Both the position numbers and the translations under genes were made by a program. The notes under the pieces are model-generated. The model had not been told where the DNA came from, made no database searches, and worked only from the letters and a program-made list of their open reading frames with translations. A stretch of 64,000 nt of DNA from Streptomyces sp. MMBL 11-1 (lineage in GTDB: Bacteria > Actinomycetota > Actinomycetes > Streptomycetales > Streptomycetaceae). Positions 1 through 64,000 of this stretch are shown here, piece after piece; position 1 is the first letter of the stretch; each line of letters starts with the position of its first letter. The stretch covers positions 1,612,001 through 1,676,000 of the forward strand of contig NZ_CP117709.1 in NCBI RefSeq assembly GCF_028622875.1, given 5' to 3'.

Positions 1-323
1 CGCTGCGAGAACGCGGTGAGCATCAGGACCGGGGCGATGGACTCCTCGGCGATCTTCTCGGCGGCGGAGATCCCGTCGAGGACCGGCATCTTCACGTCCA
101 GGATGACGAGGTCCGGCTTGTGCTCCCGGGCCAGCTCCACGGCCTGCTGCCCGTCGCCCGCCTCACCGACGACGGAGTAACCCTCCTCCTCCAGCATCTC
201 CTTGAGGTCGAGGCGGATGAGGGCCTCGTCCTCGGCGATGACGACGCGGGTCGTCAGCGGCGGGACGTGCGACTTGTCGTCGTCGACGGCGTCTACGGGC
301 TGGGGCGACTCGGGGGTGGTCAC
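1..323 (-). CDS. ANTAR-type two-component response regulator, N-terminal part (3' end lies outside the window)
   Basis: The visible 107 codons form a receiver (REC) domain. After an acidic N-terminal extension of about 25 residues comes 'VVIAEDEALIRLDL' with the acidic pocket, then 'PDLVILDVKMP' with the phospho-acceptor Asp, then 'PVLMLTAFSQR' with the conserved Thr. The GTG start at 323 has AAGGAG four bases upstream. In Streptomyces the regulator that sits beside a tRNA gene and pyk normally ends in an RNA-binding ANTAR domain (PdtaR type), which acts as an antiterminator. That domain would lie beyond base 1, so the ANTAR part is inferred from family and context. No sensor kinase is visible. 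Confidence 0.8.
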   Translation of the reverse strand, partial: MTTPESPQPVDAVDDDKSHVPPLTTRVVIAEDEALIRLDLKEMLEEEGYSVVGEAGDGQQAVELAREHKPDLVILDVKMPVLDGISAAEKIAEESIAPVLMLTAFSQ

Positions 324-422
324 GGGGCTCCTTGTTAGGACAGGGGTGCAGCTCCCAAGAGCCTACCTAGTTACGGTATGTTTGAGGCACGGAGGGTCCT
401 CGGTATCCTTCGTTTCGAAGGG

Positions 423-495
423 GCCCCGGTAGCCCAGCGGCAGAGGCGATGGATTCAAAACCCATACAGCGTCGGTTCGAATCCGACTCGGGGCA
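423..495 (+). tRNA. tRNA with anticodon CAA (Leu, UUG codon), short variable loop
   Basis: The cloverleaf can be folded by hand. The acceptor stem is 423-429 with 488-494 (seven pairs, the last G-U), with discriminator A495 and no encoded CCA. The D-stem has three pairs (432-434 with 445-447). The anticodon stem is 449-453 with 461-465, loop TTCAAAA, anticodon CAA at 456-458. The T-arm is 471-475 with 483-487 and a TTCGAAT loop. Two oddities stand out: the variable region is only 5 nt (466-470), whereas bacterial leucine tRNAs are class II with a long variable arm, and the pair closing the anticodon loop is A453-C461. The three-pair D-stem resembles Leu/Ser tRNAs. A LAGLIDADG-type gene starts about 110 bp downstream. 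Confidence 0.85.
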
Positions 496-606
496 CTTCT
501 CCTTGGATTCCAAGGCGAAGCGACAATTTGACGATCTTCACCCTTGCTGGTGAACGCTCCTTCGATCCGGGCACGCCCCTTCGAAGGTCGCAGAAAACTA
601 CGCGGC

Positions 607-1386
607 ATGGAGCAGCACAACCCCTCGATACGTGACGAAGCACTTGCCCTCTTGCGGAGCGGAAGCACCAATCGAGCAGTGGCAGAACATCTCGACGTGC
701 CGCGCGGAACCGTCGGCTGGTGGCTGCACGAGGACCGCAAGCGACGCGGTGTGCAGTACGAACCGCCCACCGACTGCCCTGTGTGCACAGGCCGACAGGT
801 CGATCGCGCCGCCTACGCCTACCTACTGGGGCTGTACCTCGGCGACGGCCACATCACGTCGAAGACCAAGCAGCATCATCTATCGATCTTCTGCGACGCC
901 ATCTGGCCGGGCGTGATCGACGAGGCGGAATCGGCCATGCGCACGGTCATGCCGATGCCGCGCATCGGTCGGCGTGAGCGAGACAACTGCATCGAAGTGA
1001 AGTCGTACAGCAAACACTGGACCTGCGCCTTTCCACAGCACGGACCGGGCAAGAAGCACGAGCGGCCGATCGTTCTCGAAACGTGGCAGCAGGAAATCGT
1101 CGGCACCCACCCGTGGCACTTCATCCGCGGCCTCATCCACTCCGACGGATGTCGGAACATGAACTGGACAACCAGGATCGTCAAGGGCGAACAAAAGCGC
1201 TACGAGTACCCCCGGTACTACTTCACCAACGTCTCCGACGACATCCGCCGCCTCTACACCGACACCCTCGACGGACTCGGCATCGTATGGACACACTGCA
1301 CCCGCGCGGGCAAGCCGTACAACATCTCCGTAGCCCGACGGGCATCCGTAGCCCTCATGGATGCGCACGTCGGGCCCAAATACTGA
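607..1386 (+). CDS. Free-standing LAGLIDADG-like homing-endonuclease-family protein with N-terminal HTH
   Basis: The 259-residue protein begins with a helix-turn-helix segment (about residues 10-40, ending 'VPRGTVGWWL'), then a Cys pair ('CPVC', about 57-60). Two LAGLIDADG-like helices follow: 'YLLGLYLGDGHI' (about 72-83) and 'FIRGLIHSDGC' in the C-terminal half, each keeping the acidic residue used for metal binding. Base composition is visibly less G+C-rich than the neighbours, with more A/T at third positions, which suggests transfer. It is not inside an intron or intein; it lies between the CAA tRNA and pyk. The ATG at 607 is chosen as the likely start; in-frame GTG 550 and TTG 544 are alternatives and none has a strong ribosome site. 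It may be an active endonuclease, a domesticated DNA-binding protein or a decaying one. Confidence 0.75.
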   Translation: MEQHNPSIRDEALALLRSGSTNRAVAEHLDVPRGTVGWWLHEDRKRRGVQYEPPTDCPVCTGRQVDRAAYAYLLGLYLGDGHITSKTKQHHLSIFCDAIWPGVIDEAESAMRTVMPMPRIGRRERDNCIEVKSYSKHWTCAFPQHGPGKKHERPIVLETWQQEIVGTHPWHFIRGLIHSDGCRNMNWTTRIVKGEQKRYEYPRYYFTNVSDDIRRLYTDTLDGLGIVWTHCTRAGKPYNISVARRASVALMDAHVGPKY

Positions 1387-1403
1387 GCTGATCCCGAGCC
1401 GCC

Positions 1404-2843
1404 CTACTTCGGGCTGTCGTCCTCGCCGATGTGGTGGACGCGGACCAGGTTGGTGGAGCCCGCGACGCCGGGCGGGGAGCCGGCGGTGATGACGACCACG
1501 TCGCCCTTCTCGCAGCGGCCGATGCGCAGGAGCTCCTCGTCGACCTGGGCGACCATCGCGTCCGTGGAGTCGACCTGCGGGCCGAGGAAGGTCTCGACGC
1601 CCCACGTCAGGTTGAGCTGGGCGCGGGTGGCCTCGTCGGGGGTGAAGGCGAGGAGCGGGATGGGTGAGCGGTAGCGGGAGAGGCGCTTGACGGTGTCGCC
1701 GCTCTGGGTGAAGGCGACGAGGAATTTCGCGCCGAGGAAGTCGCCCATTTCGGCGGCGGCCCTCGCGACGGCGCCGCCCTGGGTGCGGGGTTTGTTGCGC
1801 TCGGTGAGGGGCGGGAGGCCCTTGGCGAGGAGGTCTTCCTCGGCGGCCTCGACGATGCGGGACATGGTGCGGACGGTCTCGGTGGGGTATTTGCCGACGC
1901 TGGTCTCGCCGGAGAGCATGACCGCGTCGGTGCCGTCGATGATGGCGTTGGCGACGTCGGAGGCTTCGGCGCGGGTGGGGCGGGAGTTGTCGATCATCGA
2001 GTCGAGCATCTGGGTGGCGACGATGACTGGTTTGGCGTTGCGTCGGGCGAGCTTGATGGCGCGCTTTTGGACGATCGGGACTTGTTCCAGGGGCATTTCG
2101 ACGCCGAGGTCGCCGCGGGCGACCATGATGCCGTCGAAGGCGGCGACGATGTCGTCGATGTTGTCGACGGCCTGGGGTTTTTCGACCTTGGCGATGACGG
2201 GGAGGCGGCGGTTCTCCTCGTCCATGATGCGGTGGACGTCGTCGATGTCGCGTCCGGTGCGGACGAAGGACAGGGCGATGATGTCGGCGCCGGTGCGCAG
2301 GGCCCAGCGGAGGTCGTCGATGTCCTTTTCGGAGAGGGCGGGGACGGAGACGGCGACGCCGGGGAGGTTGAGTCCCTTGTTGTCGGAGACCATGCCGCCT
2401 TCGATGACGGTGGTGTGGACGCGGGGGCCTTCGACGTCGGTGACTTCGAGGGTGACGCGGCCGTCGTCGACGAGGATGCGTTCGCCGGTGGTGACGTCGG
2501 TGGCGAGTCCGTCGTAGGTGGTGCCGCAGATGTCGCCGGTGCCTTCGCCTTCGAGGGGTTCGACGGTGATGGTGAAGGTGTCGCCGCGTTCAAGGAGTAC
2601 GGGGCCTTCGCGGAAGCGTCCGAGGCGGATCTTCGGGCCTTGAAGGTCGGCGAGGATGCCGACGCTGCGGCCGGTTTCCTCGGAGGCTTTGCGGACGTGG
2701 TGGTAGCGCTGTTGGTGTTCGGCGTAGCTGCCGTGGCTGAGGTTGAAGCGGGCGATGTCCATTCCCGCTTCGACCAGGGCTTTGATCTGGTCGTATGTGT
2801 CGGTGGCGGGTCCCAGGGTACAAACGATTTTCGCTCGGCGCAT
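1404..2843 (-). CDS. pyk: Pyruvate kinase
   Basis: The 479-residue protein converts phosphoenolpyruvate and ADP to pyruvate and ATP, the last step of glycolysis. Its length is normal for a bacterial pyruvate kinase. The N-terminus carries 'CTLGPATDTYDQIKALVEAG' and 'RFNLSHG', the B domain follows, then the active-site stretch 'VIAKVEKPQAV' and 'GIMVARGDLGVEMP', and 'VATQMLDSMI' with the substrate loop. The C-terminal alpha/beta effector domain is complete. The ATG at 2843 begins the usual 'MRRAKIVCTLGPA'. It is a single gene whose end lies 17 bases from the end of the convergent LAGLIDADG gene, and it is probably transcribed on its own. Confidence 0.97.
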   Translation of the reverse strand: MRRAKIVCTLGPATDTYDQIKALVEAGMDIARFNLSHGSYAEHQQRYHHVRKASEETGRSVGILADLQGPKIRLGRFREGPVLLERGDTFTITVEPLEGEGTGDICGTTYDGLATDVTTGERILVDDGRVTLEVTDVEGPRVHTTVIEGGMVSDNKGLNLPGVAVSVPALSEKDIDDLRWALRTGADIIALSFVRTGRDIDDVHRIMDEENRRLPVIAKVEKPQAVDNIDDIVAAFDGIMVARGDLGVEMPLEQVPIVQKRAIKLARRNAKPVIVATQMLDSMIDNSRPTRAEASDVANAIIDGTDAVMLSGETSVGKYPTETVRTMSRIVEAAEEDLLAKGLPPLTERNKPRTQGGAVARAAAEMGDFLGAKFLVAFTQSGDTVKRLSRYRSPIPLLAFTPDEATRAQLNLTWGVETFLGPQVDSTDAMVAQVDEELLRIGRCEKGDVVVITAGSPPGVAGSTNLVRVHHIGEDDSPK

Positions 2844-2963
2844 GGTTCGAGACTAAACCTTACCTTCGGGTAGGTATTTGGCTCTGCGTGACACCTCAAC
2901 AACCTTCTCATGAAGGGTTGTTGACAACTGTTGAATTGTGCGGCGGGGTGCTCTGATGAGCGT

Positions 2964-3683
2964 TTATCCGAGGTTCGGCGGGGCGAGTGTGAAGGAGGCT
3001 TCGACTTGGGCGTCGATGGTCTGGCGTACGGGTTCGAGGTCGACGGGTGCGGCGTCGGTGGCGGCTTCCGTGCCCGCGCCTCGGTGGGTCATCGCCTGGG
3101 TGGAGAAGCCTGCCCGGGCCATGTGGGGCCCGCTGTGGGTGCCGGTGTCGTTGAGTTCGAGGAGGGCGTCGAGTCGGGTGTCGAGGGCTTCGGCGTACTC
3201 GCGGGCGCGTTGGAGTGCTTCCTGGACGGCTTGGCGGCGGGCGGTGGCGTGGTGGGGGGAGGTGGGGCGCAGTGCCCACCAGGGGCCGTCGACGCGGGTG
3301 AGGTCGTGGTTGGCGAGGCGGGCGATGAGTTCGCCGAGTGCGGTGAAGTCGTTGAGTGTGGCGGTGAGTTGGATACTGCCGTGGTAGGCGCGGATGCGTT
3401 CGGCGCGGCCGTGGCGGGTGAGTTCGGGGCGGATGGTGAGGGTGCCGGTTTCCAGTTTGTCGATGGCGTCGCCGTAGGTCTTGATGAGGTCGAGGGTGGT
3501 GGTGTTGCGGCGGGTGAGGTCGTCGAGGGTGGTGCGGCGGTCGGTGGAGCGGGCGGTGAGGGTGATGGTGATGTGGGCGATTTCGGGGTCGACTTCGAGG
3601 TGGGCTTCGCCGCGGACGGTGACGTGGGGGGTGGTGGGGGTTCCGTAGGGGTGGTGGGTGGTGGGTGTGGGGGTCTGGGTCAT
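2964..3683 (-). CDS. SIMPL domain-containing protein
   Basis: The 239-residue protein matches the SIMPL (formerly DUF541) family: 'HVTVRGEAHLEVDPEIAHITITLTAR' near residue 22 is the family's first strand pattern, and the middle and C-terminal parts have the alternating strand/helix layout. The ATG at 3683 opens a Thr/Pro-rich leader (MTQTPTPTTHH). No signal peptide or lipobox is visible, although many family members are exported. The molecular function of the family is not settled. About 120 bp separate it from the start of pyk, which lies upstream on the same strand. Confidence 0.85.
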   Translation of the reverse strand: MTQTPTPTTHHPYGTPTTPHVTVRGEAHLEVDPEIAHITITLTARSTDRRTTLDDLTRRNTTTLDLIKTYGDAIDKLETGTLTIRPELTRHGRAERIRAYHGSIQLTATLNDFTALGELIARLANHDLTRVDGPWWALRPTSPHHATARRQAVQEALQRAREYAEALDTRLDALLELNDTGTHSGPHMARAGFSTQAMTHRGAGTEAATDAAPVDLEPVRQTIDAQVEASFTLAPPNLG

Positions 3684-3829
3684 GGGTTCACTGTGGCATG
3701 GGGTGGTGTGTGTCGTGGGGTGGTCGGATCGAAACCTGTGTGGGGTGTTTCAGCGTCTGACCGGTGGCGTCGCCCGTGGGCTGTCTCGTTGTCCGGATGC
3801 GGGGGGGCGAGCTGGGTGGCTGTGGTCGG

Positions 3830-5650
3830 TCAGGGTGTGACGATCGGGAAATTGGGGTCGGGTTCGTCGAGGACGGACATGAGGGTGGCCAGGGTGCCGG
3901 GGTCGCCGGTGTGGTCGATGCCGTCGAGGCTGCCGCTGGTGAGCATGTCCGTCAGCTGTGGTTTGGTCAGGGTGAGCGTCAGATCGGCGGTGTCGTCGGC
4001 GGAGGTGTCCGTGGCGGGGTGGTGGACGAGGACGCCGTTGTGCAGGCTCGTCCGGTATGTCTGGTCGAGGTCGGTGAATCGCCACAGCATGGTCAGGGAG
4101 TGGTTCCATGCCCGGGGGCCGTTGACGCGGATGGCGAGGGAGTCGAGGATCTGCTCGACGGAGAGCGTGGTGGTCATGCTGCCGGTGGTGATCGGTGTGG
4201 GTTTGACGCCGGTGCGCAGCTCTTGGGCGGCCATGAGGTAGTTGTTGCGCCAGGTGCCGCATTCGGCTCCGTGGCCGAGGCGTTCGAAGGTTTCGGCGAG
4301 CAGTTCCTTGGCCCGGGTCTCGTCGGGGGCGGCGAAGGTGGCGTGTTTGAGGAGCTGGGCGGCGAAGCGCAGGTCGTCGGTGTCCATGTAGGAGCGGGCT
4401 TTGGTGAGGACGGAGTCGATGCCGCCCATGCAGTCGACGTAGCGCTGGGCGGAGGCGGTGGGCGGGTGTTCCCAGAGGGAGGCGGGGTGGCCGTCGTACC
4501 AGCCCATGTAGCGCTGGTAGATCGCCTTGACGTTGTGGCTGACCGATCCGTAGTAGCCGCGGGTGTGCCAGGCGTTCGCCAGGCGGGGCGGCAGCTCGAT
4601 CATCTCAGCGATCTCGGTGCCGGTGTGGCCTTGGTTGAGCAGACGCAATGTCTGGTCGTGGAGGTAGCCGTACAGGTCGCGCTGCTCGGAGAGGAAGGTG
4701 GTGAGGCGTTCGGTGCCCCAGGTCGGCCAGTGGTGGGAGGCGAAGACGACGTCGGAGTCGGCGGTGAACAGGTTGATGGCCTCGGTGAGGTAGCGGGACC
4801 AGATCCGGGCGTCGCGGACCAGGGCGCCGCGCAGGGTCAGGATGTTGTGGAGGTTGTGGGTGGCGTTCTCGGCCATGCACAGGGCGCGGCGTTCAGGCAG
4901 GTGGAAGTTGAGTTCGGAGGGGGCTTCGGTGTCCGGGGTGAGCTGGAAGCGGAGCAGGACACCGTCGAGGCGTTCTTCCTGGCCGGTGCGGGTGATCTCC
5001 ACGGTGGGCGGCAGGAGGCTGGGCAGTCCGTGGGAGGCGGTGAAGCCGAGGCCGACGCCGATGAGGCCGCGCGGGCCGGGTTCGAGTTCGCCGCCGGTGT
5101 GGTAGGCACCGCGGCGCAGCATCGCGGTGCCGGCGTAGACGTTCTCGGCGACGGAGTGTTCCATGAAGCCCTCGGGGGCGACGATCGGTACGTTGTCGTC
5201 GGGGCTGATCACGCCGAGGATCCCGCCGAAGTGGTCGATGTGGGAGTGGGTGAACAGCACTGCGGTCACCGGCCGCTCGCCCCGGTGGGTCCGGTAGAGG
5301 GCGAGTCCTTCGGCGGCGCACTCCTGTGAGACGAGCGGGTCGATGACGACGATCCCGCGCTCGCCTTCGATCAGGGTCATGTTCGACAGGTCGAAGCCCC
5401 GGATCTGGTAGATGCCCTCGGTGACCTGGTACAGGCCGGCTCTGGCACAGAGTTGCGACTGGCGCCACAGGCTGCGGTCTGCTGTGTCGGGGCAGTCCTG
5501 CCGCAGGAACGCGGTCGCCTCGAAGTCCCAGACCACCCGCCCGTCCGGTGCCGTGATCCTCGCGTTCGCGGGGCCGGCCACCAGGCCCCGGTCGGCGTCC
5601 TCGAAGTCGGTTCGATCGGCGAAATCGGGGGCGGCGTCGGCAGGGCTCAC
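3830..5650 (-). CDS. Alkyl sulfatase, metallo-beta-lactamase fold (SdsA1/BDS1 type)
   Basis: The 606-residue enzyme should hydrolyse primary alkyl sulfates such as dodecyl sulfate to alcohol plus inorganic sulfate. The lactamase domain carries the zinc signature 'FTHSHIDHFGG', a later 'LCMAENATHNLHN' and 'FASHHWPTWG'. After it come the alkyl-sulfatase dimerisation domain ('GYYGSVSHNVKAIYQRYMGWYDG') and a C-terminal SCP2-like domain ending 'PNFPIVTP'. This domain order matches the SdsA1 family. The GTG at 5650 is chosen because GGAGG lies 7 bases upstream; the open frame continues upstream without family similarity. No signal peptide is seen, so it probably acts in the cytosol. It is divergent from a SulP transporter, which could handle the sulfate released. 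Confidence 0.92.
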   Translation of the reverse strand: MSPADAAPDFADRTDFEDADRGLVAGPANARITAPDGRVVWDFEATAFLRQDCPDTADRSLWRQSQLCARAGLYQVTEGIYQIRGFDLSNMTLIEGERGIVVIDPLVSQECAAEGLALYRTHRGERPVTAVLFTHSHIDHFGGILGVISPDDNVPIVAPEGFMEHSVAENVYAGTAMLRRGAYHTGGELEPGPRGLIGVGLGFTASHGLPSLLPPTVEITRTGQEERLDGVLLRFQLTPDTEAPSELNFHLPERRALCMAENATHNLHNILTLRGALVRDARIWSRYLTEAINLFTADSDVVFASHHWPTWGTERLTTFLSEQRDLYGYLHDQTLRLLNQGHTGTEIAEMIELPPRLANAWHTRGYYGSVSHNVKAIYQRYMGWYDGHPASLWEHPPTASAQRYVDCMGGIDSVLTKARSYMDTDDLRFAAQLLKHATFAAPDETRAKELLAETFERLGHGAECGTWRNNYLMAAQELRTGVKPTPITTGSMTTTLSVEQILDSLAIRVNGPRAWNHSLTMLWRFTDLDQTYRTSLHNGVLVHHPATDTSADDTADLTLTLTKPQLTDMLTSGSLDGIDHTGDPGTLATLMSVLDEPDPNFPIVTP

Positions 5651-5922
5651 AGGGGGACCTCCAGGTCGGGGCGGGCGTACCGGCGCGCTCCGGGGGCCGG
5701 TGCGAGCCCGGTCACGCCATTCTCGGCCGCCTTGAGGGCGACCGACCGGTGGGAGCGGACCGAACGGGTGATGGCAGGTGCCTGCGGCCGTCGGGGGGCG
5801 GAGTGTGGGCGGGCGCTCGGCCCGAAGCCGATCTAGGGTCCCGTGCAGATGCCGCCGTACGGCCCGACCTGCATCGGCCGCGTGGCACATCACCGCGGGG
5901 AGAAGGGGACTTCCGGTCGACC

Positions 5923-7629
5923 ATGCGCACCCATGCCCTCACGACGATCAGGGTTCGCCGCCGCCTCGGCAGGCCCGTCCCCGCGGACCTCGGTTCGGGT
6001 GCCGTGACCGGCCTCTTCTCGATTCCTGAGGGGATGGCGTACGCGGCGATCGCCGGCTTCAACCCGGTCGCCGGGCTGTACGCGGGTGTCGTTCCCGCGA
6101 TCGTCGGCTCGTTGTCCTCCCGCTCCGTTCTGATGGTCACCACCCTGACGAGTGCCATCGCGCTGACTTCGCAGAGCGTGCTGTCGGAGGCGGGCCTGGA
6201 CCCGAAGGTCGCCGGGAACGTCGCCCTGCTGTCGGTGATGGTCGGAGCGGTGATGCTGCTGATGGGCATGTTGCGGCTCGGCGCGGTGATGAGCTTCGTG
6301 TCGAACGCGGTGATGACCGGCTTCTCCACCGGTATCGCGCTGCAGATCATCACCGGGGTGCTGAAGGACGCCACCGGCTACCAGCCCCAGGGCCACAACA
6401 AGCTCCATCAGCTCGCCGACTGGCTCTGGCACATCGGCGACTGGGAACTCGCCGCTACCCTCACCGCTCTCGCCACCGTCGCTGTCTGGGCGCTCGCCCG
6501 CGCGGTCAGACGCCTTGAACCCGTCGCCCTGCTCATCGCGATGGTGCTGGTCAGCCTGGTGGTGGCGGTCTTCTCCACGGACGTGGAGATGGTGAGGGAC
6601 ATCGCTTCCATCCCCGGCTCGCTGCCTTCCTTCTCCGCTCCCGATCTCTCCGCCGTCCCCGACCTCGCCTGGGGGGCGGTCTCGGTCGCTCTGGTCGCGC
6701 TCGCGCAGGCCGCCGGCATCGCACCGTCCATGCCCAACCCGGACGGGACACGCTCCGACATCAACGGCGACTTCCGCTCCCAGGGTTACGCCAATCTCGC
6801 CGGCGGTCTCTTCCAGGCGCTGCCGTCCGGCGGCTCGATGTCCCGCACCGGCGTCGCCGTCTCCGCCGGTGCCCGCACCCGCTGGGCGGGGGTCATCTCC
6901 GGCGTCTTCCTCGCTCTGGTCGTCCTGTTGTGCGGCTCGCTCGCAGAACGCATCCCCATGCCCGTCATCGGCGGGCTCATCCTCGTCGTCGGCGGCGAGC
7001 TCGTCTGGGGCAGACGCCACGACATCGTGCTGGTCCTCCGTACGTCATGGGTGTCGGCCGGAGCCATGGTGCTGACTTTCCTCGCGACCACCCAGCTCCC
7101 CCTGCAGCAGGCGATCGTCCTCGGTGCCGTTGTCTCGCTGCTGCTGTACTGCGCCCAGGCAGCCCGCCAGGCGAAGCTCGTCGCCCTCGTACGGAGAGAC
7201 GACGGCCGCTGGGAGACGGCGCGGCCGCCCGCCGCCCTCACCCCCGGCAGGATCACCGTCCTCGACTACGCCGGCTCTTCGCTCTTCGCCGAACTGCCCC
7301 GCGTCGAGTCCCAGCTTCCCGCTCCCGACGGGGCCCGGGGCGCAGTTCTCATTCTCGTCGTCCGTGCCCTGCCTGATGTGCCGTCCTCGGCGATGCTCAA
7401 GCTTCTCGACCGGTACGCCGGACAGCTCGCCGACCGGGGCGGCCGGCTGATCCTGTGCGGCGTCCAGCCTCCACTCGTACGCCTTCTGCATCGCTCCGGG
7501 ATCGCCGGCCGGCTCGGCGACGGCGGAATCGTTCCCGCCACGAGGGAACTGTTCGGTGGGCTCGACACGGCACTCGCCGAAGCCCACAGAACCATCGACG
7601 TCGGCCGGGACGGGCCGCGTCCCGAATAG
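5923..7629 (+). CDS. SulP family inorganic anion transporter with STAS domain
   Basis: The 568-residue membrane protein belongs to the SLC26/SulP family (sulfate, bicarbonate or other anion transport). The N-terminus has the family pattern 'GAVTGLFSIPEGMAYAAIAG', followed by about ten hydrophobic segments up to residue 430, including the conserved 'NPDGTRSDINGDFRSQGYAN' before the second half. A C-terminal cytosolic STAS domain follows (about 445-568, starting 'GRITVLDYAGSSLFAEL'). ATG 5923 starts 'MRTHALTTIRV'; in-frame codons upstream show no similarity. It is divergent from the alkyl sulfatase with about 270 bp between them, which makes sulfate a plausible substrate; the ion itself cannot be read from the sequence. 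Confidence 0.9.
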   Translation: MRTHALTTIRVRRRLGRPVPADLGSGAVTGLFSIPEGMAYAAIAGFNPVAGLYAGVVPAIVGSLSSRSVLMVTTLTSAIALTSQSVLSEAGLDPKVAGNVALLSVMVGAVMLLMGMLRLGAVMSFVSNAVMTGFSTGIALQIITGVLKDATGYQPQGHNKLHQLADWLWHIGDWELAATLTALATVAVWALARAVRRLEPVALLIAMVLVSLVVAVFSTDVEMVRDIASIPGSLPSFSAPDLSAVPDLAWGAVSVALVALAQAAGIAPSMPNPDGTRSDINGDFRSQGYANLAGGLFQALPSGGSMSRTGVAVSAGARTRWAGVISGVFLALVVLLCGSLAERIPMPVIGGLILVVGGELVWGRRHDIVLVLRTSWVSAGAMVLTFLATTQLPLQQAIVLGAVVSLLLYCAQAARQAKLVALVRRDDGRWETARPPAALTPGRITVLDYAGSSLFAELPRVESQLPAPDGARGAVLILVVRALPDVPSSAMLKLLDRYAGQLADRGGRLILCGVQPPLVRLLHRSGIAGRLGDGGIVPATRELFGGLDTALAEAHRTIDVGRDGPRPE

Positions 7630-7647
7630 TCTTCCGCTTCGACAGCG

Positions 7648-7674
7648 GCCCGGGTCTCTTTCGGGGGCCCGGGC
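7648..7674. terminator. Hairpin between convergent SulP and N-hydroxylase genes
   Basis: A perfect 7-bp stem (GCCCGGG at 7648-7654 with CCCGGGC at 7668-7674) with a 13-nt loop lies in the 60-bp gap between the two convergent genes. There is no clear U-tract, as is common in Streptomyces. It could act on both strands. Confidence 0.55.
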
Positions 7675-7689
7675 GTTCGTTGTGCGGGG

Positions 7690-9117
7690 TCAGACGGATT
7701 GGCTCAGGGGGGCGAGGGCGGGTCCCTGGGCGGGGATTCCCGGGTGTCGGGGGGTGAGGCCGAAGGTGGTGAAGGCGGTGCGGTCGGGGAGGGGGTAGGG
7801 GTGGGCGCCGGTGAGGTTGTTGAGGATGGTGGCGCTGCGCCAGGCGGCGAGTCCGAGGTCGGGGGCGCCGACTCCGTGGGTGTGGCGTTCGGCGTTCTGT
7901 ACGTAGACGTGTCCGGTGACGGCGGGGTCGAGGACGAGGCGGTACTGGTCGTCGATGCGGGGGCGGTGGGAGGCGTCGCGGCTGAGGTAGGGGCCGAGGC
8001 TGCCGAGGACGGCGTCGAGGGGGCGTTCGCGGTAGCCGGTGGCGAGGATGACGGCGTCGGTGGTGAGGCGGGCGCGGGTGCCCTGCTGGGTGTGTTCGAG
8101 GTGGAGTTCCACGCGGGAGTCGGCGACGCGTCCGGCGGTGCGGACGTGGACGCCGGGGGTGAGGGTGGCGTCGGGCCAGCCGCCGTGGAGGGTGCGGCGG
8201 TAGAGCTCGTCGTGGATGGCGGCGATGGTGTCGGCGTCGATGCCTTTGTGGAGCTGCCATTGGCGGGGGACGAGTTCGTCGCGGGCGGTTTCGGGGAGGG
8301 CGTGGAAGTAGCGGCTGTAGTCGGGGGTGAAGTGTTCGAGGCCGAGTTTGGAGTACTCCATGGGGGCGAAGGCCTGGGTGCGGGCGAGCCAGTGGATCTT
8401 CTCGGCGCCTTCGGGGCGGGCGCGCAGGAGGTCGAGGAAGATCTCGGCGCCGGACTGGCCTGATCCGATGACGGTGATGTGTTCGGCGGTGAGGAGCCGT
8501 GTCCGGTGGCGGAGGTAGTCGGCGGAGTGGAGTACGGGGACGGTTTCGGCTTCGGCGAGGGGTTTGAGGGGGTCGGGGACGAAGGGTTCGGTGCCGATGC
8601 CGAGGGCGATGTGGCGGGCGTAGGCGCGGCCGAGGGCTTCGGCTTCGCCGTCGCGGTCGAGTTGGGTGAAGTCGACTTCGAAGAGGGCGCGTTCGGTGTT
8701 CCAGCGGACGGCGTCGACCTGGTGGCCGAAGTGGAGGCCGGGGAGTTGTTCGCTGACCCAGCGGCAGTAGGCGTCGTATTCGGCTCGTTGGATGTGGAAG
8801 CGCTCGGCGAAGTAGAAGGGGAAGAGGCGGTCGCGGGTGCGCAGGTAGTTGAGGAAGCTCCAGGGGCTGGTGGGGTCGGCGAGGGTGACGAGGTCGGCGA
8901 GGAAGGGGACTTGGAGGCTGGCGCCGTCGAGGAGGAGGCCGGGGTGCCAGTGGAAGGCGGGGCGTTGTTCGTAGAAGGTCGCGGCGAGGGGGCGGGGGTC
9001 GTCGGTGCTCGCGGGGAGGTTGTGGGCGAGTGCGGCGAGGGAGAGGTTGAAGGGGCCGATGCCGATGCCGACGAGGTCGTGGGGCTGGTCGGGGGCGGGG
9101 GCGGGCCGGGCGGTCAT
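7690..9117 (-). CDS. Lysine/ornithine/diamine N-hydroxylase (flavin monooxygenase, DesB/IucD type)
   Basis: The 475-residue protein is an FAD- and NADPH-dependent amine N-hydroxylase that makes the N-hydroxy group of hydroxamate siderophores. It has the FAD motif 'LVGIGIGPFNLSLAAL' at about residue 15, 'FHWHPGLLLDGASLQVPFL' for substrate and flavin contact, the NADPH motif 'ITVIGSGQSGAEIFLDLL' near 210, and the ATG-containing 'AVILATGYRERPL' near 375. The ATG start at 9117 overlaps the stop of the decarboxylase gene upstream by 4 bases, so the two are translationally coupled. In the desferrioxamine pathway the equivalent enzyme hydroxylates cadaverine. No acyltransferase or IucA/IucC synthetase follows; the next gene is a convergent transporter. 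Confidence 0.9.
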   Translation of the reverse strand: MTARPAPAPDQPHDLVGIGIGPFNLSLAALAHNLPASTDDPRPLAATFYEQRPAFHWHPGLLLDGASLQVPFLADLVTLADPTSPWSFLNYLRTRDRLFPFYFAERFHIQRAEYDAYCRWVSEQLPGLHFGHQVDAVRWNTERALFEVDFTQLDRDGEAEALGRAYARHIALGIGTEPFVPDPLKPLAEAETVPVLHSADYLRHRTRLLTAEHITVIGSGQSGAEIFLDLLRARPEGAEKIHWLARTQAFAPMEYSKLGLEHFTPDYSRYFHALPETARDELVPRQWQLHKGIDADTIAAIHDELYRRTLHGGWPDATLTPGVHVRTAGRVADSRVELHLEHTQQGTRARLTTDAVILATGYRERPLDAVLGSLGPYLSRDASHRPRIDDQYRLVLDPAVTGHVYVQNAERHTHGVGAPDLGLAAWRSATILNNLTGAHPYPLPDRTAFTTFGLTPRHPGIPAQGPALAPLSQSV

Positions 9118-10574
9118 CGCGGGGTGTCGCTTTCCGTGAGGTGAGGGGTGGGGTGGTTCGCGGTGGGGGTGGCGGGTGGGTGGGTGACGTGGTTGGTGAT
9201 GAGGTCGGCGGTGGTGTCGGTGATGAGGTCGAGGAGTGCTCGGAGGTCCTGGGGGGTGGTGTGGGGGTTGAGGAGGGTTGCTTTGAGCCAGAGGCGGCCT
9301 TCGGCGTGGGCGCGGCCGAGGACGGCGTGGCCGCGTTGGAGGAGGGTGCGGCGGACGGTGGCGACGGTGTGGTCGTCGGCGTCGGTGGGGCGGAGGAGGA
9401 CGGTGCTGATGGTGGGGCGGTCGTAGAGGTCGAGGGTGGGGGTTTGGGTGATGAGGTCGGCGAGGTGGTGGGCGGTGGTGAGGGTGCGGTCGATGAGGTC
9501 GGCGAGTCCGGTGCGGCCGAGGGCTTGGAGGGTGACGGCGATCTTGAGGGCGTCGGGGCGGCGGGTGGTGCGCAGGGAGCGGCCGAGGAGGTCGGGGAGG
9601 CCGGCTTCGGTGTCGTCGTCGGCGTTGAGGTAGGGGGCGTGGTGGTGGAGGGGGGTGAGGTGGTGGCGTTCGGGTACGGCGAGGAGGCCGGCGCTTGCGG
9701 GTTGCCAGCCGAGTTTGTGCAGGTCGAGGGTGACGCTGTGGGCGCGGTCGAGGCCGTGGAGGAGGGGGCGGTGGGTGGGGCTGAAGAGGAGGGGTCCGCC
9801 GTAGGCGGCGTCGATGTGGAGTTCGGCGCCGTGGGTGGTGCAGAGGTCGGCGATGGCGTCGAGGGGGTCGATCTCGCCGGTGTCGGTGGTGCCGGCGGTG
9901 GCGACGACGAGGAGGGGGCGGTGGAGTTCGGTGAGGGCTTCGTCGAGTGCGGCGAGGTCGAGGGTGCCGGTGGGGGCGGGGACGATGACGGGTTCGGGGA
10001 GGCCGAGGAGCCAGGCGGCGCGGGTGACGCTGTGGTGGGCGTTGGCGCCGCAGATGGTCTGTACGGGGCCGTGGCGTTCGCGGGCGAGGAGGAGGGCGAG
10101 TTGGTTGGCTTCGGTGCCGCCGGTGGTGATGACGGCGTCGGGTGAGCGGGTGTGGGGGTAGATCTCTGCGGCGAGTGCGGTGGTGAGGTCGGCTTCGAGG
10201 GTGGAGGCGGCGGGGGCCTGGTCCCAGGAGTCCATGGAGGGGTTGAGGGCGCTGGCGGCGAGGTCGGCTGCTGCTGCCAGGGCGAGGGGTGGGGTGTGGA
10301 GGTGGGCGGCGCAGTGGGGGTGGGCGGGGTCGGCGGCGCCTGCGGCGAGGGCGGTGACGAGGGTGCGGAGGGCGTGGTGGGGGCCGGTGCCGTGGTCGGG
10401 GATGAGGGGGTGGGTGGCGGTGCGGGTGCGGGGTGTGACGGTGTCGGGTCCGCCGGCGGGGAGGGGGCCGCCGCGGAGGGTCGCGCCGTCGTGGAGTGCG
10501 GTGAGGACGGTGTCGATGAGGGGGCGGAGGGCGGCGGGGCCCGTGGTGCCTCCGGCGAGGGGTGGGGTGGGCAT
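9114..10574 (-). CDS. PLP-dependent decarboxylase (lysine/diaminobutyrate type, DesA-like)
   Basis: The 486-residue fold-type I PLP enzyme should decarboxylate a basic amino acid (lysine to cadaverine in DesA). Visible landmarks are 'AVITTGGTEANQLALLLAR' (phosphate-binding loop), 'LLVVATAGTTDTGEIDPL', 'ELHIDAAYGGPLLFSP' with the Asp that pairs with the PLP nitrogen, and 'VTLDLHKLGWQP' with the Schiff-base Lys. Length is usual for the group II decarboxylase family. The ATG at 10574 has GAAGGA about 11 bases upstream. It is the first gene of a two-gene unit with the N-hydroxylase. No inverted repeat resembling a DmdR/IdeR iron box is seen in the 400 bp upstream, which is unexpected for a siderophore operon. 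Confidence 0.88.
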   Translation of the reverse strand: MPTPPLAGGTTGPAALRPLIDTVLTALHDGATLRGGPLPAGGPDTVTPRTRTATHPLIPDHGTGPHHALRTLVTALAAGAADPAHPHCAAHLHTPPLALAAAADLAASALNPSMDSWDQAPAASTLEADLTTALAAEIYPHTRSPDAVITTGGTEANQLALLLARERHGPVQTICGANAHHSVTRAAWLLGLPEPVIVPAPTGTLDLAALDEALTELHRPLLVVATAGTTDTGEIDPLDAIADLCTTHGAELHIDAAYGGPLLFSPTHRPLLHGLDRAHSVTLDLHKLGWQPASAGLLAVPERHHLTPLHHHAPYLNADDDTEAGLPDLLGRSLRTTRRPDALKIAVTLQALGRTGLADLIDRTLTTAHHLADLITQTPTLDLYDRPTISTVLLRPTDADDHTVATVRRTLLQRGHAVLGRAHAEGRLWLKATLLNPHTTPQDLRALLDLITDTTADLITNHVTHPPATPTANHPTPHLTESDTPR

Positions 10575-10879
10575 GGGTGGGGTGGTCCTTCGGGTGCGGG
10601 GGGTCTCTTGTCGGCCTGTCCCGGGTTTCGGGCGGCGCGGCCGAAGAGCCCAACGATCCGAACTCGCATGGGGTACTGGTGATCGGTGTGGCCTGGTTGG
10701 GGAGGGGCGGGATGGTAGGGGCGTGCGGTTGTGGGGTGGGGGTGCGGTTGTGGGACGGACGGGGGTGCGTGTGGGGGCGGGGGCTGGGCGGGTTTCGGGC
10801 CGAGCGGCCGGGGCGGGGTGGAGGGGCCGCCCCTTTCTCCCTTCCTCGCCCACGCTCTTGCTCTTGCTCTTGCTCGATG
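10575..10879. other. Gap: upstream region of the decarboxylase, no gene seen
   Basis: The G-rich non-coding stretch has low-complexity tracts. Close to its right end (10851-10875) the hexamer GCTCTT repeats three times in tandem, followed by a partial copy. I see no iron-box-like dyad and no convincing -10/-35 pair. Confidence 0.4.
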
Positions 10880-10907
10880 AGTGAATTGCAGATTTCGGCA
10901 ATTCACT
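10880..10907. promoter_or_regulatory. Perfect 10-bp inverted repeat, possible operator or leader hairpin
   Basis: AGTGAATTGC (10880-10889) and GCAATTCACT (10898-10907) are exact reverse complements separated by 8 nt. The dyad is A+T-rich in a very G+C-rich setting. It lies about 93 bp before the ATP-binding protein's chosen start, or inside that gene if the alternative ATG at 10877 is used. It could be a regulator's site in the gap between the decarboxylase pair and the ATP-binding gene. Confidence 0.5.
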
Positions 10908-10999
10908 ACATGCTGTACGGGTCGTTTCGCCGTCGGCGCGCGGCCCCCGCGCGGCTCTCCGGCCCGCGGCGGTGGTTTTCCTGTCCGGGAGTCCGCCCG

Positions 11000-11434
11000 A
11001 TGATCACGCCGCCCGACACGTTGCCGTACCGGCATGTGCTGACGCTGCCCGCGATGGGGCCGGCCGTGCGCATCGCCCGTGAGACGGCCGAGCAGGTGCT
11101 GCTGGAGTGGGGGGTGGGCGACGCGTGCCGGGATCCGGCGTTGCTGATCCTCAGCGAGCTGGTGGCCAACAGTGTGCGGCATGCGGCGGTGCTCTCGCCG
11201 AACGTGACGGTGGTGTTCGCGGGCGGGCCGGGCACCTTCGCGTTCGGCGTGCACGACCGTCACCCCTATCGGCCGGCGCTGTTCGCGTCCGCCGGGACGG
11301 CGCCGGGCCGGGGTCTGGCCACCGTCATGGAGCTGACCCACGGTCTTGGCGGCAGTGCGGTGGTGCGGGGCGATGTCGACGAGGGCGGCAAGAGCATCTG
11401 GATCACCCTTCCGCTGCGGCCCGGCGGCCGGTGA
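11000..11434 (+). CDS. ATP-binding protein, RsbW-like HATPase (anti-sigma-factor type)
   Basis: The 144-residue single-domain protein is of the GHKL/HATPase type that is very numerous in Streptomyces. The N-box is seen in 'LLILSELVANSVRHA' (Glu and Asn for Mg-ATP), the next box in 'FGVHDRHPYRPAL', and the glycine-rich lid in 'PGRGLATVMELTHGLG'. Such proteins act as serine kinases on anti-anti-sigma factors, or simply bind ATP; the partner is unknown. The ATG at 11000 (MITPPDTLPYRH) matches the usual start of the domain. An in-frame ATG at 10877 would add 41 residues. A 20-bp tandem repeat follows the stop. Confidence 0.82.
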   Translation: MITPPDTLPYRHVLTLPAMGPAVRIARETAEQVLLEWGVGDACRDPALLILSELVANSVRHAAVLSPNVTVVFAGGPGTFAFGVHDRHPYRPALFASAGTAPGRGLATVMELTHGLGGSAVVRGDVDEGGKSIWITLPLRPGGR

Positions 11435-11436
11435 GC

Positions 11437-11476
11437 GGACTGTCGGGGGGCTGCCCGGACTGTCGGGCGGCTGCCC
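11437..11476. repeat. Two tandem 20-bp repeats
   Basis: Units 11437-11456 and 11457-11476 (GGACTGTCGGG then GGCTGCCC) differ at one base only. They begin two bases after the stop codon of the ATP-binding gene and lie before the ArsR gene. Confidence 0.7.
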
Positions 11477-11617
11477 GGGCCGTTGGGTGACTTCGGGGGC
11501 GGGTGTGGTCCCCGGGTGCGTCCGTGGAGCGCGAAGGCGCGAGGATGACCCCATGGAGAAGAGTTCTGGTCAGCTGGGGTGCGCCGGGTTCCCGGTGTGC
11601 GGAACGGGGCCGCGCCG

Positions 11618-12019
11618 GTGAGCACGCCGCTGTACCGATTGAAGGCGGAGTTCTTCAAGACGCTGGGGCACCCGGTCCGGATCAGGGTGCTCGAACTGCT
11701 CAGTGAACGTGAGCACGCGGTCTCGGAGATGCTGAACGAGGTGGGGGTCGAGGCCGCCCATCTCTCCCAGCAGCTCGCCGTGTTGCGCCGCGCCGGTCTC
11801 GTGACGGCCCGGCGGGAGGGATCGGCGGTCCACTACACGCTGGCCGACCCGGGGGTGGCGGAGCTGCTGCGGGTGGCGCGGACGATCCTGACCGGGGTGC
11901 TGGCGGGCCAGGCGGAGCTGCTGGCCGATCTGCGGGCGGCGGGCGGCTCCGGGGACGACGCCCCGGAGGACGCCCCGGACGAGACCCCGGACGCGGGCCA
12001 CGACGACGGCGGCCGCTGA
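11618..12019 (+). CDS. ArsR-family winged-helix transcriptional regulator
   Basis: The 133-residue protein has the ArsR fold: 'LYRLKAEFFKTLGHPVRIRVLELL' at the N-terminus, then 'VSEMLNEVGVEAAHLSQQLAVLRRAGLV' with the recognition helix, and the wing 'TARREGSAVHYTLADPGVAELL'. No metal-binding Cys pair (CxC) is present in the recognition helix, so it is probably not a classic metal sensor; related Streptomyces proteins often control neighbouring transporters or sense redox state. The tail is acidic (about 30 residues of Asp, Pro and Glu). GTG 11618 is favoured; GTG 11579 would add 13 residues without similarity. Confidence 0.85.
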   Translation: MSTPLYRLKAEFFKTLGHPVRIRVLELLSEREHAVSEMLNEVGVEAAHLSQQLAVLRRAGLVTARREGSAVHYTLADPGVAELLRVARTILTGVLAGQAELLADLRAAGGSGDDAPEDAPDETPDAGHDDGGR

Positions 12020-12047
12020 TCTCCGTACGGTCCGGGTGGGCCCGTCC

Positions 12048-12089
12048 CGGCCGCGGGGCGGGAAGCGGTTCCTTCCCGCCCCGCGGCCG
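12048..12089. terminator. Strong bidirectional hairpin, 18-bp perfect stem
   Basis: The left arm at 12048-12065 and the right arm at 12072-12089 are exact reverse complements with a 6-nt loop. It lies in the 80-bp gap between the convergent arsR-type gene and pepN, where it can stop both transcripts. Confidence 0.85.
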
Positions 12090-12100
12090 TACGCGTCGGG

Positions 12101-14692
12101 TCAGCCGGTCGCGGCGGCGGCGGTCCGTACGGCGAGGGCGCGGCGGAGGTCGTCGAGCTGGTCGACGAGCTTGCGGCGCAGGGCGGGGATGAGGTCCGGG
12201 TCGTCCAGGGCGCGGGTGCCGGTGCCGAGGCTCCCCGGGTCGACGGCGAACGCGGGGAAGGCGTGGCGTCCGGCGGCCTCGGCGATGGCGGGTCCCCGGC
12301 GGGCTGCCAGTGCGATCGCGTCGGGGTAGAAGCGGGGCACGTATGCGGCGAGGAGCTCTTCCTGGCCGGGCTGCCAGAAGCCCTGGGCGGTGGCGGTGAA
12401 GAGGTAGTTGGACAGGGAGTCGTCGGTGAACAGCGCGTCCCAGGCGGCGGCTTTGGCCTCGGCGGTGGGCAGCGCGGCACGGCAGCGGGCGGCGCCTTCG
12501 CGGCCGGTGGCGCTCGGGTCCGCGGCCAGCGCGGTGGCGATGGCGGACTCGTCGGTGGCGCCGAGGACGGCGAGCCGGGTGAGGATGCGCCAGCGCAGCT
12601 CGGGGTCGAGCTCGGGGCCGCCGTGGACGGTGCCTTCGTCGAGCCAGCTCCGGAGCGTGTCGGGCTGGGTGGCGGCGTCGATGAAGTGGCGTACGGCGAT
12701 GAGGCGGAGGCCCGGCTGTGAGCCGTCCTCGGTGCGGCGGATGAGGTCGCGGCAGAGGTCGGTGAGGGTGGCGCGGGCGGCGGGCAGGTCTTCGGGGTTG
12801 GTGTAACGGTCGACGACCTGGCCGGCGGCGAAGGACAGGACGCCCTGGACGAGCGCGAGGTCGGTCTCGTGCGGGAGGTGCCTGCGGGCGGTCGCGAGGT
12901 AGGTGGCGGGAGGGAGCTGCGCGTCGCGGACCATGTCGCGCGCCGTGTTCCAGAGGACGGCCCGGGTGAGGGCGTCGGGGATGCCGGAGAGGCTGGTCAG
13001 GACGGTGTCCCAGGAGGCGGTGTCCAGGCGGACCTTGGCGTAGGTGAGGTCGCCGTCGTTGAGGACGACGAGGGCGGGGCGGCGGCCGGGGCGGATCGTG
13101 GGCGTTCCGTCGCCGGGTACGTCGATCTCGAAGCGGTCGCGGGGGGCGAGGTGGCCGGGGCCGGCCTGGGTGTTCAGGGCGTGGTCGTAGGCGCCGACGG
13201 TGATGCGGTGGGGGCGGGAGCCCTCGCGGGTGACGGTGAGGGCCCAGGACTGCCCGGTGCCGTTGCCGTTCGGCGCGGGTTCGGCGGTCTCGGGGGTGCC
13301 GATCCTGGCGGTGAGGGTGTCGATGCCGGTGGTGCGCAGCCACTGCTCGGCCCAGGCGTGGACGTCGCGGTCGGTGGCGGAGGCCAGGTTGTCGATGAAG
13401 TCGGCGAGGGTGGCGTTGGCGAACTTGTGGCGGGCGAAGTGGGTGTTGATGCCGGCCAGGAAGTCCTTCTCGCCGAGCCAGGCGACGAGTTGGCGCAGTG
13501 CGGACGCGCCCTTGGCGTAGCTGATGCCGTCGAAGTTGAGGAGGGCGGACGCGGTGTCGGGGACGGCGTCGGGGTCCGGGGCGACGGGGTGGGTGGAGGG
13601 GCGCTGGTCGGCGTCGTAGCCCCAGCCCTTGCGGGCGACGCCGAAGTCGACCCAGGTGTCGGGGAAGGGGGTCTCTCCCGCGGAGACGGAGTGGAGGGCT
13701 CGGGGAAGGGTCGCCTCGGTGAGCGTCTGGTAGCCCATGTACTCGGCGAAGGACTCGTTGAGCCAGATGTCGTCCCACCAGGTCAGGGTCACGAGGTCGC
13801 CGAACCACATGTGGGCCATCTCGTGGGCGATGACCATGGCGCGGGTCTGGCGCTCGGTGTCGGTGACGGCGGAGCGGTAGACGAACTCGTCGCGGAAGGT
13901 GACGAGTCCGGGGTTCTCCATGGCGCCCGCGTTGAACTCGGGGACGAAGGCCTGGTCGTAGGAGTCGAACGGGTAGGGCTCGTCGAACTTCTCGTGGTAG
14001 CGGTCGTACAGGGCGCGGGTGATGTCGAGGATCTCGTCGGCGTCGGCGTCCAGGTAGGGCGCGAGGGAGCGGCGGCAGTGGATACCGAAGGGCAGCCCGG
14101 CGTGCTCGGTGGTGATCGAGTGCCAGGGGCCCGCGGCGATCGCGACGAGGTAGGTGGAGACGAGGGGTGTGGCGGCGATGGTCCAGCGCCCCTGGCCCGT
14201 GTGTTCGGCGACGCCGTTGCCGAGGACGGTCCAGCCTTCGGGGGCGGTGACGTCGATGGCGAAGACGGACTTGAGGTCGGGCTGGTCGAAGGCGGCGAAG
14301 ACGCGTTGGACGTCCTCCATGAACAGCTGGGTGTAGAGGTAGGTCTCGCCGTCGGTGGGGTCGGTGAAGCGGTGCATGCCCTCGCCGGTGCGGGAGTAGC
14401 GCATCGCGGCGTCGACGTGCAGTTCGTGGGGGCCGGCGGTGATGCCGGTGAGGGGGTAGCGGTTGCCGTCGAGGAGGGCGGGGTCCAGGGGGTGTCCGTC
14501 GAGACTGATCGAGCGCAGGGTGGCGGGCTTGACCTCGACGAAGGTGTCTCCGGCCGCGCGGGCGGTGAACCGGATGACGGTGCGGGAGTCGAAGGTCTCC
14601 TCGCCGGTGGTGAGGTCGAGGGCGATCGTGTACCGCTCCACGTCGAGGAACTGGGCTCGGGTCTGCGCTTCGTCGCGCGTCAGTACGGACAT
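12101..14692 (-). CDS. pepN: Aminopeptidase N (M1 zinc metallopeptidase)
   Basis: The 863-residue protein removes N-terminal amino acids from peptides. The exopeptidase motif 'GAMENPG' and the zinc site 'HEMAHMWFGDLVTLTWWDDIWLNE' (HExxH plus the Glu 19 residues on) lie at about 245-305. They are preceded by the saddle domain ('YTIALDLTTGEETFDSRTV') and followed by the long C-terminal helical ERAP1-like domain. Size and order match the actinobacterial PepN family. The ATG at 14692 starts 'MSVLTRDEAQTRAQFLDV', a typical start. No signal peptide is visible, so it is cytosolic. It is convergent with the ArsR gene and separated from the chorismate mutase gene by a repeat region. Confidence 0.96.
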   Translation of the reverse strand: MSVLTRDEAQTRAQFLDVERYTIALDLTTGEETFDSRTVIRFTARAAGDTFVEVKPATLRSISLDGHPLDPALLDGNRYPLTGITAGPHELHVDAAMRYSRTGEGMHRFTDPTDGETYLYTQLFMEDVQRVFAAFDQPDLKSVFAIDVTAPEGWTVLGNGVAEHTGQGRWTIAATPLVSTYLVAIAAGPWHSITTEHAGLPFGIHCRRSLAPYLDADADEILDITRALYDRYHEKFDEPYPFDSYDQAFVPEFNAGAMENPGLVTFRDEFVYRSAVTDTERQTRAMVIAHEMAHMWFGDLVTLTWWDDIWLNESFAEYMGYQTLTEATLPRALHSVSAGETPFPDTWVDFGVARKGWGYDADQRPSTHPVAPDPDAVPDTASALLNFDGISYAKGASALRQLVAWLGEKDFLAGINTHFARHKFANATLADFIDNLASATDRDVHAWAEQWLRTTGIDTLTARIGTPETAEPAPNGNGTGQSWALTVTREGSRPHRITVGAYDHALNTQAGPGHLAPRDRFEIDVPGDGTPTIRPGRRPALVVLNDGDLTYAKVRLDTASWDTVLTSLSGIPDALTRAVLWNTARDMVRDAQLPPATYLATARRHLPHETDLALVQGVLSFAAGQVVDRYTNPEDLPAARATLTDLCRDLIRRTEDGSQPGLRLIAVRHFIDAATQPDTLRSWLDEGTVHGGPELDPELRWRILTRLAVLGATDESAIATALAADPSATGREGAARCRAALPTAEAKAAAWDALFTDDSLSNYLFTATAQGFWQPGQEELLAAYVPRFYPDAIALAARRGPAIAEAAGRHAFPAFAVDPGSLGTGTRALDDPDLIPALRRKLVDQLDDLRRALAVRTAAAATG

Positions 14693-14728
14693 GGCCCCAT
14701 GCTGCCGTACGGGGGGCGGCGCGCGCAG

Positions 14729-14910
14729 TGGGGTTCTCCGTGGGCGGACGGGGCGGTCCGGGCGGGCGCCGCGGGGCGGGTCTCGCGGTGGGCGTCCCCC
14801 GGAGCGGACGGGGCGGGTTTCGCGGTGGGCGTGCGTCCCCGGGGTCTCGCGGTGGGGTGTCCTCGGGGCAGGCGTGGCGGGTCTCGCGCGGGCTCTCCCC
14901 CGGGGCGGGC
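14729..14910. repeat. Imperfect tandem repeats between chorismate mutase and pepN
   Basis: A core close to GGGTCTCGCGGTGGG recurs at about 14778, 14816, 14842 and 14879, with a more diverged copy near 14732. Spacing is about 37-46 bp, once 26 bp. Each copy is followed by a C-rich run and often by GGAGCGGACGGGG. The stretch fills most of the 220-bp gap and shows no open frame with coding bias. Confidence 0.7.
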
Positions 14911-14913
14911 CGG

Positions 14914-15276
14914 TCAGGCTTCGGCGGCGGTGCCCGTCGTGCCCCCGGTCCGGCCGGCGGCGTAGCCGTTCTCCGCTTCGTCGGCGATGCGCTCGTGGTG
15001 GCGGATCACCTCGGCGATGATGAAGGTGAGGAGCTTCTCGGCGAACGCCGGGTCCAGGTTCGCGCTCTGCGCCAGCTGCCGGAGCCGGGCGATCTGGCGG
15101 GTCTCCCGGGCGGGGTCGGCGGGCGGCAGTTTGTGGTCCGCCTTGAGGCGGCCGACCTGCTGGGTGGCCTTGAAGCGTTCGGCCAGCATGTGGACGACGG
15201 CGGCGTCGATGTTGTCGATGCTCTCCCGCAGCCGGTTCAGCTCGGCGCGTACGGACACGTCGGTTTCGCTACTCAT
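14914..15276 (-). CDS. Chorismate mutase (AroQ class)
   Basis: The 120-residue all-helical AroQ-type enzyme converts chorismate to prephenate for Phe and Tyr synthesis. 'ELNRLRESIDNIDAAVVHMLAERFKATQQVGRLK' gives the first long helix with the catalytic Arg and Lys, 'RETRQIARLRQLAQ' the second, and 'FIIAEVIRHHERIAD' the third with the active-site Glu. The ATG at 15276 is preceded by a reasonable leader. The last 15 residues are low-complexity. It is monofunctional: no prephenate dehydratase or dehydrogenase domain is fused. Confidence 0.93.
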   Translation of the reverse strand: MSSETDVSVRAELNRLRESIDNIDAAVVHMLAERFKATQQVGRLKADHKLPPADPARETRQIARLRQLAQSANLDPAFAEKLLTFIIAEVIRHHERIADEAENGYAAGRTGGTTGTAAEA

Positions 15277-15328
15277 GGTCAGCGAGCTTAGACGTACCGG
15301 AGATCGAGGGAATCTTCGACCGCCGCGC

Positions 15329-16207
15329 TCACGTGGTGATCGTCGGTGGGTCGCCGGGATCGGGCACCCGGTCGCTCCAGCCGCCGGGCACGCTGCGGCC
15401 CTGCTGTTCGCGGAAGCGGACGGGGGCGGTGCCGACCCGGCGGGCGAAGAGCCGGGAGAAGTAGGCGGGGTCGTCGTAGCCGACGCGGCGGGCCACGGCG
15501 GCGACGGGGAGGTCGGTGGCGGCGAGGAGTTCCTTGGCCCGGCCCAGGCGGATGCCCAGCAGGTAGTCCTTGGGGCTGCACCCGGCGCCGCGCCGTACGG
15601 CGGTGCGCAGTTCGGCGGGGGTCATGCCGTGCCGGGCGGCGTGCTCGGCGACGGTGAGCGGCTGGTACGCGTCGCGGGCCAGCGCCTGGAGCACCGGGTC
15701 GCCGTCGGGGCCGATGTCGGCGCGGGCGCGGCGCAGGGAGACCAGGAGTTCATGGACGGCGGCCCCGGTCTCCACCTCCAGGAGGGGGTTGCCGCGCCGG
15801 GCGGCGCGCACGATGCGTCCGACGGCGGCGCGGGGTGCGGCGGTGTCGGAGAGGGGGACGAGGGGGCGCTCGGGCTCGATGTAGCCGAGTTCGGTGTACG
15901 TGGTGGTGGCGGGGCCGGTGAAGTCGACGAAGCTCTCGTCCCAGCCGGTGCCGGGGTCGGCGCCGTAGTGGTGGGGGGTGCCGGGGGTCAGCCAGATGAG
16001 GCTGGGGCCGGTGACGGGGGTGCGGCGGCCGTCGGGTCCCTTGAACCAGCCGGTACCGGAGTTGACGATCACGGCGACGTGGTGGTCGAGGGTGCGGGGT
16101 CCGATGGTGGGCAGCGCGCCGTGCTGGAGGCCGACGCCGAGGCAGACGAGGCCCAGGCGGTGGTGGAGCGGGCTCGGGGTGAAGAAGCGCATCCAGGTGT
16201 GGTACAT
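15329..16207 (-). CDS. AraC-family transcriptional regulator
   Basis: The 292-residue protein has an N-terminal cupin-type sensor ('LDHHVAVIVNSGTGWFKGPDGR', then 'PSLIWLTPGTPHHYG') and a C-terminal pair of helix-turn-helix motifs. The first HTH is 'LTVAEHAARHGMTPAELRTAVRR'. The second ends in the AraC signature 'VAAVARRVGYDDPAYFSRLFARRVGTAPVRFR'. The ATG at 16207 has GAGGAAGGA about 6 bases upstream. It is divergent from a GH35 beta-galactosidase with about 200 bp between them, so it is the natural candidate regulator of that gene, probably responding to a sugar. Confidence 0.92.
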   Translation of the reverse strand: MYHTWMRFFTPSPLHHRLGLVCLGVGLQHGALPTIGPRTLDHHVAVIVNSGTGWFKGPDGRRTPVTGPSLIWLTPGTPHHYGADPGTGWDESFVDFTGPATTTYTELGYIEPERPLVPLSDTAAPRAAVGRIVRAARRGNPLLEVETGAAVHELLVSLRRARADIGPDGDPVLQALARDAYQPLTVAEHAARHGMTPAELRTAVRRGAGCSPKDYLLGIRLGRAKELLAATDLPVAAVARRVGYDDPAYFSRLFARRVGTAPVRFREQQGRSVPGGWSDRVPDPGDPPTITT

Positions 16208-16314
16208 CGCGGTCCTTCCTCTCCCTGCCGGTCCGTGGTGCCCGTGCCCGCCGGTCCGTGTCCGTGGTGTCCGAGTGCGCGCCGGTCCGTTGCGTCCAAT
16301 CAGCAGCGATCTTT

Positions 16315-16324
16315 GTCCATGGAC
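16315..16324. promoter_or_regulatory. Perfect 10-bp palindrome in the AraC/GH35 divergent promoter region
   Basis: GTCCATGGAC lies midway between the two divergent start codons, 87 bp before the galactosidase. It could be an operator, but AraC-type activators usually bind direct repeats, so the assignment is weak. Confidence 0.3.
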
Positions 16325-16410
16325 CGGGTGCGGCGCCAGAGGTGAAGGTGGTCGGACCGATCCACCCGAGGGCCGCCGGGTGCGGCCGAGCACAGGAGCG
16401 TACGAGCACC

Positions 16411-18294
16411 ATGACCGAGTTCACCGTGGGGGACGACTGCTTCCGGCTCGACGGGAAGCCGGTACGGCTGCTGTCGGGCGCCCTGCACTACTTCCGGGTG
16501 CACGAGGCGCAGTGGGAGCACCGGCTCGCGATGCTCGCCGCGATGGGGCTGAACTGCGTCGAGACGTACGTACCGTGGAATCTGCACGAGCCCCGGGAGG
16601 GCGAGGTCCGGGACGTGGGGGCGCTCGGCCGGTTCCTGGACGCGGCGGAGCGGGCGGGGCTGTGGGCGATCGTGCGGCCGGGCCCGTACATCTGCGCCGA
16701 GTGGGAGAACGGCGGCCTTCCGGTGTGGGTGACGGGCCGGTTCGGGCGGCGGGTGCGCACCCGGGACGCGGAGTACCGGGCGGTGGTGGAGCGGTGGTTC
16801 CGGGAGCTGCTGCCCCAGGTGGTGCGACGGCAGGTGTCCCGGGGCGGCCCGGTGATCCTCGTGCAGGCGGAGAACGAGTACGGGAGTTTCGGCAGCGACG
16901 CGGTGTATCTGGAGTGGCTGGCGGGGCTGTTGCGGCAGTGCGGGGTGACGGTTCCCCTGTTCACGTCGGACGGGCCGGAGGACCACATGCTGACCGGGGG
17001 TTCGGTGGCGGGGCTTCTCGCGACGGCGAACTTCGGTTCGGGGGCGCGGGAGGGTTTCGAGGTGCTGCGCCGGCACCGGCCGAGGGGCCCGCTGATGTGC
17101 ATGGAGTTCTGGTGCGGCTGGTTCGGCCACTGGGGGGCCGCGCCGGTGCTGCGGGATCCGGGGCAGGCCGCCGGGGCGTTGCGGGAGATCCTGGAGTGCG
17201 GGGCGTCGGTGAACATCTACATGGCGCACGGGGGGACGAACTTCGCCGGCTGGGCGGGGGCGAACCGGTCCGGCCCTCTGCAGGACGAGGCGTTCCAGCC
17301 GACGGTGACGTCGTACGACTACGACGCGCCGGTCGACGAGTACGGGCGGGCCACGGAGAAGTTCCGGCTGTTCCGGGAGGTCCTGGAGCCCTATGCCGAG
17401 GGGCCGTTGCCCGCGCTGCCGCCGGCGCCGGTCGGGCTCCCCGGGCCGGTGGGGGTGGAGCTGACGGAGTGGGCCGGGCTCGGGGACGTACTGGAGGCGC
17501 TGGGCGGTCCGGAGACGGAGTCGGGGGTGCCGCCGACGTTCGAGGAGCTGGGGGTGGACCGGGGGGTCGTGCGCTACCGGGTGGCGGTGCCGGGGCCGCG
17601 CCAGGCGTATCCGCTGGGCGCTTCGGGGTTGCGGGACCGGGCTGTGGTGTACGTGGACGGGGTCCGGGCCGGGGTGCTGACCGAGGAGTCGGGGGCGCTG
17701 CCGGAGCCGGTGGCGGGCCCGGCGGAGGTCGAGCTGTGGGTGGAGTCGCTGGGCCGGGTCAACTACGGGCCGCGCCTGGGCGAGCCGAAGGGCGTCACCG
17801 GCGGGGTGCTGCACGAGCGGCAGTATCTGCACGGGGTACGGGCCCGGGGGCTGCGGCTGGATGCGTTCGAGGGGGCGGACGCGGTCGCGGCGGTGCCGTT
17901 CGGTCCGGTGGAGGCCGCCGCCGGGGCGGGTGACGCGGGGCGGACGGGCCTGTTCCGGGGGACGTTCGCCATGGAGGGGGCCCCGGGCGCTTCAGACGCC
18001 TCCGGCACTTTCAACACATCCGGCACTTCCGGCACCTCCGGCGCTTCCGGCGTCGATCACGCCGGGCTCGAACTGCCGGGCTGGACGCGCGGGTTCGTCT
18101 GGGTGAACGGCTTCTGCCTGGGCCGGTACTGGTCGGTGGGCCCGCAGCGGACCCTGTACGTGCCGGGCCCGGTGCTCCGCGCCGGCGCCAACGAGGTGTG
18201 GGTGCTGGAGCTGGAGGACGCGGGCGAGCCGCGTGTGGAGCTGGGTCCGGGGGCGCCCGTCGATACGGACACCCCCGGGGTGGTTCAGCCGTGA
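16411..18294 (+). CDS. Beta-galactosidase, glycoside hydrolase family 35
   Basis: The 627-residue protein has the GH35 TIM barrel in the first about 340 residues: 'LLSGALHYFRVHEAQWEHRL', 'ETYVPWNLHEP', 'RPGPYICAEWENGGLPVW', the acid/base Glu in 'VQAENEYGSFG', and the nucleophile Glu in 'CMEFWCGWFGHWG'. Beta-sandwich domains follow, ending in the typical 'GFVWVNGFCLGRYWSVGPQ'. A Gly/Ser/Thr-rich linker ('TSGTSGTSGASG') interrupts the C-terminal part. No signal peptide is visible, so intracellular hydrolysis of imported beta-galactosides is likely. The ATG at 16411 has an AGGAG site. The divergent AraC gene is the likely regulator. Confidence 0.93.
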   Translation: MTEFTVGDDCFRLDGKPVRLLSGALHYFRVHEAQWEHRLAMLAAMGLNCVETYVPWNLHEPREGEVRDVGALGRFLDAAERAGLWAIVRPGPYICAEWENGGLPVWVTGRFGRRVRTRDAEYRAVVERWFRELLPQVVRRQVSRGGPVILVQAENEYGSFGSDAVYLEWLAGLLRQCGVTVPLFTSDGPEDHMLTGGSVAGLLATANFGSGAREGFEVLRRHRPRGPLMCMEFWCGWFGHWGAAPVLRDPGQAAGALREILECGASVNIYMAHGGTNFAGWAGANRSGPLQDEAFQPTVTSYDYDAPVDEYGRATEKFRLFREVLEPYAEGPLPALPPAPVGLPGPVGVELTEWAGLGDVLEALGGPETESGVPPTFEELGVDRGVVRYRVAVPGPRQAYPLGASGLRDRAVVYVDGVRAGVLTEESGALPEPVAGPAEVELWVESLGRVNYGPRLGEPKGVTGGVLHERQYLHGVRARGLRLDAFEGADAVAAVPFGPVEAAAGAGDAGRTGLFRGTFAMEGAPGASDASGTFNTSGTSGTSGASGVDHAGLELPGWTRGFVWVNGFCLGRYWSVGPQRTLYVPGPVLRAGANEVWVLELEDAGEPRVELGPGAPVDTDTPGVVQP

Positions 18295-18325
18295 TCACCG
18301 GGCGGGCGTACGGTGACCCGGTGCC

Positions 18326-18349
18326 GAGCCCGGACCGGGGTCCGGGCTC
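18326..18349. terminator. 10-bp hairpin between convergent GH35 and trypsin genes
   Basis: GAGCCCGGAC (18326-18335) pairs exactly with GTCCGGGCTC (18340-18349) across a 4-nt loop, in the 82-bp gap after the galactosidase stop and after the trypsin stop on the other strand. It is placed to act on both. Confidence 0.7.
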
Positions 18350-18376
18350 CGACCGGGGCCAGGGCCCGGATCGAGG

Positions 18377-19476
<1,100 letters not shown>

Positions 19477-20379
19477 GTGGCGAACGGCCCTCCGGGCGCA
19501 CCCGTCGTCCATGGCTTTCCACATCTGGACACGGTCCGTTCCGCCATCACCGCCCTCTACCGGCGGCTCTCCGCGGACGGCGTCCACGCCTATGCCACCA
19601 GCCTCCCGCCCGCCGACGCCGCGTTCACGGACCAGGACGATCTGCACCTGGGAGCCCAGCGGGTGGCGCGCTCCCTGGTCCAGCACCTCCACCTGCCCGA
19701 GGCCCGCATGATCGTCGGCTTCCGGGCGATGGAGCACGCGGCGAGCGTGGAACTCACCGCGGGCCCCGAGTACTTCATCGAGCTCAACGACCGCTTCCGC
19801 ACCCACCGCAGGGACGTCGGCGCGGCGCTCGCGCACGAGGTCACCCATGTACTGCTGCACCGGCTCGGCCTGGAGTTCCCCGGCACCCGCGCCAACGAGA
19901 TCCTGACCGACACCACGACGGCCTACCTCGGCGCGGGCTGGCTGCTGCTGGACGCGTTCCGACAGGACGCCACGTCCCGTCAGAAGCTCGGCTACCTCAC
20001 CCCGGAGGAGTTCGGATACGTCCTGGCCAAGCGGGCGTTCGCCTTCGGCGAGGATCCCTCCCCCTGGTTCACCAGCCCCCAGGCGTACACCGCGTACACC
20101 AAGGGGCGGGAGCGGGCGCTGCGCGATCTGCGCAGACCCCCGCTGACCGCCGCCGGCTGGGCGAGCCGCCGCCGCTACACCAAGGACCGGCGGTACGCCC
20201 AGGACCACCCCGGCACGAGCGCGGACCCGAACGTTCCCTACGCCTTCGAGACCGGCGACCCGCACCTGCGCGTCTCCTTCCCCTGCCCCACCTGCCATCA
20301 GCGCATCCGGGTCCCCGTCCGGGGCCGGTTCACCGCGCGCTGCGGGCTGTGCCGGACCGCCCTGGAATGCGACACCTGA
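19477..20379 (+). CDS. HExxH metalloprotease-like protein with C-terminal zinc ribbon
   Basis: The 300-residue protein of unknown role carries 'AALAHEVTHVLLHRLG' (an HExxH zinc site, about residues 127-131), followed about 18 residues later by 'NEILTDTTTAYLGAG', whose Glu and Asp could be further ligands as in gluzincin-type proteases. The C-terminal 40 residues form a zinc ribbon: 'CPTC' and 'CGLC' separated by about 20 residues. Between them lies a Tyr-, Arg- and Lys-rich linker. No signal peptide is seen. The GTG at 19477 follows a G-rich ribosome site; ATG 19462 is the alternative. It is the first gene before a co-directional ankyrin protein gene. Confidence 0.75.
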   Translation: MANGPPGAPVVHGFPHLDTVRSAITALYRRLSADGVHAYATSLPPADAAFTDQDDLHLGAQRVARSLVQHLHLPEARMIVGFRAMEHAASVELTAGPEYFIELNDRFRTHRRDVGAALAHEVTHVLLHRLGLEFPGTRANEILTDTTTAYLGAGWLLLDAFRQDATSRQKLGYLTPEEFGYVLAKRAFAFGEDPSPWFTSPQAYTAYTKGRERALRDLRRPPLTAAGWASRRRYTKDRRYAQDHPGTSADPNVPYAFETGDPHLRVSFPCPTCHQRIRVPVRGRFTARCGLCRTALECDT

Positions 20380-20409
20380 GCGCCGTTCCGGCCACCGTAG
20401 GATCGAAGC

Positions 20410-21168
20410 ATGACGAACGAGCCGATCAGGGACGAACTACTCCTGTTCGACGCGCTGTACGAGGACGAGAACGCGATCGTACGGGCGCTGCGCTCGGGCG
20501 CACCGGCCGAGTCGAGCGACGAGGAGGGCACGACGGCGCTCTACCTGGCGTCGGTGCAGGACCGCCTGGAGGCCGTGCGCCTGCTGCTCGCCGCGGGGGC
20601 CGACCCGAACCGGGCGAGCGGCCCCGGGGCGAGTGACCTGCCGCTGTGCGGGGCGGCGTGCGGCGGGCACACCGAGGTGGTGGAGGCGCTGCTGTCCGCC
20701 GGGGCACGGCCGGATCTGCGCGAGGAGTTCGGCTTCACCGCGCTGCGGTGGGCGGTCGGCCTGGGGCACGCCCCGACGGTGGAAGTGCTCCTCGCCCACG
20801 GCGCCGACCCGCTGCTGCCGGGGCCCCGGGGCGAGGCGATGCTGGTGCTGGCGGCGCAGCGCGGATCGGTGCGGACGGTACGGGCGCTGCTCGCGCACGG
20901 TGCGGGGGCAGCGGGTCAGGAGTCCGTGGTCGCCCTCGCACGGGCCGAGGCGCGGCGCATCGCCGCCCTCGATCCGGAACGGGAGTTGCGGCGGCTGCTG
21001 GAGGAGTCGTACGGCTCCGATATCGAGACGGTGACGCTCCGCGACCGCAGGGACGGCGAGGAGACGCTGGCGGTGGAGCTGCTCCGGGACGGGGTGCCGA
21101 CGGCCGGCGCGGACCAGCACACGGGGCACGGAGAGATCGCGGACCTCCTCGGCGGGCCGTCGTCGTAG
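20410..21168 (+). CDS. Ankyrin-repeat protein
   Basis: The 252-residue protein has four to five ankyrin units: 'EGTTALYLASVQDRLEAVRLLLAAGADPN', 'DLPLCGAACGGHTEVVEALLSAGARPD', 'FGFTALRWAVGLGHAPTVEVLLAHGADP' and 'GEAMLVLAAQRGSVRTVRALLAHGA'. These span about residues 35-175. A charged C-terminal segment follows. Ankyrin proteins bind other proteins; the partner is unknown. The ATG at 20410 lies 30 bases after the stop of the HExxH gene, so they may be one transcript. There is no signal peptide. Confidence 0.9.
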   Translation: MTNEPIRDELLLFDALYEDENAIVRALRSGAPAESSDEEGTTALYLASVQDRLEAVRLLLAAGADPNRASGPGASDLPLCGAACGGHTEVVEALLSAGARPDLREEFGFTALRWAVGLGHAPTVEVLLAHGADPLLPGPRGEAMLVLAAQRGSVRTVRALLAHGAGAAGQESVVALARAEARRIAALDPERELRRLLEESYGSDIETVTLRDRRDGEETLAVELLRDGVPTAGADQHTGHGEIADLLGGPSS

Positions 21169-21183
21169 TCGTCACCGGGGTCC

Positions 21184-21744
21184 TTACCGGCCTCGCTCCC
21201 ATGCCTCACGGGTGAGTACGTACTCGACCTCGCCGTGCTCGGAGCCCTCGATGGCCTCCGGCCAGTCCTCGGTGTACGCCCGCAGGAAGGTCAGCCCCGT
21301 CTTCTCCATCACGCGCCGGGATCCCGTGTTGACGGCCATGGTGTTGGCGGTGACCTGCTGGACCCCGAGGTCGGTGAACCCCTTGGCGACCAGGGCCCGC
21401 GCGCCCTCGGTGGCGTAACCGCGGCCCCAGGCGGCCCGGTTCAGCCGGTAGCCGAGCTCGACCACGGCGGGGTCGTGGTCGTCCAGCGGCCGGAGCTCGA
21501 ACCAGCCCAGAAAGGCTCCGGTGTCCTTCTCCCGCGCGGCCCAGAAGCCGCGGGTTCCGGTGCACGGGTGGTCGTGGAGCAGCCTCGGCAGGGTCCGCTC
21601 CCGGATGTCCTCGGGGCTCGTCGGCCGGCCGCCGTTGATGTACCGCATGACGGCGGGGTCGTTGTCGAGGGCGAGCAGGTCGGGGGCGTCGGCGTCCGTG
21701 ACCGGGTGCAGGACGAGCCGGTCGGTCTCCAGGAAGGTGCGCAT
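21184..21744 (-). CDS. GNAT-family N-acetyltransferase (RimJ/RimL type)
   Basis: The 186-residue protein starts 'MRTFLETDRLVLHPVTDADAPDLLALD', the typical RimJ-like opening. The acetyl-CoA pyrophosphate loop is in 'GYRLNRAAWGRGYATEGARALV' (about 105-126), and 'VNTGSRRVMEKTGLTFL' is the conserved late motif. The substrate is unknown: ribosomal-protein N-termini in RimJ/RimL, but small-molecule acceptors are common in this subgroup. It is convergent with the ankyrin gene. Confidence 0.88.
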   Translation of the reverse strand: MRTFLETDRLVLHPVTDADAPDLLALDNDPAVMRYINGGRPTSPEDIRERTLPRLLHDHPCTGTRGFWAAREKDTGAFLGWFELRPLDDHDPAVVELGYRLNRAAWGRGYATEGARALVAKGFTDLGVQQVTANTMAVNTGSRRVMEKTGLTFLRAYTEDWPEAIEGSEHGEVEYVLTREAWERGR

Positions 21745-21807
21745 CCGGCGATCCTCACAGCCGGCGGCGAGGCCACGCCACCCGATATCCGCGTCGCGGG
21801 CGTCAGC

Positions 21808-21866
21808 GATCCAGGGCCGGGCCGGGCCCGGACGCTCGGCCCTGGACCGGGTCCCGGCCCTGGATC
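21808..21866. terminator. 14-bp inverted repeat with long loop after the RNA helicase gene
   Basis: GATCCAGGGCCGGG (21808-21821) pairs exactly with CCCGGCCCTGGATC (21853-21866). The 31-nt loop can itself fold. It lies just past the helicase stop (21885) on the minus strand. Confidence 0.65.
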
Positions 21867-21884
21867 AGTGACCCCGGCCCCGCC

Positions 21885-23516
21885 CTACGCGGCCCGACGT
21901 CCCCGTGCCGGTGCCCCGGAGCGCCCCGTGCCGCGGGACTCGCCGCCCGACCGCGCCCCGCCGCCGGAGCGCGCAGCCCCGCCGCCGCCACCGGCGCCGG
22001 CGCCCGTACCGGCCCCGCGACGCCCACGTCCCCGGCTGCCGGACCGTACCGTGCCCCCGCCGGTGCCGGAACCGCCCGACCGGGTCCGCTGCTTCGGCGG
22101 CGTCGGCTGCGGTACCTCGATGACGATCGCGATGCCCGACGGCTCACGGGCCCCCGTGATCCGGCCCAGCTCCGCGTCGTTGGAGGTGACCCGTGTGGTG
22201 CGCGGCGCGATGCCGGCGTCCTGCATCAGCCGGGTCATCTCGCGCTTCTCCTCGGGCAGGACCAGCGTGACGACGCTGCCGGACTCCCCGGCGCGCGCCG
22301 TGCGCCCGCCGCGGTGGAGGTAGTCCTTGTGGTCGGTCGGCGGGTCCACGTTGACGACCAGGTCGAGGTCGTCGACGTGGATGCCGCGGGCCGCGACGTT
22401 CGTCGCGACGAGCGCGGTGACCTGCCCGTTCTTGAACTGGTCGAGCGTCCGGTTGCGCTGCGGCTGCGAGCGCCCGCCGTGCAGGGCGGCGGCCCGTACA
22501 CCGCTGGCGAGCAGCCGCTTGGCGAAGCGGTCGGCGGCACGCTTGGTGTCGACGAACATGATCACCCGGCCCTCGCGGGCGGCGATCTTCGTGGCGACGG
22601 CCTTCTTGTCGGTCTCGTCCAGGACGTGGAGCACGTGATGCTCCATCGTGGTCACCGCACCGGCGGACGGGTCCACGGAGTGCACGACGGGATCGGTGAG
22701 GAACATCTTCACGAGCCGGTCGATGTTCTTGTCGAGGGTCGCGGAGAACAGCATCCGCTGCCCGTCCGCCTCGACCTGCTTGAGCAGGGCGACGACCTGC
22801 GGCATGAAGCCCATGTCCGCCATCTGGTCGGCCTCGTCGAGGACGGTGATGGAGACCTCGTCCAGCCGGCAGTCGCCGCGCTCGATGAGGTCCTTCAGCC
22901 GGCCCGGGGTGGCGACGAGCACTTCGGCGCCGCGCCGCAGGGTGGCGGACTGCTTGGTGATCGACATGCCGCCGACGACGGTGGCGAGCCGCAGGTTCAC
23001 GGCGGTCGCGTACGGGGTCAGCGCGTCGGTGACCTGCTGGGCCAGCTCACGCGTGGGCACGAGGACCATGGCGAGCGGGGCGCGCGGCTCGCTGCGGCGG
23101 CCGGCGGTGCGGGCCAGCAGCGCCAGGCCGAAGGCGAGCGTCTTGCCGGAGCCGGTGCGCCCGCGGCCGAGGATGTCGCGGCCGGCCAGCGAGTTCGGGA
23201 GGGTCGCGCCCTGGATCGGGAACGGCTCGGTGACGCCCTGCGCGGCGAGCGTCTTCAGCAGCGCGGCGGGCATGTCCAGGTCGGCGAAGGCGTCGACGGC
23301 GGGCAGCGCGGGGGTCAGGGTCTCCGGCAGGGCGAACTCGCCCTGCGGCGGAGTGGCGCGGCGGCGGGCCGGGGGCTTGGAGCCGCCCTGGGCCCGGGAG
23401 CGGGGTGCGCCGCCCCGGCCGTTCGCGGGAGCCTGCGCGCCGGCGCCCTGGCCGCGGCCTCGGCCACGGGCCGGTCGCGAGCGGGGGGTGCGGTCCTGGC
23501 GTTCGGAGCTGGTCAT
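21885..23516 (-). CDS. DEAD-box ATP-dependent RNA helicase (RhlE-like)
   Basis: The 543-residue protein unwinds RNA with ATP. After a basic Arg/Gly/Pro-rich N-terminus of about 85 residues the core starts: Q motif 'FPIQGATLPNSLAGRDILG', motif I 'GRTGSGKTLAF', Ia 'VPTRELAQQV', motif II 'VLDEADQMADMGF', motif III 'FSATLD', then the second RecA domain with 'HGGRSQPQRNRTLDQF', 'ATNVAARGIHVDDLDLVVN' and 'HRGGRTARAGESG'. The tail is low-complexity Gly/Arg/Ala, typical of RNA-binding extensions. ATG 23516 has AGGAGGG upstream. It lies downstream of a cold-shock gene and is separated from it by a terminator hairpin; both fit RNA remodelling at low temperature. Confidence 0.95.
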   Translation of the reverse strand: MTSSERQDRTPRSRPARGRGRGQGAGAQAPANGRGGAPRSRAQGGSKPPARRRATPPQGEFALPETLTPALPAVDAFADLDMPAALLKTLAAQGVTEPFPIQGATLPNSLAGRDILGRGRTGSGKTLAFGLALLARTAGRRSEPRAPLAMVLVPTRELAQQVTDALTPYATAVNLRLATVVGGMSITKQSATLRRGAEVLVATPGRLKDLIERGDCRLDEVSITVLDEADQMADMGFMPQVVALLKQVEADGQRMLFSATLDKNIDRLVKMFLTDPVVHSVDPSAGAVTTMEHHVLHVLDETDKKAVATKIAAREGRVIMFVDTKRAADRFAKRLLASGVRAAALHGGRSQPQRNRTLDQFKNGQVTALVATNVAARGIHVDDLDLVVNVDPPTDHKDYLHRGGRTARAGESGSVVTLVLPEEKREMTRLMQDAGIAPRTTRVTSNDAELGRITGAREPSGIAIVIEVPQPTPPKQRTRSGGSGTGGGTVRSGSRGRGRRGAGTGAGAGGGGGAARSGGGARSGGESRGTGRSGAPARGRRAA

Positions 23517-23656
23517 ACGGAATTGCCCTCCTGGGGGATTCCTGGGCAACTGCCGAATGGGATTACTGCGATGTGCCGGCCCGGCCGTCCGGGTGCGCCC
23601 CCAGGATGTGCGCACAGAACGGGTTGTTGCGACGGGTTGTCGCTCGGACAGCACAA

Positions 23657-23691
23657 ACCGGGGCCCGCACCTTCACGGTGCGGGCCCCGGT
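23657..23691 (-). terminator. 15-bp perfect hairpin after the cold-shock gene
   Basis: ACCGGGGCCCGCACC (23657-23671) pairs exactly with 23677-23691 across a 5-nt loop. It lies 23 bp downstream of the cold-shock stop and about 140 bp before the helicase start, so it should limit read-through between the two co-directional genes. Confidence 0.85.
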
Positions 23692-23713
23692 CAGCGAGGT
23701 ACGCGTCCGGCAA

Positions 23714-23917
23714 TTAGGCCGGGACGATGTTCTCCGCCTGCGGGCCCTTCTGGCCCTGCGTGACGTCGAAGGAGACCTTCTGGCCCTCCTGGAGCTCACG
23801 GAAGCCCGAGGTGGCGATGTTGGAGTAGTGGGCGAAGACGTCGGCGCCGCCGCCGTCCTGCTCGATGAAGCCGAAGCCCTTTTCCGAGTTGAACCACTTC
23901 ACGGTTCCAGTAGCCAT
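23714..23917 (-). CDS. Cold-shock protein, CspA family
   Basis: The 67-residue single cold-shock domain binds single-stranded RNA and DNA. RNP1 is 'KGFGFIEQ' and RNP2 'VFAHYSNI', with '[12 protein letters not shown]' at the start and '[10 protein letters not shown]' at the end, as in actinobacterial Csp proteins. The ATG at 23917 has AGGAG five bases upstream. Its leader contains two hairpins and is the least G+C-rich stretch of this area. Such proteins act as RNA chaperones; some are expressed constitutively in Streptomyces. Confidence 0.97.
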
Positions 23918-23947
23918 GTCATTCTCCTAAAAGAGGTGCAGTGCCGA

Positions 23948-23968
23948 GAATCCGCACTTTACGGATTC
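23948..23968 (-). promoter_or_regulatory. Leader hairpin close to the cold-shock ribosome site
   Basis: GAATCCG (23948-23954) and CGGATTC (23962-23968) pair exactly across CACTTTA, ending about 30 nt before the cold-shock start codon on the minus strand. It is probably part of a structured 5' leader. Confidence 0.5.
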
Positions 23969-24016
23969 CAAGTCGCCGCATTGAGCCCCACCCGGAGAAA
24001 GCCGGAAAACAATAAA

Positions 24017-24045
24017 GCGCCTGAGGAAGCATTCCCGTCAGGCGC
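24017..24045 (-). terminator. Terminator-like hairpin with T-rich tail about 100 bp upstream of the cold-shock gene
   Basis: Read on the minus strand, an 8-bp perfect stem (24038-24045 with 24017-24024) is followed directly by TTTATTGTTTT. This is the only clear U-tract terminator in the first half of the window. It may end the TetR transcript, or be an attenuator if the cold-shock transcript starts further upstream. Confidence 0.65.
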
Positions 24046-24355
24046 ACATAAAGTTCATGGGTACCAAAACTGCAACGGGAAACACCTTAGCACGTCCTCT
24101 CCTCCGGTGGCGGGGCACGCCGCACCTCCCGAGGGAAAACTTTGCTGACCAGAGGGTGTACGAGCGGGGTCACCGAGGCCCGGGGCCGGGTTCTCGGAGC
24201 CGCTCGACGATGGGGCGTACGCGGTGGCGGGGGTCGGGATCCGGGTCATGTGACGGGGGTGCGTACCGCTTCGCCGATGTGGGCCTCGGCCATGGCTGCT
24301 GCTCCCCGGTGCGCTCGGGACGGACCGGTACCGGCTACCGGGTGCCGGGTGCCGA
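24046..24355. other. Gap between TetR and cold-shock genes
   Basis: Apart from the thiolase relic (24246-24293), the stretch has no frame with coding bias. Its left part (24046-24150) is markedly less G+C-rich and would hold any upstream promoter of the cold-shock gene. Confidence 0.4.
24246..24293 (-). pseudogene. Relict of a thiolase (acetyl-CoA acetyltransferase) gene, N-terminus only
   Basis: A 15-codon frame starting at ATG 24293 reads MAEAHIGEAVRTPVT then TGA. This is nearly the canonical opening of actinobacterial thiolases (MAEAYIV-EAVRTPVG). A ribosome site (GGGGAG) lies about 9 bases upstream. After the stop no frame resembles thiolase. It lies directly downstream of, and co-directional with, the TetR regulator, so a former regulator-thiolase operon probably lost its second gene by deletion. 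Confidence 0.55.
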
Positions 24356-24967
24356 CTACGTACGCAGGGCGATTCCGTCGAGCACCATCGAGAGGTACTG
24401 ACGGGCGATCTCCTCGGGGCTGTGGTGTCCGCCGGGCCGGTACCAGGAGGCCGCGACCCAGACGGTGTCGCGGACGAAGCGGTAGGTGAGGCGGACGTCG
24501 AGGTCGGCGCGGAAGGCGCCTTCGGCGACGCCGCGTTCCAGGGTGCCCAGCCAGGCCTTCTCGAACTTCGTCCGCGAGTCGACGAGGTAGGCGAAGCGCG
24601 GCTGGGTGGCGAGGTGCTTGGACTCCTTCTGATAGATCGCGACGGCGGGGCGGTGCCGGTCGATCTCCCGGAAGGACTCGGTGACCAGGGCCTCGATGGT
24701 CTCGCGGGGGCCGAGGCCGGCCTCCAGGACCGCGTCGTAGCCCTGCCAGAGCTCGTCGAGGAAGGTGGAGAGGATCTCGTCGATCATCGATTCCTTGGAA
24801 TCGAAGTGGTAGTAGAGGCTGCCCGCGAGCATCCCGGCCTCGTCCGCGATCCGGCGGACGGTGGTGGCGTTGTATCCGTGGGCGGCGAAGACCTCGGCGG
24901 CGGTGGCGAGCAGTTCACGGCGTCGCTCCGGCGTGGGGGTCACCTGGGGCTTCTTCTTGGTAGGCAC
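24356..24967 (-). CDS. TetR-family regulator, KstR2-like
   Basis: The 203-residue protein has an N-terminal TetR HTH ('LLATAAEVFAAHGYNATTVRRIADEAGMLAGSLYYHFDSKESM', residues about 20-62). The ligand domain resembles mycobacterial KstR2 over its length, for example 'VAIYQKESKHLATQPRFAYL' and 'VRLTYRFVRDTVWVAASWYRPGGHHS'. KstR2 controls degradation of the steroid C and D rings with a CoA-thioester ligand. Here no such catabolic genes are adjacent, only a thiolase relic downstream. It may still act on genes elsewhere. The ATG at 24967 gives a Lys-rich start (MPTKKKPQ). Confidence 0.9.
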   Translation of the reverse strand: MPTKKKPQVTPTPERRRELLATAAEVFAAHGYNATTVRRIADEAGMLAGSLYYHFDSKESMIDEILSTFLDELWQGYDAVLEAGLGPRETIEALVTESFREIDRHRPAVAIYQKESKHLATQPRFAYLVDSRTKFEKAWLGTLERGVAEGAFRADLDVRLTYRFVRDTVWVAASWYRPGGHHSPEEIARQYLSMVLDGIALRT

Positions 24968-25120
24968 CCGGCCATTGTCCGCCCGCGGCCCGTGTGTTCA
25001 CGCATGCCGGCTGCTGACGGGGACCACCTCCGAAGGCCTCCTTCGCGGTGAGTTCGGCGAGCAGCTCGGCGGAGGTGGCCTCGGCGAGGCGGGGTCGGTT
25101 CAGGGCACGTCGGCCGGCGT

Positions 25121-25654
25121 TCAGGACACGTCGGTCGGCGGGGTGTCGTCGCCGGTGCGGCGGACGGTGCGCAGCGGCTGCCCGGGACGCCAGGACCGGA
25201 TGACCAGCGCATCGCCGTCGAGCCCGATGCGGACCACCTCGGTCAGCTCCGCCCGGAAGAGGTGGAAGGGCTCGGGCGGGCTCGCCTCCTCGATGAAGCG
25301 GGCGATCACCCGGGGGTCGGTGATCTCGACGGCCCGGCCGCTGACGCGGACGTCCCCGTCGTTCAGCTCGGCGTCGGGGCCGGGGTTGGCCTGGAGCGCG
25401 AAACGCGGATCGCGCCGCAGGTCCAGGGCCTTGCGCGAGTTCGGCATCATGCCGAGGAGCAGCTCACCGAAGCGGAAGTCGGCCTCCAGGCCGGTGACCC
25501 GGGGCGAGCCGTCCTTGCGCAGGGTGGCCAGGACGTGGTGCTTGTAGAGCCGGAAGCGCCGTTGCACGGTGTCGGCGAATTCGGGTTCGGCGGCGGCGAA
25601 GCCGTCCCAGGAGACCGCTGCGGGTGAGGGCGATGAAGGCGTCATGGGCGCCAT
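25121..25654 (-). CDS. Pyridoxamine 5'-phosphate oxidase-fold protein (flavin/F420-type oxidoreductase family)
   Basis: The protein of about 177 residues has the split-barrel fold: 'RRFRLYKHHVLATLRKDGSPRVTGLEADFRFGELLLGMMP', followed by 'KALDLRRDPRFALQANPG' and 'GDVRVSGRAVEI'. Such small proteins bind FMN, F420 or haem; no specific ligand can be read. It lacks the substrate-binding residues of true PdxH and is much shorter at the C-terminus. Start choice is uncertain: ATG 25675, 25654 and 25645 are in frame, and AGGAG abuts the first with no spacing. The last codons lie beside a short imperfect direct repeat (25097-25139). Confidence 0.82.
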   Translation of the reverse strand: MAPMTPSSPSPAAVSWDGFAAAEPEFADTVQRRFRLYKHHVLATLRKDGSPRVTGLEADFRFGELLLGMMPNSRKALDLRRDPRFALQANPGPDAELNDGDVRVSGRAVEITDPRVIARFIEEASPPEPFHLFRAELTEVVRIGLDGDALVIRSWRPGQPLRTVRRTGDDTPPTDVS

Positions 25655-25722
25655 GGAACACCGGATACCCGACATCTCCTGTCGGCTTTTGCGCGCGACA
25701 GGCTGACGGACCCCGGGATGGG

Positions 25723-26217
25723 TCAGACCGGCCCGTCCGCCGCCCCGCTCCGGGCCGGGTTCTCCGGGGCCGGGCGGCGGAGCCTGAGCATGACCTCGTC
25801 GTACTCCTCGTCCAGGCGGCGGCTCTCCTCAACGAAGCCCATGCGGGCGTAGAAGCTCCGGGCCCCCGAGTTCTTCTCGTACACCTCGAGGGTCAGTGCG
25901 CCGTGCAGGGCCGCCGCGTGCTCGACGAGGCGTCGGCCCACCCCGGTGCCCTGTGCCTCCGGGGCCACGAAGAGGCCGCCGATCTCGGCGTCCAGGAGTC
26001 CCAGGAGGGCCACCACACGGCCGTCCGTCTCGGCGACCCAGTTCTCGGCGTGGACGAGGTAGATCTCGCGCATCTTGCGGGCGCGCTCGCCCTCGCCCTC
26101 GCCGGGGATGAAGGGGTGGGCGGTACGGCCGGCCCGGGACCAGACGTCCATCGAGGCGTCCTCGTCCGCGGCGGCGTAGCGGCGGATCACCGTGTTTCCG
26201 GATACGTTTTCGGGCAT
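25723..26217 (-). CDS. GNAT-family N-acetyltransferase
   Basis: The 164-residue protein begins 'NTVIRRYAAADEDASMDVWSRAG' and carries the acetyl-CoA loop 'VAPEAQGTGVGRRLVEHAAAL' (about 82-102) and the late motif 'NSGARSFYARMGFVEESRRLDEE'. It is a complete single-domain enzyme whose acceptor is unknown. The ATG at 26217 is the first in frame with similarity. Confidence 0.88.
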   Translation of the reverse strand: MPENVSGNTVIRRYAAADEDASMDVWSRAGRTAHPFIPGEGEGERARKMREIYLVHAENWVAETDGRVVALLGLLDAEIGGLFVAPEAQGTGVGRRLVEHAAALHGALTLEVYEKNSGARSFYARMGFVEESRRLDEEYDEVMLRLRRPAPENPARSGAADGPV

Positions 26218-26311
26218 GCGCGCGACCGTATCGGGTGGCGGCCAGATCGGCAGCCGAGTTTCCCCCTGCCGCCCGCCGGGGCCGGGGCAGGGGCCGGTCG
26301 GGGCGGGCCGG

Positions 26312-26890
26312 TCACGCGTCCGAGAACGTGATCAGCACCGCCTGGCCCATCGTCCGCAGGACGCCGGGCGGCCTTCCGGTCGCCAGCACCGCGTCGTAGC
26401 GGTCCAGCCGGACGCTTCCCTCCTCCGGCTCTCCCTCCTCCAGCTCCGCGCCGTCGTCCAGGGAGACGGCCAGCACCGCGCCGCCCTCCGGCGGCAGCAG
26501 GCGGACCGTGCCGCAGACGACGGCGGTCTCCGCCCGCGTACGGGCCCTGCGGTACATGACGTTGAGATTGACGACGGGGCCGCCCAGCAGGAAGCCCTCG
26601 GTGGGCAGGTCCCCGGGGAAGCCGTGCGGCCACAACGGCTCGTCGACGATGTGGTGCTCGCCGCCGACGAGGAGGTCCATGCCCGCGCCCTCGACCACGG
26701 TCAGGACCCGCTCCACACCCGGGAAGGCGGAGAACGGCCCGTCGGCGGTGACGTCCGCCAGGCTCACCCGCCAGTCGAAGGCGTCCGTCCCCGCGCCCTC
26801 GGGAGCGGCGGCGATCTCGCGGACGGTCCCGCCGCCGTTCTTCCAGGGGACGGGCGCGCGGTCGGCGGCGCGCAGGATACGTACCGTCAC
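26312..26890 (-). CDS. HutD/Ves family protein
   Basis: The 192-residue bicupin protein starts 'VTVRILRAADRAPVPWKNGGGTVREIA', where 'PWKNGGGTVREI' is the HutD hallmark, followed by 'FDWRVSLADVTADGPFSAFPGVERVLTVVEG' and 'GGPVVNLNVMYRR'. HutD is found in some histidine-utilisation operons and Ves is cold-induced, but the biochemical role is unknown. The GTG at 26890 overlaps the stop of the upstream VWA gene by 4 bases, so the two are coupled; no hut genes are nearby. Confidence 0.88.
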   Translation of the reverse strand: MTVRILRAADRAPVPWKNGGGTVREIAAAPEGAGTDAFDWRVSLADVTADGPFSAFPGVERVLTVVEGAGMDLLVGGEHHIVDEPLWPHGFPGDLPTEGFLLGGPVVNLNVMYRRARTRAETAVVCGTVRLLPPEGGAVLAVSLDDGAELEEGEPEEGSVRLDRYDAVLATGRPPGVLRTMGQAVLITFSDA

Positions 26891-27636
26891 CGGACGATCC
26901 CCTGCTCCCGGGCGGCGGCCAGCCAGAGCGGGAACTCGGCGACCAGCCGGTCGTACAGCTCGGGGTCCGGGACCTTTCGGGGGTCCGGGCCGGCGTGGAA
27001 GTACCCGGCGTTGTCGACGGTCCGCTTGGCGGGGACGGCCAGTTCGTCGAGCTTGCGGAGGAAGTCGAACTGGCTGCTGCGGGTGTTGCCGAAGCCGATG
27101 AACTGCCAGAACAGGGGCAGCTTCGCGGCCTTGCAGAGGTAGCGCTCGGCGGCGAGCTTGTTGATCGGCCCGCCGTCCGTCTGGAAGACGACCAGGGCGG
27201 GCGCGGTGGAGCCGCTGTCGAGGTAGTGGTCGATGACCGCGTCCATCGCCAGGTGGTAGCTGGTCTTCCCCATGTGCCCGAGGCCCGCCCGGATCTCGTC
27301 GATCCGGCCGTGGTGGTTGTCGAGGGCGATGCCGGTGACCGCGTCGACGTCGGTGGAGAAGAAGACGACCGGCACCGTGCCGTCGTCGTCGAGGTGGGCC
27401 GACAGGCCCAGCACCCGGTCGGCCAGCGCCTGGACGCTGCCGTCGTTGTAGTACGGCCTCATCGAGCCGGAGTGGTCGAGGACGAGGTAGACGGCCGCGC
27501 GGTGACCGCCGAGGCCGTGCTTCTCCAGCGAGGTCCCGGCGCTCCTGTAGGGGCCGACCAGGGCCGGAGCCGTCTCCCGCACCTTGGTGAGGCTGATGGC
27601 CGGGCCGGTGCCTACGGCCGTGTTCGCGCCGTTCAT
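26887..27636 (-). CDS. VWA domain protein (TerY/TerF-like)
   Basis: The 249-residue protein is nearly all von Willebrand factor A domain. The metal-ion site is 'VYLVLDHSGSMRPYY' (DxSxS, near residue 60), with 'GKTSYHLAMDAVIDHY' and 'VVFQTDGGPINK' as the other MIDAS strands. An N-terminal stretch of about 45 residues precedes it. Similar proteins accompany tellurium-resistance/TerD-type genes and are thought to scaffold metal-dependent complexes; no ter genes are visible here. The ATG at 27636 is preferred to the longer frame start. It is translated just before hutD in a two-gene unit. Confidence 0.85.
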   Translation of the reverse strand: MNGANTAVGTGPAISLTKVRETAPALVGPYRSAGTSLEKHGLGGHRAAVYLVLDHSGSMRPYYNDGSVQALADRVLGLSAHLDDDGTVPVVFFSTDVDAVTGIALDNHHGRIDEIRAGLGHMGKTSYHLAMDAVIDHYLDSGSTAPALVVFQTDGGPINKLAAERYLCKAAKLPLFWQFIGFGNTRSSQFDFLRKLDELAVPAKRTVDNAGYFHAGPDPRKVPDPELYDRLVAEFPLWLAAAREQGIVR

Positions 27637-27778
27637 GACGGGCCCCCGTTCTGTGCTCCGCGGACTTCGAGCGTAGGCCACCACGGGCCCGGACGTAACG
27701 CCCGTCCTTCCGGTTCGCTATCTTGATCGCCGCCGCCCCCACCGGCCCCGTTGCACATTCCCAGTGAAGGAGCCGGCC

Positions 27779-28690
27779 ATGGAGGCCGCCGCCACCGCGT
27801 GTTACCGCCATCCGTCCCGCGAGACGTATGTCCGCTGCACCCGTTGCGACCGCTACATCTGCCCGGACTGCATGCGGGAGGCGGCCGTCGGTCATCACTG
27901 CGTGGAGTGTGTGAAGGAGGGGCAGCGCTCGGTGCGCCGGGCCCGTACGGTCTTCGGCGGCGCGGTGTCCCGGGCGACGGCGCCGGTCGTGACGTACGTC
28001 CTGATGGCGCTCAACGTCCTGGTCTACATCGGCGAGGTGGTCAGGCCGGAGCTCGTGGACCGGTTCGCGGTGCTCGGGGCGGCGCTCACGGGGCCGGACG
28101 GTGAGCGGTACTACTACCGGGGTGACACGTATGCCGGGTACGGGCTGACGGGGATCGCGGACGGGGAGTGGTACCGGCTGGTGACCGGGGCCTTCCTGCA
28201 CCTTCCGCCGGACGCCTCGTTCGGGGTGATGCACCTGGTGTTCAACATGTTCGCGTTGTGGAACATCGGCCGGGCGGTGGAGGGGCAGCTCGGGCGGGCC
28301 CGCTATCTGGCGCTGTATCTGCTGTCGGCGGTGGGCGGTTCGGTCCTGGTGTACCTGCTGGCCCCGGACACCTCGACGGTCGGCGCCTCCGGGGCGGTCT
28401 TCGGGCTGGCGGCCGCGTACTGGGTCATCCACCGGCGGCTCGGCCATGACATGGCGGCCGTCAACCGCTTCATGGCCGGATTTCTGCTCTGGATGCTGAT
28501 CTCGGCCGCGTTCACCTCGTGGCAGGGTCACCTGGGCGGGCTGCTGACCGGGGCGCTGGTGACGTACGGGCTCGCCTTCGCACCGGCGAAGCTGCGGGTC
28601 TGGCCGGTCCAGCTCGCGGGCGGGCTGGTGCTGGCGGGCCTGTTCGCGGTGGCGGTGGTACTGAAGACCTCGGCTCTGACGGGCGGCTGA
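27779..28690 (+). CDS. Rhomboid-family intramembrane serine protease with N-terminal zinc finger
   Basis: The 303-residue protein opens with a B-box-type zinc finger ('CYRHPSRETYVRCTRCDRYICPDC' and a later 'HHCVEC', residues 8-45) and then has six to seven membrane segments. The catalytic Ser lies in 'TVGASGAVFGLAAAYWV' (GxSG) and the His in 'WQGHLGGLLTGALV'. The conserved 'HLVFNMFALWNIGRAVE' is on the second helix of the rhomboid core. It should cut membrane proteins inside the bilayer; the zinc finger may present substrates. The ATG at 27779 has GAAGGAG upstream. It is convergent with gltD. Confidence 0.95.
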   Translation: MEAAATACYRHPSRETYVRCTRCDRYICPDCMREAAVGHHCVECVKEGQRSVRRARTVFGGAVSRATAPVVTYVLMALNVLVYIGEVVRPELVDRFAVLGAALTGPDGERYYYRGDTYAGYGLTGIADGEWYRLVTGAFLHLPPDASFGVMHLVFNMFALWNIGRAVEGQLGRARYLALYLLSAVGGSVLVYLLAPDTSTVGASGAVFGLAAAYWVIHRRLGHDMAAVNRFMAGFLLWMLISAAFTSWQGHLGGLLTGALVTYGLAFAPAKLRVWPVQLAGGLVLAGLFAVAVVLKTSALTGG

Positions 28691-28826
28691 GGCCGGGCAC
28701 CGCGGCAGGGGCCCGGCGGAAGGAGTCCGGCCCCGGACGCGCCACGGCGCCCGCTTGAGTCCGGTCGGGGACAGGCAGGCGCCGCGTTCAGTTCCGTACG
28801 CCGTTGTACGGGACGTCTTGGGGGGC

Positions 28827-28853
28827 TCCCCCGGGCCGCGTGGCCCAGGGGGA
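28827..28853. terminator. Bidirectional hairpin between rhomboid and gltD genes
   Basis: An 11-bp stem with one bulged A (28827-28837 with 28842-28853) and a 4-nt loop lies in the 176-bp gap between the convergent genes. A smaller perfect hairpin, CCGTAC with GTACGG, lies just before it at about 28796-28812. No gene is seen in the gap. Confidence 0.65.
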
Positions 28854-28866
28854 ACCCGGGTGGTGC

Positions 28867-30327
28867 TCAGACCAGCAGTGAGCGGTCCGTCGGGCGGATC
28901 GGCGCCGGCAGGGCGCTGGTCCCGGTCAGGAAGCGGTCCACTCCGCGGGCGGCGGAGCGGCCCTCGGCGATCGCCCAGACGATCAGCGACTGGCCGCGTC
29001 CCGCGTCACCGGCGACGTAGACGCCGTCGACGTTGGTCGCGTAGTGCTCGTCGCGGGCGACGTTGCCGCGCTGGTCGAGCTCCAGGCCGAACTGCTGGAC
29101 CAGACCGTTGGACTGGTCGGTTCCGGTGAAGCCCATGGCGAGGGTGACGAGCTGCGCGGGGATGCGCCGCTCCGTGCCGGGCTTCTGCTCCAGCTTACCG
29201 TCCTTGAACTCGACCTCGACCAGGTGGAGGGCCGCGACGTTTCCGTCATCGTCGCCCTCGAAGTGGGTGGTGGAGACGGAGTAGACCCGCTCGCCGCCCT
29301 CCTCGTGCGCGGAGGTGACCTTGTAGAGCATGGGGAAGGTCGGCCACGGCTGGTTCGGGTTCCGCTCCTCGCCCGGCTTCGGCATGATCTCCAGCTGGGT
29401 GACGGAGGCCGCGCCCTGGCGGTGGGCGGTGCCGACGCAGTCGGCTCCGGTGTCGCCGCCGCCGATGACGACGACGTGCTTGCCGCCGGCGTGGATCGGG
29501 GAGACCGTCAGGTCGCCCTCCTGCACCTTGTTGGCGAGCGGCAGGTACTCCATCGCGAAGTGGATGCCGCCCAGCTCACGGCCGGGGACGGGCAGGTCGC
29601 GGGAGACGGTGGCGCCGGCGGCGATGACGACGGCGTCGTAGCGGCGGCGGAGCTTCGCGGCGTCGATGTCCTTGCCGATCTCCACCTCGGTGCGGAACTT
29701 GGTGCCTTCCAGGCGCATCTGCTCGATGCGGCGGTTGATGTGCGACTTCTCCATCTTGAATTCGGGGATGCCGTAGCGCAGCAGGCCCCCGATGCGGTCC
29801 GCGCGTTCGTAGACGGCGACGGTGTGGCCGGCCCGGGTCAGCTGCTGGGCGGCGGCGAGTCCCGCCGGGCCGGAGCCGATGACCGCGACGGTCTTGCCGG
29901 AGAGGCGCTCCGGCGGCTGCGGGGTGACGTCGCCGCTGTCCCACGCCTTGTCGATGATGGAGACTTCGACGTTCTTGATGGTGACGGCGGGCTGGTTGAT
30001 GCCGAGCACGCACGCCGACTCGCAGGGGGCCGGGCACAGCCGCCCGGTGAACTCCGGGAAGTTGTTCGTGGCGTGCAGCCGCTCGGAGGCGGCGGTCCAG
30101 TCCTCGCGGTAGGCGTAGTCGTTCCACTCGGGGATGAGGTTTCCGAGCGGGCAGCCGTTGTGGCAGAACGGGATGCCGCAGTCCATGCAGCGGCCGGCCT
30201 GCTTGCTGATGATCGGGAGCAGCGAGCCCGGAACGTAGACCTCGTTCCAGTCCTTGACGCGCTCGGCCACGGGGCGGGTCTGGGCGACCTCGCGTCCGGT
30301 GGTCAGGAAGCCCTTGGGGTCAGCCAT
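28867..30327 (-). CDS. gltD: Glutamate synthase (NADPH), small subunit
   Basis: The 486-residue subunit feeds electrons from NADPH through FAD and Fe-S clusters to GltB. The N-terminal Cys-rich domain has '[25 protein letters not shown]' and '[16 protein letters not shown]' for two [4Fe-4S] clusters. '[21 protein letters not shown]' is the FAD site, and '[22 protein letters not shown]' the NADPH site. The C-terminal '[22 protein letters not shown]' closes the FAD fold. The ATG at 30327 lies inside the end of gltB (8-nt overlap), so translation is coupled. Confidence 0.98.
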
Positions 30328-33300
30328 GGGTCGCCGCCTCCATCATCTTCTCGGTGGTCTCCTGCTCGGAGAGACCGGCGAGCTCAGCGGCGTCCTTGGC
30401 GGCGAGCACGGCCTTGTACGTGGACGGGATGATCTTGCTGAAGCGGGTCACGGAGGTGTCCCACTCGGCGAGGAGCTTCTCGGCGACGGTGGAGCCGGTC
30501 TCCTCGTGGTGGCGGCGCACGACGTCGTGCAGCCACTGCCGGTCGGTGGCGTCCAGTTCCTCGACAGCGCCGAGGTTGCCGACGTTGACGTTGTCGCGGT
30601 TCAGGTCGATGACGTACGCGACGCCGCCCGACATGCCGGCGGCGAAGTTGCGGCCGGTCTCGCCGAGGACGACTGCCTGGCCGCCGGTCATGTACTCGCA
30701 GCCGTGGTCGCCGACGCCTTCGGAGACGACGAGCGCACCGGAGTTGCGGACGCAGAAGCGTTCGCCGGTGCGGCCGCGCAGGAAGATCTCGCCGCCGGTC
30801 GCGCCGTAGCCGATGGTGTTGCCGGCGATGGTGGAGTACTCGGCGAGGTGGTCGGCGCCCCGGTCGGGGCGGACGACGACCCGGCCGCCGGAGAGGCCCT
30901 TGCCGACGTAGTCGTTGGCGTCGCCCTCCAGGCGCAGGGTGATCCCGCGCGGCACGAACGCGCCGAAGGACTGGCCGGCCGAGCCGGTGAAGGTGAGGTC
31001 GATGGTGTTCTCGGGCAGGCCGGAACCACCGAACTTCTTGGTCACCTCGTGGCCGAGCATCGTACCGACGGTGCGGTTGATGTTGCGGATGGCGACCTGG
31101 GCGCGGACCGGCTGGGCGGCCTCGGGGGTCTCGGCCCCGAGCGCGTCGGCGGCCAGCTTGATCAGCTGGTTGTCGAGCGCCTTCGTCAGGCCGTGGTCCT
31201 GCTCGACGATGTGGTGGCGGACGGCGCCCTCGGGCAGGTCGGGGACGTGGAAGAGCGGGGCGAGGTCGAGACCCTGCGCCTTCCAGTGGGTGATCGCGCG
31301 GTCGGTGTCGAGGAGTTCGGCGTGGCCGACGGCCTCTTCGAGGGTGCGGAACCCCAGCTCGGCGAGGATCTCGCGGACCTCTTCGGCGATGAACTCGAAG
31401 AAGTTGACGATGTACTCGGCCTTGCCGGAGAACCGGTCGCGGAGCACCGGGTTCTGGGTGGCGATGCCGACCGGGCAGGTGTCCAGGTGGCAGACGCGCA
31501 TCATGACGCAGCCGGAGACGACGAGCGGCGCGGTGGCGAAACCGAACTCCTCGGCGCCGAGCAGTGCGGCGATGACGACGTCGCGGCCGGTCTTGAGCTG
31601 GCCGTCGGTCTGCACGACGATGCGGTCGCGCAGGCCGTTGAGGAGCAGGGTCTGCTGGGTCTCGGCGAGGCCGAGCTCCCAGGGGCCGCCCGCGTGCTTG
31701 AGCGAGGTGAGCGGGGAGGCGCCCGTTCCGCCGTCGTGGCCGGAGATGAGGACGACGTCCGCGTGGGCCTTGGAGACACCGGCGGCGACCGTGCCGACGC
31801 CGACCTCGGAGACCAGCTTCACGTGGATCCGCGCCCGCGGGTTCGCGTTCTTCAGGTCGTGGATCAGCTGGGCGAGGTCTTCGATGGAGTAGATGTCGTG
31901 GTGCGGCGGCGGCGAGATGAGGCCGACACCGGGCGTCGAGTGCCGCGTCCTGGCGACCCACGGGTAGACCTTGTGGCCGGGCAGCTGGCCGCCCTCGCCG
32001 GGCTTGGCGCCCTGGGCCATCTTGATCTGGATGTCGTCGGCGTTGACCAGGTATTCGCTGGTCACGCCGAAGCGACCGGAGGCGACCTGCTTGATGGAGG
32101 AGCGGCGCGCCGGGTCGTAGAGGCGGTCGGGGTCCTCACCGCCCTCGCCGGTGTTGGACTTGCCGCCGAGCTGGTTCATCGCGATGGCGAGCGTCTCGTG
32201 CGCCTCGCGGGAGATGGAGCCGTAGGACATGGCGCCGGTGGAGAAGCGCTTGACGATCTCGGAGGCGGGCTCGACCTCGTCGAGGGAAATCGGCTCGCGG
32301 CCGGAGTCGAAGCCGAAGAGGCCGCGGAGCGTCATGAGGCGCTCGGACTGCTCGTTCACCCGGTCCGTGTACTGCTTGAAGATGTCGTAGCGCCGGTTGC
32401 GGGTGGCGTGCTGGAGGCGGAAGACCGTCTCCGGGTCGAACAGGTGCGGTTCGCCCTCGCGCCGCCACTGGTACTCGCCGCCGATCTCCAGCGCGCGGTG
32501 CGAGGCCGCGATGCCGGAGGCGGGGTACGCCTTGGTGTGCCGGGCGGCGACCTCCTTGGCGACGGTGTCCAGGCCGGCGCCGCCGATCTTGGTGGCGGTG
32601 CCGTTGAAGTACGTCGCGACGAAGGCCTCGTCGAGGCCGACGGCCTCGAAGACCTGGGCGCCGCGGTAGGAGGCGACGGTGGAGATGCCCATCTTGGACA
32701 TGACCTTCAGGACGCCCTTGCCGAGCGCGTAGATCAGGTTCCGGATGGCCTGCTCGGACTCGATGTTCTCGATGAAGGTGCCGGCGCGGACCAGGTCCTC
32801 GACGGACTCCATGGCGAGGTACGGGTTGACCGCGGCGGCGCCGTAGCCGATGAGCAGCGCGACGTGGTGGACCTCGCGGACGTCCCCGGCCTCGACCAGC
32901 AGGCCCACCTGGGTGCGCTGCTTGGTGCGGATGAGGTGGTGGTGGACGGCGGAGGTGAGCAGCAGCGAGGGGATCGGGGCGTGCTCGGCGTCGGAGTGCC
33001 GGTCGGAGAGGACGATCAGGCGGGCGCCGTCCTCTATGGCGGCGTCGACCTCGGTGCAGATCTGTTCGATCCGCGCGGCCAGCGCTTCGCCGCCGCCGCC
33101 GACCCGGTAGAGACCGGAGAGGGTGGCGGCCTTCATGCCCGGCATGTCGCCGTCGGCGTTGATGTGTATCAGCTTGGCGAGCTCGTCGTTGTCGATCACC
33201 GGGAAGGGCAGCGTGACGCTGCGGCACGCGGCGGCGGTCGGCTCCAGGATGTTGCCCTGGGGGCCGAGCGAGGAGCGCAGCGAGGTGACGAGTTCCTCGC

Positions 33301-34879
33301 GGATGGCGTCCAGCGGCGGGTTGGTGACCTGGGCGAAGAGCTGGGTGAAGTAGTCGAAGAGCAGCCGGGGGCGCTCGGAGAGCGCGGCGATCGGCGAGTC
33401 GGTGCCCATGGAGCCGAGCGGTTCGCCGGCGGTGCGGGCCATCGGCGCGAGGATGACGCGCAGTTCTTCCTCGGTGTAGCCGAAGGTCTGCTGGCGGCGG
33501 GTGACCGAGGCGTGGGTGTGCACGATGTGCTCACGCTCGGGCAGGTCGCTCAGCTCGATCTCGCCGGTCTCCAGCCACTCCTGGTAGGGCTGCTCGGCGG
33601 CGAGGGACGCCTTGATCTCGTCGTCCTCGATGATGCGGTGCTCGGCGGTGTCGACGAGGAACATCCTGCCGGGCTGGAGGCGGCCCTTGCGGACGACCTT
33701 CGCCGGGTCGATGTCCAGGACGCCGACCTCGGAGGAGAGGACGACGAGGCCGTCGTCGGTGACCCAGTAGCGGCCGGGGCGCAGACCGTTGCGGTCGAGG
33801 ACCGCGCCGACCTGGACGCCGTCGGTGAAGGTGACGCAGGCCGGGCCGTCCCAGGGCTCCATCATCGTGGCGTGGTACTGGTAGAACGCGCGGCGGGCCG
33901 GGTCCATCGAGTCGTGGTTCTCCCACGCCTCGGGGACCATCATCAGCACCGAGTGCGGCAGGGAGCGCCCGCCGAGGTGGAGCAGCTCCAGGACCTCGTC
34001 GAAGGAGGCCGAGTCGGAGGCGTCCGGGGTGCAGACGGGGAAGATCCGGTCGAGCTGCGCCTGGCCGAAGAGCTCGGAGGCGAGCTGGGACTCGCGGGCC
34101 TTCATCCAGTTGCGGTTGCCCTTGACCGTGTTGATCTCGCCGTTGTGCGCGACGAAGCGGTACGGGTGGGCCAGCGGCCAGCTGGGGAAGGTGTTGGTGG
34201 AGAAGCGGGAGTGGACCAGCGCGACCGCGGAGGCGAAGCGGCGGTCGGAGAGGTCCGGGAAGAACGGCTCCAGCTGCCCGGTGGTGAGCATGCCCTTGTA
34301 GACGATGGTGCGGGCGGAGAGCGAGGGGAAGTACACCCCGGCCTCACGCTCGGCACGCTTGCGCAGGACGAAGGCCTTGCGGTCCAGGACGATGCCGGTG
34401 GACTCGCCGTCGGCGACGAAGACCTGGCGGAAGGTGGGCATGGTGGCGCGGGCGCCGTTGCCGAGAAGTGCGGGGGCGACCGGGACGTCGCGCCAGCCGA
34501 GGACCTTCAGGCCCTCCTGCGCGGCGATCTGCTCGATCGTCCGGACGGCCTCGGTGGAGTCGCCCGCGGGGAGGAAGGCGATGCCCACGGCGTAGGAGCC
34601 GGCCTCGGGAAGCTCGAAAGGGGTCTCGGCGCGGAGGAAGGCGTCCGGGACCTGGCAGAGAATGCCGGCGCCGTCGCCGGAGTCGGGCTCGGAGCCGGTG
34701 GCGCCGCGGTGTTCGAGGTTGCGCAGCACGGTCAGCGCCTGCTCGACCAGCTCATGGCTGGCCACACCGGTCAGAGTGGCCACGAACCCGACACCACAGG
34801 CGTCGTGTTCGTTACGGGGGTCGTACATCCCCTGCTGGGCGGGGCGACCGTCCATGGGCGACCAGGCGTCGATACGCAT
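30320..34879 (-). CDS. gltB: Glutamate synthase (NADPH), large subunit
   Basis: The 1519-residue enzyme converts 2-oxoglutarate and glutamine to two glutamates. The class II amidotransferase domain should begin at Cys28 after removal of a 27-residue leader ('[14 protein letters not shown]'). Central and FMN-binding synthase domains follow, with '[22 protein letters not shown]', '[21 protein letters not shown]' and the [3Fe-4S] Cys motif '[15 protein letters not shown]'. The C-terminal beta-helix (GXGXG) is seen in 'GGRVVVRPD' and '[10 protein letters not shown]'. The ATG at 34879 has GGGAGAG upstream. gltB and gltD form an operon; a cluster of GTGAC repeats lies about 130-170 bp upstream. Confidence 0.98.
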
Positions 34880-35334
34880 CGGCTCTCCCGTCGTCGTCGT
34901 GGCATTTGCGGTGCCGAGGGACGACGTTGGCCCTCTGCGAAATTTCGTGCAGGTTACATGATGGGGCGCTTCTCAAGAAGCGGAAGGTGTGTTCCAACAT
35001 GCGGACACCGTGGTGACCGGAGGTGACTGGGTGACCAGAGGTGACCGGCTGAACCAGGGGGTGGGTCGCTGTCGGAACGATCGGCGCCCGGGGACCCGCG
35101 GAGAGAGCAGGCGTCGTTGCCTGCGGTGCCTACGGCTCATGCCCGGCGGCAAAGGAAACGAAACCACCGGAAATCGGCTACTTATGTGGAGCCCTGCATA
35201 GGGTCTCATTTTATGGCCGCCGGGCCCGTCGCGCCCAGTGGGCGGTGCCAGGACGTACGTCACACGGGTTGCGGCGCCGTTGCGCCGTTCGGGCGGCCCT
35301 GTCCCCGTCCTCCCGCTCCCCCGCACCGCCCGCG
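34880..35334. other. Gap between gltB and the VIT transporter gene (455 bp)
   Basis: This is the 5' region of gltB plus the tail of the VIT gene. It holds a small hairpin at about 34970-34983 (GCTTC-TCAA-GAAGC), the GTGAC cluster, and an A/T-richer segment at 35155-35215 that would suit a promoter. No frame with coding bias was found. Confidence 0.4.
35012..35050. repeat. Cluster of four GTGAC repeats upstream of gltB
   Basis: GTGAC starts at 35013, 35023, 35031 and 35041 (spacing 10, 8, 10), so all copies lie nearly on one helix face, about 130-170 bp before gltB. The pattern does not fit the published GlnR consensus exactly. It may be an operator array for gltBD. Confidence 0.4.
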
Positions 35335-36066
35335 TCACCCGACGACGACGCCGAACAGGGTGCCGAGTCCGTACGTCAGGGCCGCCGCCGCACCACCCAG
35401 CGCGAGCTGGCGCAGCCCGCTGAACCACCAGCTGCGGGCGGTCACCCGGGCCACCACCGCACCACAGGCGAACAGGCCGATCAGCGCGAGGAGCACCGCG
35501 GGCCACAGGGCGCTCGCGCCGAGGAGGTAGGGCAGGACGGGCAGCAGGGCGCCCAGCGCGAACGCGCCGAACGAGGAGACGGCGGCCACGAGCGGCGAGG
35601 GCAGGTCGCCCGGGTCGATGCCGAGCTCCTCGCGGGCGTGGATCTCCAGCGCCTGTTCCGGGTCGCGCGACAGCTGCCGGGCGACCTCGCGGGCCAGCGG
35701 GGCGTCCACCCCGCGGGACTCGTAGAGGGCGGCCAGCTCGGCCATCTCGTCCTGGGGGTGCTTGACGAGCTCGCGGCGCTCGACGGCGAGCTCGGCCTCG
35801 ACCAGCTCGCGCTGCGAGGCGACGGAGGTGTACTCGCCCGCCGCCATGGAGAAGGCCCCGGCCGCGAGCCCCGCCAGGCCGGTGATCACGATGGTCTGCT
35901 GGGAGACCACGCCGCCGGCGACCCCGGTCATCAGGGCGAGGTTGGAGACCAGGCCGTCCATCGCGCCGAAGACGGCGGGGCGCAGCCAGCCGCCGTTCAC
36001 ATCCCGGTGGGTGTGGTTGTCCCGGTGTGCCTCGTGCAGGACGGCGTCGGTCTCGATGATGGCCAC
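35335..36066 (-). CDS. VIT1/CCC1-family transporter (ferrous iron or manganese)
   Basis: The 243-residue membrane protein has the family features: 'GGWLRPAVFGAMDGLVSNLALMTGVAGG' as the first transmembrane helix with its Asp, 'LAAGAFSMAAGEYTSVASQRE' with the conserved Met and Glu residues, a charged cytosolic helical region for metal binding (about 95-160, rich in Glu and Asp), and three further hydrophobic segments. Members export or sequester Fe2+ or Mn2+. The GTG at 36066 has GGAGAAG upstream. A perfect A/T-rich dyad, 60 bp upstream, resembles Fur/CatR-type operators. Confidence 0.9.
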   Translation of the reverse strand: MAIIETDAVLHEAHRDNHTHRDVNGGWLRPAVFGAMDGLVSNLALMTGVAGGVVSQQTIVITGLAGLAAGAFSMAAGEYTSVASQRELVEAELAVERRELVKHPQDEMAELAALYESRGVDAPLAREVARQLSRDPEQALEIHAREELGIDPGDLPSPLVAAVSSFGAFALGALLPVLPYLLGASALWPAVLLALIGLFACGAVVARVTARSWWFSGLRQLALGGAAAALTYGLGTLFGVVVG

Positions 36067-36125
36067 GGCGTGCTTCTCCCCTTCGCTCCGGCGGGCCGTC
36101 ACCCCGCCGTTCCCCGTTGAATACA

Positions 36126-36139
36126 ACTTTCGACAAAGT
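36126..36139. promoter_or_regulatory. A/T-rich inverted repeat upstream of the VIT gene, possible Fur-family site
   Basis: ACTTT (36126-36130), CGAC, AAAGT (36135-36139) is a perfect dyad inside TTTGGACTTTGTCGAAAGTTGTA on the minus strand, 60 bp before the start codon and unusually A/T-rich here. Fur-family sites in Streptomyces often have this look, and an iron or manganese transporter is a fitting target. This is inference. Confidence 0.4.
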
Positions 36140-36324
36140 CCAAACTACGCCGTCCGAGCGACCCCCGCCAGCAAGGCAGGCCTGGCTTACCACCGCTCTG
36201 ACCTGCGAAGAAAGGCCAGCCTCAGCTATCCGGGCCGTCATCCGCCTGGCCCCTTTCCCGGCGTTTCCCGCCTCTCCTCGCCCGCCGCGTGGCACAGATG
36301 CGAACAGGGCCCAGCCTCGGGATC
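36140..36324. other. Intergenic segment between VIT operator and hexamer tract
   Basis: Together with the dyad and the hexamer tract this makes up the 410-bp gap between the divergent VIT and ARH genes. Its left half is A/T-richer and would suit promoters in both directions. No frame with coding bias was seen. Confidence 0.35.
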
Positions 36325-36440
36325 GGATGCGGACGCGTCGCGGATGCGGATGCGGATGCGTCGCGGACGTGTTGCGGACGCGGACGCGGATGCGTACGCA
36401 GATGCGCTGCGGAAGCGGATGCGTATGCGGACCCGGACTC
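36325..36440. repeat. Degenerate hexamer tract (GCGGAT/GCGGAC)
   Basis: About 20 copies of the hexamer GCGGAY, with interspersed GTCGCGGAC, run without interruption up to about 40 bp before the first ARH gene. The read-through frames give monotonous Asp-Ala or Arg-Met/Arg-Thr strings, so it is a simple-sequence tract and not a gene. It forms the 5' region of the seven-gene operon. Confidence 0.75.
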
Positions 36441-36477
36441 GGACTCGGACTCCCCGGACGAGCGGAAGGGCGACGCG

Positions 36478-37734
36478 ATGAACACGGCCGTCGGCAATGA
36501 CCGGGCCAGGGGTGCGCTGCTGGGACTGGCCGTCGGGGACGCGCTCGGCGCCCCGGCGGAGAACCTGCGGCCCTCCGAGATCCGCCGCCGCTGGGGGCGG
36601 ATCGAGGGGTTCGTGAGCGACGACCCGGCGGGCACCGACGACACGGAGTACGCCATCTTCTCCGGACTGCTGCTGGCCCGGCACGGCTCGGCGCTCGACG
36701 TCTCCCATGTGGAGCGGGCCTGGCACCACTGGATCGCCGATCTGGACGAGGGCCCGTTCCGGGGGGCCGGGTTCAGCGAGCGCGGCACGCTGGAGAACCT
36801 GCGCCGGGGCCTGGCGGCCCCCATCTCGGCCCAGCACCGGCACGCCTGGAGCGACGGGCTCGCGATGCGGGCGGCCCCCTTCGGGGTCTTCGCGGCGGGC
36901 CGCCCCGCCGAGGCGGCCCGGCTGGTCGCGGTGGACGGCCGGGTCAGCCACGAGGGCGAGGGGATCTACGGGGGCCAGGCGGTGGCGGCCGGGGTGGCGG
37001 CGGCCATGGTCGGCGCGGGCCTCGCCTCGGTGATCGCGGCCGCGCTCTCGGTGGTCCCGATGGACTCCTGGACGGCCCGGTCGCTGCGCCGGGCGGTGGC
37101 GGCGGCCCAGCGGCCCCACCCCGACCGGCTCACGATGGAGCGGGCGGTGCGCTCGGCGGTGGTGATCGCCGGCTACCCGTGGACGGACCTCGCGCCGGAG
37201 GCGGTGGGCCTGGCGTTCGGGGCGTTCACGGCGGCGCGCGGGGACTTCCGGACGGCGGTGCTCACGGCCGTCAACATGGGCCGCGACGCGGACACGACGG
37301 CGGCGGTGGCGGGCGCCCTGGCCGGGGCGCTGAACGGGGAGAGCGCCATCCCGCCGGACTGGGCGGGCGCGATCGGCCCGGTCCGGGGCAGTTGCCTGCC
37401 GTCGATGCGCGGCTACCACGTGCTGGACATCGCGGAACTGCTGACCCCGGAGGACCCGGCCGGGGCCGGACCGGCCGGCACCCCGCAGGAACGGGTCGCC
37501 CACGGCCGGGACCCTTCGACCGGGGCCGACCCGGCGTCGGTGGCGGCCCCCTGCGAGCCGGTACGGGACCCGGCGCCGGTGGCAGCCTCCCCCGGGTCAG
37601 CACGGGACCTGGCGACGGCGGCCCCCTCCGTACCCGTACGCGACCTGGCGACGGCGGCAGCCTCCCCCGCACCCGTACGCGACCCGGCGACGGCGGCAGC
37701 CTCCCCCGCACCCGTACGGGAGGACCGGCGATGA
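36478..37734 (+). CDS. ADP-ribosylglycohydrolase-family protein, first of four (ARH1), with repeat tail
   Basis: The 418-residue protein has the ARH helical fold with a complete di-magnesium site: 'LLGLAVGDALGAP' (residues 14-26), 'AGTDDTEYAIF' (near 60) and 'NMGRDADTTAAVAGALAGAL' (near 267). Members remove ADP-ribose or ribosyl groups from proteins or small molecules. After residue 350 a tail of five 12-13-residue repeats (D-x-A-x-x-A-A...P-V-R) follows, encoded at 37528-37719. The ATG at 36478 has GGAAGG upstream. It is the first gene of an operon of seven overlapping genes; the stop overlaps the next start by 4 bases. Confidence 0.92.
   Translation: MNTAVGNDRARGALLGLAVGDALGAPAENLRPSEIRRRWGRIEGFVSDDPAGTDDTEYAIFSGLLLARHGSALDVSHVERAWHHWIADLDEGPFRGAGFSERGTLENLRRGLAAPISAQHRHAWSDGLAMRAAPFGVFAAGRPAEAARLVAVDGRVSHEGEGIYGGQAVAAGVAAAMVGAGLASVIAAALSVVPMDSWTARSLRRAVAAAQRPHPDRLTMERAVRSAVVIAGYPWTDLAPEAVGLAFGAFTAARGDFRTAVLTAVNMGRDADTTAAVAGALAGALNGESAIPPDWAGAIGPVRGSCLPSMRGYHVLDIAELLTPEDPAGAGPAGTPQERVAHGRDPSTGADPASVAAPCEPVRDPAPVAASPGSARDLATAAPSVPVRDLATAAASPAPVRDPATAAASPAPVREDRR
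37528..37719 (+). repeat. Five in-frame tandem repeats of 36-39 bp at the end of ARH1
   Basis: Units of 39, 39, 36, 39 and 39 bp encode DPASVAAPCEPVR, DPAPVAASPGSAR, DLATAAPSVPVR, DLATAAASPAPVR and DPATAAASPAPVR. The last two units are nearly identical in DNA, which suggests recent slippage or duplication. Confidence 0.9.
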
Positions 37735-39074
37735 CGACGTCGGGCGGGCGGGCGACCGGAGGGGGACCAGCCGTGACCACACCCCGTGGAGGGCTCGCGG
37801 GCGGCCCGGCGGAGACGGGACGCGACGCGGCCGGACCGGCGGTCGCCCCCGGGGGCCCCGCCCCCTCCCGCCGCGCCCGGATCGAGGGGCTGCTGCTCGG
37901 GCTCGCGGCGGGCGACGCCGCCGGGTGGCCCGCCGCCCGGCACCGGGCCGCCCGGATGCCCGAGTGGACCCGGCGGCTCACCCGGGAGCTGGACACCTTC
38001 GCCGAGCAGAACGCCACCACCACACTCCCGGTGCCCATCGCCCTCAACCAGCCGCCCGAGCCGCTGCGGCTCGGCCCGTCCGACGACGCCGAGTGGGCCG
38101 CGTTCGCCGCCCGTACGGTGCTGGCCGCGGCGGCCGACGACGCGGTGGGGCTCCCCTCCGGCCGCCGGATGCGGGACGCCGTCGACCGGGCCTGGAACGC
38201 ACTGGCCGCCACCGTCGCCGCCGCCAGCGCCCGGGCCCCCGAGGTCGAGGCGGCCGTGCTCCCGCTACGGGCCCGGATCTCGGTGCGGGCCGGGCTCGGC
38301 AACCTGGCCGCCGGACTGCGGCCCCCCGCCACCGGACACGACAACCCGCACTACTTCGACGACGCCGCCTGCGTGCGCGCCGCCGTGCTCGCCGTGGTCC
38401 ACCCGGGCGACCCGGAAGAGGCGGCGGCGCTCGCCGAGTTCGACGCCCGCTACACCCAGGACGGCGACGGGGTGCACGGGGCGCGGGCCATGGCCGCCGC
38501 GATCGCCGTGGCCCTGGCCGGGGCGGACGTCGACACCGTGGTGAACGCGGCCCTGGACCGGCTCCCCGAGGGCACCGAGATCGCCCGCAACGCCGCGCAC
38601 GCGGTCCGCCTGGCCCGGGAGTTCGCGGACGAGCCCGCCGGGGCGTTCGCCCTGGTCCCGGTGGTGGAACACCAGATCGTGGACCACGTCTACAGCTACG
38701 GGATCGCGGCGGCGGAGACCGTGCCGGTCGCGCTCGCCCTCACCACCGCGGCACGGGGCGAGATCGCCCAGGCGATCCCGGCCGCCGCCTGCCTGTCCCG
38801 GGTCGCGGACTCCGCACCCGCCCTGGCCGGGGCGCTGACCGGGGCGATCGGCTCGGTCACCGCCGTGCCGGCGGGCTGGCGCGAGGCGTGCCGGACGCTG
38901 GCGGGCTGTGCGCTGCCCCGGCTCGCGGGTACGGACCTGATCGAACTCGCCGGGCTGCTGGCAGCCACGGAACCGGCCACCCCGGGTGGACAATTCCGAC
39001 ATGACGCCCACAACGGCCACGGAAGCCGCCCTCGCGACACCGCGCCCCTCCCCCACCACGCCCCGACTCGATGA
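37731..39074 (+). CDS. ADP-ribosylglycohydrolase-family protein, second (ARH2), metal-site residues changed
   Basis: The 447-residue protein has a Gly/Pro-rich N-terminus of about 50 residues and then the ARH fold: 'LLLGLAAGDAAGWPAARH', 'GPSDDAEWAAFAART' where the other copies have DDT or DDD, and near the end 'CLSRVADSAPALAGALTG' where ARH1 has 'RDADTTAAVAGAL'. So the first Asp of the C-terminal DxD(T/S) is Val and the Thr of DDT is Ala. Metal binding and catalysis are therefore doubtful; it may be a regulatory or scaffold partner, or have a changed mechanism. The ATG at 37731 overlaps the ARH1 stop (ATGA) and has GGGAGG. Confidence 0.88.
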   Translation: MTTSGGRATGGGPAVTTPRGGLAGGPAETGRDAAGPAVAPGGPAPSRRARIEGLLLGLAAGDAAGWPAARHRAARMPEWTRRLTRELDTFAEQNATTTLPVPIALNQPPEPLRLGPSDDAEWAAFAARTVLAAAADDAVGLPSGRRMRDAVDRAWNALAATVAAASARAPEVEAAVLPLRARISVRAGLGNLAAGLRPPATGHDNPHYFDDAACVRAAVLAVVHPGDPEEAAALAEFDARYTQDGDGVHGARAMAAAIAVALAGADVDTVVNAALDRLPEGTEIARNAAHAVRLAREFADEPAGAFALVPVVEHQIVDHVYSYGIAAAETVPVALALTTAARGEIAQAIPAAACLSRVADSAPALAGALTGAIGSVTAVPAGWREACRTLAGCALPRLAGTDLIELAGLLAATEPATPGGQFRHDAHNGHGSRPRDTAPLPHHAPTR

Positions 39075-40194
39075 ACGCGTCACCCGGGCCCTCGTCGGAG
39101 CCGCCGTCGGTGACGCCCTCGGCGGCCCGGTCGAGGGCTGGACCCCCGAGCAGATCGCCGAGCGCCACGGCGGCCGGGTGACCGGCATCGTCGGCCCCTG
39201 GCACGGCGCGGACTGGCGCACCGCGCGCCCCATCGCCCCGTACCACAAGGGCGACGGGCACGTCACCGACGACACCCTGATGACCCACGCCCTGATCCGG
39301 GTCTACGACCGGGTCCGCGACCACCTCGACGCGTACGCCGTCGCGGACCACCTCGTCCCGGATCTGCTGTCGCCCCGCTGGATCCCGGAGCTGGAGGCGG
39401 ACGCCCTCCCCCTCCAGCGGATCTTCCTGGCGGAGAAGTGGATCGTGGCCCGGCTGCACTACGGGCACATGGACCCGCGCGAGGCCGGTGCGGGGAACAT
39501 CGTCAACTGTGGTGCGGCGATGTACATGGCCCCGGTCGGCCTGGTCAACGCCGGCCACCCGGAGGCCGCGTACGCCGAGGCGCTGGAGGTCGCGGCGCCC
39601 CACCAGTCCTCCTACGGGCGGGAGGCCGCCGGGGTCTTCGCGGCCGCCGTCGCCGCCGCCTGCCGTCCGGGCGCCACCCCCGGCACCGTGGTCGACGCGG
39701 CCCTCTCCCTGGCCAAGGACGGCACCCGGTCGGCGATCGAGGCGGTCGCCGAAGTGGCGGTGCGCCACGAGGACTTCGAGTCCGCGCTCGTCCCGCTGCG
39801 GGCGGCCGTGGAGCCCTTCGACACGGTCGGCCCCGACTACCGGAGCCCCTCGCTCGGCGCACGCCGCCCCTCCCGGCTGCACGCGATCGAGGAACTGCCC
39901 ATCGCGCTCGGGATGCTGCTGGTCGGGGGCGGCGACTACCGGCGTACGGTGCTCGGTTCGGTGAACTACGGGCGGGACTGCGACTCCATCGCGACGATGA
40001 GTGGGGCGATCGTGGGCGCGCTGGGCGGCGAGGCCCCCGCGGGCTGGGCCGCCACGGTCGCGGAGGCGAGCCGACTGGACCTGGACGCCCCGGCGGGGGT
40101 GCTGGCGCAGGTGGCCCGGGAGGTGTTCGCCCGGGACCTGGAGCGCCGCCGGGCCCATGAGCAGGCGTTCGGCGCGCTGGCCGGTGCGCGGTGA
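39001..40194 (+). CDS. ADP-ribosylglycohydrolase-family protein, third (ARH3)
   Basis: The 397-residue protein carries an intact ARH site: 'LVGAAVGDALGGPVEGW' (residues about 36-52), 'GHVTDDTLMTHALIRV' (near 90), and 'SVNYGRDCDSIATMSGAIVGAL' (near 320). The middle part ('EAGAGNIVNCGAAMYMAPVGLVNAG') is typical of the large bacterial COG1397 group. The ATG at 39001 puts its first 74 bases inside the end of ARH2 in another frame, the longest overlap in the operon; GTG 38986 would lengthen it by five residues. The substrate is unknown. Confidence 0.92.
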   Translation: MTPTTATEAALATPRPSPTTPRLDERVTRALVGAAVGDALGGPVEGWTPEQIAERHGGRVTGIVGPWHGADWRTARPIAPYHKGDGHVTDDTLMTHALIRVYDRVRDHLDAYAVADHLVPDLLSPRWIPELEADALPLQRIFLAEKWIVARLHYGHMDPREAGAGNIVNCGAAMYMAPVGLVNAGHPEAAYAEALEVAAPHQSSYGREAAGVFAAAVAAACRPGATPGTVVDAALSLAKDGTRSAIEAVAEVAVRHEDFESALVPLRAAVEPFDTVGPDYRSPSLGARRPSRLHAIEELPIALGMLLVGGGDYRRTVLGSVNYGRDCDSIATMSGAIVGALGGEAPAGWAATVAEASRLDLDAPAGVLAQVAREVFARDLERRRAHEQAFGALAGAR

Positions 40195-41558
40195 ACGTCC
40201 GCCTCACCTGGGTGCAGCCCGAGGACCTGGTCGGTCACGAGCTGCGGCAGGCCGTGCAGGACGGCCGGGACGCCCGGGAGATCGAGGAGCGGTGGTACGC
40301 GGCCGGGGGCGCCCCCGGCCCGGTCCGGGCGGGTGCCTCCGAGCCGCCCGCACCGCCCCGCCTGCGTGCGCTGGCAGAGCGGCTCCTCGACGAACTCGCG
40401 ATGCTCGACGCGCCGTTGGAGGCCGAAGAGCCGACCGGGCTGGACGCGATCGTGGCCGCGTGCCCGCACTGGCCGGGCCCGGTGGACAGCGCGCCCGCCG
40501 TCGGCCGGGACCGGCTGCACGCGGCGTGGCTCGGCCGGGCGGCGGGCTGCCTGCTCGGCAAACCGGTCGAGAAGCTGCCGCTGGAGGGCATCCGCGCCCT
40601 GGGCCGCGCCACCGGCGACTGGCCCCCGACCATCTGGTTCACCGCACGCGGGGTCCCCGGCGAACTGTTGGCCGCGTACCCCTGGAACCGCCGCTCGGCC
40701 CCCACGTCGCTGGCCGAGAACATCGACGGCATGCCGGAGGACGACGACCTCAACTACCCCCTTCTCACGCTGCTGTTGCTCCAGCGGCACGGCCGCTCCT
40801 TCACCACCGGCGACCTGGCCCGGCTGTGGCTGGAGGAACTCCCGGCGGGCCGTACGTTCACCGCCGAGCGCATCGCGTACGGCAACCTCTTGGCGGGCGT
40901 CGAGCCGCCGGAGACCGCCCGCCGCCGCAACCCGTTCCGGGAGTGGATCGGCGCGCAGATCCGGGCCGACGTGCACGGCTGGACCCACCCCGGCGACCCG
41001 GCCGGGGCCGCCGCCCAGGCCCACCGCGACGCGGTCCTCACCCACACCGGCAACGGGGTGTACGGCGCGATGTTCACCGCCGCCGCGCTCGCCGTCGCGG
41101 CCGGCGGCGAGAGCGATGTGCACGGCTGCCTGGCCGCCGGGCTGCGGGTGGTGCCGCCGCATTCGCGGTACGCGCGCGCGATCCGCCTCGGCATCGGGGC
41201 GGCCCGTACGGAAGGGGACTTCGACGCCGTCGTCGACCGGCTGCACGCCGCCTACGCGGACACCCACCACTGGGTGCACGTCCTGCCCAACGCCGCGCTG
41301 CTGGCCGCCGCCCTCACCCACGCCGACGGCGCCTTCACCCGGTCGATCGGTCTCGCGGTCTCCGGCGGCTGGGACACCGACTCCAACGGGGCGACCGCCG
41401 GATCGCTGGCCGGACTCCTGGCGGGCGGGCCGGACGCCCTGCCCGAGCACTGGACGGCTCCGCTGAAGAACCGGCTCGCCACCTCCGTACCCGGCTTCGA
41501 CCGGACCGGGTTCGACACCCTCGCCGCACTGACCCACCAGGAGGCTCTGCGCCCATGA
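40191..41558 (+). CDS. ADP-ribosylglycohydrolase-family protein, fourth (ARH4), with N-terminal extension
   Basis: The 455-residue protein begins with an extension of about 110 residues ('VRLTWVQPEDLVGHELRQAVQDGRD...IEERWYAAGG'), then the ARH fold with variant motifs: 'WLGRAAGCLLGKPVEKLP' (Asp of GDALG replaced by Cys), 'GMPEDDDLNYPLLTLLLLQ', and 'AVSGGWDTDSNGATAGSLAGLL'. This GCLLGKPVE/DDD form is a recognisable ARH subgroup, so it is probably active but on another substrate. The GTG at 40191 overlaps the ARH3 stop (GTGA), and its stop overlaps the ribokinase start (ATGA). Confidence 0.9.
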   Translation: MNVRLTWVQPEDLVGHELRQAVQDGRDAREIEERWYAAGGAPGPVRAGASEPPAPPRLRALAERLLDELAMLDAPLEAEEPTGLDAIVAACPHWPGPVDSAPAVGRDRLHAAWLGRAAGCLLGKPVEKLPLEGIRALGRATGDWPPTIWFTARGVPGELLAAYPWNRRSAPTSLAENIDGMPEDDDLNYPLLTLLLLQRHGRSFTTGDLARLWLEELPAGRTFTAERIAYGNLLAGVEPPETARRRNPFREWIGAQIRADVHGWTHPGDPAGAAAQAHRDAVLTHTGNGVYGAMFTAAALAVAAGGESDVHGCLAAGLRVVPPHSRYARAIRLGIGAARTEGDFDAVVDRLHAAYADTHHWVHVLPNAALLAAALTHADGAFTRSIGLAVSGGWDTDSNGATAGSLAGLLAGGPDALPEHWTAPLKNRLATSVPGFDRTGFDTLAALTHQEALRP

Positions 41559-42439
41559 CCCGCATCGCCGTGCTCGGCAGCACCAACATGGACCTCGTCG
41601 CCCACACCGCCCGCGCCCCCGGACGCGGAGAGACCGTCACCGGACGGGAGTTCCGGACGGTCCCCGGCGGGAAGGGCGCCAACCAGGCCGTCGCCGCCGC
41701 CCGCGCGGGCGGGGATGTGACGATGATCGGCGCGGTCGGCGACGACGCCTACGGGGCGCGATTGCGTGACGGCCTCGAACACGCGGGGGTGGACACCGAC
41801 CTCCTGCACACCGCCGAGGGCCCCAGCGGCACCGCGCACATCGTGGTCGACGACACCGGGTCCAACGCGATCGTGGTGGTCCCCGGCGCGAACGGCGTCG
41901 TCACCGCGCTGGGGCCCGGGGAGATCGCGGCGATCGCCGCGGCCGATCTGCTGCTCACGCAGCTCGAACTCCCCCTGTCCGCCGTCGTCGAGGGCGCCCG
42001 AGCGGCCCGGGCCCAGGGCGTACGGACCATCCTCACCCCCTCCCCTGTGCAGCCCCTGCCCGATGAACTCCTCGATTGCATCGACCTGTTGGTGCCCAAC
42101 GAGCACGAGGCGGCCGAGCTGTCCGGGCAGGCCGAACCGCACGCCGCCGCCCAGATCCTGCTGCGCCGGGTGCCCGAGGTCATCGTCACGCTCGGCGCGA
42201 AAGGCTGCCTGTACGCGGCCCGGGGCGGCGAACCGGTGCTCTTCGAGGCCCCCTCGGTGACCGCCGTCGACACGACCGGCGCCGGGGACACCTTCGTCGG
42301 GGCGCTGGCCGTGGCGCTCGGCGAGGGACGACCGGTGGCCGAGGCCGTGGCGTTCGCGTCCTCGGCCGCCGCGCTCTGCGTCCGGAAGCCCGGCGCGTCC
42401 ACGTCCATGCCCTACCGCAGCGAGATCGAGGCCTCATGA
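41555..42439 (+). CDS. rbsK: Ribokinase (PfkB family)
   Basis: The 294-residue sugar kinase should phosphorylate ribose at O5 with ATP. It shows 'GSTNMDLVAHTARAPGRGET', the PfkB-1 motif 'FRTVPGGKGANQAVAAARAGG', and the C-terminal motif 'AVDTTGAGDTFVGALAVAL' with the catalytic Asp in GAGD. Its length is normal for RbsK. No ribose ABC transporter is nearby; instead it follows four ARH genes, which suggests that its substrate is ribose, or a ribose derivative, released inside the cell. The ATG at 41555 has GGAGG about 11 bases upstream. Confidence 0.93.
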   Translation: MTRIAVLGSTNMDLVAHTARAPGRGETVTGREFRTVPGGKGANQAVAAARAGGDVTMIGAVGDDAYGARLRDGLEHAGVDTDLLHTAEGPSGTAHIVVDDTGSNAIVVVPGANGVVTALGPGEIAAIAAADLLLTQLELPLSAVVEGARAARAQGVRTILTPSPVQPLPDELLDCIDLLVPNEHEAAELSGQAEPHAAAQILLRRVPEVIVTLGAKGCLYAARGGEPVLFEAPSVTAVDTTGAGDTFVGALAVALGEGRPVAEAVAFASSAAALCVRKPGASTSMPYRSEIEAS

Positions 42440-43635
42440 GCACCACCGCGGCTGGACCCCTGACCGGGCTGCGCGTCATCGATCTGGCCACCCTCTTCGC
42501 CGGACCGCTGGCGGCCACCATGCTCGGGGACTTCGGCGCCGATGTGATCAAGGTCGAGCACCCCCGCAGGCCGGACCCCTCGCGCGGGCACGGGCCCGCC
42601 AAGGACGGGGTCGGCCTGTGGTGGAAGCTGCTCGGCCGCAACAAGCGCACCCTGACCCTCGACCTGTCCGCGCCCGGCGGCCGGGACGTGCTGCTGGAGC
42701 TGGCCGCCGGGACGGATGTGATCATCGAGAACTTCCGGCCCGGCACCCTGGAGCGCTGGGGCCTGGGCCCCGAGGAGCTGCACGCCGTCAACCCGCGTCT
42801 CGTGCTGGCCCGGGTCACCGGCTTCGGCCAGTTCGGACCGTACGCCCACCGCCCCGGCTTCGGGACGCTCGCCGAGGCGATGAGCGGCTTCGCGGCGATC
42901 ACCGGGGAGCCGGACGGGCCGCCGACCCTGCCGCCGTTCGGGCTGGCCGACTCCATCGCGGCGCTGGCCACGGCGTACGCGGTGATGGCCGCCCTCGCGG
43001 GACGGGAGAAGACCGGCGAGGGCCAGGTGGTGGACCTGGCGATCATCGAGCCGATCCTCACCGTGCTGGGCCCGCAGCCGCTCTGGTACGACCAGCTCGG
43101 CCACGTCCAGCCGCGCACCGGCAACCGCTCCCGCAACAACGCCCCGCGCAACACCTACCGCACCGCCGACGGGCACTGGGTCGCGGTCTCCACCTCCGCC
43201 CAGTCCGTCGCGGAGCGGGTGATGCGTCTGGTCGGCCGCCCGGACCTGATCGAGGAGCCCTGGTTCGGCACGGGCACCACCCGGGCCGAGCACACCGAGG
43301 AGCTGGACGGGGCGGTCGGGCACTGGATCTCCCGCCACAGCCGCGAGGAGGTCCTCGACCGCTTCGAGAAGGCGGAGGCGGCCGTCGCGCCGGTCCACGA
43401 CGTACGGGAGGTGATGGAGGACCCGCAGTACCGGGCGCTGGGGACCATCGCCGAGGTCGACGACCCGGAGCTGGGGCCGCTGCGGATGCAGAACGTCCTC
43501 TTCCGGCTCTCCCGGACCCCAGGGGGGATCCGGTGGGCGGGCCGCCCGCACGGCGCGGACACCGAGGAAATCCTGGCAGGGCTCGGCCTCCCGGAGTCGC
43601 GGATCGCGGCGCTGCGGGACCAGGGGGCGCTGTGA
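42436..43635 (+). CDS. Family III CoA-transferase (CaiB/BaiF type)
   Basis: The 399-residue protein moves CoA between carboxylic acids. It has the Rossmann opening 'GLRVIDLATLFAGPLAATMLGDFGADVIKVEHP', 'NKRTLTLDLSAPGGRDVLLEL', 'IIENFRPGTLERWGLG', and 'LPPFGLADSIAALATAYAVMAAL' with the catalytic Asp. The C-terminal domain ends 'ILAGLGLPESRIAALRDQGAL', as usual. The specific acids cannot be read; relatives act on succinyl-CoA with dicarboxylates, formyl-CoA with oxalate, or carnitine. It is coupled to the ribokinase by ATGA and to the CitE-like gene by GTGA. Confidence 0.93.
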   Translation: MSTTAAGPLTGLRVIDLATLFAGPLAATMLGDFGADVIKVEHPRRPDPSRGHGPAKDGVGLWWKLLGRNKRTLTLDLSAPGGRDVLLELAAGTDVIIENFRPGTLERWGLGPEELHAVNPRLVLARVTGFGQFGPYAHRPGFGTLAEAMSGFAAITGEPDGPPTLPPFGLADSIAALATAYAVMAALAGREKTGEGQVVDLAIIEPILTVLGPQPLWYDQLGHVQPRTGNRSRNNAPRNTYRTADGHWVAVSTSAQSVAERVMRLVGRPDLIEEPWFGTGTTRAEHTEELDGAVGHWISRHSREEVLDRFEKAEAAVAPVHDVREVMEDPQYRALGTIAEVDDPELGPLRMQNVLFRLSRTPGGIRWAGRPHGADTEEILAGLGLPESRIAALRDQGAL

Positions 43636-44498
43636 CCGGCCGGCCGATCCCGGCCCCGCCGCTGCCGGAGGGCCCGCCGCCGCCCGTCGGGCGGCCACCG
43701 CTGACCTGGCTGTACGTGCCCGGGGACCGGCCGGAGGTGGTGGCCAAGGCGCTGGGCTGCGGGGCGGACGTGGTGATCGTCGACCTGGAGGACGCCGTCG
43801 CCCCGGACCGTAAGGGATACGCGCGCTCCGCCACCGCCGAGCTCCTCGGCGACCAGGTCACGGCGGCCCCGGACGCGGTGCCGGTCCATGTGCGGGTGCA
43901 CGGCGAGGACGACATCCGGGCGCTGGCGGCGCTGCCGGGCCTGTCCGCGTTCCGGCTGCCGAAGATCACCCACGCGGTCTCGGTGTCCCATGTGGCGGCC
44001 GTGGCGCCCGGCGTGGCGCTGTATCCGCTGCTGGAGTCGGCGCTCGCGATCGAGCACGCGTACTCGATCGCCTCGGCCCATCACGCCGTGCACGGCATCG
44101 CCCTGGGCGAGGCGGACCTGCGGGCGGATCTGGGCGTACGGGAGGACACCGGGCTCGACTGGCCGCGCAGCCGCGTCGTGGTGGCGGCACGCGCGGCGGC
44201 CCTTCCGCCACCCGCCCAGTCGGTGTTCCCGGACGTCCGGGACCTGGACGGGCTGTGGGCCTCGTGCGGGCGGGGGCGGGCGCTCGGGATGCTGGGCCGG
44301 GCGGCGATCCACCCGCGCCAGCTGCCGGTGATCGAGCGGGCGTTCCGGCCGACCGCCGAGGAGATCGAGGCGGCCGAGGAGATCGTCGCGGCCTCGGCGG
44401 TGGAGGCGGGGGCGCTGGCGCTGCCGGACGGGAGGTTCGTGGACGCGGCGGTGGTGGCGTCCGCCCGCCGGACGATCGCGCTCGCCGGGCGGGCCTGA
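43632..44498 (+). CDS. HpcH/HpaI-CitE family acyl-CoA lyase
   Basis: The 288-residue TIM-barrel protein resembles CitE and malyl/citramalyl-CoA lyases: 'WLYVPGDRPEVVAKALGCGADVVIVDLEDAVAPDRKGYAR' (Arg and the first acidic cluster), 'LYPLLESALAIEHAYSIA' with the metal-binding Glu, 'GIALGEADLRADLG' with the Asp, and 'GRAAIHPRQLPVIERAF' near the end. Its pairing with a CoA-transferase suggests that a hydroxy-dicarboxylate is first made into a CoA thioester and then split. The last gene of the operon; its stop codon sits in the loop of a perfect terminator hairpin. Confidence 0.9.
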   Translation: MTGRPIPAPPLPEGPPPPVGRPPLTWLYVPGDRPEVVAKALGCGADVVIVDLEDAVAPDRKGYARSATAELLGDQVTAAPDAVPVHVRVHGEDDIRALAALPGLSAFRLPKITHAVSVSHVAAVAPGVALYPLLESALAIEHAYSIASAHHAVHGIALGEADLRADLGVREDTGLDWPRSRVVVAARAAALPPPAQSVFPDVRDLDGLWASCGRGRALGMLGRAAIHPRQLPVIERAFRPTAEEIEAAEEIVAASAVEAGALALPDGRFVDAAVVASARRTIALAGRA

Positions 44499-44520
44499 GA
44501 CTGCGGGCCCGCCCGGCGAG
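44481..44520 (+). terminator. 15-bp perfect hairpin spanning the stop codon of the last operon gene
   Basis: 44481-44495 pairs exactly with 44506-44520; the loop (44496-44505) contains the TGA of the CitE-like gene. A terminating ribosome would cover the left arm, so formation may depend on translation. Confidence 0.8.
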
Positions 44521-44540
44521 CGGGAGGTGCGCCGGGGGGG

Positions 44541-44559
44541 GCGCCCCCCGAGGGGGCGC
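44541..44559. terminator. Second hairpin between the convergent operon and lgt
   Basis: GCGCCCCC (44541-44548) pairs with GGGGGCGC (44552-44559) across a 3-nt loop, 5 bp past the lgt stop on the other strand. It probably serves lgt. Confidence 0.65.
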
Positions 44560-44564
44560 TGCGG

Positions 44565-45560
44565 TCAGCTCTTCTCGGCGGCTTCGGGGCTCTCGGCGGT
44601 GGCGCCCTTGCCGGACTGGCCCGGCTCGCCCTTCGTGAGCGGGTCCTTCTCGGCGGCGTCCGCCTTCGCGGAGCCGTCCTCGTCGGAGCCGTCCTCGTCG
44701 GCGGGGCCGTCGTTCTTCGCGGGGGCGGCGTTCGTGGGGGCGTCGTCCCGTTCGGGCTCGACGATCTCCTCGCGGCCCGGACGGACCTTGGCGGAGATCA
44801 CGATGTAGGCGACGGCGAGGACGAAGACGATGATCGCGGTCCACACGTTCAGGCGGAGGCCGAGGACGTGGTGGGCCTCGTCGACCCGCATGTACTCGAT
44901 CCAGCCGCGCCCCGCGCAGTAGGCGGCGACGTACAGCGCGAACGCCCGTCCGTGGCCGAGCCGGAAGCGCCGGTCGGCCCAGATGACCAGGAGCGCGACG
45001 CCGATGCACCACAGCGACTCGTACAGGAAGGTCGGGTGGTAGGTCCCGGCGACCCGGTTCGGGCCCTCGCTGATCTCCAGCGCCCAGGGGAGGTCGGTGG
45101 GCTTGCCGTACAGCTCCTGGTTGAACCAGTTGCCCCAGCGGCCGATGGCCTGGGCGATGGCGATCCCCGGGGCCAGCGCGTCGGCCCAGGCGGGCAGGGG
45201 GATGCCCCGGCGGCGGCAGGCGATCCAGGCGCCGACGGCGCCGAACGCGATGGCGCCCCAGATACCGAGGCCGCCCTCCCAGATCTTGAAGGCGTCGACC
45301 CAGTTCTCACCGTCGCTGAAGTACAGCTGGTAGTCGGTGATCACGTGGTAGAGCCGGCCGCCGACGAGGCCGAAGGGCACCGCCCAGACGGCGACGTCGG
45401 CCACGGTGCCGGCTCTGCCGCCCCGGGCTACCCAGCGCTTGTTGCCGAACCAGACGGCGACGAAGACACCGATGATGATGCAGAACGCGTAGCCGCGGAG
45501 CGGGATCGGGCCGAGCTCGATCACGCCGGTCGACGGGCTGGGGATGAAGGCAAGATTCAT
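44565..45560 (-). CDS. lgt: Prolipoprotein diacylglyceryl transferase
   Basis: The 331-residue membrane enzyme adds diacylglycerol to the lipobox Cys of lipoproteins. It has seven hydrophobic segments, the Lgt signature 'GRWGNWFNQELYG' (about 142-154), 'GGLGIWGAIAFGAVGAW' before it, and 'LFALYVAAYCAGRGWIEYMRVDEAH'-like C-terminal residues with the conserved Arg and Glu. A 65-residue hydrophilic tail rich in Asp, Glu, Ala and Lys extends the C-terminus, as in other Streptomyces. The ATG at 45560 starts 'MNLAFIPSPSTGVIELG'. Confidence 0.97.
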   Translation of the reverse strand: MNLAFIPSPSTGVIELGPIPLRGYAFCIIIGVFVAVWFGNKRWVARGGRAGTVADVAVWAVPFGLVGGRLYHVITDYQLYFSDGENWVDAFKIWEGGLGIWGAIAFGAVGAWIACRRRGIPLPAWADALAPGIAIAQAIGRWGNWFNQELYGKPTDLPWALEISEGPNRVAGTYHPTFLYESLWCIGVALLVIWADRRFRLGHGRAFALYVAAYCAGRGWIEYMRVDEAHHVLGLRLNVWTAIIVFVLAVAYIVISAKVRPGREEIVEPERDDAPTNAAPAKNDGPADEDGSDEDGSAKADAAEKDPLTKGEPGQSGKGATAESPEAAEKS

Positions 45561-45691
45561 GGCGAGGTCGACGCTACCCTGCCGGGCGGTGGGTACGGCA
45601 AGCCACCCGGCAACGTCTGGGTAACGAGGAGCGCCTCGCGGGCGGCGCCGGGGCCCGGTCGGGGGCGGGCCCGGTCAGGGGGCAGGAGCCG

Positions 45692-46540
45692 TCAGGGGGC
45701 GGGGGCGGAGGACGCGTCGGCCGGGGCCGGCGGGGTGGCGGTGCCCGGCTTCTTGCCCTTGTTGGCCGCGGCGACCCACTTCTTCAGGTTCTCCGGGGAG
45801 ATCTGCTCGTCGCCCTTGCTCGGGAAGACGGACTCCCCGTTGAGCAGCACCGTCGGCGTGCCCTGGAAGCCGCCCTCGCGGAACGCCGTGTCGGACTTCT
45901 TCACCCAGCTGTCGTGCTCGCCGTCCTCCACACAGCTGCGGAAGCCCGGTGTGTCGAGCCCCTCGACCTCGCCGGCCAGCTCGATCAGCCGGCTGTTCTT
46001 GCCGAAGGCGTCGTCCGGCTCCGGGGGCTGGTTGGCGAAGAGCACGTCGTGGTACGGCGCGAACTTGCCGGCGTCCTGGGCGCAGGCGGCGGCATTGGCG
46101 GCGCGCAGTGACCCGGTGCCGCCGAGATTGCCGTCGATGATCGTGGCCAGGTGGTACTCGACCTTGACCTGGCCCTCGTCCGCCAGCTCCTTGACGGTGT
46201 CCCGGAAGGCGGTCTCGAACTGGGCGCAGACGGGGCAGCGGAAGTCCTCCCAGATCGTGAGGGTGGACGGGGCGTCCGCGGCGCCGACCGGCACGGTCAG
46301 GGCGTCCTCGCCGATCGCACCCGAAGGGGCGACCGCCGGGCCGGAGGCGGTGTCGCCGCCGTCGTCCTTGCCCGCGTTGGCCGCGATCAGGCCGACCACG
46401 GCGGCCAGGGCGAGCACCCCGACCACCGCCGAGGCGACGATCAGTGTCCGGCGGCGCTTCTCGCGCCCCTTCTCCCGCTCGCGCTGCTGGGCCAGGCGCT
46501 CACGCGCGCTTCTGTTTCCCTCTGGGATCTTGTCGCTCAC
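45692..46540 (-). CDS. Membrane-anchored thioredoxin-fold protein (DsbA/BDB family)
   Basis: The 282-residue protein has a basic cytosolic N-terminus (about 30 residues), one membrane helix ('TLIVASAVVGVLALAAVVGLIAA'), then an extracellular DsbA-type domain with 'IWEDFRCPVCAQFETAF', where CPVC is the redox motif. The cis-Pro loop is in 'GFQGTPTVLLNG', and further Cys residues are at 'AACAQDAG' and 'FRSCVEDGEH'. It likely oxidises or isomerises disulfides in exported proteins. The GTG at 46540 lacks a strong ribosome site. It lies between trpA and lgt, in the same direction. Confidence 0.9.
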   Translation of the reverse strand: MSDKIPEGNRSARERLAQQREREKGREKRRRTLIVASAVVGVLALAAVVGLIAANAGKDDGGDTASGPAVAPSGAIGEDALTVPVGAADAPSTLTIWEDFRCPVCAQFETAFRDTVKELADEGQVKVEYHLATIIDGNLGGTGSLRAANAAACAQDAGKFAPYHDVLFANQPPEPDDAFGKNSRLIELAGEVEGLDTPGFRSCVEDGEHDSWVKKSDTAFREGGFQGTPTVLLNGESVFPSKGDEQISPENLKKWVAAANKGKKPGTATPPAPADASSAPAP

Positions 46541-46615
46541 ACCCGGGGAACGAACCGGGGAGGCGCCTCCGCGCCTCCCCGGTCCATAATCCACCCATTC
46601 GGGTGATTCAGGGGG

Positions 46616-47428
46616 TCAACGCTTTCGAACACCCTCGGCCAGTTCGCCCGCCAGGGAGCGGACGGCGGCGAGACCGGCGGCCTCGTCGGGGGCGTCCAGC
46701 AGGGCCTTGACGAAGGCCGAGCCGACGATCACGCCGTCCGCGAACCCGGCGACCTCGGCGGCCTGCGCCGCGTTGGAGACGCCGAGGCCGACGCAGACCG
46801 GGAGGTCGGTGGTGGCGCGGGTGCGGCCCACCAGGTCCTGCGCCTGGGCGCCGACGGAGGCGCGGGTGCCGGTGACGCCCATCAGGGACGCGGCGTAGAC
46901 GAAGCCGCTCCCGGCCGCCGTGATGGTGGCGAGACGGGCGTCCTGGCTGCTGGGGGCGACGACGAACACGGTCGCGAGGCCGTGCTTGTCGGCGTGCTCG
47001 CGCCACAGCGCGGACTCCTGGACCGGCAGGTCGGGCAGGATGCACCCGGCGCCGCCCGCCTCGGCCAGCTCGGCGGTGAAGCGCTCGACGCCGTAGCGGT
47101 CGATGGGGTTCCAGTACGTCATGACCAGGATCGGGACGCCGGTGGCCTCGTGCGCCTCGCGGACCGTGCGCATCACGTCGGCGATCCGGACGCCGCCGCG
47201 CAGGGCGATGTCGTCGGCGGTCTGGATGACCGGCCCGTCCAGGACCGGGTCGCTGTGCGGGAGCCCGATCTCGACGATGTCCGCGCCGCCCGCGATGACG
47301 GCCTTGACCGCCTCGATGGAGCCGTCGACGGTCGGGAAGCCCGCAGGGAGGTAGGCGATGAGCGCCGCCCGGTCCGCGGCCCTGGTGGCAGCCAGGGTGG
47401 TGTTCAACAGCTCGATGTTGCCGCTCAC
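46616..47428 (-). CDS. trpA: Tryptophan synthase alpha chain
   Basis: The 270-residue TIM barrel splits indole-3-glycerol phosphate into indole and glyceraldehyde 3-phosphate. '[21 protein letters not shown]', the catalytic Glu in '[20 protein letters not shown]', '[18 protein letters not shown]', the catalytic Asp in '[12 protein letters not shown]', and '[13 protein letters not shown]' all fit. The GTG at 47428 overlaps the trpB stop (GTGA). Last gene of the trpC-trpM-trpB-trpA run. Confidence 0.97.
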
Positions 47429-48711
47429 TTGGCGTCCCCCTCGATCTCGGCGCGGTCGCTGTCGGCATCCGCTTCGACGGCGGCGTCGGTGTCGTAGAGC
47501 CCGAAGTAGCGGGCGGCGGTGTCCATGTCCTTGTCGCCGCGGCCGGACAGGTTGATCAGGATCAGCCCGTCCCTGCCGAGCTCCTTGCCCAGGTCCAGGG
47601 CGCCGGCGAGCGCGTGGGCGCTCTCGATGGCCGGGATGATCCCCTCCGTGCGGGACAGCAGGCGCAGCGCCCGCATGGCCGCGTCGTCGGTGACCGCGCG
47701 GTACTCGCCGCGCCCGATGTCCTTGAGGTAGGAGTGCTCGGGCCCGATGCCGGGGTAGTCCAGTCCCGCCGAGATGGAGTACGGCTCGGTGATCTGGCCC
47801 TCGTCGTCCTGGAGGACGTAGGAGCGTGAGCCGTGCAGGATGCCGGGCTCCCCCGCGGTGAGGGTCGCCGCGTGCTCGCCGGTCTCCACCCCGTGCCCGG
47901 CGGGCTCGCAGCCCACCAGGCGGACGTCGGCGTCGGGGATGAAGGCGTGGAAGAGGCCGATGGCGTTGGAGCCGCCGCCGACGCAGGCGACCGCCGCGTC
48001 CGGGAGGCGGCCCGCGCGCTCCAGGATCTGGCGGCGGGCCTCGACGCCGATGACGCGGTGGAAGTCGCGGACCATCGCCGGGAAGGGGTGCGGGCCCGCG
48101 ACCGTACCGAAGAGGTAGTGCGTGCGGTCCACGTTGGCGACCCAGTCGCGGAACGCCTCGTTGATGGCGTCCTTCAGCGTCCGCGAGCCGGACTTCACGG
48201 CGACGACCTCGGCGCCGAGCATCCGCATCCGGGCCACGTTCAGCGCCTGGCGTTCGGTGTCGATCTCGCCCATGTAGATGGTGCATTCGAGGCCGAAGAG
48301 GGCGCAGGCGGTCGCGGTGGCGACGCCGTGCTGGCCGGCTCCGGTCTCGGCGATGACACGGGTCTTGCCCATGCGCTTGGTGAGGAGAGCCTGGCCCAGC
48401 ACGTTGTTGATCTTGTGCGAGCCGGTGTGGTTCAGGTCCTCGCGCTTGAGGAAGATCCGGGCGCCGCCCGCGTGCTCGGCGAAGCGCGCGACCTCGGTCA
48501 GCGCGCTGGGCCTGCCCGTGTAGTCGACCATGAGCGCGCCCAGCTCGGCGGCGAAGGCGGGGTCGGCCTTGGCCTTGTCGTACTCGACGGCGACCTCGTC
48601 CACGGCGGCGACGAGCGCCTCCGGGATGAACTTGCCGCCGTACGCGCCGAAATAGCCCTCGGCGCTGGGAATGAGACCCTCGGGGTCCGGAATGAAGAAT
48701 TCGGACGTCAT
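47425..48711 (-). CDS. trpB: Tryptophan synthase beta chain
   Basis: The 428-residue PLP enzyme joins indole and serine. Key motifs: '[16 protein letters not shown]', the PLP Lys in '[18 protein letters not shown]', '[20 protein letters not shown]', the phosphate loop '[15 protein letters not shown]', and '[16 protein letters not shown]'. The C-terminus has an extra acidic tail (about 20 residues of Asp, Ala and Glu). The ATG at 48711 ([10 protein letters not shown]) has AAGGAG 8 bases upstream; the frame reaches 24 bases further without similarity. Confidence 0.97.
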
Positions 48712-48854
48712 GCGACGTGCTCCTTGGCATGGCAACGGGTGGGTTCACCGGATGCGCGGAGGGGCGAGCGCCACCGGGACCGGCTTGCGGTCGCGGCGGT
48801 GCGGTCGTACGTACGAGAGTGCTGCGGGTACTGCGGTACGTCGGCCGGGGCTCG

Positions 48855-49067
48855 CTACTGCGCGGACCCCGGGCGCCATCGCATGCCGTTGACCTGGCCG
48901 GGCTCGTCCCCGATGACGTACCGCACACGCCGGCCGTGCACGCGCCGGGCGGGGGCGCGGCAGCCACGGGGGCGGCAGCCGCGCGCCAGCGGGGCGTGCG
49001 GGTCCCGGGCCGGGGCCCCGGCGGGGCCGAGGCCCGGCCGGGTACGGGGCACGGGACGGTCGGTCAT
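48855..49067 (-). CDS. trpM: TrpM-like small protein of the tryptophan cluster
   Basis: The 70-residue Arg/Pro/Gly-rich protein lies between trpC and trpB, where Streptomyces have a conserved small gene (trpX/trpM, called SCO2038 in S. coelicolor) reported to influence Trp synthesis and differentiation. The conserved-looking part is the C-terminal half, 'RRVHGRRVRYVIGDEPGQVNGMRWR'; the N-terminal half is low-complexity. The ATG at 49067 lies 16 bases after the trpC stop. The symbol rests on position and remembered sequence, not on a search. Confidence 0.7.
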   Translation of the reverse strand: MTDRPVPRTRPGLGPAGAPARDPHAPLARGCRPRGCRAPARRVHGRRVRYVIGDEPGQVNGMRWRPGSAQ

Positions 49068-49083
49068 GGTCGTCGGTCCCCGG

Positions 49084-49893
49084 TCAGCCGCGGCCGTGGC
49101 GGAGCGCCGGGTGGGCGCCCGCGGCGACGAGGTCGGCGACGGCGGCGCGCGGGTCGCGGCCGGTGACCAGCGACTCGCCGACCAGGACGGCGTCGGCGCC
49201 GGCGTTGGCGTACGCGATCAGGTCGTGCGGGCCCCGGACGCCGGACTCGGCGACCTTGACGATGTGGTCGGGGATCTCGGGGGCGACGCGCTCGAAGGTG
49301 GAGCGGTCGACCTTGAGGTCCTTCAGGTTGCGCGCGTTGACACCGATGATCCTGGCTCCGGCGTCCACGGCGCGTTCCGCCTCCTCCTCGTCGTGCGCCT
49401 CGACGATCGGGGTGAGCCCGATCGACTCGGCGCGCTCGATGAGGGAGACCAGGGCTTCCTGGTCGAGGGCGGCGACGATCAGCAGGGCGAGGTCGGCGCC
49501 GTAGGCGCGGGCCTCCCACAGCTGGTACGAGGTGACGATGAAGTCCTTGCGCAGGATCGGGGTGTCGACCTTGGCGCGGACGGCCTCCAGATCGGCGAGC
49601 GAACCGCCGAAGCGGCGCTCCTCGGTGAGGACCGAGATGACGGACGCGCCGCCGGCCTCGTAGTCCGCGGCGAGCGCGGCCGGGTCGGCGATGGCGGCCA
49701 GAGCCCCCTTGGAGGGGGACGAGCGCTTGACCTCGCAGATGACGGTCACGCCCTCGCCGCGCAGGGCGGCGACTCCGTCCTTGGCCTGGGGAGCGCGGGC
49801 GGCGCGCTCCTTCAGCTCGTCGAGGCTGACGCGCGCCTGCCGCTCCGCGAGGTCGGCGCGAACGCCGTCGATGATCTCGTCGAGCACACTCAC
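49084..49893 (-). CDS. trpC: Indole-3-glycerol phosphate synthase
   Basis: The 269-residue TIM barrel closes the indole ring from CdRP. '[13 protein letters not shown]' holds catalytic Glu and Lys, '[33 protein letters not shown]' the next Lys and Asp, '[13 protein letters not shown]' the Asn, and '[15 protein letters not shown]' and '[10 protein letters not shown]' the phosphate site. It is monofunctional: there is no fused TrpF domain, so the PRA isomerase step must come from elsewhere, probably from PriA at 62118-62843. The GTG at 49893 starts '[12 protein letters not shown]'. Confidence 0.97.
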
Positions 49894-50039
49894 GCGAGCG
49901 GCCCCCTTCCGAACGGTTGACGGTGAACAGGATCAGCCACACCGATGGTATCCGCAGGATGCCCCGGGGCTCGCATCCGGCCACCTGGCATCCCACTTCG
50001 TGGTCATTCCGCGGTCCGGCCCGGCCCGGCCCGCGGAGT

Positions 50040-50606
50040 TCAGGGGGCCAGGGCCGAGCCGAACGGCAGATTCCGGACCACGGTGAAGATCAGCAGGACG
50101 GCCCCCACGCCCCACCACCAGACGGGTGCCAGGCCGATGCGCAGGGGCTGTCCGCGCCAGGCCCTGACCAGCCAGAGGACCCAGACCGCGGCGAAGAGGA
50201 AGTAGCCGACGGTGGCGATCGCGTTGGCTTCGAGCGCCGCGCCGAGATCGCCGTGGATGAAGGCGTGGGCGCTGCGCAGCCCGCCGCAGCCGGGGCAGAG
50301 GACACCGGTCAGCTGGAGCAGCGGACAGACCGGGTAGTGGCCGGGCTCGTTGGGATCGACGGTGCCGACGTACGCGAAGGCGCCCGCGACGGCGGCGAGG
50401 ATGCCGACGGGGGTGGCGAGGCGCCGCACCCGGCCGGTCGGGCCTGCCCGGCCCGTCCGGTGTTCGGGGGCGGGCGGCCGGCCTGCGGGGGGCGTGGCCA
50501 TGTCGGGGGTCGGGCAGACCGTCAGCGGCGTGGGTCCGTGGTCCGGCGGGGACTCCGATTCCGGGTCCGGCGGCTGGGCGGCAGAGGGGGCAGGCGAGGC
50601 GTCCAC
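50040..50606 (-). CDS. DUF2752 membrane protein
   Basis: The 188-residue protein has a Pro-rich cytosolic N-terminus (about 60 residues), then membrane segments around 'VGILAAVAGAFAYVGTV' and two C-terminal helices. Between the first two lies the DUF2752 signature 'CPLLQLTGVLCPGCGGLRSAHAFIHGD'. The Cys residues suggest metal or disulfide chemistry but the family has no known role. The GTG at 50606 is the frame start; in-frame ATG further in would give a shorter leader. Co-directional with trpC. Confidence 0.85.
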   Translation of the reverse strand: MDASPAPSAAQPPDPESESPPDHGPTPLTVCPTPDMATPPAGRPPAPEHRTGRAGPTGRVRRLATPVGILAAVAGAFAYVGTVDPNEPGHYPVCPLLQLTGVLCPGCGGLRSAHAFIHGDLGAALEANAIATVGYFLFAAVWVLWLVRAWRGQPLRIGLAPVWWWGVGAVLLIFTVVRNLPFGSALAP

Positions 50607-50634
50607 CCGCCGATTGTCCCCCGCCGACGCGAAA

Positions 50635-50661
50635 AGGCGCAGCCCGGTAAGGGCTGCGCCT
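50635..50661 (-). terminator. 11-bp perfect hairpin with T-tract
   Basis: On the minus strand 50651-50661 pairs exactly with 50635-50645 over a 5-nt loop, followed by TTTTCGCG. It lies 38 bp after the HGxxPAAW gene, so it is that gene's terminator and probably splits the trpE side from the trpC side. Confidence 0.85.
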
Positions 50662-50698
50662 GTCGGCGTGTCGGTCGCCGGGACGGGCCGGCGCCGGG

Positions 50699-50950
50699 TC
50701 AGTGGGAGATCTGCGCCCGCCCGGCGCGCTCCCGGGCCTCGACCAGCTCGGCCGACTCCTTCGGCATGCCGAGGCCGGCCACCTTCATGGCGAGGCCCAC
50801 GAGGCCGCCGGCGAAGATGACGGCGATTCCGGCCCAGAAGCCGAGGGGGTTGGCCGCGACCATGAAGACGCCTGCGACGCAGAAGCCGATGAAAGCAATG
50901 ATGACACCGGTCCAGGCGGCCGGGGTGTGTCCGTGGCTGCTGCCCGCCAT
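50699..50950 (-). CDS. HGxxPAAW family membrane protein
   Basis: The 83-residue protein has the defining motif 'HGHTPAAW' at residues 6-13, then two membrane helices ('TGVIIAFIGFCVAGVFMVAA' and 'LGFWAGIAVIFAGGLVGLAMKVAG') and a short charged tail. The family is actinobacterial, found near trp genes, with unknown role. The ATG at 50950 has AGGAG upstream. Confidence 0.92.
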   Translation of the reverse strand: MAGSSHGHTPAAWTGVIIAFIGFCVAGVFMVAANPLGFWAGIAVIFAGGLVGLAMKVAGLGMPKESAELVEARERAGRAQISH

Positions 50951-51062
50951 GAGTTGCTCCTCGTTGGTGTTGCGCTGTGGGTGACGCTGTGCGTGGGGCC
51001 GCCGCCCGGGGGACGGCTCGGGTCCATTGTCCCGTACGGGGCTGCCGGGCGTGAGCCTGGGG

Positions 51063-51737
51063 TCACACCTCGCGCGTCGGGTCCTCGCCGCGGTCCAGGG
51101 CCTTCCACAGGTCCTCGGGCCGGTCAGGGTCGGGGGCGGTGCGGGGCGCCTTGCCGGGGCGGGGGGTGCCGTCGCGCTCGTACTTTCCGGACATGGCGGG
51201 CCAGCGGGTGCCGTAGCGCAGCGCGAGGAGCCCGGCCAGCAGGATCAGCAGGCCGCCGACGGCGGTGACATAGGGCCACGTGGTGTGGCCGATGGCGTGG
51301 ATGGTGGCCGCCGCGTCGCCGGTCGCCCTCGCGGCCTCCTCGTCGAGGGCCGTGCTGTCGGACCCGCCGGCCCAGGCGCTGAGGGCGGCTCCGAGGCCGC
51401 TGAGGGCGAGGAGGGCGGCGACGATCCGGCGGGCGGCGCCGCGTACGGCGAACACGGCGACGAGCGCGGCGAGAGAGACGACGGCCAGGGCGGCCGGGAC
51501 GCCGGTGACGTCCCGGCCGTCGACGGCCAGCGGAAGGGCGCCCCCGCCGGTGGCCGCGTCACCCTCGGCCCAGGTCTGCCCGGAGGCGAGGAGGACGACG
51601 GTCGCGCCGACCGCGCCGAGGAGCAGACCGGCCGCGAGACTGCGGCGGCTCCCTGCGGAGTCGGGCGCGGCGCCGGACGCGGAGTCGGCGGTTCGGGCAC
51701 GGGGCGGGGGTACGGGGACAGCGCTCACGCCCTCCAC
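51063..51737 (-). CDS. Tryptophan-operon-associated membrane protein (TIGR02234 type)
   Basis: The 224-residue protein has four membrane segments (about residues 32-50, 82-100, 106-124 and 150-170, 'YVTAVGGLLILLAGLLALRYG'), a conserved extracellular 'LLASGQTWAEGD', and a hydrophilic C-terminus rich in Pro, Asp and Arg ending 'DPTREV'. It fits the actinobacterial Trp_oprn_chp family by position directly after trpE and by layout. Function unknown. GTG 51737 and GTG 51728 are both possible starts. Confidence 0.85.
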   Translation of the reverse strand: MEGVSAVPVPPPRARTADSASGAAPDSAGSRRSLAAGLLLGAVGATVVLLASGQTWAEGDAATGGGALPLAVDGRDVTGVPAALAVVSLAALVAVFAVRGAARRIVAALLALSGLGAALSAWAGGSDSTALDEEAARATGDAAATIHAIGHTTWPYVTAVGGLLILLAGLLALRYGTRWPAMSGKYERDGTPRPGKAPRTAPDPDRPEDLWKALDRGEDPTREV

Positions 51738-51751
51738 TATCCCCTACCGGT

Positions 51752-53245
51752 TCAGCGGTCGTGGAGCCGGTTGGCCGTATGGACGGCGCGGAGCACGGCC
51801 GCCGCCTTGTTGCGGCACTCGGTGTCCTCGGCGACCGGGTCGGAGTCGGCGACGACCCCGGCTCCGGCCTGGACGTACGCGGTGCCGTCGCGGAGCAGGG
51901 CGGTCCGGATGGCGATGGCGGTGTCGGAGTCCCCGGCGAAGTCGAGGTAGCCGACGCAGCCCCCGTACAGTCCGCGGCGGCTCGGCTCCAGCTCCTCGAT
52001 GATCTGCATGGCGCGGGGCTTGGGGGCGCCGGAGAGGGTGCCCGCGGGGAAGCAGGCGGTCAGGACGTCGAAGGCGGTGCGGTCCTCGGTGACGCGGCCG
52101 GTGACGGTGGAGACGATGTGCATCACATGGGAGTAGCGCTCGATCGACATGAAGTCGACAACCTCGACGCTGCCGGGCTGGCAGACCCGCCCCAGGTCGT
52201 TGCGGCCCAGGTCGACGAGCATCAGGTGCTCGGCGCGCTCCTTGGGGTCGGCGAGGAGTTCGTCGGCGAGCGCCTGGTCCTGCTGCGGGGTGGCGCCCCG
52301 GTGCCGGGTCCCGGCGATCGGGTGGACCATGGCCCGGCCGTCCTCGACCTTGACGAGGGCCTCGGGGCTGGAGCCGACGACGTCGAACCCGTCGAAACGG
52401 AAGAGGTACATGTACGGCGACGGGTTGGTGGCCCGCAGCACCCGGTAGACGTCCAGGGCGCTCGCCGTGCACGGGGTCTCGAAGCGCTGGGAGGGGACGA
52501 CCTGGAAGGCCTCGCCCGCCCGGATCCGCTCCTTGATGTCCACGACGGCGTCCTGGTAGGCCTCGCCGCCCCACAGCGCGGTGTACGGCGGCAGCTCGGA
52601 CGGGGGCAGGACGGCCGGGGCGTTCTCGACCGGGCGGCGGAGGTCCCGCTCCATCGCGTCGAGGCGGGCGACGGCGTCCGCGTGGGCCTCGTCGACGCCG
52701 GTGTCGAGGTCGTTGTGGTTGATCGCGTTGGCGATCAACAGGACGGTTCCGTGGCGGTGGTCGAGAACGGCGAGGTCCGAGGTGAGGAGCATCGTCAGCT
52801 CGGGCAGCCGCAGATCGTCGCGGCCGTGCTCGCCGATCTTCTCCAGGCGGCGTACGACGTCGTAGCCGAGGTAGCCGACCATGCCACCGGTGAACGGCGG
52901 CAGGGCCGCGTCGCCGACCAGGTCGCGCGGGGTGTGCAGGGTCTCGACGGTGGCGCGCAGCGCGTCCAGCGGATCGCCGGTCACCGGGACGCCCACGGGC
53001 GGGGTGCCGAGCCAGTGGACCTCGCCGTCGCGGGCGGTGAGGGTGGCGTCGCTGCGGACGCCGATGAACGAGTAGCGCGACCAGGTCCGGCCGTTCTCGG
53101 CGGATTCGAGCAGGAAGGTGCCGGGGCGTTCGGCGGCGAGCTTGCGGTACAGGCCGACCGGCGTGTCGCCGTCCGCCAGGAGGCGGCGGCTGACCGGGAC
53201 GACGCGCCGGTCGACGGCCAGTTTGCGGAAGGTGGCGAGATCCAT
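51752..53245 (-). CDS. trpE: Anthranilate synthase component I
   Basis: The 497-residue enzyme makes anthranilate from chorismate with ammonia or with the glutaminase subunit TrpG (not in the window). The N-terminal part holds the Trp feedback motif '[10 protein letters not shown]' (LLES), and '[16 protein letters not shown]'. The chorismate-binding domain has '[21 protein letters not shown]', '[15 protein letters not shown]', '[12 protein letters not shown]', and '[20 protein letters not shown]...[11 protein letters not shown]'. The start at 53245 lies 11 bases after the hisI stop, so hisI and trpE are one operon. No Trp-rich leader lies directly before it. Confidence 0.97.
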
Positions 53246-53256
53246 GGCCGGTGACC

Positions 53257-53634
53257 TTACTTTCCGAGAGGCAGGACGTCGGCGTCGAAGCAGGTGCGGT
53301 CGCCGGTGTGGCAGGCGGCGCCGGTCTGGTCGACCTTGACGAGGACGGTGTCGGCGTCGCAGTCCAGGGCGACGGACTTCACGTGCTGGACGTGGCCGGA
53401 GGTGTCGCCCTTGACCCAGTACTCCTGGCGGCTGCGCGACCAGTAGGTGCAGCGGCCCGTGGTGAGGGTGCGGTGCAGCGCCTCGTCGTCCATCCAGCCG
53501 AGCATGAGCACCTCGCCGGTGTCGTACTGCTGGGCGATGGCCGGGACCAGACCGTCGGCGCCGCGCTTGAGGCGGGCGGCGATGGCCGGGTCGAGGCTGC
53601 TGGCGGGCGGCGTGGCGCCGGGCGGGCTCGTCAT
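53257..53634 (-). CDS. hisI: Phosphoribosyl-AMP cyclohydrolase
   Basis: The 125-residue zinc enzyme opens the adenine ring in histidine synthesis (third step). '[42 protein letters not shown]' is the family core. The metal ligands are in '[26 protein letters not shown]' (DxDxD and the two Cys). It is monofunctional: no HisE domain is fused. The ATG at 53634 is the start with similarity. It is separated from the main his cluster by 7 kb and read with trpE. Confidence 0.96.
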
Positions 53635-53718
53635 GGGCCCATTGTGCCGTGGCGGCGAGGGCGCTCCGGGAGGACGTCCACTGGGCGGACCCCGGGCGCC
53701 GGTCGTACGCTGGCGGGC

Positions 53719-54351
53719 ATGTCGACCCATGCGAAGCGTGAACGTCTTCTGCTCGCCGATCTGTTGGAAGCGGCCGGTCCCGAGGCCCTGACCCTGTGCG
53801 ACGGCTGGAAGACCCGCGACCTGGCCGCCCACGTGGTGGTCCGCGAACGCCGGGCGGACGCGGCGGGCGGGCTGCTGGTGGGCGCGCTGAAGGCGCGGCT
53901 GGAGCGGGTGCAGGCGGAGTTCGCGGCGAAGCCGTACGAGGAACTGATCCAGCTGATCCGTACCGGCCCGCCCCGGTTCTCCCCGATGTCCCTCAAGCAG
54001 ATCGACGAGGCGGCGAACACCGTCGAGTTCTTCGTCCACGCGGAGGACGTGCGCCGGGCCCAGCCCGACTGGTCGCGCCGCGAGCTGGACCCGGTCTTCG
54101 CCGATGTGCTGTGGTCACGCACCGAGCGGACGGCCCGGCTGCTGGGCCGCAGGTCCCCGGTGGGGCTGGTGCTGCGCCGCCCGGACGGCCAGACGGCGGT
54201 GGCCCACAAGGGGGCCCCGGTGGTGACGGTGACCGGGGAGCCCGCCGAGCTGCTGCTGTACGCGTTCGGCCGGCAGGACGCGGCGGACGTCGAGGTGGAG
54301 GGCGACCAGGCGGCGGTGGAGCGGCTGAGGGCGGCGGAGCTGGGCATGTAG
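53719..54351 (+). CDS. TIGR03085 family metal-binding protein (DinB-like, maleylpyruvate isomerase N-terminal fold)
   Basis: The 210-residue protein starts '[45 protein letters not shown]', the actinobacterial TIGR03085 opening. The His in '[11 protein letters not shown]' and those in '[14 protein letters not shown]' are likely metal ligands of the DinB fold. A C-terminal small domain ends '[18 protein letters not shown]'. Members may use mycothiol or another thiol, but this one's role is not known. It is divergent from hisI with an 84-bp gap. Confidence 0.9.
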
Positions 54352-54397
54352 GACCGGGGTCCGGGGTTCCGGACCCCTTCGAGCGTCGCGGACCGCT

Positions 54398-55678
54398 TCA
54401 GTCGCCGAGCAGTCGCCGCGCCGCCAGGGCGAGCGAGACCTCGACCGCGTCCCGGGGGCGGGTGAGGCAGCGGCCGGTGAGCTGTTCGAAGCGGCGGAGC
54501 CGGTTGAGGACGGTGTTGCGGTGGCAGTAGAGCCGCGCGCCCGCCCGCTGCGCCGAGCCGTCCGCGTCCAGCCAGGCGGTGAGGGTCTCCACGATGACGT
54601 CGCGGTCGGCGGGGTCCAGCCGGTCCAGCGGCCCCAGCACCCGGCCCGCGAGCGCGGCGGCGAGCGCGGGGGAGGACACGACGAGGGCGTCCGGGAGGTT
54701 CTCGTCGAGCAGGATGGTGCCTCCGGACGCGGGGCAGGCGCGCAGCGCGGTCTCCGCCAGCCGGCGGGCATCGCCGAGGGCGGCCAGGCCCTCGACGGCG
54801 GAGCCGATCCCGGCCCGGGCGCCGGGCGGTACGTCCAGCGCGGCGGCCAGCGCGCTCAGCTCGCCCGGCCGGCCCGTCAGCGGCAGGATCGCGAACTCGG
54901 CGTCCGGGCCCGGGTGCCAGAGCACCGGGACCTCCGTGGCGGCGACGGGCAGCGCCGCCGGGCGGCCGGCGGGCCCCGGCCCGCTCGGGGCCCCGGCCAC
55001 CGCGAGCACGGCGTACCGGCCCTGTTCCGGCAGCCCCAGCATCGCGGCCGCCTCGGCGAGGTCCGCGATCCGGGCGGTTCCGTCCAGCAGGGCCGCGATC
55101 ATCAGCCGCTGCCGGTTCTCGCGCCGCCAGGACAGCCGCCGCTCGGCCTGCCGGTAGGCGTCCGCCACGATCCCGCAGTGCTCGTCGACGAAGTTCCACA
55201 CGTCGGCGGCGACATGGACGAGCAGCCGGACGTCGTCGGGGTCGCGCCGGGCGGTCTCGTCCACGAGGTCCTGCCAGACCATCGCGCCGCCCATCCGGAA
55301 GGCGTGCAGGACGGCGTCGAGCGGCACGCCCTGCTCGGCCCTGATCTCGCCGATCCAGCGGGAGGTGCGATGGGCGGACTCCCGGAACTCCCGGGGCTGG
55401 ATCAGAGAACCGACGTTGTGCCGCAGCGAGTGGTGGACCTCCTGCCAGACCTCGGCCCGGCCGGAGTCGATGGCCGCCCGGTAGCCGGGCTCCTGGGCGT
55501 ACAGGGCCTCGACGAGCCGGTCGGTGAGGGCCGGCAGCGACGCGACGAGGACCCGGGCGGCCCGGTGCAGCACCTCGACGGCCTCACGGTCGGCCAGGGA
55601 CCGGAAGCGGTGCGGCAACGGCGTTGCCGTGGACGGGCCGCGCAGCGCCCCGATCCGCGAACGTACGACCTGTGGCAT
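54398..55678 (-). CDS. PucR/CdaR-type transcriptional regulator
   Basis: The 426-residue protein has an N-terminal helical domain ('AQEPGYRAAIDSGRAEVWQEVHHSLRHNVGSLIQ', 'GEIRAEQGVPLDAVLHAFRMGG'), a middle GGDEF-like regulatory region, and the C-terminal PucR helix-turn-helix 'ETLTAWLDADGSAQRAGARLYCHRNTVLNRLRRFEQLTG'. Such regulators control purine, lipid or secondary metabolism. The ATG at 55678 (MPQVVRSR) has GGAGG 6 bases upstream; the GTG at 55690 is less likely. A TetR-type dyad lies about 110 bp upstream. Confidence 0.92.
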   Translation of the reverse strand: MPQVVRSRIGALRGPSTATPLPHRFRSLADREAVEVLHRAARVLVASLPALTDRLVEALYAQEPGYRAAIDSGRAEVWQEVHHSLRHNVGSLIQPREFRESAHRTSRWIGEIRAEQGVPLDAVLHAFRMGGAMVWQDLVDETARRDPDDVRLLVHVAADVWNFVDEHCGIVADAYRQAERRLSWRRENRQRLMIAALLDGTARIADLAEAAAMLGLPEQGRYAVLAVAGAPSGPGPAGRPAALPVAATEVPVLWHPGPDAEFAILPLTGRPGELSALAAALDVPPGARAGIGSAVEGLAALGDARRLAETALRACPASGGTILLDENLPDALVVSSPALAAALAGRVLGPLDRLDPADRDVIVETLTAWLDADGSAQRAGARLYCHRNTVLNRLRRFEQLTGRCLTRPRDAVEVSLALAARRLLGD

Positions 55679-55787
55679 GGCGGCCTCCACCGGGAATCGG
55701 CCGACCGCGCGAGCGGCGGGCCCGGCGCACCCGGCCCGGTCGGGGCGCGAGCGCGGCGTACACGATCCTGACGCCCGCAGAATGACA

Positions 55788-55803
55788 TACCGCCCAGTCG
55801 GTA
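55788..55803. promoter_or_regulatory. Dyad resembling a TetR-family operator
   Basis: TACCG (55788-55792), CCCAGT, CGGTA (55799-55803) is a perfect inverted repeat with the CCG...CGG look of many actinobacterial TetR sites. It lies about 110 bp upstream of the PucR gene. The regulator is unknown. Confidence 0.4.
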
Positions 55804-55939
55804 CCTAGAGGTCTGCGCGGAACTCGTCATCACGGTCTCGCAACCTCCCGGCCTTCACGGGGCCCGGAGAACCGGCGTGAGCAGGTGAGACCGTCACCGC
55901 GGCCGGCTCTTCGGGGCCGAGCGGGAGAGGGAGGAGGTT

Positions 55940-56074
55940 TCACTCGGTCAGGACCGTGCCCGTGGCGTCGGATACGAACGGCCGCGTCCACCACCGTGCC
56001 CGCGCGGGCACGACCAGGGCCGCGTCATACTCGGCGACCAGGTCCCGTTCCTCCCTGGCGGGTACGTCCCTCAT
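55940..56074 (-). CDS. Small ORF, 44 residues, strong codon bias
   Basis: A 44-residue frame from ATG 56074 to TGA reads with high third-position G+C: MRDVPAREERDLVAEYDAAL, then VVPARARWWTRPF and VSDATGTVLTE. It has no hydrophobic segment. I do not recognise it. There is no good ribosome site, but two tandem copies of CTCCGCACTGC lie just upstream (about 56077-56098). It lies in the 450-bp gap between the PucR gene and a membrane protein gene. It could be a real small protein or the tail of a lost gene. Confidence 0.4.
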   Translation of the reverse strand: MRDVPAREERDLVAEYDAALVVPARARWWTRPFVSDATGTVLTE

Positions 56075-56130
56075 CCGCAGTGCGGAGGCAGTGCGGAGAC
56101 GGTCCGCCGCGGGGGACGATGCGCGGTGCC

Positions 56131-56673
56131 ATGCCCAGGACCAGCATGTGCGTCATGACGTCGGTGACCCTGCCTCTCCCCGCCTCCGCGCCCGCGCCTG
56201 TCTGGGCTCGCCGCGCCGCCCACGCGATCGCCCTGTGCGCCGTCCCGTCCGGCCTGTGGCGCATCGCCATGGCTTTTGGTGTTCCTGTGGGCTACAGCGA
56301 CCAGGTGCTGCGCGACGTCTTCGACATCCCGGGCTGGGGCATCGCCTACGTCGTCGGCCTCTCCGTCCTCGCCGAGCTGGCCGCTCTGTTTCCGCTGCTG
56401 CTCGTCAGCGACCGGTGGCGACCGCTGCGTCCCGGGGTCCTCGCCCCGCTGGCCTGGACCGCCTCGGGCGCCCTGGTTCTGATGGCGTCGTGGCAACTCG
56501 TGGTCGCCGTCACCGTCGAGAGCCGGACGTACCTGTCGAGCGGTACGGCACAGACGGTCTGGGGCCTCGCCTTCGCTCCGCTGTTCGCCATCCCGGCCCT
56601 GATGACCGCGGTGACCTGGTCGTACGCCAAGCGGCACCGGACACGGGGACAAGTGCGTGCGGACACCCCTTAG
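56131..56673 (+). CDS. Small membrane protein of unknown function
   Basis: The protein of about 180 residues has four hydrophobic segments: 'AAHAIALCAVPSGLWRIAMAFG', 'GIAYVVGLSVLAELAALFPLLLV', 'VLAPLAWTASGALVLMASWQLVVAV' and 'GLAFAPLFAIPALMTAVTWSYA'. It ends with a basic tail. The motif 'WRIAMAFGVPVGYSDQVLRDVFDIPGWG' between the first two looks conserved-like. The start is uncertain: ATG at 56119, 56131, 56146 and 56155 are all in frame. Its stop overlaps the stop of the convergent LuxR gene by 3-4 bases. Confidence 0.7.
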   Translation: MPRTSMCVMTSVTLPLPASAPAPVWARRAAHAIALCAVPSGLWRIAMAFGVPVGYSDQVLRDVFDIPGWGIAYVVGLSVLAELAALFPLLLVSDRWRPLRPGVLAPLAWTASGALVLMASWQLVVAVTVESRTYLSSGTAQTVWGLAFAPLFAIPALMTAVTWSYAKRHRTRGQVRADTP

Positions 56674-59600
56674 GGGCTCAGCAGCCTGGCCAGTTCGGTG
56701 CGGGAGCGGATGCCGAGGGCGGCGAAGACATTGCGGAGGTGATGGTCGACCGTGCGGGGGCTGAGCGACAGCCGCAGCGCCACTTCCCGGTTGGTGGCCC
56801 CCTCCGCGACGCAGCGGGCGATGCGTTGCTGCTGGGGAGTGAGCGCCGCCAGCGGTTCGTCCGCCGCGTTCCGCCGGGCCGGGGCCTGCTCCCCCGCGGC
56901 TCGCAGCTCCCCGGCCGCCCGGTCCGCCCAGGCGCGGGCCGAGCAGCGCTGGAAGGCGACCAGGGCGTCGCGCAGCGGGCCGCGGGCCTCGCGGGTGCGC
57001 CGGCGGCGGCGCAGCCACTGTCCGTACAGCAGCTGGGTGCGGGCCCGTTCGAAGTCGCCGCCCGCGCGGCCGTGGTGGGCCAGGGCCTCGGCGTAGCGGG
57101 CGTCGGCCTCGTCGGCGGGGGCCAGCAGGGCCCGGCAGCGGGCCAGTTGGGCGGGCGCTCCCGCGTCGGCGGTCCGGGCGGCCCAGGACGCGAACTCGTC
57201 GACGGCGGCCCGGAGTTCGCAGGACTCCTCGGGCAGGCGACCGCCCAGCACCGCGGCCTCGACCCAGCAGGGCACGGCGAGCATCCGGGCGGCGAAGTGG
57301 CCCCGGCCGGGGCCGGTTCCCACGAGGGGGGCCAGCCGGGCGGCGGCTTCGCCGGGCCGCCCGGAGGCCAGGTCCGCGCGGGCCCGTGCCCAGGTGGCGA
57401 GGGTGACGGCCTGGGACAGTCCGTGCGGCCCCGCCCCGGCCAGCGCGGCGTCCCCGTGCGCGGCGCACGCCTCCGCGGGGCCCTCCACGGACGCGGCGAG
57501 GGCGAGCACGGCGTGCAGACGGGCGGAGCTGTTGGGCTGCCCCGCAAGGCGGGCGGCGTGCAGCCCTTCCAGGGCGTGGGCCCGCGCCCCGGCGTGCCGG
57601 CCGGCCCGCAGTTCGGCGTAGGCGAGGTGTTCGAGGGCTCCGGGCAGCAGCGCGTCGGGCCCCCTGGTCCGTACGGCGGCGAGCGCGCGGGCGCCCGCGC
57701 GGCAGGCGGCGGCCACGTCCCCGAGGACCAGGGCGGCGACCCCGGCCCGGAGCAGCGCGGCCGGGTCGCCGGGTTCGCGGGCGGGGTCGAGGCAGCGGCG
57801 GAGCAGGGCGTGGCCCTCGGCCGTGCGGCCTTCGAGCACGGCGCACATGCCGGCCCGGTAGTGCTCCAGGCCCGCCTCCAGCGGGGAGCGGGCGAGGCGG
57901 TTCATGGCGTCGAGGTAGCCGAGCGCGTCCCCCGCCGCCCAGGCGGCCTCGGCCGCGCCGAGAAGGGCGTCGAGGGCCCGGCGGGGATCGTGCGGGCCGA
58001 GCAGCCCGGCCGCGGCGAGCAGCGCTTCGTGGGCGTCGGCCGCGGGCCCGGAGCGCAGGGCCAGCATGCCGTGGACGTAGGGGGCGAGGCCCCGTGCGGG
58101 CTCGGCGGCCGGCCCCGCCGTGCCGGGCGCCCGAGGTCCGGTCCTGGCCAGCAGGGCCCGGGCCAGGGACGGGTCGCCCGCCAGCCCTGCCTGCTCGGCC
58201 GCCGCGGCGAACCGGGCCGCCCGCAGCGCGGGTTCGGCGGAGAGCAGGGCGGCGCGGACCAGGGCGGCGGAGCGTTCGGCGTGCGGGAAGGGGGCGTCGG
58301 CGGCTGCTTCGAGCCGTGCGGCCAGCGCGGCATCCGGTCCGGGCGCGGCACAGGCCCGCTGGACGAGTGCGGCGAGCGGGACGGGCGGGGGCGCGGGGAC
58401 CCGGGCGGCCGGAGGGTGCGTAAGGGCTCTGCCCGGAGAGGCCGTCGTGGCCTCCGCCGGTGCGCCGATGATGGCCGGGGCGGCCGGAGGGGGTGGGGTG
58501 CCGGTCCCCGGAGGGGCCACCGCGGGCGCCGCCGGAGCGGCGTCCGGCCGTGCGGCCCGGGCCCGGTCGCCGGTCTCCGTCAGCAGGGTGGCGAGCAGTT
58601 CGTGGGCGGCGCGGCGGTGGGCCCAGGGGGCGTGGTGGAGCACGGCGCGGGCGACCAGGCGGTCGGCGAAGTGGACGCGGCTGCCCGCCCGTTGGAGGAG
58701 GCCGGCGGTGGCGGAGGCGCCGAACAAGGCCCGGTCCAGGAAGTCCCGGGGCAGTCCGCCGCGGGTGCCCGCGCGCAGCAGGAGCAGGGCGTCCGCCCCG
58801 GCGCCGTCCGGCTCGTGCTCCTGGGCGGCGGCGGCGAGCAGGAGCAGGGCCCGGGTCCGGTCGGGCAGGCCGTCGAGGCGTTCGGCGTGGGCGGCGAGCA
58901 CCGCTTCGGCGCCGGGCAGGGGGAAGGGCAGCGGGGTGCGGCCTGCTAGCTGGTCCGGGGTGAGGCGGCCGGTGAGCCCGGCGAGCAGGCGGGGGTTTCC
59001 GGCCGCCTCACGGAGAAGCTCGGCGCGCACGATCGGGTCGATCCCTTCCGTACCGGGGGCCGTGCCGGGGGCCGCCCCGGGGGCCAGCCGGTCCAGGAGC
59101 GCCGATGCCGCGGCCTGGCCCAGGGGCCCGAGAGGGAGCGCGGGCAGCCCGGCGAAGACCGTGCCGTCGACGGCCGAGAGGAGGACGGCGATCCGGCTGC
59201 CCGCGCCCAGTCCGCGGGCCACGAAGGCGAGGGCGCTCCGGGACGCCTGGTCCCAGGTGTGCGCGTCGTCGACGCAGACCAGCAGGGGCCGCCCGGCGCC
59301 GAGTTCCCGCAGCCGGGCGGCCAGTGCGTCGGGGGTGATGGCCGGGGGCGGGGCGGCGGGCGGCCCCTGCTGGTCCGCGTCAGGGGCGGCGGGCGAAAGG
59401 GCGGCGGCGTGGCCCGAGCCGAGCAGGGCGTGCAGCCCGCCGCAGGGCACGGCACGCGCCGCGGGGTCGGCCGTGGCGTAGAGCACGGGGCCCCGGGCGC
59501 GGTGCGCTTCGGCGGCGGCGCGCAGCAGCGCCGTACGGCCGAGACCGGGGGACGCGGCCAGCACGAGCGCCCCTCCGTCACCTCGCCGCAGATGGGCCAA

Positions 59601-59678
59601 CAGGGTTTCCAGGATGGCGAGTTCATCGTCCCGGCCGTACAGCCGGAGCGGACTGCGCACGGTCGTCGATGGGGTCAC
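56670..59678 (-). CDS. Large ATP-binding LuxR-family regulator (LAL)
   Basis: The 1002-residue protein has an N-terminal AAA/STAND-type ATPase: 'YGRDDELAILETLLAHL', Walker A 'LAASPGLGRTALL' (the usual GKT/S is GRT, so nucleotide binding may be weak), and Walker B 'LLVCVDDAHTWDQASRSALAFV'. A long Ala-rich helical, TPR-like middle region follows, then the LuxR HTH at the end ('LTPQQQRIARCVAEGATNREVALRLSLSPRTVDHHLRNVFAALG'). Such LAL regulators control antibiotic clusters or sugar use. GTG 59678 begins 'MTPSTTVRSPLRLYGR'. It lies next to a secreted lipase gene transcribed in the same direction, a possible target. Confidence 0.9.
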   Translation of the reverse strand: MTPSTTVRSPLRLYGRDDELAILETLLAHLRRGDGGALVLAASPGLGRTALLRAAAEAHRARGPVLYATADPAARAVPCGGLHALLGSGHAAALSPAAPDADQQGPPAAPPPAITPDALAARLRELGAGRPLLVCVDDAHTWDQASRSALAFVARGLGAGSRIAVLLSAVDGTVFAGLPALPLGPLGQAAASALLDRLAPGAAPGTAPGTEGIDPIVRAELLREAAGNPRLLAGLTGRLTPDQLAGRTPLPFPLPGAEAVLAAHAERLDGLPDRTRALLLLAAAAQEHEPDGAGADALLLLRAGTRGGLPRDFLDRALFGASATAGLLQRAGSRVHFADRLVARAVLHHAPWAHRRAAHELLATLLTETGDRARAARPDAAPAAPAVAPPGTGTPPPPAAPAIIGAPAEATTASPGRALTHPPAARVPAPPPVPLAALVQRACAAPGPDAALAARLEAAADAPFPHAERSAALVRAALLSAEPALRAARFAAAAEQAGLAGDPSLARALLARTGPRAPGTAGPAAEPARGLAPYVHGMLALRSGPAADAHEALLAAAGLLGPHDPRRALDALLGAAEAAWAAGDALGYLDAMNRLARSPLEAGLEHYRAGMCAVLEGRTAEGHALLRRCLDPAREPGDPAALLRAGVAALVLGDVAAACRAGARALAAVRTRGPDALLPGALEHLAYAELRAGRHAGARAHALEGLHAARLAGQPNSSARLHAVLALAASVEGPAEACAAHGDAALAGAGPHGLSQAVTLATWARARADLASGRPGEAAARLAPLVGTGPGRGHFAARMLAVPCWVEAAVLGGRLPEESCELRAAVDEFASWAARTADAGAPAQLARCRALLAPADEADARYAEALAHHGRAGGDFERARTQLLYGQWLRRRRRTREARGPLRDALVAFQRCSARAWADRAAGELRAAGEQAPARRNAADEPLAALTPQQQRIARCVAEGATNREVALRLSLSPRTVDHHLRNVFAALGIRSRTELARLLSP

Positions 59679-59824
59679 ACCGGCACCGTACGTTCGTGCC
59701 GGCGAGGGTGGAAGCGGCGCGTCCGGGGCGCGGTCGGGGACGGCCCGGTGCGGTGCGCGCTCCCAGCCGGAGCCCTGCCGCGCTGTGCCGGAGCACAGTG
59801 CGGCAGGGCCCCGGGGCGCCGGGA

Positions 59825-60745
59825 TTACGCGGTGTGCGGGCAGTTGCCCCGGTACTCCGCGATGGTCAGGCTCGGCTGCGGGAGCGGGCAGAGGAACTGC
59901 TCGTAGCGGGTGTCGTTGTCGATGAAGCGCTTCAGCCACGAAATGCTGTATTTCGCGATCGTGGTGTTGGACGTGTTGGGCGTGAAGTGCGAGGCCCCTC
60001 GCAGCTCCAGGTACGCCTTGTCCAGCGACGCGGGCAGCGACCGGTAGAACGGCTCGGAGTGCGTGGCGACGGAGGCGACGGTGTCACCGTCCGCGCCGAC
60101 GATCAGCGTGGGCGTGCGCAGTTCGGGCCAGGTCTTGTCGGTGTTCCAGCCGGTCAGCGGGATCGCCGCCTTCAGCGAGGGGCGGCTCTTGGCGGCCTCC
60201 AAGGAGCCGCCACCGCCCATCGAGTGGCCCATCACACCGAGCCGGGAGGCATCGACCCGGGCCCGCACCGAGCTGCGCTGGGTGAGGTAGTCCAGTGCGG
60301 CGAGGAGTTGGCGGCCACGGCTGTCGGGCTGGTCGAGCGTGGTGTTGGTGTCGATGGTGAAGACCACGAAGCCCTGCGAGGCCAGGCGCGGTCCGAGCCA
60401 GGCGATGGAGGACTCGTAGGCGGTGAAGCCGGGCGAGATGACGACCGCGCCGAAGGTGCCGTCGGCGGTGGACGACGGGTAGTAGATGGTGCCCCCGCCG
60501 AAGCCGCTCGCGGCGAGCGAGGAGACGGAGGTCTGCGAGGTGGCGTAGGAGCCGCGGCTCGCCTCGATGGAGGCGTTGGTGGGGGCCGGGCCGCGCTCGT
60601 AGGGGTTGTCGGCGGCCTGGGCGCCCGGGACCAGAGCGGTCATCAGGAGACCGGCGGTGGCCGCGGCTGCGGTCAGCAGACCCGCGAGCGTACGGGGGCG
60701 GCTCGGGCGCGGGGGGACGGTGCCGGAGGGGAGGTGCTGCTGCAC
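59825..60745 (-). CDS. Secreted cutinase/lipase of the PET-hydrolase family (S. exfoliatus lipase type)
   Basis: The 306-residue alpha/beta hydrolase has a signal peptide (to about residue 45, '[24 protein letters not shown]'). The mature part closely resembles S. exfoliatus lipase and Thermobifida cutinases: '[10 protein letters not shown]', '[11 protein letters not shown]', '[13 protein letters not shown]'. The triad is Ser175 in 'GHSMGGGG', Asp221 in 'GADGDT' and His253 in 'ASHFTPN'. Phe107 replaces the Tyr of the oxyanion site in true PET-degrading cutinases. Cys286 and Cys302 can form the C-terminal disulfide. Esters such as triglycerides or cutin are the likely substrates. GTG 60745 has GAGAGGA upstream. 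Confidence 0.93.
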
Positions 60746-60890
60746 GGGGGGGGTCCTCTCGGTGGTGGCGGGAACCTCACCACGCGAGGCCCACGAAGCC
60801 CGTCGTCCGGGGGCTCGGGGTGCGCCGCGTGGCCACCGACGTCGTCCGTCGGCGTTCGCCACTCTCACGCCGCGTCCCGTGAACACGCAT

Positions 60891-60931
60891 CGGCGGTATC
60901 ACCGGCCTCGGGCGGGCCGGTGATACCGCCG
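60891..60931. terminator. 17-bp perfect hairpin after hisF
   Basis: 60891-60907 pairs exactly with 60915-60931 across a 7-nt loop. It lies 16 bp past the hisF stop on the minus strand and ends the his transcript before the lipase gene. Confidence 0.85.
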
Positions 60932-60946
60932 GTTCTCGTCGCGGAG

Positions 60947-61702
60947 TCAGCGGACCGGGTGGCCCGCTTCCCGCAGGGCGCCCTTGACCTCGGAGATCCG
61001 CAGGTCGCCGAAGTGGAAGACGGACGCGGCGAGCACCGCGTCGGCCCCCGCCTCGATCGCCGGGGCGAAGTCGGCGAGCCGGCCCGCGCCGCCGGAGGCG
61101 ATGACGGGGACGGTGACGTGCTTGCGCACCGCCTCGATCATCTCGGTGTCGTAGCCGTCCTTCGTGCCGTCGGCGTCCATCGAATTGAGCAGGATCTCGC
61201 CCGCGCCCAGCTCGGCGGCCCGGTGGGCCCACTCGACGGCGTCGATGCCGGTGCCCTTGCGGCCGCCGTGCGTGGTGACCTCGAACGTGCCCTCCGGGGT
61301 GCGGCGGGCGTCGACGGAGAGCACCAGGACCTGGCGTCCGAAGCGTTCGGCGATCTCGCGGATGAGGTCGGGGCGGGCGATGGCGGCGGTGTTGACGCCG
61401 ACCTTGTCGGCCCCGGCGCGCAGCAGCTTGTCGACGTCGTCGGGGGTGCGGACGCCGCCGCCGACGGTGAGCGGGATGAAGACCTGCTCGGCGGTGCGGC
61501 GGACCACGTCGTACGTCGTCTCGCGGTCGCCGCTGGAGGCGGTGATGTCGAGGAAGGTCAGCTCGTCGGCGCCCTCGGCGTCGTACAGCTTGGCCATCTC
61601 GACGGGGTCGCCCGCGTCGCGCAGATTCTGGAAGTTGACGCCCTTGACGACCCGGCCGTTGTCGACGTCGAGGCAGGGGATGACGCGTACGGCGAGGGTC
61701 AC
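60947..61702 (-). CDS. hisF: Imidazole glycerol phosphate synthase, cyclase subunit
   Basis: The 251-residue TIM barrel, with HisH, makes IGP and AICAR from PRFAR. '[18 protein letters not shown]' holds the catalytic Asp11, '[17 protein letters not shown]' the phosphate site, and '[22 protein letters not shown]' the second catalytic Asp. The GTG at 61702 overlaps the stop of the ridA gene (GTGA). Confidence 0.97.
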
Positions 61703-62121
61703 CGCGCACCTCCTCGGTAGGCCTCTACCTCGACCTCGACGACCAGGCTCGGGTCCACGAAACCGGACACGATGATCATGGAGGCGGCGGGGCGCACGGC
61801 GTCGAACAGCTCCTTGTGGGCGCGGCCGATGTCCTCCACGTCCCGGGCGTGCGTGAGGTACATGCGGGTGCGGACGACGTCCTCGCGGCCGAGGCCCACC
61901 TGCTCCAGCGCGGCGAACGCGACGTCGAAGGAGGTGATCGCCTGCTCGTACGGGGAGCCCGCGGAGATCTGGCCGTTGATCACGGAGGTGCAGCCGGCGA
62001 CCAGGACGAGCCCGTTGGGCAGTTCGACGGCGCGCGAGTAGCCGAACTTCTCCTCCCAGGGCGCGCCGGTGGAGATCCGGCGTACGGCGGCAGCGCTGGT
62101 GGACTCAGCGGATTCGGTCAT
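61699..62121 (-). CDS. RidA family protein (YjgF/YER057c/UK114)
   Basis: The 140-residue protein has the RidA fold: '[43 protein letters not shown]', the Arg in '[24 protein letters not shown]', and '[24 protein letters not shown]' with the conserved Glu. RidA deaminates reactive enamines and imines. Its place between hisA and hisF, with 4-base overlaps on both sides, ties it to His synthesis; the reactive species it might clear there is unknown. The ATG at 62121. Confidence 0.92.
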
Positions 62122-62843
62122 GCGGCGACCGCCTTGAGGGCTTCTTCCAGCGTGAACGCCTTCGCGTACAGCGCCTTGCCGACGATCGCGCCCTCGACTC
62201 CTTCGGGGACGAGGAGGGAGATGGCGCGGAGGTCGTCGAGGGAGGAGACACCGCCGGAGGCGACGACCGGGCGGTCGGTGGCCGCGCAGACGTCGCGCAG
62301 CAGGCCCAGGTTGGGGCCCTGGAGGGTGCCGTCCTTGGCGATGTCGGTGACGACGTAGCGCGCGCAGCCCTCGGCGTCGAGGCGGGCGAGGGTCTCGTAG
62401 AGGTCGCCGCCGTCGCGGGTCCAGCCCCGGCCGCGCAGGGTGGTGCCGCGGACGTCGAGGCCGACGGCGATCTTGTCGCCGTGCTCGGCGATGACCTTGG
62501 CGACCCACTCGGGGGTCTCCAGGGCGGCGGTGCCGAGGTTGACCCGGCGGCAGCCGGTGGCGAGGGCGGCGGCGAGCGAGGCGTCGTCGCGGATGCCGCC
62601 GGACAGCTCGACCTTGATGTCCATGGCCCCGGCGACCTCGGCGATCAGGGCGCGGTTGTCGCCGGTGCCGAAGGCGGCGTCCAGGTCGACGAGGTGCAGC
62701 CACTCGGCACCGGCGCGCTGCCAGGCGAGGGCGGCCTCCAGCGGGGAGCCATAGGAGGTCTCGGAGCCGGACTCGCCGTGCACGAGGCGGACGGCCTGGC
62801 CGTCACGGACGTCGACGGCGGGGAGCAGTTCAAGCTTCGGCAT
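62118..62843 (-). CDS. hisA: Phosphoribosyl isomerase (HisA; in actinobacteria bifunctional PriA, HisA/TrpF)
   Basis: The 241-residue TIM barrel isomerises ProFAR, and in Streptomyces and mycobacteria also PRA of the Trp pathway. It has '[27 protein letters not shown]' with catalytic Asp11, '[19 protein letters not shown]', '[20 protein letters not shown]' (the PriA-typical loop), and '[17 protein letters not shown]' with the second Asp. No trpF is seen in the adjoining trp genes, consistent with a dual role. The ATG at 62843 overlaps the hisH stop by one base. Confidence 0.97.
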
Positions 62844-63487
62844 TACAGCGTCTCGATCCAGTTGGTCAGCAGCTGGGCGCCGGCGTCGCCGGACTTCTCG
62901 GGGTGGAACTGGGTGGCCCACAGCGCGCCGTTCTCCACGGCGGCCACGAACCGTTCGCCGTGCGTGGCCCAGGTGATCCTGGGGGCACGGATCTTGGCGT
63001 TGGTCACTTCTAGGGACCAGTCGTGCGCCGCGTAGGAGTGCACGAAGTAGTAGCGCGCGTCGGCGTCCAGGCCCGCGAAGAGCCGGGAGTCCTCGGGGGC
63101 CTCGACGGTGTTCCACCCCATGTGCGGGACGACGTCGGCCTTCAGGGGGCCGACCGTGCCGGGCCATTCGTCCAGGCCCTCGGTCTCCACGCCGTGCTCG
63201 ATGCCGCGCTCGAAGAGGATCTGCATCCCGACGCAGATGCCCATGACGGGGCGGCCGCCGGAGAGCCGGCGGCCGACGATCCAGTCGCCGCGGGCCCTCT
63301 TGAGCCCGTCCATGCAGGCGGAGAACGCGCCGACGCCGGGGACGAGGAGCCCGTCGGCGTTCATCGCGCGGTCGTAGTCGCGGGTGATCTCGACGTCCGC
63401 GCCGACATGGGCGAGGGCCCGCTCGGCGGAACGGACGTTGCCGAAGCCGTAGTCGAAGACGACGACCTTCTTCTTGTTCTCACTCAT
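62843..63487 (-). CDS. hisH: Imidazole glycerol phosphate synthase, glutaminase subunit
   Basis: The 214-residue class I glutamine amidotransferase feeds ammonia to HisF. The nucleophile Cys is in '[16 protein letters not shown]', the His and Glu of the triad in '[13 protein letters not shown]', and the opening is '[19 protein letters not shown]'. The ATG at 63487 starts [11 protein letters not shown]. The stop shares one base with the hisA start. Confidence 0.97.
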
Positions 63488-63500
63488 GACGTACCTGTCC

Positions 63501-63668
63501 TCAGTCCCACAGTCCCTGGATCCGCAGGATGCCCGCCACCAGGCACATCACGGAGCCGATCGACAGCAGCACGATGACGCCCTTGGGCATCCCCTGCTTG
63601 GCGAAGGAGTAGACGCCACCGGCCAGGAAGAGGCCGACGACGATCAGGATGGTGTTGAGGCCGGTCAC
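63501..63668 (-). CDS. 55-residue membrane peptide in the his operon
   Basis: The small protein consists of two hydrophobic helices ('[20 protein letters not shown]' and '[21 protein letters not shown]') joined by 'KQGMPKG'. The GTG at 63668 overlaps the hisB stop (GTGA), and the stop lies 13 bases before hisH, so it is read as part of the operon. Similar tiny proteins are found at this site in other Streptomyces; function unknown. Confidence 0.85.
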
Positions 63669-64000
63669 AGGGCGCCCTTCGTGGAGGGCAGGATGCCGGC
63701 GGCGCGCGGGTCGTGCTCGCTGGCGTACCGCAGGGCGCGGGCGAGCGCCTTGAACTGGCACTCGACGATGTGGTGCGCGTTGCGCCCGTACGGCACGTGG
63801 ACGTGCAGGGCGATCTGCGCCTGGGCGACGAAGGACTCCAGGATGTGCCGGGTCATCGTCGTGTCGTACGCGCCGATCATCGGCGCCATCTTCTCGGGCT
63901 CGGTGTGCACGAGGTAGGGGCGGCCGGAGAGGTCGACGGTGACCTGGGCGAGCGACTCGTCCAGCGGCACGGTGCAGTTGCCGAAGCGGTAGATGCCGAC
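63665..64000 (-). CDS. hisB: Imidazoleglycerol-phosphate dehydratase, C-terminal part (5' end outside the window)
   Basis: The visible 111 residues are the second half of HisB: '[31 protein letters not shown]', then the metal-binding '[39 protein letters not shown]' with the HHxxE motif, ending '[15 protein letters not shown]'. The frame runs open to base 64000, so the gene continues beyond. It is monofunctional at this end, and read into the 55-residue membrane peptide. Confidence 0.96.

Follow-up and report, generated by a model that had tools for sequence, protein, structure and literature searches.

A candidate catabolic operon for an imported glycoside, joining ADP-ribosylglycohydrolase-family proteins to a ribokinase, a CoA-transferase and a CitE-like lyase in Streptomyces

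Streptomyces genomes encode many annotated ADP-ribosylhydrolases and few transferases, a pattern read in PMC5087735 as a sign of lively ADP-ribosylation metabolism. What, then, do such hydrolases do when four of them share an operon with a ribokinase, a CoA-transferase and a lyase, as is the case in the 64,000-nucleotide stretch of Streptomyces sp. MMBL 11-1 analyzed here (hereafter, the window)? The gene set, which is conserved in many actinobacteria, probably dismantles a compound that combines a ribose-like sugar with an organic acid, and the four presumed erasers of ADP-ribosylation may therefore be food-processing enzymes. The genome of this strain contains eight genes of the ADP-ribosylglycohydrolase (ARH) family, four of which reside in the operon; if these four are catabolic glycosidases, the view of ADP-ribosylation would shift and the ARH fold would acquire a role in metabolism.

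Layout of the operon and conservation of the gene set

Seven reading frames are present on the forward strand between positions 36478 and 44498 (Table 1). As the sequence-only reading had stated, they overlap end to end: at five of the six junctions neighbouring genes share 4 nt (ATGA or GTGA), and ARH2 and ARH3 overlap by 89 nt, provided that the GTG at 38986 is the ARH3 start. In ARH2 and ARH3, conservation sets in only near residues 50 and 28, respectively, which leaves the starts of both uncertain. Consensus scans for promoters and terminators found nothing. According to Pfam, the operon is preceded by a VIT-family gene and gltB, both on the reverse strand, and followed by lgt, a DsbA/thioredoxin-type gene and trpB. 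A trpA gene, named by eye, lies between these downstream genes.

Table 1 Coordinates of the operon genes and flanking features in the window
Feature	Position	Strand	Description
ARH1	36478..37734	+	ADP-ribosylglycohydrolase-family enzyme; PF03747, 208 bits
ARH2	37731..39074	+	ARH-family protein; PF03747, 114 bits; start may be downstream of 37731
ARH3	38986..40194	+	PF03747, 174 bits; start uncertain
ARH4	40191..41558	+	ARH-fold enzyme; PF03747, 161 bits
RbsK	41555..42439	+	Ribokinase; PfkB, 240 bits
CoAT	42436..43635	+	Family III CoA-transferase; CoA_transf_3 (PF02515), 416 bits
CitE-like CoA-ester lyase	43632..44498	+	HpcH_HpaI (PF03328), 88 bits
VIT-family flank	35335..36126	-	PF01988, 234 bits; outside operon; marker of Streptomyces location
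lgt flank	44565..45560	-	PF01790, 221 bits; outside operon
Gap upstream of ARH1	36127..36477		Site of LacI and ABC importer in other Streptomyces

Of the 394 class genomes, 62 contain ARH3; each of these 62 also encodes CoAT, within 5.2 kb of ARH3 in 58 cases. CoAT is additionally present in 32 of the 332 class genomes without ARH3. Scattering of the genes in relatives had been named beforehand as the mark of a chance grouping; the proximity of CoAT to ARH3 refutes that explanation. Chance grouping and synteny drag are also ruled out by shuffled gene orders and by clusters located away from gltB-lgt. The order is LacI-perm1-perm2-SBP-ARH3-ARH1-ARH2-CoAT-CitE in locus L150, LacI-perm1-perm2-SBP-ARH3-ARH4-FGE gene-CoAT-CitE in L153, and CoAT-CitE-LacI-perm1-perm2-SBP-ARH3-ARH4-ARH1-ARH2 in L158, with ARH3 retained in all these shortened and shuffled versions. 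The gene set extends to genomes of 1.3 and 1.8 Mb (L150, L153), and several lineages carry an extra operon gene in which an amylase-type TIM barrel is fused to an FGE-like domain. Collectively, comparison of the loci supports the assignment of the seven genes to one putative functional unit.

The data set comprises 105 ARH3 loci; L024-L026 represent the window's genome, L168 repeats L082 and L111 repeats L085, so that 101 loci are distinct. Flanks were compared from L027 onward, and orthologues were aligned at identity cut-offs of 43% (ARH1), 33% (ARH2), 54% (ARH3), 52% (ARH4), 55% (RbsK), 65% (CoAT), and 48% (CitE). In a CoAT tree built from 73 of 107 distinct sequences, with Streptomyces thinned, ARH-linked copies fall in two places and require 4 label changes versus 24.9 in shuffles. 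The two placements are best read as a probable second recruitment, although one old linkage with later losses could have produced them as well. Viral contigs searched with CoAT patterns yielded no relative.

An importer and a LacI switch in the operon family

A LacI repressor gene and an ABC importer are part of the operon in 59 of the 105 ARH3 loci; for L050 (Streptosporangium; binding protein at 6707-8014), the LacI, permease and binding-protein domains were confirmed. The binding protein is of the SBP_bac_1 type, which is usual for sugars and glycosides. In Streptomyces loci L070, L076, L091, L094, and L099, these genes fill, with about 4.5 kb, the gap upstream of ARH1, which in the window spans only about 350 bp and contains GGATGC-type repeats (tandem repeats at 36320-36438). 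The predicted LacI operator, CTGTAAACGTTTACAG, was detected at 89 sites in 3.08 Mb, 88 of them beside the operon's LacI gene, compared with 0 sites in one mononucleotide shuffle. It occurs in 53 of the 59 LacI-bearing ARH3 loci, and operators of this type are, by sequence, often paired in relatives. No operator was found beside unlinked CoAT-CitE or RbsK genes (L138-L149; Nonomuraea and Nocardiopsis-type genomes, the latter being the family name we assume for loci L059, L060, and L077), and a shared LacI regulon is therefore without support.

The hallmarks of a LacI-controlled ABC carbohydrate operon are thus found in relatives, not at the window locus. Neither the regulator nor the operator was detected at this locus or elsewhere in the window's genome, which has lost both; a homologous permease-permease-binding-protein set is encoded there, unlinked to the operon and with no operator nearby. 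The earlier remark that no transporter or regulator is included accordingly holds for the window but not for the operon family. Its corollary, dismantling of an internal metabolite with no involvement of uptake, has in its favour that LacI and the importer are missing from the window locus and from 27 of the 32 loci flanked by both the VIT-family gene and lgt, and that, at 1e-60, no importer was matched in 7 of 20 Streptomyces genomes whose cluster lacks one. However, the remaining 13 of these 20 encode an unlinked importer homologue, versus 0 of 3 Streptomyces without the cluster, and together with the frequency of operon-linked importers and the importer homologue of the window's genome this makes an internal substrate highly improbable.

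Four divergent members of the ARH family

All four ARH proteins score well above the PF03747 cut-off (114-208 bits versus 26.2). ARH1 has both metal motifs, TDD and GRDADT (the latter in 88/88 alignment rows with letters), a conserved WSDGLAMR stretch, and a repetitive C-terminal tail; ARH3 is characterized by HKGDGHxTDDTLMT, NCGAAMY, and GRDxDS; and ARH4, for which the ARH fold is established, by PEDDDLN, GGWDTDS, and a conserved N-terminal extension spanning some 100 residues. The T/E-D-D and D-x-D-T/S motifs, which we take to be the two-metal ligands, are nearly invariant in the three proteins (88, 103, and 98 rows for ARH1, ARH3, and ARH4, respectively, counting window-genome repeats, two duplicate loci, and about 20 Nonomuraea). 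ARH2 retains SDD, but the initial Asp of D-x-D is missing and, with it, the two-metal motif of the ARH/DraG superfamily: the column in question, placed by motif, holds 0 Asp in 80/80 rows with letters (V 47, L 26, I 2, A 2, T 2, K 1).

Do these enzymes remove ADP-ribosyl groups from proteins or nucleic acids like DraG, ARH1 and ARH3 of other organisms, with the kinase, CoA-transferase and lyase as metabolic hitch-hikers? Family membership, the fold of ARH4 and the paired metal motifs of three of the proteins are common to both groups, and SCO2028-SCO2031 are classed as DraG/ARH homologues in PMC5087735 and PMC9411070. Nevertheless, such a role appears very unlikely. Identity to these hydrolases is low, with even the best-scoring protein, ARH1, falling far below the NCBIfam equivalog cut-offs for DraG (75 versus 337) and Tri1 (53 versus 490), and the GNGAAMR stretch of DraG is replaced by the family-conserved SDGLAMR, NCGAAMY, and WIGAxIR. 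The context is one of sugar uptake, the genes being closely linked to an importer under LacI control and to CoA-dependent cleavage of an acid, and SCO2028 and SCO2030 were inactive on U-alpha-ADPr, the one substrate concerned, according to PMC13036486.

Kinase, CoA-transferase and lyase, and a possible route

RbsK exceeds the NCBIfam ribokinase cut-off (TIGR02152, 312.7 versus 299.65) and falls short of the narrower PRK11142 model (261 versus 341); of its 17 solved relatives at E <= 1e-25, 16 carry the name ribokinase. The remaining six operon proteins all stay below the NCBIfam cut-offs. RbsK lies inside the operon in several families, yet it is absent from 14 of the 32 loci with both flanks and did not appear in the L150, L153, and L158 stretches; in all eight genomes checked among those lacking it at the locus, another ribokinase is encoded elsewhere. 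The gene is therefore dispensable, and the identity of the sugar as ribose rests mainly on the ARH fold. The proposal of a ribosylated acid, put forward from the sequence, fits the results of the domain and active-site checks and is weakened in its ribose part. That the ARH proteins cleave a different glycoside, one of another furanose or an N-glycoside, with ribokinase as an optional lineage-specific addition, would accommodate this patchy distribution and the TIM-barrel partner; we consider it unlikely, given the score of the window kinase and its place within the operon.

In CoAT, Asp172, presumably the catalytic Asp of family III CoA-transferases, is conserved in 92/92 rows. Arg88, Glu135, Asp162, and Asp271 of the CitE-like lyase are present in 77/77; its nearest solved relatives are named 'acyl-CoA lyase beta chain', and it scores far below the RipC/Ccl equivalog cut-off (137 versus 375). 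A TRAP DctM gene lies next to the unlinked CoAT-CitE pairs of L142 and L145, and other relatives of the pair lie beside an SLC13 permease and PrpF, or MmgE/PrpD, pointing to dicarboxylate metabolism. Consistently, a CoA-transferase and (S)-citramalyl-CoA lyase degrade C5-dicarboxylates within the itaconate/methylsuccinate cluster (Ict, Ich, Ccl, Mcd, MmgE/PrpD), as outlined in PMC12290011. The window operon differs from that cluster in having ARH proteins and a kinase and no hydratase, dehydrogenase or MmgE. Since Pfam reveals no hydratase, including itaconyl-CoA hydratase, among the seven genes, the acid is expected to bear a hydroxyl group from the outset, as malate and citramalate do.

In E. 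coli, the yegTUV genes likewise place an ARH gene (yegU) beside a sugar kinase, a transporter, predicted to be a nucleoside symporter, and a dedicated repressor, YegW/GgaR, and likewise have no assigned function according to PMC10819704; unlike the operon, they comprise three genes with one ARH, an MFS transporter and a GntR regulator, and no CoA-transferase or lyase. This pairing is suggestive of nucleoside salvage, whereby the ARH proteins would act as nucleoside hydrolases, RbsK would take the ribose, and CoAT-CitE would handle an acid that the base either gives rise to or carries; a PF03747 gene next to a BMP-family ABC set in Rhizobium and CoAT relatives adjoining dihydroorotase-like or amidohydrolase genes point the same way. 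Nonetheless, the SBP_bac_1-type binding protein, the lack of a ring-opening enzyme in the window operon (Pfam), and the DctM neighbourhood of the unlinked pairs render salvage rather improbable.

On balance, the operon is probably catabolic and serves an imported glycoside, likeliest one in which a ribosyl or similar furanosyl group is joined to a hydroxy-dicarboxylic acid; gene linkage and uptake are well supported, and the substrate is what we infer from them and from the enzyme families. Points that speak against this reading are the patchy occurrence of RbsK, the importer-less Streptomyces in which no importer was matched, the CoAT genes of genomes without ARH3, the missing operator at unlinked CoAT-CitE pairs, the incomplete metal motif of ARH2, and rhizobial versions that have no CoAT-CitE. 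The LacI repressor would sense the compound and control the operon from CTGTAAACGTTTACAG-type operators, and the sugar-type ABC importer would bring the glycoside in. ARH3 would then cleave the glycosidic bond via the two-metal site, together with ARH1/ARH2 and/or ARH4, which would act either in its place or in succession; what is observed for this step is the family, one fold and the ligand motifs, and its substrate is presumed. Ribokinase, a family assignment with a predicted role, would phosphorylate the released ribose from within the operon or from elsewhere in the genome. CoAT would turn the released acid into a CoA ester and the CitE-like lyase would cleave this ester, yielding acyl-CoA together with a 2-oxo acid, for example, pyruvate or glyoxylate; here the families and conserved positions are observed, and the acid is a deduction.

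No published pathway was found for this set, as the sequence-only reading had held: the open-access literature contained no paper joining ARH with CoA transferase and ribokinase in Streptomyces, with citrate lyase and CoA transferase, or with glycoside and substrate-binding protein. For ARH with ribokinase and an ABC transporter, a single paper came up, on the iron response of Bacteroidetes, and the further papers, judged by their titles and the opening lines of their abstracts, described no pathway of this kind. We tentatively suggest, with about as much doubt as confidence but leaning to doubt, an undescribed route for a widespread compound in which an acid resembling malate or citramalate is O- or N-linked to a furanosyl group, combining the LacI/CTGTAAACGTTTACAG switch, ARH-fold glycosidases and CoA-dependent retro-Claisen cleavage, with ARH2, devoid of a full metal site, acting as partner to ARH1 or as its regulatory subunit. 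If so, half of the Streptomyces DraG/ARH 'ADP-ribosylhydrolases' would be catabolic glycosidases. The operon also suggests that Streptomyces relatives, and actinobacteria whose genomes measure only 1.3 to 1.8 Mb, consume a compound that has so far escaped recognition; the binding protein and the LacI operator offer two direct handles for tracing it.

Related arrangements occur on rhizobial, Deinococcus and Mycolicibacterium plasmids, where operons combine LacI, a sugar-type ABC importer and ARH, joined by ribokinase, as in the window, in Agrobacterium, Deinococcus, and Mycolicibacterium. Their function has not, to our knowledge, been described. Unlike the operon, they have no CoAT-CitE in the stretches compared; rhizobial and Pseudochrobactrum stretches with LacI, ABC and ARH3-like genes similarly lack the pair. 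In Deinococcus and some rhizobia, the ARH protein is distinguished by a length of 690-700 residues.

The conserved ARH-CoA-transferase operon

Seven genes, encoding four ADP-ribosylglycohydrolase-family proteins (ARH1-ARH4), a ribokinase, a family III CoA-transferase (CoAT) and a CitE-like lyase, are joined by five 4-nt ATGA/GTGA overlaps and one longer overlap. Pfam and NCBIfam assign PF03747 to the four ARH genes, PF02515 to CoAT and PF03328 to the lyase, and the kinase exceeds the NCBIfam equivalog cut-off for ribokinase. These family memberships are secure, as are the ARH fold of ARH4 and the conservation of key positions in the CoA-transferase and the lyase. The 8.5-Mb genome contains eight PF03747 matches, four of them in the operon.

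Features of the window and of the relocated importer region
Feature	Position	Strand	Remarks
VIT-family gene, gltB		-	upstream neighbours
GGATGC/GCGGAC-type repeat array	36320-36438		immediately 5' of ARH1, at the LacI and ABC position of other Streptomyces
ARH1, ARH2, ARH3, ARH4, ribokinase, CoAT, CitE	36478-44498	+	seven-gene operon
39-bp tandem repeat	37527-37718		encodes a repetitive ARH1 C-terminal tail, not conserved in relatives
lgt, DsbA/thioredoxin-type gene, trpB			downstream neighbours
Permease-permease-binding-protein set	C1:6.73 Mb		relocated importer
Stretch L131	G000:C1:6726000-6745900		MGT-type (macrolide) glycosyltransferase-like gene (by eye) directly after the importer, an unusual neighbour

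A search with Nonomuraea ARH3 as query listed the best 80 named loci. In stretches of sufficient length, the order ARH1-2-3-4 is kept in Streptomycetaceae, Streptosporangiaceae, Thermomonosporaceae, Pseudonocardiaceae, Jiangellaceae and Nocardiopsis-type genera, and the named loci with a gltB-VIT/lgt-dsbA-trpB frame around the cluster are all Streptomyces (one labelled [Kitasatospora] papulosa). One ARH3 is solitary (L069), the full cluster lying elsewhere in the same genome (L144). A survey of 394 genomes from the class detected ARH3 (E <= 1e-50) in 62 of them and CoAT (E <= 1e-130) in 94; CoAT is present in all 62 ARH3 genomes versus 32 of the 332 without ARH3 (Fisher p = 8e-49, an indicative value because the genomes are related). 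It lies within 5.2 kb of ARH3 in 58 of the 62 and on a different contig in the remaining four. Both genes occur in 29 of 40 listed genomes of the window's genus and neither in nine; G423 carries CoAT with no adjoining ARH, and G602 (820 contigs) CoAT without ARH3. This neighbourhood survey, proposed by the sequence-only reading, confirms the reported gene set as one conserved operon, a firmly functional grouping.

Gene order and CoAT phylogeny

Gene order varies among relatives: CoAT-CitE-LacI-perm1-perm2-SBP-ARH3-ARH4-ARH1-ARH2 in L158 (perm, ABC permease; SBP, binding protein), LacI-perm1-perm2-SBP-ARH3-ARH1-ARH2-CoAT-CitE in L150 (1.3-Mb genome, stretch of 45% GC) and LacI-perm1-perm2-SBP-ARH3-ARH4-FGE gene-CoAT-CitE in L153 (1.8 Mb, 47% GC). 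The CoAT tree shows two sets of ARH-linked copies: a main group, in which two members, L141 (at a contig start) and L160, are scored unlinked, and a pair, L150 and L153 (support 100/94), which nests with unlinked copies from other clusters (96/90); their lyases are 29% and 32% identical to that of the window, respectively. The linkage label requires four changes, compared with 24.9 in shuffles, and well-supported branches impose at least three. We read the two placements as a probable second recruitment; the alternative is a single old CoAT-ARH linkage followed by several losses.

Six loci (L066, L082, L144, L151, L153, L167) encode an amylase-type TIM barrel fused to an FGE/SUMF1-like domain, with many relatives in Micromonospora and Jiangella in the protein search listing. 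In another recurrent cluster (L113, L118, L120, L152, L155, L176), a cyclase-family gene, identified as PF04199 in L113 and L118 and elsewhere by eye or annotation, accompanies a CoA-transferase. Most copies also include MmgE/PrpD, a CitE-like lyase or a dihydroorotase-like amidohydrolase; we know of no pathway for this cluster.

Importer and LacI regulator

The earlier statement that transporter and regulator are missing holds for the window locus, but not for relatives: the operon includes LacI and ABC genes in 59 of 105 ARH3 loci (101 distinct once repeats are removed), many of the others being incomplete stretches or of the importer-less Streptomyces type. LacI, BPD_transp_1 and SBP_bac_1 domains were confirmed in L050; importers of this kind usually serve sugar uptake. 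One or two palindromes resembling CTGTAAACGTTTACAG precede the operon LacI. Scanning 3.08 Mb of locus sequence (<=3 mismatches, CG centre) yielded 89 candidate operators, 88 of them at -55 to +138 nt from the LacI match start, and none in one mononucleotide shuffle. Sites occur in 53 of the 59 LacI loci, the exceptions being L004 (Agrobacterium), L063, L066 and L082 (Jiangellaceae), L168 (a repeat of L082) and L167 (grouping with L066 in the tree). In such relatives, the operon has a dedicated LacI, operator and importer.

LacI and ABC genes are missing from 27 of 32 loci with both VIT and lgt flanks and retained in five (L070, L076, L091, L094, L099). Pattern scans found no operator in the window or around the relocated importer, nor, with a relaxed pattern, across the window genome, where the closest LacI match has 38% identity; the window's lineage has therefore lost both repressor and operator. 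The permease-permease-binding-protein set lies ~5 Mb from the operon. Its perm1 shares 74-77% identity with the permeases encoded in the operons at five other Streptomyces loci, and its binding protein 63% with that of L076. Such a binding protein (59-64% identity) occurs in 13 of 20 Streptomyces with an importer-less cluster, the other seven lacking a match at 1e-60, and in none of three without the cluster.

Proposed function

The operon serves uptake and breakdown, and the window locus has lost its importer and regulator. This amends the sequence-only proposal of a pathway for a ribosylated, possibly internal, acid; the ribosylated acid itself is a plausible idea and still the reading that fits best. 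A glycoside would be imported and cleaved by the ARHs, the ribokinase would trap the released ribose, and the acid would be cut in a CoA-dependent manner. The acid is probably a hydroxy-dicarboxylate from the start, since no hydratase is encoded in the window operon. ARH1/2 and ARH4 are used in modular fashion around a constant ARH3, which suggests different linkages or anomers, or consecutive steps. In rhizobial stretches, LacI, ABC and ARH3-like genes occur without CoAT-CitE, which points to ARH3 and the importer as the core, with disposal of the acid as an extra.

As the earlier reading supposed, the open-access literature yielded no description of the seven-gene operon. Passages of PMC5087735 and PMC9411070 place SCO2028-SCO2030 and SCO2028-SCO2031, respectively, among uncharacterised DraG/ARH homologues; by gene order, the latter would correspond to ARH1-ARH4. 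A passage of PMC13036486 reports no activity of SCO2028 and SCO2030 on U-alpha-ADPr, and one of PMC10819704 gives the functions of yegTUV as unknown. PMC12290011 deals with CoA-transferase/lyase chemistry and also notes a further lyase that is paired with a CoA-transferase and whose role is unknown.

Three loci of the same genus (L013, L014, L015) carry a second ARH4-like gene (46%) near a glycerate-type kinase-like gene (by eye), with a Sir2-family gene close by in L013 (Pfam) and L014 (by eye).
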